Source: Nitrosomonadales bacterium (lineage in GTDB: Bacteria > Pseudomonadota > Gammaproteobacteria > Burkholderiales > Gallionellaceae). From it: a DNA stretch of 64,000 nucleotides. Positions within the stretch are counted from its first letter, which is position 1, and each line of letters starts with the position of its first letter. Of this stretch, positions 1 to 64,000 are shown in pieces. The stretch spans positions 1-64,000 of the forward strand of contig JAHFQY010000002.1 of assembly GCA_023259065.1 (NCBI GenBank), in the 5' to 3' direction. Under the pieces are notes generated by a model. The model did no database searches and had not been told where the DNA came from. It was given only the letters and a program-made list of their open reading frames with translations. A program made the translations under genes and the position numbers.

Positions 1-352
1 ACTGCAAGCCATGTTCGCGCGCTGCATCAGCCAGCGCCTTAATGCGACCATGATATTTGTGACCGGAACGATCGAACGCGAGAGCAACAACGCCCGCACT
101 CTTTGCTTTTTCAGCGATGCGTTTACCCACAACCGCAGCAGCCGCTGCATTGCCACCATTGCCGACCTCTTTACGCACATCCGCTTCCAGTGTAGAAGCG
201 CTGGCCAGCACCTTGCTGCCGCAAGCGGAAATAACCTGCGCATAAATGTGCTGGTTGGTGCGATTAATAGCCAAACGTACAGTCTTTTGCTCAGCAATTT
301 TTGCACGGGTTTTGCGTGCTCTGCGCTGACGCGCTTCTTTCTTGTTCAACAT
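1..352 (-). CDS. rplR: 50S ribosomal protein L18 (truncated at window edge)
   Basis: Minus-strand reading from ATG at 352 gives [41 protein letters not shown]...; next gene after rplF in the spc operon. Confidence 0.93.
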
Positions 353-363
353 ATCCGCCTCAA

Positions 364-897
364 TTATTTCTTCTTGGTTTCTTTCAGGATCACAACTTCA
401 TCCGCGTAGCGCACACCCTTGCCCTTGTAAGGCTCTGGTTGACGGTAAGCACGAATTTCAGCAGCGACCTGACCGACTTGCTGCTTGTCGGAACCAGTCA
501 ACACGATTTCAGTTTGGCTTGGTGTTGCCACCTTTACGCCAGCCGGCATTTTATGCACCACTGGATGCGAGAAACCCAAAGACAGGTTTAACGTATCACC
601 TGCGGCTTGAGCTCTGTAACCCACACCCACCAGGGTCAGCTTGCGCTCGAAACCTTTTGTTACACCAACAACCATATTCGCCAACAGGGCACGAATGGTT
701 CCGGACATCGCATTGGATTGCATGGAATCATTGGTTGCCTTGCACAGTAAGGCATCACCCTGACGCTCAACAGCCACATCACTGTTTAACGCCTGCTTCA
801 TGGTGCCCAGCGGGCCCTTCATTGAAACTTGATCCGCAGCCAGCACAACATCAACACCTGCCGGCAGCGTAATTGGATTTTTAGCGACTCTAGACAT
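364..897 (-). CDS. rplF: 50S ribosomal protein L6
   Basis: [17 protein letters not shown]... L6 family; spc operon synteny. Confidence 0.98.
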
Positions 898-906
898 TTT
901 TTACCT

Positions 907-1302
907 CTACGCTACGATGCACAAAACTTCGCCACCAATTCCATTGGCGCGCGCTTTGCGATCAGTCATCAAACCCTTGGAGGTGGATACAATAGCCACA
1001 CCCAAGCCATTCATGACCATAGGAATGTCTTCACTACCCTTGTACACACGCAGACCCGGGCGGCTTACGCGCTGGATCTTTTCAATCACAGGACGATCAG
1101 CGTAATATTTCAGGCCAATTTCAAGAGTTGCTTTGCCATCGTTGCTGGCAACCTTAAAGCCGTCAACATAACCCTCGTCTTGCAGCACTTTCGCAAGAGC
1201 CACTTTCAACTTGGAAGAAGGCATAACAACGCTTACTTTTTCCGCCATCTGCGCATTACGAATTCGCGTCAGCATATCGGCGATTGGATCACTCATACTC
1301 AT
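907..1302 (-). CDS. rpsH: 30S ribosomal protein S8
   Basis: [18 protein letters not shown]... S8 N-terminus. Confidence 0.98.
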
Positions 1303-1312
1303 AAATTCACCC

Positions 1313-1618
1313 TTACCAGCTTGCCTTGACTACACCAGGGATTTCGCCGCGCATTGCGTATTCACGCAATTTGATACGACCCAAACCAAATTTGCTGAAC
1401 ACACCGCGTGGACGGCCAGTCAGCGCACAACGATTGCGCAAACGCACTGGACTCGAGTTACGCGGCAATGCCTGCAGTTTTTGACGAGCAGCAAACTGCT
1501 CTTCTTCACTCAACTTGCTATTAGTGATAATAGCCATCAACTCAGCACGCTTGGCAGCAAATTTCTCCACTGTGTCGCGACGCTTTTGCTCACGGTTAAT
1601 CAATGATCTCTTAGCCAT
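1313..1618 (-). CDS. rpsN: 30S ribosomal protein S14
   Basis: [17 protein letters not shown]...[25 protein letters not shown]. Confidence 0.98.
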
Positions 1619-1625
1619 GCTACCC

Positions 1626-2165
1626 TCAGTTTTTCAATGGGAATTTGAATGCCAACAGAAGGGCGCGAGCCTCTTCATCGGTCTTCGCGCTTGTCGTGAT
1701 GGTGATATTCATGCCACGCAACGCATCAATCTTGTCATATTCGATTTCAGGGAAAATGATCTGCTCTTTAACGCCCATGTTGTAATTGCCACGACCGTCA
1801 AAAGACTTACCTGAAATACCACGGAAGTCACGAATACGAGGAATCGCAACTGTCACCAGGCGATCAAGAAATTCGTACATGCGCTCGCGACGCAATGTCA
1901 CCTTGCAACCAACAGGATAATCCTGGCGAATCTTGAAGCCGGCAATCGACTTTTTGGATTTGGTAACAACCGGCTTCTGGCCCGCAATCTTTTGCATATC
2001 GCTCACAGCGTGGTCCATGACCTTCTTGTCAGCAACAGCCTCACCCACACCCATATTCAGGGTGATCTTTTCGATGCGCGGAACCTCCATGATGGACTTG
2101 TAGCCAAACTTGGCCATCATTTCTTTCGCCACTTTATCTTTGTAGAAATCGTACAAACGAGCCAT
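1626..2165 (-). CDS. rplE: 50S ribosomal protein L5
   Basis: [17 protein letters not shown]...; L5 family. Confidence 0.98.
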
Positions 2166-2178
2166 GCTCTCTTACCCC

Positions 2179-2490
2179 TTAAGCAATCACTTCGCCACTG
2201 GATTTGAACACGCGCACTTTGCGACCGTCTTCCAGGAACTTAGTACCAACACGATCCGCCTTTTTGGTGGCCGCATTGTAGATAGCAACATTAGAAACGT
2301 GGATCGGCATCTCCATCTCCACGATACCACCACTCACACCCTTAACCGGATTCGGCTTCTGATGCTTCTTGACTTTGTTCACGCCCGCAACCAGCAACTT
2401 GTCTTCGAGTACACGCAAAACACTGCCACGGCTACCCTTGTCTTTGCCAGCGATGATAATCACATCATCATTTTTCTTAATCTTACGCAT
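2179..2490 (-). CDS. rplX: 50S ribosomal protein L24
   Basis: KOW motif [20 protein letters not shown]. Confidence 0.97.
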
Positions 2491-2508
2491 GATTTTTCCT
2501 TGACTGCG

Positions 2509-2877
2509 TTACAGCACTTCAGGTGCCAGCGACACAATTTTCATAAAGCGCTCTGTGCGCAACTCACGAGTAACTGGCCCGAAAATACGCGTACCAATTG
2601 GCTCCAGCTTGGCGTTCAGCAACACTGCCGCATTGCCGTCAAACTTGATCAAGGAACCATCAGCGCGACGCACACCCTTTGCAGTGCGCACAACCACTGC
2701 ACTGTATACATCACCCTTCTTAACACGGGAGCGTGGGGCTGCATCTCTAATACTTACCTTGATCACATCGCCGATAGCAGCATAACGACGCTTAGAGCCA
2801 CCAAGAACCTTGATGCACATAACAGAGCGAGCGCCAGTATTGTCGGCAACATTCAAAACAGACTGCATTTGTATCAT
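2509..2877 (-). CDS. rplN: 50S ribosomal protein L14
   Basis: [33 protein letters not shown]. Confidence 0.98.
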
Positions 2878-2971
2878 TTTTCAATCTCCAACTTTGTCCG
2901 CTCGTAGCGGCTAGTTTTGGAACCCGTTCGGGTTAGGCCGCCGCAAGCGACGGTGTGAAACGAAGCCGCGC

Positions 2972-3000
2972 ATTATAGTCACGCTTGCCGTAAGGCGCAA
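2972..3000 (-). promoter_or_regulatory. Candidate sigma70 promoter for the spc operon (TTGCGC-N17-TATAAT on minus strand)
   Basis: Minus-strand consensus -10 TATAAT (2972-2977) with 17-nt spacer to TTGCGC (2995-3000), in the 136-bp gap between rpsQ and rplN. Confidence 0.6.
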
Positions 3001-3013
3001 GCGTAATTTGCAA

Positions 3014-3277
3014 TTAAACTGCCTGTGCCTTCTCAACCAGCTTGGACACACGCCAACTCTTTGTTTTTGCTATTGGACGACATTCCTCAATAACAACCAC
3101 ATCACCCTCGTGGCACTCGTTGTTTTCATCATGTGCGTGATATTTCTTGGATACACGAATGATTTTCCCCAGCACCGGATGTTTGGTCTTACGTTCAATC
3201 AGGACAGTTACAGTCTTGTCCATCTTGTCGCTTACCACTGTACCTGTCAGGGTACGATTCAGTTTTGTCGCATTCAT
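3014..3277 (-). CDS. rpsQ: 30S ribosomal protein S17
   Basis: [33 protein letters not shown]. Confidence 0.98.
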
Positions 3278-3468
3278 TACTGCGCACCCTTCTCGGTCAA
3301 TATGGTTTTCACACGGGCAATATCACGACGCACTTTGCGCAATTGGCTGGTATTGCTCAACTGCTGAGTGGCCACCTGCATGCGCAGGCCGAATTGCGCC
3401 TTTGACAAAGACAGCAATTCTGACTGTAAGTCAGCCGCAGACTTTGCTTTCATTTCGGTTGCTTTCAT
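3277..3468 (-). CDS. rpmC: 50S ribosomal protein L29
   Basis: Small L29 ORF overlapping rpsQ by one base; synteny. Confidence 0.96.
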
Positions 3469-3470
3469 GA

Positions 3471-3887
3471 TTACGCCCCTACCTGTCTAATAACGAATGT
3501 TGTGGCAATAGGCAGCTTTGCAGAAGCCAAACGGAATGCCTCACGCGCCAACACCTCATCAACGCCATCCATTTCGTACAACATCTTGCCTGGCTGTATC
3601 TCGGCAACATAGTACTCAGGATTACCCTTACCGTTACCCATACGAACCTCGGCTGGCTTCTTGGAGATCGGCTTATCCGGGAAGATACGAATCCAGATAC
3701 GTCCGCCACGTTTGATATGACGGGTCATCGCACGACGGGCAGCCTCAATTTGACGCGCTGTCAAACGGCCACGGCCCACGGCTTTAAGACCGAACTCACC
3801 GAAACTCACCTTGTTTCCGCGGGTAGCAACGCCGGTATTACGGCCTTTATGCTCTTTGCGGTATTTTCTTCTAGCTGGCTGTAGCAT
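3471..3887 (-). CDS. rplP: 50S ribosomal protein L16
   Basis: [36 protein letters not shown]. Confidence 0.98.
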
Positions 3888-4581
3888 GTTTTGCCCCCGA
3901 CTTTCTTACTCTCTTTTCCGGTTCAGCAACTGGCGCTACAACTTCCTGCACGCCTGTGTGCTCACCCTTGTAGACCCATACCTTAACGCCGATCAAACCA
4001 TAGGTCGTCAATGCTTCGGACGTACCGTAGTCAATGTCAGCACGCAGTGTATGCAATGGCACACGGCCTTCGCGATACCACTCAGTACGGGCAATTTCAA
4101 TTCCGTTCAAGCGACCCGAGCTCATGATCTTGATGCCTTGGGCACCCAGACGCATTGCGTTCTGCATTGCGCGCTTCATGGCACGGCGGAACATGATGCG
4201 TTTTTCCAGTTGCTGGGTAATCGAATCAGCGATCAACTGAGCGTCGATCTCCGGCTTGCGCACTTCCTCGATATTCAGGGCAACATCCGGCAAGCCCATG
4301 CGCTTCTTCAATTCGTTGCGCAGTGACTCAATATCTTCGCCCTTCTTGCCGATGACCACACCTGGGCGCGCCGAATAAATCGTGATCTTTGCATTCTTGG
4401 CTGGACGCTCGATTACAATCTTCGAAACCATGGCACCGGCCAGTTTCTTCTTCAGGTAATCGCGAACTTCAATATCCTTATGCAACAGCTCAGCAAAATT
4501 GCTGCTATTGGCATACCACTTTGAAGACCAGTTTTTCTGCACGCTCAACCGAAAACCGATTGGATGAATTTTCTGTCCCAT
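3871..4581 (-). CDS. rpsC: 30S ribosomal protein S3
   Basis: [18 protein letters not shown]...; S3/KH domain. Confidence 0.98.
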
Positions 4582-4587
4582 GTCTGC

Positions 4588-4920
4588 TTAGCTCCCGACA
4601 GTAATCGTAATGTGGCAAGTTTGCTTTTCGATACCGTTGCCACGACCTTTGGCGCGAGCCATCATGCGCTTGAGAGAGGTAGCCTTATCAACATAAATGG
4701 TCTGCACCTTCAACTCATCAATGTCAGCACCATCATTGTGCTCGGCATTGGCAATAGCGGACTCCAAACCTTTTTTGATAATAACAGCGCCTTTTTTCGG
4801 GCTGAAAGCCAGAATTTGCAAAGCCCTATCAACTGGCAAGCCGCGAATCTGATCCGCAACCAACCGACCTTTTTGCGCCGACAGGCGAACACCTTTTACT
4901 ACAGCTGTTGTGCTCATCAT
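4588..4920 (-). CDS. rplV: 50S ribosomal protein L22
   Basis: [30 protein letters not shown]. Confidence 0.98.
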
Positions 4921-4926
4921 GCCTCC

Positions 4927-5205
4927 TTATTTCTTAGCCGCTTTTTTATCAGCAGCGTGACCTTTGAAGGTGCGTGTCAATGAAAATTCGCCGAGCTTGT
5001 GCCCTACCATATTTTCGGAGATATACACCGGGATATGCTGCTTGCCGTTATGCACTGCAATAGTCAATCCTACAAAATCCGGCATTACAGTAGAGCGACG
5101 CGACCAGGTTTTAACCGGGCGTTTGTCGCTGGTAGCGCGCACAGTCTCTACCTTCTTCAACAGGTGCGCGTCAACGAATGGACCTTTTTTAATGGAACGT
5201 GCCAT
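4927..5205 (-). CDS. rpsS: 30S ribosomal protein S19
   Basis: [20 protein letters not shown]. Confidence 0.98.
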
Positions 5206-5215
5206 GTTTTACCCC

Positions 5216-6043
5216 TTAAACCTGAAAGCGACGACGCACGATCATGCCGCTAGTGCGCTTGTTGCGACGAGTGCGGAAGCCTTTGGCTGGCACACCCCAT
5301 GGGCTAACCGGATTACGGCCAGCTGCAGTTTTACCTTCACCACCACCGTGCGGGTGGTCAATCGGGTTCATAACCACACCACGAACAGTCGGGCGAATGC
5401 CGCGCCAGCGATTTGCACCGGCCTTGCCGATCGAGCGCAATGAGTGCTCACCGTTACCTACCTCGCCAATAGTTGCGCGGCACTCAACGTGCACCTTGCG
5501 AATCTCGCCAGAGCGCAAACGCAGCTGGGCATAGCTACCTTCACGAGCCAGCAGCTGTACTGACGTACCGGCAGAACGTGAGAGCTGCGCGCCTTTGCCT
5601 GGCAGCATTTCGATACAGTGTATCGTCGAGCCAACCGGGATGTTGCGCAATGGCAACGCATTGCCAGCCTTGATCGGGGCCTCGGCACCGCTCATCAATT
5701 GCGCGCCTACGGCAACGCCCTTGGGGGCAATAATGTAACGACGCTCACCGTCCGCGTAACACAGCAATGCAATGTGCGCAGTGCGGTTTGGATCGTATTC
5801 CAGATGCTCAACAGTAGCAGGAATGCCATCCTTGTCGCGCTTGAAGTCAACGATACGGTAACTCTTCTTGTGACCGCCACCCATGTGGCGCACAGTGATG
5901 TGGCCGTTATGGTTACGACCAGAAGAACGATTCTTCTTCTCGATCAGAGATGCATGTGGCTTGCCCTTGTGCAAATCAGGATTAACCACGCGCACAACGG
6001 CGCGACGACCTGGAGATGTTGGTTTTAATTTAATTAGTGCCAT
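5216..6043 (-). CDS. rplB: 50S ribosomal protein L2
   Basis: [19 protein letters not shown]...[15 protein letters not shown]. Confidence 0.98.
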
Positions 6044-6048
6044 GATAT

Positions 6049-6366
6049 TTATCCTTGCTCACTAGCAGCAAAATTAATTTCCTGACCTGGCGCCAGGCAA
6101 ACATATGCCTTCTTCCAGTCCTTGCGGCTGCCCATGAACCGACCAAAGCGCTTTTGCTTGCCCTTGACGTTGGCAACTTGAACGCTATCCACGTTCACCT
6201 TGAACAACAGCTCGACAGCGGCCTTGATTTCCGGCTTGGTTGCATCGGAAACAACTTTAAAAATCACCTGCTCATTTTTCTCGGCAACAAAAGTCGCCTT
6301 TTCAGAAATTTGCGGAGCAAGCAAAACATTCATCAAACGTTCTTGGTTGAAATTTTGTGCGCTCAT
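6049..6366 (-). CDS. rplW: 50S ribosomal protein L23
   Basis: [29 protein letters not shown]. Confidence 0.97.
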
Positions 6367-6989
6367 GCCAGCAACTCCTCAATTTTCGCCATTGCGTTGC
6401 GAGTTACCAATACCTTGGGGAAACGCACAAGACTAACCGGATCAGCCTGATGGGCTTCCAGCACCAATACGTTCTCAAGGTTACGCGAGGACAGGTACAG
6501 GTTTTCATCCATGTTATCGGTGATAACCAGCACGCGACCGGCATCAAAACCCATAACCTTCATTTTCTGCGCCAACAGCTTGGTTTTTGGTGCTTCAACT
6601 GTCAGATCGTCCACCACTGTCAAACGACCCTCGCGCACCAGCTGCGACAAGATGGAAGCGACACCGGCACGGTACATCTTGCGGTTGATTTTTTGTGTGT
6701 AATTCTGATCGGGCGAGTTCGGGAAAATCTTGCCACCACCACGCCACAACGGGCTGGATGCCATACCGGAACGAGCACGACCGGTGCCTTTTTGCGCCCA
6801 AGGCTTGCGAGTGCTCTTGGCAATCTCGCTGCGTCCCTTTTGCTTGCTGTTGCTTGAACGAGCATTGGCCTGATATGCGGTCACCAACTGGTGAATCAGC
6901 GCTTCGTTATACTCACGACCAAACAGGTCATCAGAAGCCGTCATGCTTGCAGCCGCCTTGCCATTTGCGTTAATGACTTTAATTTCCAT
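6363..6989 (-). CDS. rplD: 50S ribosomal protein L4
   Basis: L4 family motif [25 protein letters not shown]. Confidence 0.98.
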
Positions 6990-7633
6990 TATGCACCTGC
7001 TTTCACTGCCGGACGCACGACCACATCACCGCCCTTGGAGCCGGGTACAGCACCCATTACCAACAGCAATTGACGGTCAGCATCAATACGAACAATTTTG
7101 AGATTCTGCACAGTGCGCTGCACGTCACCCAGGTGACCTGTCATGCGCTTACCCGGGAATACGCGACCGGGATCCTGCGCCATACCGATAGAACCCGGTA
7201 CGTTATGTGATTTGGAGTTACCGTGGGTAGCACGGCCAGATCTGAAGTGGTGACGCTTGATGGTACCCGCGTAGCCCTTACCGATAGTCACGCCGGTTAC
7301 GTCAACCTTCTGACCAACCTGGAACATGTCCACACCAAGCTTGCCACCAGCCTGCAGCACAGACACCTGTTCTGGAGTGGCAACAAATTCTTTCAATACG
7401 CTACCCGCTTCTACGCCAGCCTTGGCAAAATGGCCCGCAGCAGCCTTGCTTACACGGCTTGCACGACGAACGCCAAACGCGACCTGAACCGCGCTGTATC
7501 CATCTGTGGCTACATTCTTGAATTGGGTAATGCGATTATTGGACACGTCCAGCACTGTTACCGGCAACGATGCTCCGTCGTCAGTAAAAATACGGGTCAT
7601 GCCAATCTTGCGACCGACAAGTCCTAAACTCAT
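6989..7633 (-). CDS. rplC: 50S ribosomal protein L3
   Basis: [20 protein letters not shown]. Confidence 0.98.
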
Positions 7634-7712
7634 TTTATTTCCTTTTTAAGGGGCCGACTACAATTGGTCGGCCGATTTTTAATACCACAACAACAAATTA
7701 CTTCACTTCAAC

Positions 7713-8024
7713 TTACTGCAGCTTGATTTCCACATCCACACCGGCTGGCAAATCAAGCTTCATCAATGCATCAACCGTTTTTTCTGTTGGATCAATAATA
7801 TCCATCATGCGCAAATGCGTACGAATCTCGAATTGATCACGCGATGTCTTGTTCACATGAGGTGAACGCAGCACATCAAAACGCTCAATCTTGGTAGGCA
7901 GGGGAACCGGACCCTTTACAACCGCGCCAGTGCGCTTGGCTGTATCAACGATCTGCGAAGCAGACTGGTCAATCAGGCGATAATCGAACGCTTTCAGACG
8001 AATGCGAATTTTCTGACTTTGCAT
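7713..8024 (-). CDS. rpsJ: 30S ribosomal protein S10
   Basis: [22 protein letters not shown]. Confidence 0.98.
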
Positions 8025-8132
8025 ATTATTTTCTCAACTTATGGCAGCCAAAATGCAACTGCGGATTAAAGAACGAAATATTATACAGCGAGAACCAGTC
8101 TCGCTGCACGCTATTTTTAAAACCTTACCAAA

Positions 8133-9323
<1,191 letters not shown>

Positions 9324-9344
9324 TTCAGCTCTCCAGTTTTTAGT

Positions 9345-11438
9345 TTATTTCTTGCTCATTATCGCTTCAGCCACATTCCTGGGGGCTTCAGTGTAATGCT
9401 TGAATTCCATAGTGTAAGTTGCACGACCTTGCGTAGCAGAACGCAATGCAGTGGAATAACCGAACATCTCAGCCAAGGGCACCTCTGCCCTTACGGTCTT
9501 GCCACCACCCGCCATGTCATCCATACCCTGCACCATACCGCGACGCGAGGACAGATCGCCCATTACCGTACCGGTATAGTCTTCGGGAGTCTCAACCTCA
9601 ACAGCCATCATAGGCTCCAGCAGTACAGGATTAGCCTTGCGCATGCCATCCTTGAACGCCATGGATGCAGCCATCTTGAACGCGTTTTCGTTGGAGTCCA
9701 CATCATGGTAGGAACCGTCGAACAGGGTGATCTTCACGTCCTCAACCGGGTAGCCAGCCAATACACCGCTAGGCAGCGATTCGCGCAAGCCCTTCTCGAC
9801 CGCAGGAATGAATTCACGCGGAACAGTACCACCCTTGATCGCGTCGACGAACTCAAAGCCCTTGCCGGCTTCGTTAGGCTCCATCTTGATCCACACATGA
9901 CCGAATTGACCACGACCACCGGTCTGCTTGGCATACTTACCCTCAACCTCAACCGACTTGCGTATCGCTTCGCGGTATGCTACTTGGGGCGCACCCACGT
10001 TCGCTTCCACGCCAAATTCACGCTTCATACGATCAACCAGAATCTCCAGGTGCAACTCACCCATACCGGACATGATGGTCTGACCGGATTCCTGGTCTGT
10101 GCGTACGCGGAACGAAGGATCCTCAGCCGCCAGACGACCCAGCGCGATACCCATTTTTTCCTGGTCAACCTTGGTTTTAGGCTCAACCGCGACGTGAATA
10201 ACCGGCTCAGGGAACACCATGCGCTCAAGAATAATAGGCTTGGCTGGATCACACAGAGATTCACCCGTAGTTACATCTTTCAGGCCGATACAAGCAGCGA
10301 TATCGCCCGCCAGAATCTCTTCAATTTCTTCACGATTATTGGCGTGCATCTGAACGATACGACCAATACGCTCTTTCTTACCCCTGACAGAGTTATAAAC
10401 CGTGTCACCTTTTTTCAGGACGCCGGAATAAACACGCACAAAGGTGAGCTGCCCCACAAATGGGTCAGTCATCAACTTGAATGCCAGCGCGGAGAAACCC
10501 TCGCTATCGTCCGCCTTGCGCGAAGTTGGCTCGCCCTCTTCGGTTTCGCCGGTCACGTCAGGAATATCCACCGGGGATGGCATGAACTGAACTACCGCGT
10601 CCAGCATGCGCTGCACACCCTTGTTCTTGAACGCGCTACCGCACAGCATAGGCTGGATTTCACAAGCGATGGTGCGCGTACGCAGACCGAGAATAATCTC
10701 CTCTTCGGTCAGGTCGCCGTTCTCCAGATACTTTTCCATCAAGTCTTCAGATGCCTCGGCAGCAGACTCAATCATCTTCGAGCGCCACTCTGTGGCGCTT
10801 GCAACCAACTCCGCAGGAATCTCGCGATAGTCAAATTTCATCCCCTGGGAAGCATCATCCCAGTAGATAGCCTTCATCTTGATCAGGTCAACTACACCCT
10901 CAAATTTCTCTTCAGCGCCAATGGGAATCACGATAGGCACAGGAGAAGCCTTCAGGCGCGTGCCCATTTGCTCGACCACTTTGAAGAAGTTTGCACCCGA
11001 ACGATCCATCTTGTTGACGAAAGCCAGACGCGGAACCTTGTACTTGTTAGCCTGGCGCCATACAGTCTCCGACTGCGGCTGCACACCACCCACCGCGCAA
11101 TACACCATGCACGCACCGTCCAGCACACGCATGGAGCGCTCCACCTCAATGGTAAAGTCCACGTGTCCCGGGGTATCAATGATGTTGAAGCGATGCTCCT
11201 GGAACTGGTTTTCCATGCCCTTCCAGAAGCAAGTTGTTGCAGCGGAGGTGATGGTAATGCCACGCTCCTGCTCCTGCTCCATCCAGTCCATGGTTGCCGC
11301 GCCATCATGCACTTCACCAATCTTGTGACTTACGCCGGTGTAAAACAGAATACGCTCGGTCGTCGTAGTCTTGCCCGCATCAATGTGCGCGCTGATACCG
11401 ATATTGCGATAACGGTTAATAGGGGTTTTACGAGCCAC
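9345..11438 (-). CDS. fusA: Elongation factor G
   Basis: [35 protein letters not shown]. Confidence 0.99.
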
Positions 11439-11462
11439 GGTAGATACCTAACTTTTCAATGA

Positions 11463-11933
11463 TTAGAAACGGAAATGCGAGAAGGCCTTGTTTGCTTCAG
11501 CCATACGATGCACTTCTTCACGCTTCTTGACCGCACCACCGCGACCTTCAGAAGCATCAATCAACTCACCAGCCAAACGCATACCCATGGATTTCTCGCC
11601 ACGCTTGCGCGCAAAATCCTTCAACCAGCGCATGGCCAGGGCCATACGGCGCGACGGACGCACCTCGACAGGCACCTGATAGTTGGCACCACCCACGCGG
11701 CGGCTCTTAACCTCAACCTGTGGCTTCACATTGTTCAGCGCCAGATTGAACACCTCAATCGGATCCTTGCCATTCTTCTTGGTGATCTGCTCCAAAGCAC
11801 CGTAAAGAATACGCTCGGCAACAGACTTCTTGCCAGCCGTCATCAATACGTTAACGAACTTGGAAAGATCCTGATTGCCGTACTTTGGATCCGGCAGAAC
11901 CTCGCGTTTTGGGACTTCTCTACGTCTTGGCAT
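11463..11933 (-). CDS. rpsG: 30S ribosomal protein S7
   Basis: [28 protein letters not shown]. Confidence 0.98.
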
Positions 11934-12016
11934 ATCTAAACCTCGTTGTATCTTGCAAATTCAAAAACAATTGCGACCACCCTGCGGCGATCGCTTACGT
12001 ATACTTAATTATTTAC

Positions 12017-12394
12017 TTAGGCTTTCTTAGGGCGCTTGGTACCGTACTTGGAACGAGACTGCTTACGATCTTTCACACCAGCCGTATCCAGGCTACCGCG
12101 CACCATGTGGTAACGCACACCAGGCAAGTCTTTCACACGACCACCGCGAATCAATACCACCGAGTGCTCCTGCAGGTTGTGACCCTCACCACCAATGTAG
12201 GAGATCACCTCAAAGCCGTTGGTCAGGCGCACCTTGGCAACCTTACGCAACGCGGAGTTTGGTTTTTTTGGAGTAGTCGTGTAAACACGAGTACAGACAC
12301 CACGCTTCTGCGGACTACCCGCAAGCGCAGGCACCTTGCTTTTGCTGACTTCAACAGAACGGGGACTGCGCACTAACTGGTTAATCGTTGGCAT
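12017..12394 (-). CDS. rpsL: 30S ribosomal protein S12
   Basis: [12 protein letters not shown]...[24 protein letters not shown]. Confidence 0.99.
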
Positions 12395-12495
12395 TATATG
12401 GTTCCTAAAAACTCTACTAAATCAATGTATAAGAATAACAATTGCCGTCACAGCAAGAGTTTCCTGTTTCGCTGTAACGGCCAAAATGACCGCGC

Positions 12496-12524
12496 ATTCT
12501 AGTGACGAACGCGCGAACTGTCAA
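12496..12524 (-). promoter_or_regulatory. Candidate str-operon (rpsL) sigma70 promoter: TTGACA-N17-TAGAAT
   Basis: Minus strand reads TTGACA (12519-12524), exact 17-nt spacer, TAGAAT (12496-12501), just after the rpoC stop. Confidence 0.75.
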
Positions 12525-12529
12525 GCGGG

Positions 12530-16750
<4,221 letters not shown>

Positions 16751-16834
16751 TTGAAACTCCTCATTAGCCTTGTGCCCATCAACCTGGGATTATCAACAAC
16801 CTTGCCCTGCATGCGGCGAACCGCATAAGGGGTG

Positions 16835-20917
<4,083 letters not shown>

Positions 20918-21024
20918 GGCAGAGGGAAAAAGATAAGGGACAAAAAGCGCAACTCACGCTTGTTAACCGTTAGCCTCTCGGTATTACACAGACCACCATT
21001 TCGGGCGGCATTCAAGAAACGGCA

Positions 21025-21052
21025 AAAGGCTGACGGCAAACCGTCAGCCTTT
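21025..21052 (-). terminator. rplL-rpoB intergenic attenuator/terminator hairpin
   Basis: Perfect 12-bp stem AAAGGCTGACGG/CCGTCAGCCTTT with 4-nt loop, followed on the minus strand by TTTT. Confidence 0.85.
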
Positions 21053-21067
21053 ATGCACAGGCTACTA

Positions 21068-21445
21068 TTACTTGATTTCAGCAGTAGCGCCAGCTTCGAT
21101 AAGCTGCTTGGCGATTGCGTCAGCGTCAGCCTTGGATACACCTTCTTTAACTGCTTTAGGTGCACCGTCAACCAGATCCTTGGCTTCTTTCAAGCCCAGG
21201 CCGGTAATCGCGCGAACAACTTTAATTACGTTAACCTTGCTATCACCAGCAGACATCAGGTGTACGGTGAACTCGGTTTGCTCGGCAGCAGCAGCGCCGC
21301 CAGCAGCGCCGCCAGCAGGGGCAGCAACAGCAACAGCAGCAGCGGATACGCCAAACTTCTCTTCCATTTCCTTGATCAGTGAGGACAGTTCCAGCACAGT
21401 CATTTGTGCAATTGCGTCCAGAATGTCAGCTTTATTAACAGCCAT
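21068..21445 (-). CDS. rplL: 50S ribosomal protein L7/L12
   Basis: Ala-rich hinge and [18 protein letters not shown]... Confidence 0.98.
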
Positions 21446-21487
21446 GTGATTCTCCTAAATGTTTAATTCAAAAATATGCAGTTGACG

Positions 21488-21991
21488 TTAAGCGGCAGCC
21501 GTTTCGGCTTCCTTCTTGTCGCGGATTGCAGCCAGGCCGCGCACGAATGTGCTTGTAGCAGCATTCATTGTCGCCATCAGCATCGCAATCAGCTCGTCGC
21601 GACTTGGTGTCGCTGCCAGCACCTTGACTTCGTCCGCAGACATCACGGCACCCGCCATCGAACCAGCCTTGATCACCAGCTTATCGTTTGTCTTGGCAAA
21701 GTCATTCACCACTTTTGCAGCAGCAACGGCGTCGGCACTGATGCTGTACACCAGTGGGCCAACCATTTTTTCCGCCAATGCTTCAAAAGGAGTGCCTTGT
21801 ACCGCGCGACGTGCCAGCGTGTTTTTCAACACGTGGAAGTACACACCAGAGCTACGCGCATTAGCACGCAACTTGGTAATGTCGGCCACAGCGATACCAC
21901 GGTACTCTGCCAGAACAATAGTCTGAGCCTGTGCAACTTGCGCACTGACTTCAGCAACTACCGCCTGCTTTTCTTGCAGATTAAGACTCAA
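21488..21991 (-). CDS. rplJ: 50S ribosomal protein L10 (TTG start)
   Basis: [42 protein letters not shown]; start codon is TTG, preceded by GGAGG. Confidence 0.97.
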
Positions 21992-21997
21992 AGTCTT

Positions 21998-22190
21998 CCT
22001 CCATCTCTAACCAGAATACAAAACATGTTTCGTATTCCATCATTAATAACCGCGTCCTCAAGCCATCGAAGAGAACATCACAACTGTTCAGACTTCACTT
22101 GCGGGCACACCATCTACGTGGGTCAACGATTTGCATCGTCAATTAAATCATTGGCAGAAGCCGCCTCCGATACCTACGGTCTTTGACAAG
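21998..22190 (-). promoter_or_regulatory. Probable L10 (rplJL) mRNA leader, autoregulatory region
   Basis: Long non-coding leader 5' of rplJ with GACCGTAGGT...CCACGTAGATGGTG-type segments and a 24-nt near-palindrome; Rfam model not run. Confidence 0.5.
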
Positions 22191-22406
22191 CTGCCATGTT
22201 GCCAGCAGTCCAAAGCACTTATACGCAGCCACATAAACCTACTGCGCGAACTGGCACCGGGGTCGCGCGGTGCTCGGCATCCTCGTGTACACCAGTACAC
22301 TCCGGTGCCTGCGCTCCGGGCTTCCCCAATGCCAGCCCGCTCGCTACGGTTTCTGTCGCTACGTATGCGACACAGGCGAATGCACCGTGTCGCAAATTTT
22401 TATTAC

Positions 22407-23102
22407 TTATGCAGCCAGGCTTGCCTGTTCAACGCGAATGCCCACACCCATGGTGCTGGAAATCGCGACTTTCTTCAGGTAAATACCCTTGGAGCCGGCT
22501 GGCTTGGCCTTGTTCAAGGCATCAATCAGCGCCATCATGTTTTCACGCAGGGCGGCCGCATCAAAAGACGCACGACCGATAGTGCACTGCACGATACCGT
22601 TCTTGTCGGTACGATACTGCACCTGACCAGCCTTGGCGTTGCGCACAGCGCCAGCCACATCGGCAGACACCGTACCCACCTTGGGGTTAGGCATCAGGCC
22701 GCGCGGACCCAGAATCTGACCCAGCTGACCCACGATACGCATTGCGTCCGGAGAAGCGATCACTACGTCAAAGTCCATCTTGCCAGCCTTGATGCTCTCG
22801 GCCAGATCTTCAAAACCAACGATATCCGCACCTGCGGCCTTGGCTTCTTCAGCCTTGGGACCCTGCGCAAATACAGCCACACGCATTGTCTTACCCGTGC
22901 CTTTAGGCAACACCACGGAACCACGTACCAGCTGGTCCGATTTACGTGCATCCACACCCAGATTCACGGCCACATCGATGGATTCGTCAAATTTTGCCTT
23001 GGCAGTCTCTTTAACCAGATTCAACGCCTCATCCAGCGCGTACAGCTTGTTACGGTCAACCTTGGCAGCCAGGGCTTTATAACGTTTGGAAACATTCGCC
23101 AT
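22407..23102 (-). CDS. rplA: 50S ribosomal protein L1
   Basis: [34 protein letters not shown]; start trimmed to MANVS. Confidence 0.97.
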
Positions 23103-23103
23103 G

Positions 23104-23535
23104 TTATACACCCTCCACTGTAATACCCATGCTGCGTGCGCTACCAGCGATGGTACGCACAGCCGCGTCCATGTCGGCCGCAGTCAGATCAGGCATCTTT
23201 GTTTTTGCAATGTCTTCAGCTTGCTTGCGGGTCAGCTTGCCAACCTTGTCGGTATGTGGCGTCTTGCTGCCCTTCTGTATACCGGCGGCCTTCTTGATCA
23301 GAATGGTCGCAGGTGGCGTCTTCATGATGAAGGTAAAGCTCTTGTCCGCGTAGGCGGTAATCACCACAGGGATAGGCAAGCCAGGCTCTACGCCTTGAGT
23401 CTGCGCGTTAAACGCCTTGCAGAACTCCATGATATTGAGGCCGCGCTGACCCAGGGCCGGGCCGATGGGAGGACTGGGGTTTGCTTTCCCAGCAGGAACT
23501 TGCAGCTTGATAAAGCCGACAATCTTCTTTGCCAT
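23104..23535 (-). CDS. rplK: 50S ribosomal protein L11
   Basis: [32 protein letters not shown]. Confidence 0.99.
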
Positions 23536-23626
23536 GTTAAAACTCCTATTTATGGGTTAAACGCATGCCGCCATTGCTCCGACACGCTCCCCGTTAAAAA
23601 ACAACTACACTTTACCGCTTAAATTC

Positions 23627-24160
23627 TCAGGCTTTTTCTACCTGGCCGAAATCCAGTTCAACTGGTGTAGAGCGACCAAAAATGGTCACAGCAACACGCA
23701 ACTTGCTCTTGTCGTAATTGACCGTCTCCACCGAGCCGTTAAAGTCGGTAAACGGACCTTCCTTGACGCGCACAGTCTCGCCAATCTCGAACAACACCTT
23801 GGGACGCGGCTTCTCAACACCCGCCTGCATCTGCTGCATGATGTTGTCCACTTCCTTCTGGCTGATCGGTGTCGGCTTCATCGCCGTACCGCCAATAAAA
23901 CCGGAAACCTTGGGTATGCTCTTGACCAGATGCCAGGTTTCGTCGGTCATTTCCATCTCGACCAGCACATATCCTGGGAAGAACTTGCGCTCGCTAATGC
24001 TCTTCTGGCCCGACTTGAGTTCCACAACCTCTTCCACCGGAACCAGAATCTGGCCGAACATATCCTGCATGCCGGCACGCGCAATGCGCTCTACCAGAGC
24101 GCGATGCACACTTTTTTCAAATTGGGAGTACGTATGCACAACATACCAACGCTTAGCCAT
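23627..24160 (-). CDS. nusG: Transcription termination/antitermination protein NusG
   Basis: [25 protein letters not shown] and KOW domains. Confidence 0.98.
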
Positions 24161-24507
24161 TACTCGACCCGCCCCATCAGTTTATTAACCACCAACAACA
24201 GGCTTGCATCTACCGCCCACAGGAACAGCGCCATAATCACAGCAAACAAAACCACCACGCCGGTGGTCTGCAAGGTTTCCTTGCGCGTTGGCCAAACCAC
24301 GCGCTTGGATTCAGCTACCGAGTCTTTGGCAAAGCCAAAAAAGCGCCTGCCCGGATCAGACGTCCAGGCAACCGCCGCCGCCAGCAACAAACCAAGCAGC
24401 ACTGACACAATGCGCAACACCGCCGCGCTTTCTTGCAAATAGTAGTAGCCGGCAATACCAGCAACAACCAGCAGGAATGCCACGCTTAATTTGATTTTAT
24501 CTGCCAT
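24160..24507 (-). CDS. secE: Preprotein translocase subunit SecE
   Basis: [34 protein letters not shown]. Confidence 0.97.
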
Positions 24508-24549
24508 GCGTGAACTGTCCCTTATTTTACTTTCGTTCTACTTCTTAAC

Positions 24550-24625
24550 TGGCAGGCCAGGAGGGTCTCGAACCCCCAACCCTCGGTTTTGGAGACCGAT
24601 ACTCTACCAATTGAGCTACTGGCCT
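24550..24625 (-). tRNA. tRNA-Trp (CCA anticodon), 3' CCA encoded
   Basis: Cloverleaf AGGCCAGTAGCTCAATTGGTAGAGTATCGGTCTCCAAAACCGAGGGTTGGGGGTTCGAGACCCTCCTGGCCTGCCA. Confidence 0.96.
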
Positions 24626-24692
24626 ATTAACCTTTTTACAAAACGACACACAGCGGAGCGACATCAGTCGCCCCGCTGTGCATTCACTTCAA

Positions 24693-25883
<1,191 letters not shown>

Positions 25884-25932
25884 GATTATTTCCCCATCAA
25901 GACCGAATTAACGAATGAATCTAAAAAATTTA

Positions 25933-26008
<76 letters not shown>

Positions 26009-26017
26009 AACTCAAAC

Positions 26018-26091
26018 TGGAGCGGGTGAAGGGGATCGAACCCTCGTCGTAAGTTTGGAAAACTTCTGCTCTACCATTGAGCTACACCCGC
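26018..26091 (-). tRNA. tRNA-Gly (TCC anticodon)
   Basis: GCGGGTGTAGCTCAATGGTAGAGCAGAAGTTTTCCAAACTTACGACGAGGGTTCGATCCCCTTCACCCGCTCCA. Confidence 0.96.
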
Positions 26092-26220
26092 ACGCCTTGC
26101 CGCCTACAACCGGATATCCAAAAACACAGACACCCGAGACATACGGCCAAGTTTGCGTGCCACACCCAGCCCAGACTAAAACCTACAGCCAAACTGCATA
26201 TAACACTGCAAAACAAAATA

Positions 26221-26306
<86 letters not shown>

Positions 26307-26357
26307 AAACTGAACCCGTGATTATCCGTATTTACCCACGACTTGTCAAAGGGGTAA

Positions 26358-27653
26358 TTACGATTTTCTGTAGAGAGCGGATTGGGCGTGCGCCTGCAGG
26401 CCTTCACCGAAGGCCAGAGTCGAGGCAATATCGCCCAGCACAGCCGCGCCCCGGGCGGAAACCTGGATCAGACTGCTACGCTTCTGGAAGTCATACACGC
26501 CCAGCGGCGAGGAGAAGCGCGCCGTACCGGAAGTGGGCAGCACGTGGTTGGGACCGGCGCAGTAATCGCCCAGAGACTCGGAGGTATAACGGCCCATGAA
26601 TATGGCGCCGGCATGTTTCAACTTGGGCAGCCATTGCTGCGGCTCATCCACCGACATTTCCAGATGCTCAGGCGCAATGCGGTTGCTGATAGCGCAAGCT
26701 TCGTCGAGATCCTTTACGGTAATCAGTGCGCCGCGATTTTCCAGCGCGGTTTGAATGATGTCGCGGCGCGGCATCTGTTCCAGCAAACGGTTTGCGCTGG
26801 CAGCTACCGCGTCGGCATAAGCCGCATCCGGCGTGATCAGGATGGCCTGGGCCAGCTCATCGTGCTCCGCCTGTGAAAACAGATCCATCGCAATCCAGTC
26901 CGGATTGGTCTTGCCGTCGCAAATCACCAGAATTTCGGACGGGCCCGCCACCATGTCGATACCCACCGCGCCAAACACGCGGCGCTTGGCCGAAGCAACA
27001 TAGGCATTGCCCGGCCCCACCACCTTGTCCACGCGCGGGATGGTCGCCGTGCCATAGGCCAGGGCGGCCACCGCCTGCGCCCCGCCTATGGTGAACACGC
27101 GATCAACCCCGACCAGATAGGCTGCGGCCAGAACCAGCTGGTTCTGCACGCCATCCGGCGTGGGCACCACCATAATCAGCTCGTCCACACCGGCCACCTT
27201 GGCCGGCAAGGCATTCATCAACACGGAGGACGGATAGGCCGCCTTGCCGCCCGGCACATACAAGCCCACACGATCCAGCGGTGTCACCTGCTGCCCGAGC
27301 AAGGTGCCATCTTCCTCGGTGTAACTCCACGAAGTTTGCAGCTGCTTCTGGTGGTAGGCAGTTACACGCTGCGCTGCACGCTCCAGCGCAATGCGCTGCG
27401 CCTCGGGCAAACCCTCAAACGCCGCACGCAACGCCGCCTGCGGCAATTCCAGTGCAGCCGCACTGTTCACCGGCATGCGGTCGAAGCGCTGCGTATATTC
27501 CAGCAGCGCCGCATCGCCGCGCACGCGCACGTCGGCCAGAATCGCGGCCACCGTCGCCTCCAGCTTTTCATCCTGGGTAGATTCAAATGCCAGCAACTGA
27601 GCGAGCTGCGCGTCAAAATCCGGCTGTTGAGAAGAAAGTCGTTTGATATTCAT
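26358..27653 (-). CDS. hisD: Histidinol dehydrogenase
   Basis: [28 protein letters not shown]...AGPSEILVI...[21 protein letters not shown]. Confidence 0.98.
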
Positions 27654-27662
27654 GCTGTCCTG

Positions 27663-28304
27663 CTATCCCTGTTTCACAGCCTGTGCGAATGCATCCAGCA
27701 CCGGCTGTATCCTGTTGCGTTTAAGTTTTAAAGAGGCCTGGTTAACCACCAAGCGCGAAGATATCTGCGTAATCTCTTCAACCGCCTTCAGATGATTGGC
27801 CTTTAACGTGGCGCCGCTGCTCACCAGGTCCACTATGGCATCCGACAAACCCACCAGCGGCGCCAGCTCCATCGAACCGTACAGCTTGATCAAATCGACA
27901 TGCACGCCCTTGCCGGCAAAATGTTCGCGCGCCGTCTGCAGATATTTGGTTGCCACACGCAGGCGCGCCCCCTGGCGCACGGCAGCCTCATAGTCAAAAT
28001 CATCGCGCACCGCGACCATCATGCGGCAGCGCGCGATATTCAGGTCCAGCGGTTGGTACAAGCCGGCGCCGCCATGCTCGTCCAGCACGTCCTTGCCCGC
28101 CACACCAATATCTGCCGCACCGTATTGCACATAGGTGGGCACGTCCGAGGCGCGCACGATGATCAGGCGCACATCGTCACGATTGGTCGGCAAGATGAGT
28201 TTGCGCGAAGACTCCGGAGCTTCCAGCGGCGTAATCCCGGCCGCCTGCAGCAACGGCACGGTTTCTTCAAAAATACGCCCCTTGGATAAGGCGATGGTAA
28301 TCAT
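27663..28304 (-). CDS. hisG: ATP phosphoribosyltransferase (short form)
   Basis: [19 protein letters not shown]...; 213 aa. Confidence 0.97.
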
Positions 28305-28319
28305 GGGTTCAGTTTCCGA

Positions 28320-29591
<1,272 letters not shown>

Positions 29592-29834
29592 TTATTTCTT
29601 TTCCTGCCACTCTTGCGGAGTGAATGTTTTAATCGACAAAGCGTGCACCTCATTGTCGTCCATGCGCGCGCCCAGCGTTTTATAGACGCGTTGCTGGCGC
29701 TGGATGCGGCTCATGCCGGCGAATTCCTCGCTCACCACTACCGCCTCAAAATGACGGCCATCGCCAACCACGCTGACATGGCTCAGGGCCATGCCCTGCT
29801 CGATATTTTTTTGTATGCTCTCGGGAGTAACCAT
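29592..29834 (-). CDS. BolA family protein
   Basis: HVSVVGDGRHFEAVVVSEEFAGMSRIQRQQRVYKTLGARMDDNEVHALSIKTFTP. Confidence 0.92.
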   Translation of the reverse strand: MVTPESIQKNIEQGMALSHVSVVGDGRHFEAVVVSEEFAGMSRIQRQQRVYKTLGARMDDNEVHALSIKTFTPQEWQEKK

Positions 29835-29856
29835 AAGGGAATATATCCAGTTAATT

Positions 29857-30165
29857 TTATTCGGCAGAACACAGAGGCAATAACTCTGCGATGCCGTACA
29901 ACCTGGCCAGACTCAACAAATTGTCCGGCACGTGGGAAAAACACAAGTTTACATTGTTGCGCTGCGCCTCGCGCAGCCACGACAGCATCAGGCCAACTGC
30001 CGACGAATCCACCGCTTCCACCTGCGCAAAATCAACTATCAGGGAGGACTCAGGCACCATTGATAATGGGCCTGGTGACTGCAAGCCATTGCTGTAAAGC
30101 TTGCCGACAGTTGCCATGGTCAGGCCGCCCTGCAACTGCACACGATTGCCATCGCGCGAAATCAC
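29857..30165 (-). CDS. mlaB: STAS-domain protein, MlaB-like
   Basis: SSLIVDFAQVEAVDSSAVGLMLSWLREAQ STAS core; in mla operon. Confidence 0.82.
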   Translation of the reverse strand: MISRDGNRVQLQGGLTMATVGKLYSNGLQSPGPLSMVPESSLIVDFAQVEAVDSSAVGLMLSWLREAQRNNVNLCFSHVPDNLLSLARLYGIAELLPLCSAE

Positions 30166-30800
30166 TTGGACTCGGCCTTCTTCACCGGCGCTGCCGCAGC
30201 CGCCTTGTTCATTTCCACCAGCGAGCTGATCAGTCCATCAATGCCGGCTTGCTGCACCTTCTCGGCAAAAGAACCGCGATGAGTGTTCACCAGGCTCACC
30301 CCCTCAACTGTCAGGTCGTAAACCTTCCAGCCGCCATCTGTTTTTTCCATGTCGTAATTGACCGGAATAGGCTGTGCGCCAGGCTGCACGATGGCTGTCT
30401 TGACGGTCACATCGGTGGCCCCACTGGCCATCTTGAACGGCTTCACTTCAACATTCTGGTCACGATATACGGTAAATGCCTTGGTGTAAGTGCGCACCAG
30501 CAGATTGCGAAATTCCGCTTCCAGTATTTTCTTCTGCTCGGGGGTCGCCGTGCGCCATGCCTTGCCCACCACCAGCCGGGTCATGTGCGTAAAATCAAAG
30601 TGCGGCAATACCTTGGCATCTACCAGTGCAAGAATTTTCTTCTGGTTTCCCTCGCGAATATCCTTGTCATGCTGAACTACGTCCAGCACCTCTTTCACTG
30701 TTTCCTTGATCAGCACGTCCGGATCCACCCCTTCTGCGGCAACAGCAAAAGGGGTAGCGACCAGCAATAGCGCCAATAACAGTGCGTATGGTTTCTTCAT
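30162..30800 (-). CDS. mlaC: Phospholipid-binding protein MlaC
   Basis: Signal peptide plus Tol-tolerance/MlaC family sequence. Confidence 0.93.
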   Translation of the reverse strand: MKKPYALLLALLLVATPFAVAAEGVDPDVLIKETVKEVLDVVQHDKDIREGNQKKILALVDAKVLPHFDFTHMTRLVVGKAWRTATPEQKKILEAEFRNLLVRTYTKAFTVYRDQNVEVKPFKMASGATDVTVKTAIVQPGAQPIPVNYDMEKTDGGWKVYDLTVEGVSLVNTHRGSFAEKVQQAGIDGLISSLVEMNKAAAAAPVKKAESK

Positions 30801-30823
30801 TTCTTCCTCAAATGGTGCGGCGA

Positions 30824-31285
30824 TTATTTCGACTTCTCGGATGTGTTGTAAATAAATTTGGCAATCAAATCTTCCAGGATCATGGCAGGCTGGGTCTTTT
30901 TAAAGGCCTCACCATTTTTCAGCATCTCGCTGTCACCACCGGGCGAAAGACCGATGTAATTTTCGCCCAGCAAACCCGCAGTCTGAATATTGGCAAAAGT
31001 ATCGCGCGGAAACTGGTAACGCTTGTCGACGCTCATTGTCACACGCGCTTCATAGCGCTCCGTATCCAGCATGATCTCGGTCACGCGCCCCACCAGCACC
31101 CCCGCGCTTCGCACCGAGGCAGTCGGCTTCAGTCCGCCCACATTGGTGAAATAGGCCTGCAACTGGTAAGTCTCGGACATGTTGTAGGTACTCAGGTTCC
31201 CCACCTTGAGTGCCAGCACCATCAGCGCCGCAATTCCTGCCACGACAAATGCGCCTACCCATAAATCCAGCGTCGTGCGTTCCAT
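30824..31285 (-). CDS. mlaD: Outer membrane lipid asymmetry MCE protein MlaD
   Basis: LWVGAFVVAGIAALMVLALKVGNL...VGGLKPTASVRSAGVLVGRV. Confidence 0.95.
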   Translation of the reverse strand: MERTTLDLWVGAFVVAGIAALMVLALKVGNLSTYNMSETYQLQAYFTNVGGLKPTASVRSAGVLVGRVTEIMLDTERYEARVTMSVDKRYQFPRDTFANIQTAGLLGENYIGLSPGGDSEMLKNGEAFKKTQPAMILEDLIAKFIYNTSEKSK

Positions 31286-31286
31286 G

Positions 31287-32075
31287 CTAATCCCCTCGAA
31301 ACATAAATGCGGTCAAAATAAAATCCAGCAGCAATATCGCCAGCGAAGACTGCACCACCGTGCGCGTGGTCGCGCCGGAAACCCCCTCGGCGGTGGGCGG
31401 CGCATCAAACCCCTCATACAGCGCGATGACGGTCACTGCAACGCCAAACACAAAACTCTTGATCACGCCGTTCATCACATCATGCTGAAAATCCACCGCA
31501 CTCTGCATCTGCGACCAGAACGAGCCCTCGTCCACGCCTATCACCACCACGCCCACCACATAGCCACCGAACACACCGGTGACCGTAAAAAGCGCCGCCA
31601 GCAGTGGCATGGAAATCACACTCGCCCAGAAACGCGGGGCAATCAGGCGCGAGATGGGGTTAACCGCCATCATGTCCATCGCCGCAATCTGCTCGGTCGC
31701 CTTCATCAAGCCTATCTCGGCGGTCATCGCCGAACCCGCACGGCTGGCGAACAGCAGCGCCGCCAGCACCGGCCCCAGTTCGCGCACCAGGCTCAGCGCA
31801 ACCAGTGTCCCCAGCGCAGACTCGGAGCCATAGCGCTTCAGCGTCTCATAGCCCTGCAAACCCAGCACCATGCCGACAAACATGCCTGCCACGATGATGA
31901 TGATGAGCGACATCACGCCGCTGTAGAACATCTCTTTTATCACCAGCTGGAAGCGGCGGAAACTGATGCCGGAATACAGCAGGGTCAGCATGAAGAAGCG
32001 CGTGGCATTGCCCAAACGCCATACCCCGTTGACCGCGCGCTTGCCGATCACTCTCAAACTTCTCACGATAGGCAT
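31287..32075 (-). CDS. mlaE: Lipid asymmetry ABC permease MlaE
   Basis: MlaE/YrbE family; GLVLGLQGYETLKRYGSE...LVRELGPVLAALLFASRAGSAM. Confidence 0.96.
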   Translation of the reverse strand: MPIVRSLRVIGKRAVNGVWRLGNATRFFMLTLLYSGISFRRFQLVIKEMFYSGVMSLIIIIVAGMFVGMVLGLQGYETLKRYGSESALGTLVALSLVRELGPVLAALLFASRAGSAMTAEIGLMKATEQIAAMDMMAVNPISRLIAPRFWASVISMPLLAALFTVTGVFGGYVVGVVVIGVDEGSFWSQMQSAVDFQHDVMNGVIKSFVFGVAVTVIALYEGFDAPPTAEGVSGATTRTVVQSSLAILLLDFILTAFMFRGD

Positions 32076-32914
32076 CAGGCGCGCACTCCCAAATCCTGCT
32101 TGTAATTGCCGCCGGGATAGTGGAACGGCACCGGCCCATCCATCTCGCCATGCACAAACTGTCTCACAAACGGCATGTCGGAAGCCTGGATTTGTTCCGG
32201 CGTGCCCTCTGCCGCAATCACGCCATCGGCAATGAAATAAATGTAGTCGACTATCTTGAGCGACTCCTGCACATCGTGCGTCACGATCACCGAGGTCGCC
32301 CCCAGCGCGTCATTCAGGCGGCGGATCAGATTTCCCACCACGGTCAGCGAAATTGGGTCCAGCCCGGTAAACGGCTCATCATACAAAATCAGCTGCGGAT
32401 CCAGCGCCACCGTGCGCGCCAGCGCCACGCGCCTGGCCATGCCGCCGGAAAGCTCGAACGGCATCAGTTTTTGCGTGCCGTGCAGCCCCACCGCATGCAG
32501 CTTCATCATCACCAGGTCGTGGATGATCTCTTCAGGCAAATCGGTGTGCTCGCGCATCTGGAAGGCCACATTGTCATACACCGACATGTCGGTAAACAGC
32601 GCGCCAAACTGGAACAGCACCCCCATCTTGCGGCGCATGTCATACAGCCCCTGCCTGCCCAGCTCATGAATGATTTTGCCGTCCATTTTTACATGACCCC
32701 TGGTCGGTTTGAGGGCGCCACCTATCAGGCGAAACAGCGTGGTCTTGCCGCAGCCGCTGCCGCCCATGATGGCAATGACTTTGCCTTTCGGCAAAGTCAT
32801 GTTGATGCCCTTCAGGATGGGTCGACGGTCATAGGCAAAATTGACGTCGCGTATTTCGACCAGCGCTTGCGATGACACGTAATTAAACCCGGATTGGTTT
32901 TCAGGAGCGCGCAT
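32075..32914 (-). CDS. mlaF: Lipid asymmetry ABC ATPase MlaF (start approximate; ORF extends to 32947)
   Basis: Walker A GGSGCGKTT, signature LSGGMARRVALAR. Confidence 0.93.
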   Translation of the reverse strand: MRAPENQSGFNYVSSQALVEIRDVNFAYDRRPILKGINMTLPKGKVIAIMGGSGCGKTTLFRLIGGALKPTRGHVKMDGKIIHELGRQGLYDMRRKMGVLFQFGALFTDMSVYDNVAFQMREHTDLPEEIIHDLVMMKLHAVGLHGTQKLMPFELSGGMARRVALARTVALDPQLILYDEPFTGLDPISLTVVGNLIRRLNDALGATSVIVTHDVQESLKIVDYIYFIADGVIAAEGTPEQIQASDMPFVRQFVHGEMDGPVPFHYPGGNYKQDLGVRA

Positions 32915-33017
32915 TCTAAACCACGCCACCCCCAACCACAACTTCACACAACTTGAGCTTGGCGCGATTGCGGGCTATTCTCTGCCCATTCAATTCGATT
33001 GAAATGCCCGATCAATT

Positions 33018-34472
33018 TTGAATACCAGCCGAATTTTGGATACCCGCACACACCTGCCCGCACTGATCATCGTGGATGACGACCCCCTCATCCGCGACTC
33101 CTTGCGCCTGACTTTGGCCGACAGCTTCGAGATTTTTCTGGCAGAAAATCGCAGCCAGGCCATCAAGCTGTTGCGCAACATGGAATCCCCCCCGCAACTG
33201 GCCCTTGTCGACCTGGGCTTGCCTCCCACACCGCACCGCCCCGAGGAAGGCTTTCGCCTCATCGCAGCATTGCTGACTCACGCACCCGACATCAGGATCG
33301 TGGTCTTGTCCGGGCAGGACGAGGAAACCAACGCACGCCATGCCCGCACCTTGGGCGCGGTTGATTTCATTGCAAAACCCTGCTCCCCGGCAAATATCAA
33401 GGCACAGCTGAACAACGCGCTGCTTATCCAGAGCCCCGCACCGGCAACCTCAGACGAGAACCAGCTTGGCATAGTGGGGCAAAGCCCGCTGATCCAGGCC
33501 ATGCGCAGCCAGATTGTGCTGTATGCCAGCACCCCCTACCCGATATTGATAGAGGGTGAATCGGGCAGCGGCAAGGAGCTGGTTGCAGCGGCGCTGCAGC
33601 GCCTTAGCCCCAACAGCAAATCGCCATTTATCGTGTTCAACTGCGCCGCAATTTCACCCAACCTGCTTGAAGCCGCGCTGTTCGGCCACGCCAAAGGCGC
33701 TTACACCGGGGCCAGCCAGGCCCAAAACGGTTATTTTGAGGATGCGGGTGACGGCATTCTGTTTCTGGACGAGATAGGCGAGCTGCCGCTTGAGCTTCAA
33801 GCCAAGTTGCTGCGCGTGCTGGAAAACGGCGAATTTCAGCGTGTGGGGGAAACCAGCACGCGCAAAAGTCGCGCACGCATCATTGCCGCCACCAACCGCG
33901 ACCTGCGCCAGGCAGTACGCGACGGGCAGTTCCGTCTCGACCTGTACCATCGCCTCAGCATATTCACCATCCATGTCCCCCCGCTGCGCGACCTGGGCAG
34001 CGACAAATTGCTGCTGCTGGGGCATTTCCGCGACTTTTACGCCGCGCAAATCAAGCAGCCCGGCTTCGGGCTGGATGCAGCCGCGCAGAAAACCTGGGAA
34101 AACTACTCTTTCCCGGGCAACACCCGTGAACTGCGCAATATCATCATTCGCCTTTCCACCAAATATCCGGGCAAAACAATCAACGCGATGCAACTTGAAG
34201 CAGAGCTTGATTTGCCCGCCCCCGCCCAATCCGCCGCACCCGGCAACGGGCTTGCGCACGCACGCCAGTTGCTGCAACAAAGCAATGAATTCAATCTTGA
34301 TGATATGCTGATGCAACAAACCAGCCAGTTCATTGATGCCGCCATGGAGCTGACCCACGGCAATATCAGCGAGGCTGCCAGGTTGCTCGGCCTGAACCGC
34401 ACCACCCTGTACAGCCGCATGGAAGCACTGCAGAAGCACAAACCGAATAAAGCCAGAGAGGGAATTCAATAA
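33018..34472 (+). CDS. Sigma54-dependent response regulator (receiver-AAA+-Fis HTH); start (TTG) approximate
   Basis: Receiver VDDDPLIRDS...LVDLGLPP...VLSGQDE...KP; Walker A GESGSGKE, GAYTGA loop, C-terminal Fis-type HTH NISEAARLLGLNRTTLYSRM. Confidence 0.93.
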   Translation: MNTSRILDTRTHLPALIIVDDDPLIRDSLRLTLADSFEIFLAENRSQAIKLLRNMESPPQLALVDLGLPPTPHRPEEGFRLIAALLTHAPDIRIVVLSGQDEETNARHARTLGAVDFIAKPCSPANIKAQLNNALLIQSPAPATSDENQLGIVGQSPLIQAMRSQIVLYASTPYPILIEGESGSGKELVAAALQRLSPNSKSPFIVFNCAAISPNLLEAALFGHAKGAYTGASQAQNGYFEDAGDGILFLDEIGELPLELQAKLLRVLENGEFQRVGETSTRKSRARIIAATNRDLRQAVRDGQFRLDLYHRLSIFTIHVPPLRDLGSDKLLLLGHFRDFYAAQIKQPGFGLDAAAQKTWENYSFPGNTRELRNIIIRLSTKYPGKTINAMQLEAELDLPAPAQSAAPGNGLAHARQLLQQSNEFNLDDMLMQQTSQFIDAAMELTHGNISEAARLLGLNRTTLYSRMEALQKHKPNKAREGIQ

Positions 34473-35966
34473 ATGTATCTAGAGCATTTCGGCTTAACCG
34501 AGCCCCCTTTTAAAATTACTCCGGTTACCGATTTTTTCTTCTCAGGGGCCAATCGCGGGGAAATCCTTGACGCACTGATTTACGCCATTGCAGAAAGCGA
34601 AGGTATTATTAAAGTCACCGGCGAAGTCGGCAGCGGCAAGACCATGCTGTGCCGCATGCTGCTGGAACGCCTCCCCCCTCATATCGAGGCCGTTTATCTG
34701 GCCAACCCCAGCCTGTCGCGCGAGGAAATGCTGTATGCCATTGCCGACGGCCTCAATCTTGACCTGGAAGGGCAGCGCGTCAACATCATCCTGCAGACGC
34801 TGCAAAACAAGCTGGAGGAAAAAATCTCCCAGGGCAAGCGTGTTGTCATCCTCGTGGACGAAGCCCACGCCATGCCGCTGGACACCATGGAAGAGCTGCG
34901 CCTGCTGTACAACCTGCAAGTGGGCAACCACAAGCTGCTGCACATCGTGCTGTTTGGCCAGCCCGAGCTGAATGACAAGCTGGCGCAGCCCAATATGCGC
35001 CAGCTCAAGGATCGCATCATCCATCATTTCGGCATGCTGCCCTTGTCGCAGAATATTATCGAGTCCTACCTGCTGTTCCGCATGCGCACAGCGGGGTACC
35101 GCGGCCCCACCATTTTTTCCGCAGCCGCAGCCACACTTATCGGCAAAGCCTCGCAGGGCCTGATGCGCCGTGTCAACATTCTGGCCGACAAATCACTGCT
35201 GGCCGCCTTTGTGGAAAACACCCATAACATCGACGTGCGCCACGTGCATGCCGCCATCCAGGACAGCGAACTCAGCCCCACGGGAGACGCACAACCTTCC
35301 AGAAAAAAATGGCTGATCGCAGGCGGCACCATCCTGATCGCAGCCTTGCTGGCCGGCGCTGTCTGGTTTTTCGGCAGCCATGCCGGCAAACCGGCGGAAA
35401 TAAAACCTGTTGCCATCACCGCCCCGGCGCCTGCTGCCGAAGCAGCGCTCAACCTGCGCATCGACAATGCCATCCCGGTGGTAGACACTTCGCCACTGGC
35501 GCAAGACGAGCATAACCGCCTGGATTCCGCCGCCTCGGCAGTTCTGCCTGTTGCCGAGATGCAGCCAGCCACCGCTGCCGCACCTGCAACGCCAGCACCC
35601 CAGACACAGGAGAAAACCCCGGCCCCGGCCGGCGACCCCAGCCTCCTGACGCAGCGCCTTGCGGCAGGCAAGGAGATGCTGCGCAAACACCACTCAGGCA
35701 GCACCAGCATCCAGCTGTTTTACACCGATGAAGTGCAGCCCGCACGCATGGAAGGTTTCCTCAAACGTGCAAACAGCCTGGATAAACTGCCCGAGATCTA
35801 CATATTGCCCATCAAGGTAAATGGCCATAATGGCTATCGCGTTCTGTACGGCACATACGCCAGCAGGGAAGCCGCCAGCGAGGGCATGAGGCAACTGCCG
35901 CAGCGCTACAAGGACGCCTTTGAGCCCATGCTGTATGCACTGGATAACGCGCAGACACCTAAGTAA
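34473..35966 (+). CDS. ExeA/MshM-like AAA ATPase with a transmembrane segment and C-terminal SPOR-like domain
   Basis: MYLEHFGLTEPPFKITPVTDFFFSG, Walker A GEVGSGKTML, Walker B VVILVDEAHAM; TM; C-terminal YRVLYGTYASREAASEGMRQLP. Confidence 0.9.
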   Translation: MYLEHFGLTEPPFKITPVTDFFFSGANRGEILDALIYAIAESEGIIKVTGEVGSGKTMLCRMLLERLPPHIEAVYLANPSLSREEMLYAIADGLNLDLEGQRVNIILQTLQNKLEEKISQGKRVVILVDEAHAMPLDTMEELRLLYNLQVGNHKLLHIVLFGQPELNDKLAQPNMRQLKDRIIHHFGMLPLSQNIIESYLLFRMRTAGYRGPTIFSAAAATLIGKASQGLMRRVNILADKSLLAAFVENTHNIDVRHVHAAIQDSELSPTGDAQPSRKKWLIAGGTILIAALLAGAVWFFGSHAGKPAEIKPVAITAPAPAAEAALNLRIDNAIPVVDTSPLAQDEHNRLDSAASAVLPVAEMQPATAAAPATPAPQTQEKTPAPAGDPSLLTQRLAAGKEMLRKHHSGSTSIQLFYTDEVQPARMEGFLKRANSLDKLPEIYILPIKVNGHNGYRVLYGTYASREAASEGMRQLPQRYKDAFEPMLYALDNAQTPK

Positions 35967-36057
35967 TCATGAGTATCGGCGCATAACTAACCCAAATGGC
36001 ATATTGATCTAACCCCACAATCAGTGTTAAGTTGCGGACATATAAGGGGATAAATAA

Positions 36058-37857
36058 ATGAAGTTCAGCCATGCAATGTTGTACTTGAGTTGCACACTTC
36101 TAGCTTCATGCGGCACTGCGCCCATCAAGCCATCAGACAAACACATACAACAATCTGCAGAGGAAGTGCCTCACGCCAATGCAGATATTCCGCAAGCCAA
36201 CAAACGCGCCATTCCCCTGCCCGCCCCTCAGGCTGGCCCCAAGGTGGAAACCTACAGCGTAGTGGTCAGCAACGTATCCGCGCAGGAAATACTGTTTGCA
36301 TTGGCCAGGGATGCCAAGATCAACCTCGACATCCATGCCGGCATACAGGGCAATGTCACCCTCAATGCGATTAACCAGACCCTGCCGCAAATTCTCGACC
36401 GCATCTCCAAGCAGGTCGACATGCGCTACAAGCTGGACAACGGAACTCTGGTGGTTCAGCCAGACGATCCTTATCTGAAACAATACAAGATCGACTATGT
36501 GAACATGTCGAGGGATTCGGATAGCACCGTAACCAATTCATCCCAACTCGGTTCCGGTACCGGAGCTGGTGTCGTAACCGCAAGCGCGGCCAACAACTCC
36601 GTGCTGTCAATCAAGAATACTTCCAAGAATCATTTCTGGGAGACTCTGACCAAGAATATCACCGACATTCTGCGCGAAACCGACCAGATCCTGCCTGATG
36701 GCTCGAGTGAAACCACGGTACAGCAAAGCAAGAATGCCAGCACTACCGGAACCGGCGCGCAAACAGTTACGGGCAACAAGAAACAGGCTGCAAAAATCGG
36801 TTTTGACAACAGTCCCAATCCCGCAGCCATCGAGGAAGAGGGTGTTACCGTCACCCGCCGCAATACTTTCCGCGAAAAGGCCTCGGTTATCAGCAACCCT
36901 GAGAATGGCATTATCACGGTGCGCGCCACCGGCAGGCAGCATGAGAAGATCCAGGAATTTGTGGATCAGATCATGAATAATGCGCGACGCCAGGTACTGA
37001 TTGAGGCGACCATTGTTGAAGTAAGCTTGAGCGACAATTACAAGCAAGGCATAGACTGGTCCAAGGCGCTGGTGACCCCCGACACCATCGGTTTCAATTT
37101 AAGCCAGCAAGTTGCCGGTGCAACCGCCGCCAATGCCGCCCTGGGCGCGCTCAAAGTCAACTATGTCAACCCGACTTCACAATATGGCAATATCAACGCA
37201 TCGGTCACCTTGCTGGAGAAATTCGGCAATGTCAAAGTGCTTTCCAGCCCCAAGCTGAGCGTGATGAACAACCAGACCGCCATGCTGCGCGTGGTGAACA
37301 ACAAGGTCTATTTCATAGTTAATTCGACCAGTGCTCCTTGCTCACCAGCCCCATGCACGCCTATCACCACCTTTACGACCACTGTTAACACTGTGCCCAT
37401 CGGCTTCACCATGAGCCTGACACCGCAAATCAACGACAACGACACTGTCCTGCTTAATGTGCGCCCGTCCATTACACGGCTGCTCACCAGCGTCCAAGAC
37501 CCGACCCCCAACCTGACGATACCCAACTCCATTCCACAGACGTCTACGCGTGAAATGGAATCGATGCTGAAAATTGAAAACAATCAGATTGCCATACTGG
37601 GCGGCCTGATGGAGGACAGCATTGACAAGAGCACCTCCGAGATACCACTGCTGGGCCGCATCCCCTTGCTGGGCAACCTGTTCCAGAATCGTGACGACAC
37701 CACCACCAAGACCGAGCTGGTGATTTTCCTGCGCCCTACGGTCATCAAAGATGCAAGTCTGAGTGGTGATTACAAGGAATTCCGCAATAGCTTGCCCACA
37801 GCCGACTTTCTCAAGGAAGATGCGACAGGTGCGCCTCTTACAAATGTTAATCGCTGA
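36058..37857 (+). CDS. mshL: MSHA-type pilus secretin, lipoprotein (MshL-like)
   Basis: Lipobox LASC; STN domain; secretin C-terminus NNQIAILGGLMEDSIDKSTSEIPLLGRIPLLGNLFQNR. Confidence 0.9.
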   Translation: MKFSHAMLYLSCTLLASCGTAPIKPSDKHIQQSAEEVPHANADIPQANKRAIPLPAPQAGPKVETYSVVVSNVSAQEILFALARDAKINLDIHAGIQGNVTLNAINQTLPQILDRISKQVDMRYKLDNGTLVVQPDDPYLKQYKIDYVNMSRDSDSTVTNSSQLGSGTGAGVVTASAANNSVLSIKNTSKNHFWETLTKNITDILRETDQILPDGSSETTVQQSKNASTTGTGAQTVTGNKKQAAKIGFDNSPNPAAIEEEGVTVTRRNTFREKASVISNPENGIITVRATGRQHEKIQEFVDQIMNNARRQVLIEATIVEVSLSDNYKQGIDWSKALVTPDTIGFNLSQQVAGATAANAALGALKVNYVNPTSQYGNINASVTLLEKFGNVKVLSSPKLSVMNNQTAMLRVVNNKVYFIVNSTSAPCSPAPCTPITTFTTTVNTVPIGFTMSLTPQINDNDTVLLNVRPSITRLLTSVQDPTPNLTIPNSIPQTSTREMESMLKIENNQIAILGGLMEDSIDKSTSEIPLLGRIPLLGNLFQNRDDTTTKTELVIFLRPTVIKDASLSGDYKEFRNSLPTADFLKEDATGAPLTNVNR

Positions 37858-37859
37858 TC

Positions 37860-38984
37860 ATGAGCCTATTACTGGACGCACTCAAAAAATCAGGTTCGGC
37901 CCAGCAGGAGGGCAATGGCAACACGCCTGCGGGTAGCAAAGCGGAGTGGTCGCTGGAAGAGCACGAGGTAAAAACGTCTCCCAAGGCGCAAGCCCCGGCA
38001 TCCAGCCAGGCACCACATTCCAGCGATTCAGTCGCATCATCACGTGCAGCGGGGGATAACTTGTTTGCCGCCAAAAAAGCGCCATCGCGCAAAGGGTTCA
38101 CTTACAACCTGGGGCTGGTTCCTACCGCCCTTATTATCGGCTCAGTGCTCGCAGCCGCGGGGGGCGCTTATGTCTGGTACGAAATCCAGCCACCCAAGCC
38201 CGTTGCCCGGCGTGCGCCGCCCCCGCCTGCTCCGGTGATGGAAGCCGCCCCCGCGCCCAGGCCGCTGATACAGCCTGCCGTAGTTCCGACTGTGGCAGTA
38301 GCTCCACAACCTGCTGTGCAGCAATCCAGTGCGGCAGAAAAACCCCGGGCCGTGCGCAAGACCGCTACACCACGGCCTGATTCAGCCATACGCATAGAAC
38401 GCCAGCCCGAGTTGAATACAATTGACCCCGCACTGGCCGCTGGCTATCAGGCTTACCAGAATGGCGACTACGCCACTGCGTGGCAGCGCTACCGCGAAGT
38501 ATTGCAGAAGGACCCGAAAAATCGTGATGCCTTGCTGGGCATGGCAGCTATTGCCCAGCAACAGGGACAGGATGATGTTGCCGCGCAATATTACCGCCAG
38601 GTGCTGGTCCAGGATCCGCGCGACCCTGTAGCGAACGCCGGCATGGCGGCATTTGCCACGGGTGATGCAGCCAGCAAGGAAACCCGCCTCAAGCAACTCC
38701 TCGCGCAAAACCAGCAATCCCCCGCCCTGCATTTTGCCCTGGGCAATCTGTATACGGAACAGTCGCGCTGGGCTGATGCGCAGCAGGCTTATTTCAACGC
38801 ATTCAGGCTGGAGCCAACCAATGCGCTGTTTGCCTTCAGCCTTGCAACCAGCCTCGATCATCTGGGGCAGGGCAAACCGGCTGCACAGTATTACCAGCAG
38901 GCTTTACAACTGGACACATCGGGCAACTCCGGTTTTGATCGTGTTGCAACACAGCAGCGGCTGAATAAACTAAGCGCTCCTTAA
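37860..38984 (+). CDS. TPR protein with N-terminal TM (MshN-like)
   Basis: MSLLLDALKKSGSAQQE N-terminus, one TM, tandem TPRs; operon position. Confidence 0.82.
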   Translation: MSLLLDALKKSGSAQQEGNGNTPAGSKAEWSLEEHEVKTSPKAQAPASSQAPHSSDSVASSRAAGDNLFAAKKAPSRKGFTYNLGLVPTALIIGSVLAAAGGAYVWYEIQPPKPVARRAPPPPAPVMEAAPAPRPLIQPAVVPTVAVAPQPAVQQSSAAEKPRAVRKTATPRPDSAIRIERQPELNTIDPALAAGYQAYQNGDYATAWQRYREVLQKDPKNRDALLGMAAIAQQQGQDDVAAQYYRQVLVQDPRDPVANAGMAAFATGDAASKETRLKQLLAQNQQSPALHFALGNLYTEQSRWADAQQAYFNAFRLEPTNALFAFSLATSLDHLGQGKPAAQYYQQALQLDTSGNSGFDRVATQQRLNKLSAP

Positions 38985-39022
38985 GCCTAAACCGCGGGAA
39001 GCCTGACAACAGGAAGACAGAC

Positions 39023-40732
39023 ATGGCAGTGCCGCATCAAAATTCTCAGCAACCTATTGGTCAGCTGCTGATGGCCAAAGGTGTCATCAGCGAAGACCAG
39101 TTACGCATTGCCGTTCAGGAACAAAACCGCACCCATCAGCCTCTCGGCTCCCTGCTTGTTCGCCTGGGTTTCTTGTCCGAAGCCACCATTCGTGACGTGC
39201 TCTCGGAGAATCTGGGCAAGGAAAGTGTCGACCTCACCACCGTCATCATTGATTCCGCAGCCATTGCGCTGATTCCCAAAGACATGGCGCGGCGCTATCA
39301 AATGCTGCCGCTATCGGTGGAGGTCGCCAGCAAAACCCTGACCTTGGCCATCGCCGACCCTGACAACATCATCGCACTGGATCAGGTGCGCGCCCTGCTG
39401 CGCGACGAATACCGGCTGCTGACACAGGTTGCCAGCGAATCCGATATCGTGCGCGCAATTGACCAGTATTACGGCTTCGAGCTTTCCATCGACGGCATCC
39501 TGCATGAAATCGAGCCGGGCGACATGGAGTACCAGTCGACCACACAAGGCGTAAACGAATTCAGCCAGCCGGTGGTGCGCCTGATCGACGCACTGTTTAC
39601 CGAGGCAGTGCAGCAGGGTGCTTCCGACATCCACTTCGAACCCGAGAGCAGCTTTTTGCGCATACGCTACCGCGTGGACGGTGTGCTGCGCCAGGTGCGC
39701 AGCCTGCACAAAAGCTTCTGGCCGGCCATGGTGGTGCGCATGAAGGTAATGAGCGGGATGAACATTGCCGAGACACGCGCGCCGCAGGACGGCCGCATGT
39801 CACTGCGCCTGTCCGGCCGCCCCATCGATTTTCGTGTTGCCTCGCACCCCACCACGCACGGCGAGAATCTGGTGCTGCGCATACTGGATCGCCAAAAGGG
39901 CATCGTGCCGATCAACCAGATCGGCCTGGACGATGCCGCGCTCAACACGCTCAAGCTGATTATCGCCAAGCCCGAGGGCATCATTCTGGTGACCGGCCCC
40001 ACCGGCAGCGGCAAGACCACCACGCTGTATTCCGTGCTGAATCACGTCAACACCGAGTCGGTCAACATCATGACCCTGGAAGACCCGGTGGAATACCCCA
40101 TTCCGCTGATACGCCAGTCTTCGGTGAACGAAGCTGCAAAGCTGGATTTTGCCAGCGGTATCCGCTCCATGATGCGTCAGGACCCGGACATCATCCTGGT
40201 CGGCGAGATACGTGACCACCCCACTGCAGAAATGGCCTTCCGCGCCGCCATGACCGGCCACCAGGTGTATTCCACGCTGCATACCAATTCGGCCATCGGA
40301 GCCATCCCGCGCCTGCTCGATATAGGCATACTGCCCGACATCATGGCTGGCAACATCATCGGCATCATTGCGCAGCGCCTGATCCGCGTGCTGTGCCCGC
40401 ACTGCAAATATCCTTACACGCCCGACCACCGTGAGCGCAAGCTGCTGGATGTGAGCGCCACGGCAGACATCACGCTCTTCCGTGCTGCCGGATGCGACCA
40501 GTGCCGCCACCAGGGCTATAGCGGGCGTCAGGCCATCATGGAAATCTTCAAGATGGATAACGATATCGACGATCTGGTCGCGCATCGCGCCAGCATACGC
40601 GACTTGAAAAATGCCGCGCTGGAAAAAGGCTTCAGGCCTCTGGCGCAGGATGGCCTGAGACGCGTGGTGCAAGGCGTGACATCACTGGCCGAAGTTGCCC
40701 GTGTGGTAGACCTCACCGATCGCATGGGCTGA
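39023..40732 (+). CDS. mshE: GspE/PilB-family assembly ATPase (MshE-like)
   Basis: MshEN N-domain; Walker A GPTGSGKTTTLYS; RQDPDIILVGEIRD; CPHC...CDQCRHQGYSGR zinc motif. Confidence 0.94.
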   Translation: MAVPHQNSQQPIGQLLMAKGVISEDQLRIAVQEQNRTHQPLGSLLVRLGFLSEATIRDVLSENLGKESVDLTTVIIDSAAIALIPKDMARRYQMLPLSVEVASKTLTLAIADPDNIIALDQVRALLRDEYRLLTQVASESDIVRAIDQYYGFELSIDGILHEIEPGDMEYQSTTQGVNEFSQPVVRLIDALFTEAVQQGASDIHFEPESSFLRIRYRVDGVLRQVRSLHKSFWPAMVVRMKVMSGMNIAETRAPQDGRMSLRLSGRPIDFRVASHPTTHGENLVLRILDRQKGIVPINQIGLDDAALNTLKLIIAKPEGIILVTGPTGSGKTTTLYSVLNHVNTESVNIMTLEDPVEYPIPLIRQSSVNEAAKLDFASGIRSMMRQDPDIILVGEIRDHPTAEMAFRAAMTGHQVYSTLHTNSAIGAIPRLLDIGILPDIMAGNIIGIIAQRLIRVLCPHCKYPYTPDHRERKLLDVSATADITLFRAAGCDQCRHQGYSGRQAIMEIFKMDNDIDDLVAHRASIRDLKNAALEKGFRPLAQDGLRRVVQGVTSLAEVARVVDLTDRMG

Positions 40733-40739
40733 GCAGATC

Positions 40740-41942
40740 ATGGCAATGTACGCTTACAAGGCTCTCAACAGCCAGGGCAAAACCTCCAGGGGGCTGCAGG
40801 ATGCCGCCAATCTGGTGGACCTGGAACTGCACCTGAAACGCAGCGGCCTGGATCTGCTTGATGCCAAGCTGTCGGAAAATGAATCGGCATTTGGCCGCCA
40901 GAAAATAAAACGCGTAGACCTGATCACTTTTTTCTTCAACCTGGAACAGCTGACCGGCGCCGGTGTGCCGCTGCTGGAATGCCTGGCCGATTTGCGCGAC
41001 AGCATGGAAGAGCCAGTCTTCCGCGAAATCATCGCCAACCTGGTGAAGTCCATCGAGGGCGGCAAGAAACTGTCCCAGGCCATGGCGCAGCACCCCAATG
41101 CCTTCGATAAAATATCCATCAGCCTGACCCATGCCGGAGAGGAAAGCGGCAAGCTCGTGCAGGTGTTCAAGCACCTCACCGAGTCGCTGAAGTGGCAGGA
41201 CGAGATGGCGGCGCAAACAAAGAACATGATGATCTACCCGATCTTCGTAGGCACGGTGGTGATTGCGATCACCTTTTTCCTGATGATTTATCTGGTGCCG
41301 CAACTGGTGGGCTTTATCAAGGGCATGGGGCAGGACATCCCCTTCCAGACCCGCTTGCTGATTGCCACCTCCACAGTCTTTGTGAATTACTGGTACATCA
41401 TTCTGCTCACGCCGCTGGCCCTGTTTGGCGCATTCAAGGCATCGCTGATCATCAACCCCGGCCTGCAATATCATCTGGACAAGCTCAAACTGCACATCTG
41501 GCCGACCGGCCCCATCCTGCGCAAAATCATTCTGGCGCGCTTTGCCAACACCTTCGCCATGATGTACGGCTCCGGCATCACCATCCTCGAATGCCTCGCC
41601 AATTCGCGCAACCTGGTCAACAACCAGGTGATTGCAGCCAGCCTGGACCAGGTGGTAAAAGAAATCGAGGCCGGCAAGAATCTCACCCAGAGTTTCCAGC
41701 AAACCGGCATTTTCCCCGCACTGGTGATACGCATGCTCAAAGTGGGCGAAGCCACCGGCCAGCTCGACCAGGCGTTGCTGAATGTAAGCTACTTCTATGA
41801 TCGCGATGTCAAAGACTCGATCAAGAAGGTGCAGGTGATGATAGAACCCGTGATGACCCTGATCCTCGGTGCGCTGCTGGGCTGGGTCATGCTATCCGTG
41901 CTCGGGCCGATATATGACATCATCGGCAAGGTAAAAATATGA
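40740..41942 (+). CDS. mshG: GspF/PilC-family platform protein (MshG-like)
   Basis: Three-TM GspF repeat architecture; FFNLEQLTGAGVPLLECLADL / FANTFAMMYGSGITILECLANSRN. Confidence 0.93.
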   Translation: MAMYAYKALNSQGKTSRGLQDAANLVDLELHLKRSGLDLLDAKLSENESAFGRQKIKRVDLITFFFNLEQLTGAGVPLLECLADLRDSMEEPVFREIIANLVKSIEGGKKLSQAMAQHPNAFDKISISLTHAGEESGKLVQVFKHLTESLKWQDEMAAQTKNMMIYPIFVGTVVIAITFFLMIYLVPQLVGFIKGMGQDIPFQTRLLIATSTVFVNYWYIILLTPLALFGAFKASLIINPGLQYHLDKLKLHIWPTGPILRKIILARFANTFAMMYGSGITILECLANSRNLVNNQVIAASLDQVVKEIEAGKNLTQSFQQTGIFPALVIRMLKVGEATGQLDQALLNVSYFYDRDVKDSIKKVQVMIEPVMTLILGALLGWVMLSVLGPIYDIIGKVKI

Positions 41943-43429
41943 CACGCAAAACCTTACTCTTTCTCAGTACCGATCACTTTCAGGCTTATTCGCTGGAAAA
42001 AGGTGTGCTCAAGGATGGGCAGAATTTCAGCGATAATGCCGAAGGACGCGAGCAGTTCTCCGAATACCTGAAACATCATCATGCTCCGGCCTATCTGCTG
42101 ACTGACATGATAGAGGAGGATTTTCGCCAGGAAACCGTGCCGCATCTGACCGGCTCCAGCCAGAACGCCCTGATACAGCGCAAATTTGAACAGTATTACC
42201 GCAACACCCCTTTCCGCCTGGCCAAGCTGCAGCAGCGCCAGGAAGAGGGACGCCGCGATGACGAAATGCTGTTTTCGGCATTGACCAACCCGGCGCGCAT
42301 TACCGCCTGGCTGGATCCCTTGCTGGTCAACCACATCCCCCTGGCCGGCATCTACTCACTTCCCCACGTCAGTGACCCGTTGATCAGGGAAGTTAATTCC
42401 GACCACCTGCTATTGCTGTCCTGGGAAAAAAATGCCGGCCTGCGGCAAACCTATTTCCTCAACAAGCGCCTGCGCTTTTCGCGCCTGACACCGCTAAATG
42501 CCAACAACTCTTTCAGCGATGCCATCGCAACAGAAACCGCACGCACCCATCAATACCTGCACAGCCTGAGCCTGGCTCCCGCCGGTGAAATGCTTAACGT
42601 GCTTATCATCTGCCACGCAGATGACAGGGCGCAACTGGAGTTGCAACTGCTGAAAAGCGAAGAGATGAGGTATGCCTATCTCGACATTGAGGATCTCGGC
42701 CATCGCATCAAGTCCAAGGACCATTACCCTGATTCCGACGCCACCAAATTATTCCTGCATCTGGTCGCCAGCAAGCCGCCGCGCAGCCAATATGCCAATG
42801 CCAGCCACACCCACTTCTTCCGGCTCTGGCAAATACGCCATGGCCTGTTTGTCCTGGCAGCCCTGACAGCATTTGTCAGCATGATTTGGGGCACCATATT
42901 ACTGCAGGAAGCGACCTCTTATGCCTCGGACAGTGAACCACTCAAGGCACAAATAAGCCATCTGAATCACGACACCCAGCAAATTCTGGCGAGTTTTCCC
43001 AATACCAGCGTTCCGGCTGCGGACATGAAAAGTGCAGTAACCCTGTTGCGCAAGTTGCAGTACTACTCCGCTCCCCCACAAGAAATTCTCGATGGGCTGG
43101 CAAGCACCCTGGACAAGTTCCCGCGCATACGCACCGGCAAACTTTCCTGGAAAAACAGCGGCGCCCCTGCCGACATGGGCGCAACAAGTTACCCTGCCCA
43201 GGTCATCTCGTTCAGCGGTGAGCTGGCTGATTTCCGCAACGACTACCGCGGCGAACTGGATTATCTGGAGCGCTTCCAGCAAGCGCTGACACTCAGCGGA
43301 TATATCGTCACCTCCACAAAAATGCCGCTGGATGTCAGCTCCAAGGGTAGCATCAGCGCAGACATCAGCGACAGCACTGACAAACCCGCCGAATTTTCGC
43401 TACAACTTGTATGGAGGCACAAGGAATGA
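41939..43429 (+). CDS. Divergent GspL/MshI (PilM-N)-like inner-membrane pilus assembly protein
   Basis: ~300-aa cytoplasmic part, one TM (HGLFVLAALTAFVSMIWGTILL), periplasmic coiled coil; position after the GspF gene. Confidence 0.55.
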   Translation: MTRKTLLFLSTDHFQAYSLEKGVLKDGQNFSDNAEGREQFSEYLKHHHAPAYLLTDMIEEDFRQETVPHLTGSSQNALIQRKFEQYYRNTPFRLAKLQQRQEEGRRDDEMLFSALTNPARITAWLDPLLVNHIPLAGIYSLPHVSDPLIREVNSDHLLLLSWEKNAGLRQTYFLNKRLRFSRLTPLNANNSFSDAIATETARTHQYLHSLSLAPAGEMLNVLIICHADDRAQLELQLLKSEEMRYAYLDIEDLGHRIKSKDHYPDSDATKLFLHLVASKPPRSQYANASHTHFFRLWQIRHGLFVLAALTAFVSMIWGTILLQEATSYASDSEPLKAQISHLNHDTQQILASFPNTSVPAADMKSAVTLLRKLQYYSAPPQEILDGLASTLDKFPRIRTGKLSWKNSGAPADMGATSYPAQVISFSGELADFRNDYRGELDYLERFQQALTLSGYIVTSTKMPLDVSSKGSISADISDSTDKPAEFSLQLVWRHKE

Positions 43430-44025
43430 CTTTCTCATCCTCTGACCTGCCGCATATCCGCTGGAGCCTGCTGACTTTTCTGATCGTGCTGGCTGTAAGC
43501 GCCAGCGCCATCTTCCTCATCCAGAAAATGGATGATTCCGCACAACGCACTAAAAAAGCGGTGCAACTCCAGCTCAATGAAGCACGCAACAAATACAATG
43601 CCGCGCGTGACGATCGTGACAACCTGTCCACCTATGCTGCCGAATATGACGCCTGGGTCAAACATAAAGTCATTGGTGACGAGCAAAGGCTGGATCTGTT
43701 AGAAGGGCTGGAGGCCTTGCGCAAGCAGAACCGTGTGCTGGATTTCAAATACACGATCGCCCCGCAACTAGCCTATACACCGGCACCGGCAGCCGACAGC
43801 GGAAATTTTGACCTGAAGCAGAGTGGCATGACCCTGCAATTACAACTACTGCACGAAGAACAATTAGTCACTTTCTTTGACACCCTGCGTCACGACATGA
43901 AAGGCTGGTTCATGCTCGACCATTGCTCGGTAGAACGCGCCGCCACCAGCACCAGCTCTGCAACCCAGCTCAAAGCTGATTGTGCGGGCAACTGGCTGAC
44001 CATCAAGAACAGGAACACAAAATGA
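43426..44025 (+). CDS. Divergent GspM/MshJ (PilO)-like membrane protein
   Basis: Single N-terminal TM, coiled coil, small C-terminal alpha/beta domain; overlaps upstream gene by 4 bp. Confidence 0.5.
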   Translation: MTFSSSDLPHIRWSLLTFLIVLAVSASAIFLIQKMDDSAQRTKKAVQLQLNEARNKYNAARDDRDNLSTYAAEYDAWVKHKVIGDEQRLDLLEGLEALRKQNRVLDFKYTIAPQLAYTPAPAADSGNFDLKQSGMTLQLQLLHEEQLVTFFDTLRHDMKGWFMLDHCSVERAATSTSSATQLKADCAGNWLTIKNRNTK

Positions 44026-44399
44026 AGATCTCTCCGCTCTTCCTGCTGCCGTTCCTCTGTCTGGCCCCATACTCACAGCCACAGGCCAGGGAACTGGGCC
44101 GCCTGTTTTTCACACCGGAACAACGCCAGCAACTGGAAAGCGGGCAACTGCGCGGCAGTGCTGCGAGTGACGGCGCCACGGCATCCCTGGTAGTCAACGG
44201 CATCGTGCAGAAACACGGCGGCAAACGCACGGTGTGGATCAACGGCGTTCCCCAGGTAACGGCTTATAGCAACGAACACACACCGGCGGCCACCCCCGTG
44301 GCCGTACCAGGCAAGAACAAAGCCGTGGAGTTGAAAGTCGGCCAGAAACTCCTGCTTGATTCCTCCACACAAACCACCTCAGAACCAGCGAAGCAATAA
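44022..44399 (+). CDS. MshK/PilP/GspC-like periplasmic protein
   Basis: Signal peptide; LFFTPEQRQQLE...LVVNGIVQKHGGKRTVWINGVPQV motif typical of MshK/PilP-type proteins. Confidence 0.65.
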   Translation: MKISPLFLLPFLCLAPYSQPQARELGRLFFTPEQRQQLESGQLRGSAASDGATASLVVNGIVQKHGGKRTVWINGVPQVTAYSNEHTPAATPVAVPGKNKAVELKVGQKLLLDSSTQTTSEPAKQ

Positions 44400-44404
44400 C
44401 CATC

Positions 44405-45604
44405 ATGCGTTCGCCTCAACCGCATAGCCACCCCGGCATCCGCCATCAACGCGGCGCGGTAATGCTGGTGATGCTGGTCATCCTGATCATGGGCGCAATG
44501 ACACTGCTGGTTCATTCGCTGAGCGGCGCGGCGCTGCGCATGGAGCGCGACAAGGTGACCGCAGATGCGCTGGCGCAAGCCAAAGAGGCATTGATTAGCT
44601 ATGCAATTTCCAGCGACAACTCTGGCTCGCTGACAGCCAGGCCTGGAAACTTTCCATGCCCGGATAAACATGCACCAGACACACTCAATTACGGCACCGA
44701 GTCCAGCTGCTCTGCCGGAGACTTAGGCCGAATTCCCTGGAAAACCCTGGGTATTCCAGAACCGCTTGATGGCAACGGTGATTCATTGTGGTATGCGTTA
44801 TCCGGCAATTTCCGCAAATCAGCCAGCGTGATCAATAGCGATACAAAAGGCACCATGAGTGTTTATGACAACAGCGGAAATTTACTTACACCGCCCGGAT
44901 CAGAAGCAGTAGCAATAATCTTCTCGCCTGGAAGAGCGATCGGCACTCAGATAAGAAACTCGGCGACAGATCAAACCACAGCGTCCAATTATTTGGATAT
45001 CAGCCCTGCTTCAATAAACAATGCAACGATAAACGGACCATTCGCTGCAACCAATTTGAGCGACACGTTTAATGATCAGCTTCTTGTCGTCCGGACTAAA
45101 GATTTCATGCCAGCTATTGAAAGCAGGGTCGCAAAGGCGCTAAAAAATATCCTGATTAATTATTATTCTGCACATGGCGTTTACCCTTACCCAGCCAACT
45201 TGAGCACTTGCAACAGCGCAACATGCAACAGTGACACCACGATTTGCAGAGGACGCTTGCCATTTGTGGCACAACCAGTCGACTGGGGTGGTGGCAATGC
45301 ACTGCCATCCACAGGTGCCTCTCCCTGGTTTAGTGTCAACAACTGGTATTTGGTGTTTTATTACAGCATAGGCACGAGCCGCCTTGCCAGCGCCCCACCA
45401 GGTTGTAACTCAACCCTGACTGTTTCCGGCAACAGCACACCTGGATTAATTTTCACGCCAGGCTCTCCTTTGGGTAGCATTACGCGTACTTACCCTAACA
45501 GCAATATATCCTGGTATTTAGAAGATTCAGAGAATCAGAATCTGGACGATGTCTATGTTACTCCAACCACTATTTCGAATGACCAACTCTATGCACTCCC
45601 TTAG
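44405..45604 (+). CDS. Large prepilin-like/PilX-like protein
   Basis: RGAVMLVMLVILIMGAMTLLVHSLSGAAL hydrophobic N-terminus; FPCPDKHAPDTLNYGTESSCSAGDLGRIPWKTLGIPEPLDGNGDSLWYAL. Confidence 0.75.
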   Translation: MRSPQPHSHPGIRHQRGAVMLVMLVILIMGAMTLLVHSLSGAALRMERDKVTADALAQAKEALISYAISSDNSGSLTARPGNFPCPDKHAPDTLNYGTESSCSAGDLGRIPWKTLGIPEPLDGNGDSLWYALSGNFRKSASVINSDTKGTMSVYDNSGNLLTPPGSEAVAIIFSPGRAIGTQIRNSATDQTTASNYLDISPASINNATINGPFAATNLSDTFNDQLLVVRTKDFMPAIESRVAKALKNILINYYSAHGVYPYPANLSTCNSATCNSDTTICRGRLPFVAQPVDWGGGNALPSTGASPWFSVNNWYLVFYYSIGTSRLASAPPGCNSTLTVSGNSTPGLIFTPGSPLGSITRTYPNSNISWYLEDSENQNLDDVYVTPTTISNDQLYALP

Positions 45605-46301
45605 CCGAAATAGAATCATTTGCCGTGATGCAAATTGCGGCTTTACCTTGGTCGAACTGGCCATCGTGCTGCTGATTGTCACCCTGCTGCTGGGTGGCCT
45701 ATTGCCCACGGTCAGCAGCCAGATAGAGCAACAGCGCCGCAACGACACGCGCAAGCAGATCGAGGAAATCCGTCAGGCGCTGTTTGGATTTGCAATTATT
45801 AACGGCCGGCTTCCCTGTCCAACCAATCAACCGGACCCAGCCAACCCCAACTACGGATCCGAAGACCCTGCTCTTTGCGCCACCGAAGGATACTTGCCAT
45901 GGAAAACACTGGGGGTCAGCGAAACCGATGCGTGGGGCAGTAGACGCAGTGCTGTTGCTGACCCGTGGACAGGCTACTGGCGCTATCGAGCAGACAGAAA
46001 TTTTTCTGTTGGCACTATCACCTTAATTACCGGTTTTGGTACTTGCTCGCCACTTTCCAGTGACTGCATGACAATTCAAGACAGTAATGGCCTGGCACTA
46101 ACCAACACAACAGAACGCCCTGTCGCCATTGTCTATTCCACCGGCCCCAACCTTATTGCCGACCCCAACAATGCAAGCTTCGAAGCTGTCGGTGGCATTT
46201 ACCAGAGTGATACGCCCAACCCTGCGTTCGATGACATCCTGATCTGGATATCCCGGCCACAGCTGTTCAATCGCATGGTCACTGCCGGCAAGTTGCCCTG
46301 A
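45591..46301 (+). CDS. Type IV prepilin-like protein (alternative start 45549)
   Basis: CGFTLVELAIVLLIVTLLLGG N-methylation motif; LPCPTNQPDPANPNYGSEDPALCATEGYLPWKTLGVSETDAWG. Confidence 0.88.
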   Translation: MHSLSRNRIICRDANCGFTLVELAIVLLIVTLLLGGLLPTVSSQIEQQRRNDTRKQIEEIRQALFGFAIINGRLPCPTNQPDPANPNYGSEDPALCATEGYLPWKTLGVSETDAWGSRRSAVADPWTGYWRYRADRNFSVGTITLITGFGTCSPLSSDCMTIQDSNGLALTNTTERPVAIVYSTGPNLIADPNNASFEAVGGIYQSDTPNPAFDDILIWISRPQLFNRMVTAGKLP

Positions 46302-46385
46302 CGCCACTTTCACGCAAGAATTCTCGTCAAGCGAACACGCCTTGATTAGAATACTGCCCTCTGTAAATTCACTCAGGAGTTAGTC

Positions 46386-46796
46386 ATGGGATTATTTGAT
46401 TCACTGGTCAACCAGGTCAGCCATACGCTTTCCGGCAACGCTGCCACAGGGCACGGCGGCATGCTTGATGCGGTAATGGGTATCATCAACAGCCCGGAAA
46501 TCGGTGGCATACAAGGGTTAATCACGCTATTCCAGAACAAGGGCCTGGGTAACGCCATGGCATCCTGGGTCAGCACCGGGCAAAACCTGCCGGTGAGCGC
46601 AGAACAGATCCAGCAGGTGCTGGGCAATCAACACATTCAGGCAGTAGCACAAAAACTCGGCATTTCCACAACAGATGCAGCACAAGGTCTGGCCACCATG
46701 CTGCCAAAAATCATTGACCACCTTACCCCCAATGGCAGCGTGCCACACGGCGACCTGTTATCAGAAGGATTGTCTTTGCTGAAAGGGAAGTTCTGA
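46386..46796 (+). CDS. YidB/DUF937 family protein
   Basis: MGLFDSLVNQV...GLGNAMASWVSTGQNLPVSAEQIQQVLG...GISTTDAAQGLATMLPKIIDHLTPNG. Confidence 0.88.
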   Translation: MGLFDSLVNQVSHTLSGNAATGHGGMLDAVMGIINSPEIGGIQGLITLFQNKGLGNAMASWVSTGQNLPVSAEQIQQVLGNQHIQAVAQKLGISTTDAAQGLATMLPKIIDHLTPNGSVPHGDLLSEGLSLLKGKF

Positions 46797-46841
46797 GCTG
46801 AAGTAATCAGCGCGTTGCTTCGCTCCGCGAAATGATTGACA

Positions 46842-46860
46842 TATTACGCAATACGTAATA
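46842..46860. promoter_or_regulatory. Candidate HigA operator: perfect inverted repeat TATTACG-N5-CGTAATA adjoining TTGACA
   Basis: TATTACG CAATA CGTAATA directly downstream of TTGACA (46836-46841) and 12 bp before higB ATG. Confidence 0.75.
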
Positions 46861-46871
46861 GCCTGGTTGCC

Positions 46872-47150
46872 ATGATTAGATCATTCAAGTGCGCCGATAC
46901 TGAAGAGCTCTTTCACGACATTCTTGTCCCACGGTTTCGCGCAATAGAACGTCCCGCACGACGCAAGTTACTCTATTTACATCGCGCCAGAACTCTGGAT
47001 GATCTAAAACAGCCACCCGGCAACCGCTTGGAAGCCCTGAAAGGCAATCGCAAGGGGCAATACAGCATCCGCATCAACGACCAATGGCGTTTGTGTTTCA
47101 AGTGGTCAGACGGCGATGTACATGACGTTGAAATTGTGGATTACCACTAA
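46872..47150 (+). CDS. higB: HigB-family (RelE superfamily) toxin
   Basis: MIRSFKCADTEELFHD...RRKLLYLHRARTLDDLKQPPGNRLEALKGNRKGQYSIRINDQWRLCF. Confidence 0.93.
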   Translation: MIRSFKCADTEELFHDILVPRFRAIERPARRKLLYLHRARTLDDLKQPPGNRLEALKGNRKGQYSIRINDQWRLCFKWSDGDVHDVEIVDYH

Positions 47151-47162
47151 GGAGTGACAGCC

Positions 47163-47462
47163 ATGACTAAAAAATTACTAGACCCGATTCCACCCGGCGA
47201 AATTCTGCTGGAAGAATTCATGAGGCCACTGGACATCAGCATCAATGGCTTAGCGCGTGACATTAACGTGCCGCCCAATCGCATCAGCGAGATCGTCAAT
47301 GGGAAACGGGCTATTAGTGCGGATACTGCTTTACGTCTGGGAAAGTACTTCAGTGTTTCACCCGAAATATGGCTGGACTTGCAAAGCGATTTTGCCCTTC
47401 GAACAGCGCAGCGTACAGTCTGGCCAGAGATCGAGCCGCTGATTCACGCCCGCGCAGCCTGA
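47163..47462 (+). CDS. higA: HigA-family XRE antitoxin
   Basis: IPPGEILLEEFMRPLDISINGLARDINVPPNRISEIVNGKRAISADTALRLGKYF. Confidence 0.94.
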   Translation: MTKKLLDPIPPGEILLEEFMRPLDISINGLARDINVPPNRISEIVNGKRAISADTALRLGKYFSVSPEIWLDLQSDFALRTAQRTVWPEIEPLIHARAA

Positions 47463-47479
47463 TAATATCCCCGAAAATT

Positions 47480-48898
47480 TTACGCACGCCGCCAGGTCGT
47501 ACCCGCCGGGCTATCCTCCAGCACGATACCCGCGGCCAGCAGTTCCTTGCGGATGCGGTCTGCCTCGGCATAATTCTTGGCCTGTTTGGCGGCAACTCGC
47601 GCGGCGATTTGCGCGTTGATCACCGCTTCTCCCAAGCCTTCCGTGGCGCCACCTTGCAGAAACTCTACAGGATCGCACTGCAGCAACCCCAGTGTCGCGC
47701 CCAACGCTTTAAGCTGCGCGGCGAGTTGTGGTGAGGAGGTCTTGTTCACTTCATTGGCGAGATCAAACAATGCCGCCATGGCTTCCGGGGTGTTGAAGTC
47801 ATCGTCCATCGCGGCCTTGAAGCGCTGGGCGTGGGGTTCGTTCCAGTCCACTTCACCCTCTCCCCCAGCCCCTCTCCCGCTTGCGGGCGAGGGGAGCCCC
47901 TTGAGCGCGGTGTAGAGGCGGGTGAGCGCCCCCTTGGCATCGTCGATGTGCATATCGGAATAATTCAGCGGGCTGCGATAGTGGGCGCGCAGAATGAAGA
48001 AGCGCATCACCTCGGCGTCAAACTTCTGCAGCACTTCGCGTATGGTAAAAAAGTTGCCCAGCGACTTGGACATCTTCTCGTTGTCCACGCGCACGAAACC
48101 GTTGTGCATCCAGTAATTCACAAACTGGCCCCGACATTTATCATCGTGCAGCAGTGCACCTTCGCTCTGCGCGATTTCGTTCTCGTGATGGGGGAACTGC
48201 AGGTCGGCGCCGCCGCCGTGGATGTCAAAATGCCTGCCCAATAATTCCGAGCTCATGGCCGAGCACTCTATATGCCAGCCCGGACGCCCCTGCCCCCAGG
48301 GCGACTCCCATTTCACCTCTGCCGGCTCGCTGTCCTTGGCGTGCTTCCACAGCACGAAATCCAGCGGGTCGTGCTTGCCGTCGACCACATCCACGCGCTC
48401 GCCGGCGCGCAAATCTTCCAGTGACTTGCCGGACAATTTGCCGTAACCGTCAAATTTGCGCACCGCATAATTCACGTCGCCATCAGCCGCTTTGTAGGCA
48501 ATGCCGTTCTTTTCCAGCTGCGCGATCATCTCCAGCATCTGCGGCACATACTGCGTGGCGCGCGGTTCGTGGTTCGGCGCCAGCACGCCCAGGGCGCGTT
48601 CGTCCTCGTGCATCGCGTCGATAAAACGCTGCGTCAATACATGAATGGACTCGCCGTTTTCCGCGGCTCGCTTGATAATCTTGTCGTCGATGTCGGTGAT
48701 GTTGCGCACGTAGGTAACATCGTAGCCACTGGCCTTGAGCCAACGGTACACCATGTCAAACACCACCATCACCCGCGCATGGCCGGCATGGCAGTAGTCG
48801 TACACGGTCATGCCGCATACATACATGCGCACCTTGTTGGGTTCGATGGGAGTGAATTCCTGCTTGTCGCGGGCGAGTGTATTGTAGATTTTTAACAT
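47480..48898 (-). CDS. cysS: Cysteinyl-tRNA synthetase (with in-frame repeat insert)
   Basis: [37 protein letters not shown]. Confidence 0.98.
47869..47894. repeat. GC-rich palindrome (REP-like) inside cysS
   Basis: CCCCTCTCCCGC-TT-GCGGGCGAGGGG, 11/12 pairing; encodes [12 protein letters not shown]. Confidence 0.7.
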
Positions 48899-48913
48899 TT
48901 GGAATCCTGCTTG

Positions 48914-48971
48914 TCCGCAGATTACACAGATTCACGCAGATTCAATCGGCTTAATCTGCGTAATCTGCGGA
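48914..48971. repeat. Inverted-repeat element, copy 1 (TCCGCAGATTACACAGATT arms)
   Basis: Left arm 48914-48932, right arm 48953-48971 (18/19 complementary); left arm identical to copy 2 at 59119. Confidence 0.85.
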
Positions 48972-48981
48972 TAAAGGTTGT

Positions 48982-50652
48982 TTAGCCTTGCTCTTTAGAC
49001 CATGAGTCCTTCAGCGTCACCGTGCGGTTGAATACCAGCTTCTTGCCCGGCTGATGATCGCGCCTGTCGGTGCAAAAATATCCCAGACGCTCGAACTGGT
49101 AGCGCGTCTCCGGCACTGCATCGTTGACTGCAGACTCGACCCAGCCCTGCACCACCGTCAATGAAGCCGGGTTGAGGTAGGTGAAAAAATCCACATCCTT
49201 TTCTGCATCGGGTTCGGGCACGGTAAACAGCCTGTCGTACAAGCGTATTTCCGCAGGCAGTGAGTGCTCGCGTGACAGGAAATGAATCACGCCCTTGACC
49301 TTGCGCCCCTCCGGATTCTTGCCCAGGGTATTGTGGTCTATGCTGCAGCGCAATTCGATCACCTTGCCGGCAGCATCCTTCACCACTTCATCGCAGCGCA
49401 TCACATAGCTGTAGCGCAAGCGTATCTCGCCGCCCAGAGTGAGCCGTTGCCAACCCGGCGGCGGCACTTCGGCAAAGTCATCCGCTTCAATCAGCAACTC
49501 TTTGGAGATCGGCACCATGCGGCTGCCAAACTCGGGATGATTGGGGTGGAAGCCCGCCTCGCGCGATTGGGCGCCGTCGAAGTTGGTGATGCTCACCTTG
49601 AGCGGGTTGATCACCGCCATCACGCGCGGCGCACGCATTTCCAGGTCTTCGCGCACAGCCCCCTCCATCACTGCCATGTCGACAATATTTTCACTTTTGG
49701 ATATGCCAATGCGATTTGCAAACTCGCGTATGCCTTCCGGCGTATAGCCGCGACGGCGCATACCGATAATGGTGGGCATGCGCGGGTCGTCCCAGCCGCT
49801 CACGTGTTTCTCGTTCACCAGCTGCAGCAGCTTGCGCTTGCTGGTAATGGTGTAATGCAACTCCAGGCGCGAAAACTCGGTCTGCTGCGGGTGGCAGTGC
49901 ACGGGCAGCTGGTCCAGCACCCAGTCATAAAGCGGGCGGTGGTCTGCAAATTCCAGCGTGCACAGGGAATGGGTGATGCCTTCCAGCGCGTCCGAGATGC
50001 AGTGGGTGTAGTCGTACATCGGGTAGATGCACCACTGGTCGCCGGTGCGAATGTGGTGGGCGCGGCGGATGCGGTAAATCGCCGGGTCGCGCATGTTGAT
50101 GTTGCCGGAAGCCATGTCTATCTTGGCGCGCAGCACCTTGGCGCCGTCGGAAAATTCACCGGCACGCATGCGCGCAAACAGATCCAGATTTTCTGCCACC
50201 GGGCGCTCGCGATACGGGCTGTTTTTGCCCGGCTGGGTCAGCGTGCCGCGATACTCGCGCATTTCTTCCGCACTCAGGTCTTCCACATAGGCCTTGCCCT
50301 GCTTGATCAGCTCGACCGCGTACTGGTACAGCTGCTCGAAGTAATCCGACGCCCAGCGCACCTCGCCATCCCACTGAAAACCCAGCCATTGCACGTCATC
50401 CTGAATCGAGCGCGCGAATTCCTCGCTTTCCTTTTCCGGATTGGTATCGTCAAAGCGCAGGTTGCATTTGCCCTGAAAATCGCGGGCCAGGCCAAAATTC
50501 AGGCAGATGGACTTGGCATGGCCAACGTGCAGATAGCCGTTGGGCTCAGGCGGAAAGCGGGTTACGATGCTTTTGTGCTTGCCGCTGGCCAGGTCGGATT
50601 CGATCAGGTTGCGGATGAAATTGGAGGCGGGCGCCGGTGCGTTGCTGCTCAT
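48982..50652 (-). CDS. glnS: Glutaminyl-tRNA synthetase
   Basis: [26 protein letters not shown]; 556 aa. Confidence 0.98.
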
Positions 50653-50827
50653 GGTCGGATTTCAGGTTGCCTTAAAGGCTGGAATTTTACCCGAAAACTG
50701 GCGAGCCTAGACATCCAGCCCCCTACAGGGCCTTGATTACTTGTGAAAGCGGCGGTCATATTTGGTAGAATCCTGTTCCTTTTGCAGGCTGGCCCCTGCC
50801 ATAACCATTTTGGAAACTTTAAGCTCA

Positions 50828-51883
50828 ATGAATATGTTCAATCAGTTTTGCCAACGTGCCGCGCCATGCGCGCTGTTGCTGGGCGCGCTGCTGGGCTTCG
50901 GCCTTGCCTCTGCCCATGCAGATGAAGTGCAGGATGCGAACAAGCTGTTCAAGCAGGGGCAGCACGCCCAAGCGCTGGAAAAAGTGGACGCCTTCCTCGC
51001 CCACAAGCCCAAGGACGCACCGGCACGCTTTCTGAAGGGGCTGATCAAGGCGGAGCAGGGCAATACGGATGAGGCCATCCGCATCTTCTCCGCACTGACC
51101 GAGGACTATCCCGAGCTGCCCGAGCCCTACAACAACCTGGCCGTGCTGTATGCCGGCCAGGGCCAGTATGAAAAAGCCAAGGTGGCCCTGGAAATGGCCA
51201 TCCGCACCCATCCCAGCTACTCCACCGCGCACGAAAACCTGGGCGACATTTACGCCAAAATGGCCAGCCAGGCTTATGACCGCGCCCTGCAGCTGGATAA
51301 AAGCAATACCAGCACCCAGACCAAACTGGCGCTGATCAAGGATCTGTTCAGCAGCAACGGCAAGGGCAGCAAAACCTCCGCCACTGTTGTAGCCAGCGCA
51401 GCGCCAGCCCAGGCCTCGGCACCGGCAGCTGCCAGCACGCCAGCGGTTGCCACTGCAGCGCTGCCAGTTGTCCAGCCCGTTGCCGCCGTGTCAGCGGTGG
51501 CGCTGCCCGCCAGCCTGGTCAAACCAACTCCCACAACGGGCAGCGGCGAGGAAGTGCTCAAGGCCGTGCAGGACTGGGCTGAAGCATGGTCCAGCAACAA
51601 CGTGCCCAAGTACCTCGCCTTCTATGCCAGGGACTTCAAGATCCCCGGCAACGAAAGCCGCAGCAGCTGGGAAAAGCAGCGCCATGAGCGCATCGCCAAG
51701 CCCAAATCCATTCAGGTCAGCATCAGCGGCGCCAAGGTCAAGCTGGGCGATCCCGCCCATGCGACTATCAGCTTCAGGCAGTTCTACCGTTCCGGCACGC
51801 TGAAGACCTCTACCCTCAAGACGCTGGAAATGGTTAAACTGAACGATAAATGGCTAATCCAGGAAGAGCGCGCAGGTAAATAA
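50828..51883 (+). CDS. TPR protein with C-terminal NTF2-like (Cds6-type) domain
   Basis: Signal peptide, TPRs (PYNNLAVLYAGQGQYEKAKVALEMAI), C-terminal VQDWAEAWSSNNVPKYLAFYARDF. Confidence 0.82.
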   Translation: MNMFNQFCQRAAPCALLLGALLGFGLASAHADEVQDANKLFKQGQHAQALEKVDAFLAHKPKDAPARFLKGLIKAEQGNTDEAIRIFSALTEDYPELPEPYNNLAVLYAGQGQYEKAKVALEMAIRTHPSYSTAHENLGDIYAKMASQAYDRALQLDKSNTSTQTKLALIKDLFSSNGKGSKTSATVVASAAPAQASAPAAASTPAVATAALPVVQPVAAVSAVALPASLVKPTPTTGSGEEVLKAVQDWAEAWSSNNVPKYLAFYARDFKIPGNESRSSWEKQRHERIAKPKSIQVSISGAKVKLGDPAHATISFRQFYRSGTLKTSTLKTLEMVKLNDKWLIQEERAGK

Positions 51884-51886
51884 CTA

Positions 51887-53056
51887 ATGCGTTACACATA
51901 CTTCACCCCCTTGTTGTTAACCCTGTGCCTGGGCTCGGCACAGGCGGGTGATGTCGACTCGCGCAACATGGAGGCGCTGCTGGCCAAGAGCCTGCAGGCG
52001 GTGCGCAACAACCACCTCGATACCGCACTCAACGACGTAGACTCGCTGCTCAAGACCTACCCCAATTTCAAGCTGGCGCAACTGGTCAAGGGCGACCTGT
52101 TGCTGGCCCGTGCCAAGCCCATCAGCGACTTTGGCAACGCACCGGATGCTCCACGCGAACGCCTCGATGACCTGCGCGATGAGGCACGTGCACGTCTGCA
52201 ACGCGTACAGCAGCAGCAACCGCTCACACAGAGCTCAAGATACTTGTGGCAGCTCAACCCCCAGCAGAATTACGCCATCGTGGTGGATACCAGCAAATCC
52301 ACGCTGTATCTGTACAAGAATGTGAATGGTGAAGCGCGCTATGTGGAAGACTTCTACATCAGCGTGGGCAAAAAAGGCGCCGACAAGGCAGCCGAGGGCG
52401 ACCAGAAAACCCCGCTGGGGGTTTACTTCATCAACTCGCATCTCAACAAAAGCCAGCTTACCGATTTTTACGGCAGCGGCGCCTTCCCCCTGAATTACCC
52501 GAACGAGTGGGACAAGAGACAGGGCCGCGACGGCCACGGCATCTGGCTGCATGGCACGCCCAGCGACACCTACAGCCGCCCGCCGCTGGCCAGCAATGGC
52601 TGCGTGGTGCTGTCCAACAGCGACCTCACCCACCTGGAGCAATCCCTGCAAATCGGCCTGACTCCGGTCATCATCACCCGCAATATGGAATGGAGCGATG
52701 AAACCGACAGGGCCGACCGCGAGGCATTGCTGAAAGCGGTTGAGCAGTGGCGCAGCGACTGGTCCAGCCTGAACACCGACGCCTACCTGACCCACTACGC
52801 AACCGACTTCACCTCGGGTGGCGCAAACCTTGAAGCCTGGTCGCAGCAAAAGCGCCAGGTGAATTCCGGCAAATCCTGGATCAAGGTCAACCTGTCCAAC
52901 CTGAGCGCCTTCCCCTACCCCAGCCAGCCCAACCTGGTGGTGGTGAGCTTCGAGCAGGACTATGCCAGCAACAACCTGGTAAACCGCATGAAGAAGCGCC
53001 AGTACTGGATGAAACGCGATAATCGCTGGCAAATCGTTTATGAAGGATCCGCATAA
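51887..53056 (+). CDS. L,D-transpeptidase (YkuD) with C-terminal NTF2-like (Cds6-type) domain
   Basis: [29 protein letters not shown] (HGTP...SNGCV catalytic motif); C-terminal [24 protein letters not shown]. Confidence 0.9.
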
Positions 53057-53664
53057 TGAAATCACTACGCATCACTTTTTTCGCTTTCCTGCTGCTGAGC
53101 CTGGGCCTGGGTTCAGCATGCAGCGCAGCCCCCACTTCGAACACCACTACTAAACAAGGAAAAGCAACCATGGTCAAACTTCACACCAATCACGGCGTCA
53201 TCACCCTGCAACTGGATGCCGAAAAAGCTCCCGTTACCGTCCAGAACTTTCTGGATTACGTGAATAGCGGCCATTTCAACAACACCATCTTCCACCGCGT
53301 GATCGACAGCTTCATGATCCAGGGCGGCGGCTTCGAGCCAGGCATGAAACAGAAGTCTGTCAATGCACCGATCAAGAATGAAGCTGCCAACGGCCTCTCC
53401 AACGACAAATACACCATTGCCATGGCGCGCACCAACGACCCGCAATCCGCTACTGCACAGTTCTTTATCAACACCAAGAACAACAGCTTCCTCAACTTCA
53501 CTGCCCCCAACCCGCAGGGCTACGGCTACTGCGTATTCGGCAAAGTGGTTGAGGGCATGGACGTGGTGGACACCATCGGCAAGGTCAAAACCGGCAACAA
53601 TGCCGGCCACGCAGACGTGCCCAAAGAAGACGTGATCATCACCAAAGCTGAAGTAGTCAAGTAA
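53056..53664 (+). CDS. ppiB: Peptidyl-prolyl cis-trans isomerase (cyclophilin); alternative internal start at 53170
   Basis: [31 protein letters not shown]; longer ORF adds a signal peptide. Confidence 0.93.
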
Positions 53665-53672
53665 TCAGCAAG

Positions 53673-53700
53673 ACGGCGCTCCAGGCGCCGTTTTCTTTTG
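53673..53700 (+). terminator. Rho-independent terminator after ppiB
   Basis: ACGGCGC-TCCAG-GCGCCGT followed by TTTCTTTT. Confidence 0.85.
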
Positions 53701-53702
53701 CA

Positions 53703-54428
53703 ATGCCCCACACCTTATTCATCTCGGACTTGCACCTGTGCGAAGAGCAGACGCACACCACGCAGTTATTCCTGAAATTCATGCAGCACACGGCGCCACA
53801 AGCCGAGGCGCTCTACATACTCGGCGACCTGTTTGAATACTGGGCGGGCGATGATGATCTCGACACGCCTTTTCACCGCACCATTACGGCATCGCTGCAT
53901 GCCCTGGGCACGCACGGGACGCGCATATTCATCATGCACGGCAACCGCGATTTCCTGATGGATGAACGACTGGCCCAGGCTTGCTGTGCCACCCTGCTGC
54001 CCGACCCCACCCTGCTTGATCTATATGGCCAGCCCACCCTGCTTAGCCATGGCGACATCCTGTGCACGGATGACGCGCAGTATCAGGCTTTTCGCCAGCA
54101 GGTGCGCAACCCGGAGTGGCGCGCGGCATTTCTCGCCCAGCCCCTGACGCAACGCAAGGCGCAGATCGAGCAGCTGCGCCAGCTGAGCGAGAGCCAGAAA
54201 CAGGTAAAGAGCATGGACATCATGGACGTCAACGCGGATGCGGTTGCCCGGCTGCTGCGCGAGCAGCATTACCCGCGCCTGATCCACGGCCACACCCACC
54301 GCCTCGCGCTGCACCAGCACAGCGTGGATAAGCACACATGCCAACGCTGGGTGCTGGGAGACTGGCACCAGACCGGCAATACCTTGCTATGCGACGCGCA
54401 GGGCTGCCGGCGACTGGATATTCAATAA
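53703..54428 (+). CDS. lpxH: UDP-2,3-diacylglucosamine diphosphatase
   Basis: TLFISDLHLCEEQTHTTQLF...LGDLFEYWAGDDDL...IMHGNRDFLMD. Confidence 0.95.
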   Translation: MPHTLFISDLHLCEEQTHTTQLFLKFMQHTAPQAEALYILGDLFEYWAGDDDLDTPFHRTITASLHALGTHGTRIFIMHGNRDFLMDERLAQACCATLLPDPTLLDLYGQPTLLSHGDILCTDDAQYQAFRQQVRNPEWRAAFLAQPLTQRKAQIEQLRQLSESQKQVKSMDIMDVNADAVARLLREQHYPRLIHGHTHRLALHQHSVDKHTCQRWVLGDWHQTGNTLLCDAQGCRRLDIQ

Positions 54429-54480
54429 GCGCGGGCTGCTTGCACCGCCCTGCCAATCTATGTGTATGAAAGGATGAACC

Positions 54481-55035
54481 ATGAAAATCTGGCTTGCTGT
54501 ATTTCTCCTGTTTGTCACGCTGCCAGTTTCGGCAGCGGCCATCTACAAATGCAAGAAACCCGAAGGTGGATTCCTTTACCAGGAGAAACCCTGTGCCGCT
54601 GAAACCGAATCCGTTTCTTCCTGGCAATCACGCGCAGCAACTGAGGTAGAAACCGATCCAGCCAATCCTGGCGGCAACGGTGTATTTATTATTGGCCAGG
54701 GGCACAACGGACACTATTTTGTTGATGGGGCAATCAATGATCATTTCCTAACCTTTGCCATAGACACCGGCGCGTCAGTTGTTTCAATACCACTGGGCCT
54801 GGCCAATTCCGCCGGACTGAATTGCGAGCGCAGGGGCGCCGTACAAACTGCCAATGGCGTATCGAGCGTTTGCTATGTCACCATCCAGAAATTAACCTTT
54901 GGCAACTTCACACTCCGCAACGTGGAGGCCATGGCCGTACCCAATCTCAGCCAGCCCTTGCTGGGCATGAATGTCCTGAAAAGGTTTAATATAGAACAGA
55001 AGAATGGCCAGATGAGCCTCACCAGACAATATTAG
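54481..55035 (+). CDS. Retropepsin-like aspartic protease with N-terminal DUF4124-like segment
   Basis: Signal peptide; FLTFAIDTGASVVSIPLGLANSAGL clan AA motif. Confidence 0.85.
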   Translation: MKIWLAVFLLFVTLPVSAAAIYKCKKPEGGFLYQEKPCAAETESVSSWQSRAATEVETDPANPGGNGVFIIGQGHNGHYFVDGAINDHFLTFAIDTGASVVSIPLGLANSAGLNCERRGAVQTANGVSSVCYVTIQKLTFGNFTLRNVEAMAVPNLSQPLLGMNVLKRFNIEQKNGQMSLTRQY

Positions 55036-55093
55036 CCGCGCGGGACTTTGATCCCGAACACATCACCAATCAAGACTGCAAAGAGAGAGCTCC

Positions 55094-55552
55094 ATGTTCA
55101 ATCAACTCCTGCTTTTCATGGTATTGGCACTTGCAAGCGGCGTCGCCAACGCCAAGGTTTACAAGTGGGTGGACCAGAACGGCGAAACGCATTACTCGGA
55201 AAAAGCCCCCGCCGAACAAAAAGTTTCCGAAGTACCCATTTCCCCCGCTCCTGCACTTGATAATGCTGGAAACAATGATCAGCCGAACAAGATCAAGCGC
55301 GAACTTGAATCCGAGATAAAGGCAAGCAAGGCCAATCGGGAAGCACAGGAAAATGCCCGGGCTGCACAACAAGCAGAGATCAGAAAGTCCAAATGCATGG
55401 AGGCGCGCAACAGGCTGGAGATGTATCAGCAGCAAGTGCCCATATTTACGAGGGATGCGAATAACGAAAGAGTGTACCTGGACGATGACACACGCGCAGC
55501 CAGGATCAAGATGCTGACGGAAGGAATTGCGCAGAATTGTGCAGGCCTTTAA
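55094..55552 (+). CDS. DUF4124 domain-containing protein
   Basis: ANAKVYKWVDQNGETHYSEKAPAEQ. Confidence 0.88.
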   Translation: MFNQLLLFMVLALASGVANAKVYKWVDQNGETHYSEKAPAEQKVSEVPISPAPALDNAGNNDQPNKIKRELESEIKASKANREAQENARAAQQAEIRKSKCMEARNRLEMYQQQVPIFTRDANNERVYLDDDTRAARIKMLTEGIAQNCAGL

Positions 55553-55754
55553 CCTGGGAACCTCAGTTGACCACTCATCTGCACGCTTAAAGTAATGAAG
55601 GTAATGAATTTAATTGCCCATCCTGGATTCACCCAACTGGTGAGTCCGCTACAGGCCGAATTGCACGGTTTTTGTGACGCATGGCGGCGTTGTAACTCCT
55701 TGCCCTACACCACAAAAACCGCACACTTCGACCTGTCCAACTGAGGTTTCCAGG
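55553..55754. mobile_element. MITE-like element with imperfect 18-bp TIRs and subterminal hairpin
   Basis: TIRs CCTGGGAACCTCAGTTGA (55553-55570) / CCAACTGAGGTTTCCAGG (55737-55754), 16/18; flanking TTTAA direct repeat; internal inverted repeat 55651-55676/55711-55736 (22/26). Confidence 0.7.
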
Positions 55755-55774
55755 TTTAAACAACACACGACAAC

Positions 55775-56950
55775 ATGAACCGTAACGTCCTCATCCTGGC
55801 ACTCTGCCAGGCCATGCTGTTCACCGGCATCGGCCTGGTAATCTCATCTTCCGCGCTGATCGGCAAGGAGCTGGCGCCCAGCCCGGCCTGGGCCACGCTG
55901 CCGCTGGCCATGCAGTATCTGACCACCATGCTGGTCGCGTATTACTTCTCGCATCTGATGAAGAAAAAGGGGCGGCGCCATGTGTTCATACGTGGCGCGC
56001 TGACCGGTTCTGTCGGCGTGATCATCGCCTCCATCGGCATCTGGCTGGGAAATTTTTACCTGTTCACCGCCGCCAGCCTGCTTATCGGCGTGCATACCGC
56101 GATTGCCCAGTTCTACCGCTTCGCCGCGGCCGAGGCCGTGCCTGCCGAGCTCAAGGCCAGGGCCATCTCGCTGACATTGGCCGGTGGCGTGTTTGCCGCA
56201 TTTATCGGCCCCAACCTTGCGCGCTACACCAGAAACCTGATGGAGCATGCATTCCTGGCCAGCTTCCTGAGCCTGATCATCATCACTGCCGCCGCGGCAT
56301 GGCTGGCTTCCAGGCTGGATCTGCCGCCAGTGCCAGCGGATGAAAGCCACCAGGGAGCACGCCCCCTGCTGCAGATCGCCACACAGGAAAAATACATGGT
56401 CGCGCTGCTTGCCGCCATGGTCGGCTATGGCGTGATGAACTTCCTGATGACGGCCACACCGCTGGCCATGAACAGCTATGGCTGCTCGTTCCCCAGCACC
56501 ACCTGGGTGATACAGTGGCATCTGGTGGCGATGTTCGCACCTTCGTTCTTTACCGGGGATTTGATTCGAAAAATTGGCGTGCTGCAGGTCATGCTGACGG
56601 GCTGCGTGCTGATTCTCGCTTGCGCACTGACCAACCTTGCCGGCACAACTGAAACGCATTTCGAGACAGCGCTGATACTGCTAGGGGTAGGCTGGAACTT
56701 CCTGTATGTCGGCGCCACCACACTGCTGACAGAAACCTACACGCCCAATGAGAAATCCACGGCACAGGGACTGAATGACACCCTGGTTTTCGCAACCCTG
56801 ACCTTCACCTCGCTGGCATCGGGCGCGATGATCACCCATTTCGGCTGGCCCACCATCAACACCTACTCCACCATACCGGTGCTGGTCGTGAGCAGCGGCC
56901 TGGTATGGCTGCTGCTCAGATCACGTGCCCCCGCAAGCAGGAACACCTGA
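55775..56950 (+). CDS. MFS transporter
   Basis: ~12 hydrophobic helices; MFS-like sequence. Confidence 0.82.
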   Translation: MNRNVLILALCQAMLFTGIGLVISSSALIGKELAPSPAWATLPLAMQYLTTMLVAYYFSHLMKKKGRRHVFIRGALTGSVGVIIASIGIWLGNFYLFTAASLLIGVHTAIAQFYRFAAAEAVPAELKARAISLTLAGGVFAAFIGPNLARYTRNLMEHAFLASFLSLIIITAAAAWLASRLDLPPVPADESHQGARPLLQIATQEKYMVALLAAMVGYGVMNFLMTATPLAMNSYGCSFPSTTWVIQWHLVAMFAPSFFTGDLIRKIGVLQVMLTGCVLILACALTNLAGTTETHFETALILLGVGWNFLYVGATTLLTETYTPNEKSTAQGLNDTLVFATLTFTSLASGAMITHFGWPTINTYSTIPVLVVSSGLVWLLLRSRAPASRNT

Positions 56951-56955
56951 TCGCC

Positions 56956-57633
56956 CTAGCGCAGCGGCCGCCGCCTGGATTCACACAGATCATCGCACGG
57001 CACCCCGTCACCATTACCATCCAGCGTTTTCACCCCGCACTGGCGCAAATAAAAATTTGCCTCATCACAGGAACTCATCTGTTCACAATGGTGTTTATTG
57101 CTGCAGGCGGCATCGCGCGCAGCAACCGGTGCCGCTGACTTCGCGTGCTGTTGCGGAGCAGGAGCAACTGCAGGATGCATCTTGCGCCACTGCTCGGGCG
57201 GCAGCGGGCTTTCAGCCTGCGCCCACAGGCCGCGGCGGGCTTGCTGCGCCTCGCTCTGCAGGGCCAGGTAATGTTTATTGCTGTGAAAGTGCGAGTATTC
57301 CCACGCCATGCCGCTGCGCACCTGTTCCGCATTCACGCTGCGCCCGTCCACGCTGACCTCGGCGACCATGCGCCCGTAGTTGTCCATGGCCTGACTGTTC
57401 ACGCGCACCTGTTTCTTCAGCACCATATTGAGCAGCGCCTGGCGCGACTGCGTGCCGTACTCCTGCGCCTTTTCCGGCGCGTCGATATTGGCCAGCCTCA
57501 CCTTGAGCTGCTTGCCATCCCGCAGCAGCAATATGGTATCGCCATCCATTACCGCAATGACTTTGGCGTTGAACTCTTCTGCATGGACAGGATGGCAGGC
57601 AACAACGGCAAGCAACAGCAGAAACAGGCGCAT
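56956..57633 (-). CDS. Secreted thermonuclease-like (SNase) protein with excalibur Ca-binding domain
   Basis: AKVIAVMDGDTILLLRDGKQLKVRLANIDAPEKAQEYG; C-terminal CDEANFYLRQCGVKTLDGNGDGVPCDDLC. Confidence 0.92.
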   Translation of the reverse strand: MRLFLLLLAVVACHPVHAEEFNAKVIAVMDGDTILLLRDGKQLKVRLANIDAPEKAQEYGTQSRQALLNMVLKKQVRVNSQAMDNYGRMVAEVSVDGRSVNAEQVRSGMAWEYSHFHSNKHYLALQSEAQQARRGLWAQAESPLPPEQWRKMHPAVAPAPQQHAKSAAPVAARDAACSNKHHCEQMSSCDEANFYLRQCGVKTLDGNGDGVPCDDLCESRRRPLR

Positions 57634-57650
57634 CGCATTCCCCTTTACGG

Positions 57651-58154
57651 TTACAGCACGCTTTTCACCAGCGCCATGCACAACAGCGCATAGCCCGCCG
57701 CGAGTATGTCGTCGAACATGACCCCCAGCCCGCCGTGCCAGGTCTTGTCGAAATGGCGTATGGGTTGCGGCTTGACGATATCAAAAAATCTGAACAGCAC
57801 GAATGCAAACACCTGCCATTGCCAGCCTTCCGGCGTAAAGAACAGCACCAGCAGGAATGCCACGATTTCGTCCCACACGATGCCGCCGTAATCCGCCACG
57901 CCCAGCTCGCGCCCGGTTTTTTCGCACACCCACACACCAAAGGCAAACGCCCAGATCAGCACCAGAATGAACAGCGCATCGCTCAGGCGCGGGGCCAGAT
58001 ACCAGTAGATGGGAAAGGCGACCAGCGTGCCCGCCGTGCCCGGGCCACGCGGCGACAAGCCGCTGCCGAAACCGAACGCCAGAAAATGGGCTGGATGACT
58101 GAGCAGAAAGCGCCAGTCGGGTTTGAAACGCAATTGATCATGCAAAGTGGTCAT
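57651..58154 (-). CDS. pgpA: Phosphatidylglycerophosphatase A
   Basis: LAFGFGSGLSPRGPGTAGTLVAFPIYW...RFFDIVKPQPIRHFDKTWHGGLGVMFDDILAAGYA. Confidence 0.95.
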   Translation of the reverse strand: MTTLHDQLRFKPDWRFLLSHPAHFLAFGFGSGLSPRGPGTAGTLVAFPIYWYLAPRLSDALFILVLIWAFAFGVWVCEKTGRELGVADYGGIVWDEIVAFLLVLFFTPEGWQWQVFAFVLFRFFDIVKPQPIRHFDKTWHGGLGVMFDDILAAGYALLCMALVKSVL

Positions 58155-59091
58155 AGCCCGATTCCTTGATTGTCATCACACTGCCATCGGCAGCACGCAG
58201 CGTACAGCCCTTGCCTGCGGAAATATTGCCTATGCAGGCCAGCGGCAAATCCAGGCGTGCAGCAATTGACTCGATCTCGGCATGCCGCGCGGCTGGCACG
58301 GTAAAGCACAATTCGTAATCGTCTCCGCCCGCCAGCACACAGCGCTGGCCCAATGACTGCGCCAGATAAGGGCGCAAACTTGGCGACGCCGGCAAGTCAG
58401 CAAAGCGTATCTCCGCCGCCACATTCGATTGTTCGAGAATATGCCCTAGATCGCCGAGCAAGCCATCCGACACATCGATTGCGCTGCTGGCAATGCCGCG
58501 CAAAGCCAAGCCCAGAGCCACTCGCGGCACAGGCTGGTGCAGGGCGCCCGCCGTGGCGGCAATGGTTTTTATATCCAGCGCCAATTGTCCCTGCAGATAG
58601 GCAAGAACCAGTGCGGCGTCCCCCAGTTTGCCCGACACCCACACCTCGTCGCCGGGCTTTGCGCCATCACGACGCAAGGCCTGACCCTGCGGCACCTCGC
58701 CCATAATGGTCACGCACAAGTTGAGCGGGCCGCGCGTGGTGTCGCCGCCGATCAGGGTCACATTGTGCGCATCTGCCAAGGCAAAGAAGCCCGCGCTGAA
58801 GCGTTCCAGCCATGCCGCGTCCTCCTGCGGCAGGGACAAGGCCAGCGTGGCCCAGCGCGGCTGCGCACCCATGGCCGCCATATCGGAAATATTCACCGCC
58901 AGCGCCTTGTGGCCCAGCATGTAAGGATCGGCGTCGGGAAAGAAGTGCGTGCCGCTTACCAGCATGTCGGTGGAAACAGCCAGCTCCATGCCGCTGGCCA
59001 CGCGCAGCAGCGCGGCATCGTCCCCCACTCCCAATATTGCATTGGGTGCGGGACGGGTAAAGTAACGCTGGATCAGATCGAATTCCGGCAA
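58138..59091 (-). CDS. thiL: Thiamine-monophosphate kinase
   Basis: MPEFDLIQRYFTRPAPNAILGVGDDAALL. Confidence 0.95.
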   Translation of the reverse strand: MPEFDLIQRYFTRPAPNAILGVGDDAALLRVASGMELAVSTDMLVSGTHFFPDADPYMLGHKALAVNISDMAAMGAQPRWATLALSLPQEDAAWLERFSAGFFALADAHNVTLIGGDTTRGPLNLCVTIMGEVPQGQALRRDGAKPGDEVWVSGKLGDAALVLAYLQGQLALDIKTIAATAGALHQPVPRVALGLALRGIASSAIDVSDGLLGDLGHILEQSNVAAEIRFADLPASPSLRPYLAQSLGQRCVLAGGDDYELCFTVPAARHAEIESIAARLDLPLACIGNISAGKGCTLRAADGSVMTIKESGYDHFA

Positions 59092-59118
59092 GTGAGTGAC
59101 TCCGGGGAAAACCTTTTA

Positions 59119-59219
59119 TCCGCAGATTACACAGATTAAAAAATTGGAAACATTAAAGGCAATACTACTCAGTAGTTCTGGCTGTGTTTGAAATCTATTT
59201 AATCTGCCTAATCTGCGGA
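59119..59219. repeat. Inverted-repeat element, copy 2 (TCCGCAGATTACACAGATT arms)
   Basis: Left arm 59119-59137 identical to copy 1; right arm 59201-59219 (17/19 complementary). Confidence 0.85.
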
Positions 59220-59236
59220 CGACAAGTTTTTGAAGT

Positions 59237-59689
59237 TTACTTGGCGTTGACTTCAACCGCGCGCACTTGCGCGGCCAGCTTGTCGAGCACGCCATTGACG
59301 AACTTGTGGCCATCGGTGCCGCCAAAAGTCTTGGCCAGCTCGACCGCCTCGTTGATCACCACGCGGTAAGGCACCTCGGGGTGGCGCGAGAGTTCATACG
59401 CGCCCAGCAGCAGCACGGAAAATTCTATCGGGCTCAGCTCGTTGATGTCACGGTCCAGGTGCGGTGCGAGCGCGCTAACCAGCACCTCGTTGTGATCCAC
59501 CACGCCGCGCAGCAGCTGGCTGAAAAATTCCACGTCATAACGGCCCAGGCTTTTCTCGGCACGGGTCACCTTGTCGATTTCGCTGGTGTCCTCACCGGTC
59601 ATGCGCCACTGGTAGATGCCCTGCAGCGCCAGTTCGCGCGCGCGGCGGCGGGCGCTTTTGGCGGGCGCCTTGGCGGTTTGATCGTTCAT
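59237..59689 (-). CDS. nusB: Transcription antitermination factor NusB
   Basis: [23 protein letters not shown]; start trimmed to MNDQTAK. Confidence 0.96.
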
Positions 59690-60138
59690 GCCAGCGCTTT
59701 CAGCAGGTTGACCATCTCGATGGCGACCAGCGCCGCTTCCGCGCCCTTGACGCTCATGCGCTCCTCGGCCTGCTCGTCGGTATCCGTGGTGAGAATGGCA
59801 TTGGCGATGGGCAAGCCGCAATCCAGCTGCACGTCACCCACGCAGCGAGCGGACTCATTCGACACCACTTCAAAATGGTAGGTATCGCCGCGTATCACCG
59901 CGCCCAAAGCGATCAGAGCATCGAATTTCTTGCTGACCGCCATCTGCTGCAGCACCAGCGGAATCTCCAGCGCACCCGGCACGGTGGCCAGGGTGATGTC
60001 GTTTTCGCTCACGCCCTGCTGTGCCAGCTGGGCGCGGCAGGCAGCCAGCAGGCCCTCGCACACTACCGTGTTGAAGCGGCTCTGCACGATGCCGATGCGC
60101 ATGCCCTTGCCATTCAGGTTCTTTTCAATTTCTTTCAT
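59686..60138 (-). CDS. ribH: 6,7-dimethyl-8-ribityllumazine synthase
   Basis: [21 protein letters not shown]...[15 protein letters not shown]...[16 protein letters not shown]. Confidence 0.98.
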
Positions 60139-60147
60139 GTTCCATCC

Positions 60148-61239
60148 TCAGTTGTGTACGTAGCCGACCACTTCCAGGCCAAAGCCGGCCATGCTCGGCA
60201 GCTTGCGCGGTGTGGCGATCAGGCGCATCTTGCCCACCTTCAGGTCGCGCAGTATCTGCGCGCCGATGCCGTAACTGCGCGGGTCCCAGCGCGCGGCATG
60301 GTGGGTGTCCGGCTGGGCGGCGGCGCGGGCCAGCAAGTCCTGCGAAGTTTCCGTGTGGTGCAGCATCACCAGCACGCCGGCCGGCGCCTGCTTGATCTTG
60401 AGCAGCGCGTCATGCACGCTGGTGGAATTCGGATAACTGGTCTGCTCCAGGAAGTCCAGCGCCGACAGCGGCTCATGCACGCGCACCAGCGTCTCGACAT
60501 GCGGCTGTATCTCGCCCTTGACCAGCGCCAGGTGGGTGCGCTGCGTGGTCTTGTCCACATAGGTGCGCAACTCAAGCTCGCCATACGCGGTTTGCACATT
60601 GCGCGTGGCCACGCACTCCACCAGTTTTTCCGTGTGGCTGCGATGCTCGATCAGATCGGCAATGGTGCCTATCTTGAGCTGGTGTGTCCTGGCGTATTCA
60701 ATCAGGTCGGGCAGGCGCGCCATCTCGCCGTCTTCCTTGAGTATCTCGCAGATCACCGCCGCCGGGGTCAGCCCCGCCAGCTGCGCCAGGTCGCAGCCCG
60801 CCTCGGTGTGGCCGGCGCGCACCAGCACGCCGCCGTTCTTGGCGCGCAGCGGAAAGATGTGTCCGGGTTGCACGATGTCGGCAGGCTTGGCATTCCTGTT
60901 GGCCGCCACCAGCACGGTGCGCGCGCGGTCAGCCGCGGAAATGCCGGTGGTCACCCCGGTTGCCGCTTCAATCGACAGGGTGAAGTTGGTTGCCAGCGGC
61001 AGGCCGTTTTCGCGCACCATCAGCGGCAGATCGATCTGCTTGCAGTGGTCTTCAGTCAGGGTCAGGCAGATCAGGCCGCGGCCATGCTTGGCCATGAAGT
61101 TGATCTTCTCGGCAGTGGCAAACTCGGCGGCAAACACCAGGTCGCCCTCGTTCTCGCGGTCTTCCTCGTCCACCAGCACGACCATACGGCCGGCGCGCAT
61201 TTCCTCGATAATTTCCTGTACTGGTGCTATGTCTGTCAT
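60148..61239 (-). CDS. ribBA: Bifunctional-type 3,4-dihydroxy-2-butanone-4-phosphate synthase / GTP cyclohydrolase II-like (RibBA/RibB)
   Basis: EEMRAGRMVVLVDEEDRENEGDLVFAAEFAT; fused GCHII-like C-terminus. Confidence 0.93.
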   Translation of the reverse strand: MTDIAPVQEIIEEMRAGRMVVLVDEEDRENEGDLVFAAEFATAEKINFMAKHGRGLICLTLTEDHCKQIDLPLMVRENGLPLATNFTLSIEAATGVTTGISAADRARTVLVAANRNAKPADIVQPGHIFPLRAKNGGVLVRAGHTEAGCDLAQLAGLTPAAVICEILKEDGEMARLPDLIEYARTHQLKIGTIADLIEHRSHTEKLVECVATRNVQTAYGELELRTYVDKTTQRTHLALVKGEIQPHVETLVRVHEPLSALDFLEQTSYPNSTSVHDALLKIKQAPAGVLVMLHHTETSQDLLARAAAQPDTHHAARWDPRSYGIGAQILRDLKVGKMRLIATPRKLPSMAGFGLEVVGYVHN

Positions 61240-61303
61240 TTTCCTGAAGCCTTTAATATTTCAACTGGGTAAATCGCGCAAGGCGGCATGTTACCACTTA
61301 CTG

Positions 61304-61906
61304 CTACAACCCTTCTTTTTCCGCCGTCATCATGCGCTCCACGTAGCGCGCAATCAGGTCGATTTCCAGATTCACCTTCACGCCTTTTTTCAATTCCTTC
61401 AGCGTGGTTTCTTCCAGCGTGTGCGGAATCAGGTTCACGCTGAACTGCGCACCTTCAATCTTGTTCACGGTGAGGCTCACGCCGTTGATGGTGATCGAGC
61501 CCTTGGCGGCAATGTACTTGGCCAAGTTCTGCGGCGCGCTTACCGTCAGTTTCCAGCTCTCGCCCAGGTTGGCAAATTCCAGCACCTCGCCCACGCCATC
61601 GACATGCCCGCTGACCAGATGCCCGCCCAGCCGATCCGCGAGGCGCAGCGCCTTTTCCAGGTTGACGTGCGCACCCTCATGATCCAGACCGACGGTGCAG
61701 TTCAGCGTTTCTTTCGACACATCGACGGTAAAACTGTTGCCCTCGATCTTGATCACGGTCAGGCACACGCCATTCGCCGCAATGCTGTCGCCCAGCTGCA
61801 CATCCGCCATGCTGAGCGAATTGGTGGCGAAGCGCAGCCGCATGCCGCCTTCCCTGTCCTGCTTTTCAACGATGGTGCCTACATCCGCAACGATTCCGGT
61901 GAACAT
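61304..61906 (-). CDS. ribE: Riboflavin synthase alpha chain
   Basis: MFTGIVADVGTIVEKQ...; duplicated lumazine-binding domain. Confidence 0.97.
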   Translation of the reverse strand: MFTGIVADVGTIVEKQDREGGMRLRFATNSLSMADVQLGDSIAANGVCLTVIKIEGNSFTVDVSKETLNCTVGLDHEGAHVNLEKALRLADRLGGHLVSGHVDGVGEVLEFANLGESWKLTVSAPQNLAKYIAAKGSITINGVSLTVNKIEGAQFSVNLIPHTLEETTLKELKKGVKVNLEIDLIARYVERMMTAEKEGL

Positions 61907-61927
61907 GAGTTTTATCCTGCCAAAAAA

Positions 61928-63028
61928 TTATAGATTGGGTTTCTTGTGCACCCGCGCCAGCAAACGCAAATCCTTGCCCACGCTGCGCACGTCCTGCCAG
62001 TCCAGCTCCACGCGCTGCTCCAGGCGGGTCAGCTCGCCCAGCTGCGCCATGCCGCGCGCCATGTCGCCCAGCAGCTGCGGCGCCAGATACACGATCAGCT
62101 CATCTATCAAGCCCGCCTGCAGCAGCGCGCCGTTCAATGTGTGCCCGGCTTCCACCAGCACCTCGTTGATGCCGCGCGCCGCCAGGTCGCGCAGGCACGC
62201 TGCGAGATCAACCCGGCCTTGCGCATCTGCCAACACGGCAACTTGTGCGCCTGCCTGCTCCAGTGCTGCGATTTTCTGCGCGTCCTGTGTCGCGGTGTAC
62301 AGCAACACATTACCCCCCTGCAGGATGCGCGCGCTGAGCGGCATGCGCAGCGTACTGTCCAGCACCACACGCAAAGGCTGACGCGTGGTTTCCACCTCGC
62401 GCACCGTAAGCTGCGCGTCGTCCGCCAGCACCGTGCCTATGCCGGTGAGCACGGCACAGGAACGCGCGCGCCAGTGGTGGCCGTCGCGCCGCGCCGCAGC
62501 ACCGGTAATCCACTGGCTTGCGCCGTTGCCCAGCGCGGTGCGCCCGTCCAGGCTCATCGCAATCTTGCTGCGCAGCCACGGCATGCCGCGCGTCATGCGC
62601 GAAACAAAGCCGATATTCAATTCGCGCGCCGCCGCTTCCATCAGGCCGAATTCCACTTCCATGCCGGCATCGTTCAAGCGCGCTATGCCCTGCCCCGCGA
62701 CCAGCGGGTTGGGGTCCTGCATCGCCACCACCACGCGCTCCACTCTTGCCGCAATCAGCGCATCGGCACAGGGCGGCGTGCGCCCGTGGTGGCTGCACGG
62801 CTCCAGCGTGACATAGGCGGTGGCACCCCTGGCCTTTGCAGCGGCGGCGCGCAGGGCATGCACCTCGGCGTGCGGCTGGCCTGCGCGCTCATGCCAGCCC
62901 TCGCCCAGCAACACTCCGTCCTTGACCAGCACACAGCCGACGCGCGGGTTGGGGCTGGTGGTGTAGAGGCCGCGTTCCGCCAGCTGCAGCGCATGGGCCA
63001 TCCACAGGCTGTCTTGTGCCGTCAGCAT
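61928..63028 (-). CDS. ribD: Bifunctional pyrimidine deaminase/reductase RibD
   Basis: HAEVHALRAAAAKARGATAYVTLEPCSHHGRTPPCADALI. Confidence 0.97.
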   Translation of the reverse strand: MLTAQDSLWMAHALQLAERGLYTTSPNPRVGCVLVKDGVLLGEGWHERAGQPHAEVHALRAAAAKARGATAYVTLEPCSHHGRTPPCADALIAARVERVVVAMQDPNPLVAGQGIARLNDAGMEVEFGLMEAAARELNIGFVSRMTRGMPWLRSKIAMSLDGRTALGNGASQWITGAAARRDGHHWRARSCAVLTGIGTVLADDAQLTVREVETTRQPLRVVLDSTLRMPLSARILQGGNVLLYTATQDAQKIAALEQAGAQVAVLADAQGRVDLAACLRDLAARGINEVLVEAGHTLNGALLQAGLIDELIVYLAPQLLGDMARGMAQLGELTRLEQRVELDWQDVRSVGKDLRLLARVHKKPNL

Positions 63029-63514
63029 CTACTTGCGCCTTGCCGTAGCCTTGGCTTTTGCCGGCGACTGGCGCACCGCATCCACCGCATCGGCAAAATC
63101 GCCCACATCCTGAAAGCTCTTGTACACCGAGGCAAAGCGGATGTAGGCCACCTTGTCCAGCTTGAGCAATTCCTTCATCACCATCTCGCCGATCTGGCGC
63201 GAGCCGATCTCGCGCTCGCCCAGGGCAAAAACCTTTTGCGTGACGTTGTCCACCGCCGCATCCACCAGCTCTGTCGACACCGGGCGTTTGTGCAACGCAC
63301 GCGAAAAACTGGTGCGCAGCTTTTCCGCATCAAACTCGCTGCGCATGCCGTTCTGCTTCACCACCTGCGGCATGCGCAACTCCACCGTTTCATAGGTGGT
63401 GAAGCGCTTGTCGCACTTCAGGCAGCGGCGGCGGCGGCGTATGCTGTCGCCTTCGTCGCTCTCGCGCGAATCAACCACCTGGGTTTCTGGATGTTTACAG
63501 AAGGGGCATTTCAT
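63029..63514 (-). CDS. nrdR: Transcriptional repressor NrdR
   Basis: [42 protein letters not shown]; start trimmed. Confidence 0.97.
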
Positions 63515-63517
63515 GTT

Positions 63518-63645
63518 GTGAAAAGTGGAACGTGAAAGGTGAAACGTAAAAAACGATAAGCAAAACGGTGAACCCATCCTCCCGACAGGGAGGGTCGCGC
63601 CGCTGGCGCGGGGTGGGCATCACGTTTCACTTTTCACCTTTCACG
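63518..63645. repeat. Compound inverted-repeat element between nrdR and glyA
   Basis: CGTGAAAGGTGAAA (63531-63544) perfectly complementary to TTTCACCTTTCACG (63632-63645); nested hairpins CCTCCC-GACA-GGGAGG and CGCGCC-GCT-GGCGCG. Confidence 0.7.
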
Positions 63646-63648
63646 GCT

Positions 63649-64000
63649 TTAAGCACCGTAGACCGGAAATTTCGCAGTCAGCTTCGTCACGTCAGCCACC
63701 ACGCGCGCGATCACGACATCATCGTTAGGCGCATCCAGTACGTCGGCAATCAGGTTGGCCAGTTTTTCCGCTTCCAGCTCGGTAAAGCCGCGCGTGGTCA
63801 TGGCCGGTGAACCGATGCGGATGCCGCTGGTGACGAATGGCTTCTCCGGATCGTTGGGGATGGCGTTCTTGTTCACGGTGATGTGAGCGCGGCCCAGGGC
63901 GGCCTCAGCATCCTTGCCGGTGAGCTTCTTGGCGCGCAGATCCACCAGGAACACGTGGCTGTCGGTGCGGCCGGACACGATGCGCACGCCGCGCTCGGTC
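63649..64000 (-). CDS. glyA: Serine hydroxymethyltransferase, C-terminal part (truncated at window edge)
   Basis: [60 protein letters not shown]. Confidence 0.97.

Follow-up and report, generated by a model that had tools for sequence, protein, structure and literature searches.

A MITE with IS1380-type ends and a candidate minus-strand-structured inner module at the stop codon of a DUF4124 gene

Introduction

MITEs are usually regarded as passive passengers, with hairpins that simply follow from the inverted ends. One of them, MITEAba12, has an IS5-type parent. The IS1380 family of insertion sequences, which includes ISEcp1, is characterized by CCT ends and a 5-bp (4-5 bp) AT-rich TSD. MITEAba12 itself is 113 bp long and makes a 9-bp TSD (PMC6382973). 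Together with Correia/NEMIS, RUP and ERIC, it resembles the family described here in being short, TIR-bounded, TSD-making, devoid of an ORF and, as would apply to our family too, mobilized in trans by a resident IS. However, MITEAba12 is weakly structured (about -24 to -27 kcal/mol), whereas the 234-236-bp IS1380-type MITE folds at about -95 to -122 kcal/mol on its minus strand and displays covariation on one strand.

REPs are palindromes of 20-40 nt that carry a GT(A/G)G head at the 5' foot (PMC2817692). REP/RAYT palindromes are, like the inner module of our MITE, repeated and intergenic, and they are found inside some IS1380-type MITEs. The module is nevertheless longer than a REP, has a two-strand conserved core and carries no 5' GT(A/G)G head, so that it fails the REP definition. 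It resembles the structured RNAs of Rfam in that its stems covary and its unpaired core motifs are conserved. While the MITE as such belongs to a known class, the new part is this one-strand module, which is common to several MITE families.

Results

A MITE between the DUF4124 gene and an MFS transporter gene

The insert at 55553-55754 of the window (the whole stretch of DNA analysed, 64 kb) is a 202-bp MITE without an internal transposase ORF (Table 1). The first-pass annotation had described a MITE-like, non-autonomous element with 16/18 inverted termini, TTTAA on both sides with the DUF4124 stop codon in the left copy, and a second 22/26 inverted repeat abutting the right TIR. All of these features were found in the sequence, and the ORF list agreed that no transposase ORF is present. 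The strong subterminal hairpin that had been noted was likewise confirmed by its fold z-scores (plus strand, -8.7; minus strand, -8.1), which no shuffle equalled. An exhaustive scan for 18-mer pairs inverted at 16/18 or better, 100-400 bp apart and accompanied by an exact 5-bp repeat returned this copy as the sole such object in the 64-kb window.

Three of the four mismatches in the 22/26 inverted repeat are C-A or A-C, which read as G-U on the minus strand, and our covariance model R3 matched the window copy on the minus strand at 55670-55715 (E 4e-8). A second, complete copy, 236 bp long, lies on another contig of the host genome (C16:83702-83937). The main difference between the two is a stretch of 34 bp at the tip of the subterminal hairpin, which has been deleted from the shortened window copy at ~55697-55699. 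Separately, a TTGACC sequence at 55566-55571 within the left TIR is -35-like and could serve the IS transposase promoter, driving plus-strand transcription into the element; no conserved internal promoter was evident in the element.

Table 1 Features of the window copy and its flanking genes
Feature	Position	Strand	Evidence and remarks
Left TSD, TTTAA	55548..55552		Sequence; carries the TAA stop of the DUF4124 gene; family TSD consensus [AT]TNA[AT]
Left TIR, CCTGGGAACCTCAGTTGA	55553..55570	+	16/18 against the right TIR; same TIR on intact IS1380-type ISs
Left subterminal stretch	55571..55628	+	Variable sequence, constant spacing (alignments)
Hairpin, TCACCCAACTGGTGA	55629..55643		Remnant of the TCACCnnATGGGTGA hairpin at the transposase start codon; ATG gone in the window copy
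Inner structured module	55648..55736	-	Covariation and strand test; comparison with L012
Module stem, 5' arm	55651..55676		22/26 inverted repeat
Module stem, 3' arm	55711..55736		22/26 inverted repeat; directly adjoins the right TIR
Right TIR, CCAACTGAGGTTTCCAGG	55737..55754	-	16/18 against the left TIR
Right TSD, TTTAA	55755..55759		Sequence
Upstream host gene, DUF4124, 152 aa	55094..55552	+	Ends inside the left TSD, intact; PF13511, E 2.6e-13
Downstream host gene, MFS transporter, 391 aa	55775..56950	+	Starts 15 bp past the right TSD; PF07690

A dispersed family with TSDs and empty sites

Of 399 genomes of the order, 96 were matched at E<=1e-5 by a covariance model built from 25 copies, and in ~54 of the 399 the best match reached E<=1e-20 and was nearly always full length. 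At the class level, 47 of 369 genomes matched at E<=1e-8 and ~24 at E<=1e-20, most of them outside the order. The element lengths clustered at 233-237 bp, and a single genome (G079) contained up to 22 full-length copies, or 25 matches when truncated ones were included. Copies in relatives occupy other sites, and comparison of the element with plasmid and phage records produced no match.

Among the 158 copies with both flanks, out of 160 aligned, an exact 5-bp TSD was present in 89 and a TSD with at most one mismatch in 129, compared to a shuffled mean of 13 exact repeats; the TSD consensus of the family is [AT]TNA[AT]. For one copy in genome G296, the uninterrupted site was found in G325, G073 and G815, providing clean empty sites and demonstrating presence/absence variation for a relative's copy outside the window site. 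The comparison of empty sites that had been suggested for the window locus succeeded only in part: precise empty sites were recovered in congeners for the G296 copy, but none for the window locus, because the congeners lack its gene neighbourhood and offer no synteny there.

TIRs, short length, absence of a transposase ORF, TSDs, dispersed copies and IS-matching ends together place the element among bacterial MITEs. The annotation had regarded a lone sequence without presence/absence variation as the outcome that would speak against a non-autonomous element, and this outcome is contradicted by the same-genome copy, by hundreds of TIR-bounded copies elsewhere and by the empty sites. Searches of the open-access literature yielded no description of an IS1380-type MITE family or of the module; the family is widespread and apparently undescribed.

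The ends of the MITE match IS1380-type insertion sequences

A search of 84,980 named genomes for the TIR followed, after 52-82 bp, by TCACCnnATGGGTGA returned 61 stretches, among them complete ISs and many MITEs, the latter in Thiobacillus, Azoarcus, Pseudothauera, Zoogloea, Nitrosomonas, Sulfuricella and Gallionellaceae. Full-length ISs with the same TIRs, which the annotation had proposed to look for, thus exist. The complete ones (L072, L090, L092, L104 and L108) are 1642-1669 bp long, code for transposases of 514-523 aa and are flanked by exact 5-bp TSDs, namely CTCAC in Paraburkholderia elongata, TTGAT and TTCAG in Ideonella, TTGAA in Thauera terpenica (L092) and TTCAT in Rubrivivax. In the intact ISs the start codon of the transposase lies within the hairpin. 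The hairpin has the same 83-bp offset in ISs and MITEs, and the span from TIR to hairpin is 85 bp in both. Among further IS1380-type transposase loci, that of G088 opens with ATAAT and then CCTAGAAGCCTCATTTGATC, and the decayed locus of G093 opens with CCTAAAAACCGCAGTTGA.

PF13701 was matched above its cut-off by the transposases of L092, L104 and P0001. The best NCBIfam match was NF033539 (IS1380), with 177.3 and 134.9 bits falling below the curated cut-off of 180, and the ISs are therefore a divergent IS1380 subgroup, "IS1380-type" rather than a full equivalog. Their CCT ends and 5-bp AT-rich TSD are those of the IS1380 family definition. These traits, and the left end including the start-codon hairpin, are shared with the MITE, which differs from the ISs of 1.64-1.67 kb in lacking their PF13701 DDE transposase of 514-523 aa and in possessing the inner module. 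The host genome, a MAG that is 77% complete, yielded no IS1380-type transposase; elsewhere, one transposase relative was present in plasmid records and none in viral contigs.

Because the TIR and the start-codon hairpin lie at the same offset as in intact ISs, the MITE is best read as an internal-deletion derivative. The earlier suggestion of an IS deletion derivative accounts for the right TIR and for the ~95 bp at the outer end, both of which match the IS1380-type IS, but does not cover the inner module, which is absent from every intact IS and present in unrelated palindromic elements. From these shared ends we infer mobilization of the MITE in trans by an IS1380-type transposase. Taken as a whole, it is very probable that the element is a non-autonomous MITE, mobilized now or formerly in trans by an IS1380-type DDE transposase, that combines an origin by internal deletion of an IS with a non-IS module acting as a folded minus strand. 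The transposase would recognize the CCTRGRAACCKCAGTTGA ends, and would cut and join at the 5-bp [AT]TNA[AT] target, duplicating it. What internal deletion would have spared of the IS is its right TIR and, at the left end, ~95 bp that reach as far as the hairpin at the transposase start codon. The ~125-bp stem-loop module between these remnants is of non-IS origin and also occurs in other palindromic elements, and its minus strand would act folded and single-stranded, as RNA or ssDNA.

The relic transposase ATG is kept in 29 of 160 copies, at the same offset as in intact ISs, and 17 of 28 copies with the ATG have an open 49-aa frame that runs from it to a TAG within the right TIR. A general coding role was rejected since only 29/160 copies keep the ATG. 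The frame was seen in the high-GC copies L079, L084, L085, L094 and L102 and is not conserved in most copies; its TAG lies one base before a TSD that often starts with ATG, making re-initiation on the next gene conceivable.

Insertion at stop codons and stop/start overlaps

Insertion at the stop codon is explained by the target motif [AT]TNA[AT], which gene stops (TAA/TGA) and stop/start overlaps (ATGA) naturally provide. The commonest TSDs, ATGAT, TTGAA and ATAAT, contain stop codons and the ATGA overlap, the left copy keeping the stop and the right copy keeping the start; the TSD duplicates the stop/start overlap, and the flanking genes therefore survive. Gene contexts were assigned with a dicodon gene caller, which replaced a simple ORF caller that overcalled "inside gene" in GC-rich DNA. 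The left gene ended within 5 bp of the insertion point in 37 of 77 plus-oriented cases and the right gene started within 5 bp of it in 38 of 93, counts that are indicative, as the gene caller is crude and the copies are not fully independent. With the same reservation, the plus strand was the sense strand in 60 of 82 copies between co-directional genes (60:22, p ~3e-5), and TSDs with a middle purine outnumbered the others 61:26.

The overlap of the target motif with stop and start codons amounts to a simple rule for the harmless entry of a transposon into compact operons. The family is common and is often found within a transcription unit, between its genes, so it could shape the expression of many neighbours. 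Two further insertions (L126:1501-1736 and L165:1201-1435) had entered the ATAAT of apparent -10 boxes (e.g. TTGACA..CATAAT), with duplication of the box.

Covariation and strand asymmetry of the inner module

Across 100 copies, 94.7% of cells in the module were paired, compared to 79.7% after shuffling, and the covariation score was 0.371 versus 0.115 for shuffled alignments (0/500), with structures slid by 1-3 columns scoring at most 0.074. Compensatory changes were detected in 18 of 19 pairs of the long stem. Changes mapped on the tree in the module stem (P3) were one-sided, with 70 leading to A-C and 15 to G-T (22/24 columns, p ~1e-9). In the same elements, the TIR stem (A-C:G-T of 20:18) and the start-codon hairpin (15:15) were symmetric, which disfavours a general mutational bias. 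An A-C mismatch on the plus strand is a G-U pair on the minus strand, and therefore the minus strand folds better: the consensus module folds at -70 kcal/mol on the minus strand and at -35 kcal/mol on the plus strand, and the minus strand gave the better fold in 48 of 48 diverged copies, RNA and ssDNA energies alike.

By inspection, the minus-strand core GGCAAGGCGCrACGACGCG ... CAAGGAGGAGCAACGCCGCC is conserved, although the outer stem on one side of it and the tip on the other both vary, and tandem G-A pairs can form within it. The conserved unpaired core motifs (GGCAAGGCGC..ACGACGCG / CAAGGAGGAGCAACGCCGCC) persist between variable stems. No Rfam family matched at its gathering score, and a relaxed threshold gave scattered microRNA-hairpin chance matches only. 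Two other readings were discarded on inspection: a minus-strand start signal made of the SD-like CAAGGAGGAG and an ATG, as the ATG is not conserved, and an attC-like site, as the box order is wrong.

Taken together, covariation and strand asymmetry make a predicted minus-strand structure of the module well supported, and we infer that the module would function when its minus strand is single and folded, either as RNA or as ssDNA. Because the plus strand is mostly sense between co-directional genes, an RNA from the minus strand would in most cases be antisense, and this makes the RNA reading less simple. Recognition of ssDNA by a HUH-type protein may be regarded as a live alternative to an RNA role. 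The TIR ends evolve as plain DNA, whereas the inner module is selected as one strand, pointing to a MITE-borne function.

The module in other palindromic elements

Module-only matches in G066, G296 and G237 sit in other palindromic elements with different ends, e.g. ATTCGGCTGTTACAGTCCAC and GGGCCTGTTCATG, and all eight module copies compared in such elements fold better on the minus strand (8/8). The copies in G237 are often arranged as inverted pairs ~105 bp apart (e.g. C1 2461339-2461523, 386263-386451 and 3542897-3543081), an arrangement that would represent another composite palindromic element family.

It is a tentative proposal, with a chance approaching even, that the module represents a structured nucleic-acid family not described before, whose minus strand works in folded form as a small RNA or as ssDNA. 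Such a family would be carried by several unrelated MITE families of Beta- and Gammaproteobacteria and prefer gene junctions, and its conserved core, set between freely covarying stems, would be bound by a host or mobile-element protein.

Alternative explanations of the module

Long near-perfect palindromes are known substrates of quasipalindrome correction, and the module could be a palindrome whose arms are matched, without selection, by template switching from one to the other at replication; its covariation would then be mutational rather than functional. The very high frequency of compensatory changes is in keeping with such a process. It gives no reason, however, for the 70:15 excess of A-C over G-T in the module but not in the TIR or P2, nor for the persistence of conserved unpaired core motifs between variable stems, and the 25 matches in G079 (22 full-length, a small and noisy sample) showed no replication-strand bias. 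We consider this explanation unlikely.

The module might instead be a REP-like ssDNA hairpin of a RAYT (HUH transposase) system that was captured by the MITE. Such capture would be a recurrent route, as IS1380-type MITEs with true REPs exist, and selection on a single strand fits ssDNA recognition. One case is a 208-bp IS1380-type MITE (L120:618-825) whose core differs and consists of a REP-like GTAGGTTGGGCTGA..GCCCAACCTAC unit; this MITE seems to have arisen independently on the same plan. Another is found in G814 (L331 ~1380-1500), where an unrelated 120-bp palindromic element occupies an ATGAA stop/start overlap at which G296 (L128) has the MITE; its ends, CCCAGATTGTCCATTGG, are like those of the IS1380-type loci L032/L033/L051, and its core, GTAGGAGCGCC.., is REP-like. 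The L120 unit and the GTAGGAGCGC..GCGCTCCCAC of the G814 element both resemble Coxiella and Xanthomonas REPs (PMC2817692). The module itself, at ~125 nt, stands against the 20-40 nt of a REP, and its GTAG is located at the 3' foot and is missing from the module copies in other elements, which renders an origin from a REP improbable.

A still more doubtful possibility is that the asymmetry results from selection on the plus-strand transcript, A-C mismatches weakening an mRNA-disturbing hairpin in copies that lie sense in operons. The sense bias (60:22) and the TSD asymmetry (61:26) are consistent with such selection, but it should erode pairing too, yet pairing is kept with compensatory changes, and P1 and P2, which are likewise transcribed, show no bias. 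Finally, the position directly after the stop codon might suggest a chance inverted repeat or the ordinary intrinsic terminator of the DUF4124 gene, a reading with practically no chance of being correct, since it is refuted by the TSDs, dispersed copies and empty sites, and the element is far longer than a terminator and has no U-tract.

Structural variants of the MITE

Copies of 291-293 bp were observed at L008:1356-1646, L109:2334-2624, L113:2503-2794 and L106:3537-3829. Each carries an extra palindromic insert of ~57 bp (CACCCGCAAGGGGCAGGCC...) in the tip of the module, and the position and orientation of this insert differ between copies, suggesting a nested mobile unit. A 167-bp element at L069:1190-1356 consists of two left ends without the module; it lies at the edge of a 1267-bp composite (L069 90-1356) that is flanked by TTCAA/TTGAA.
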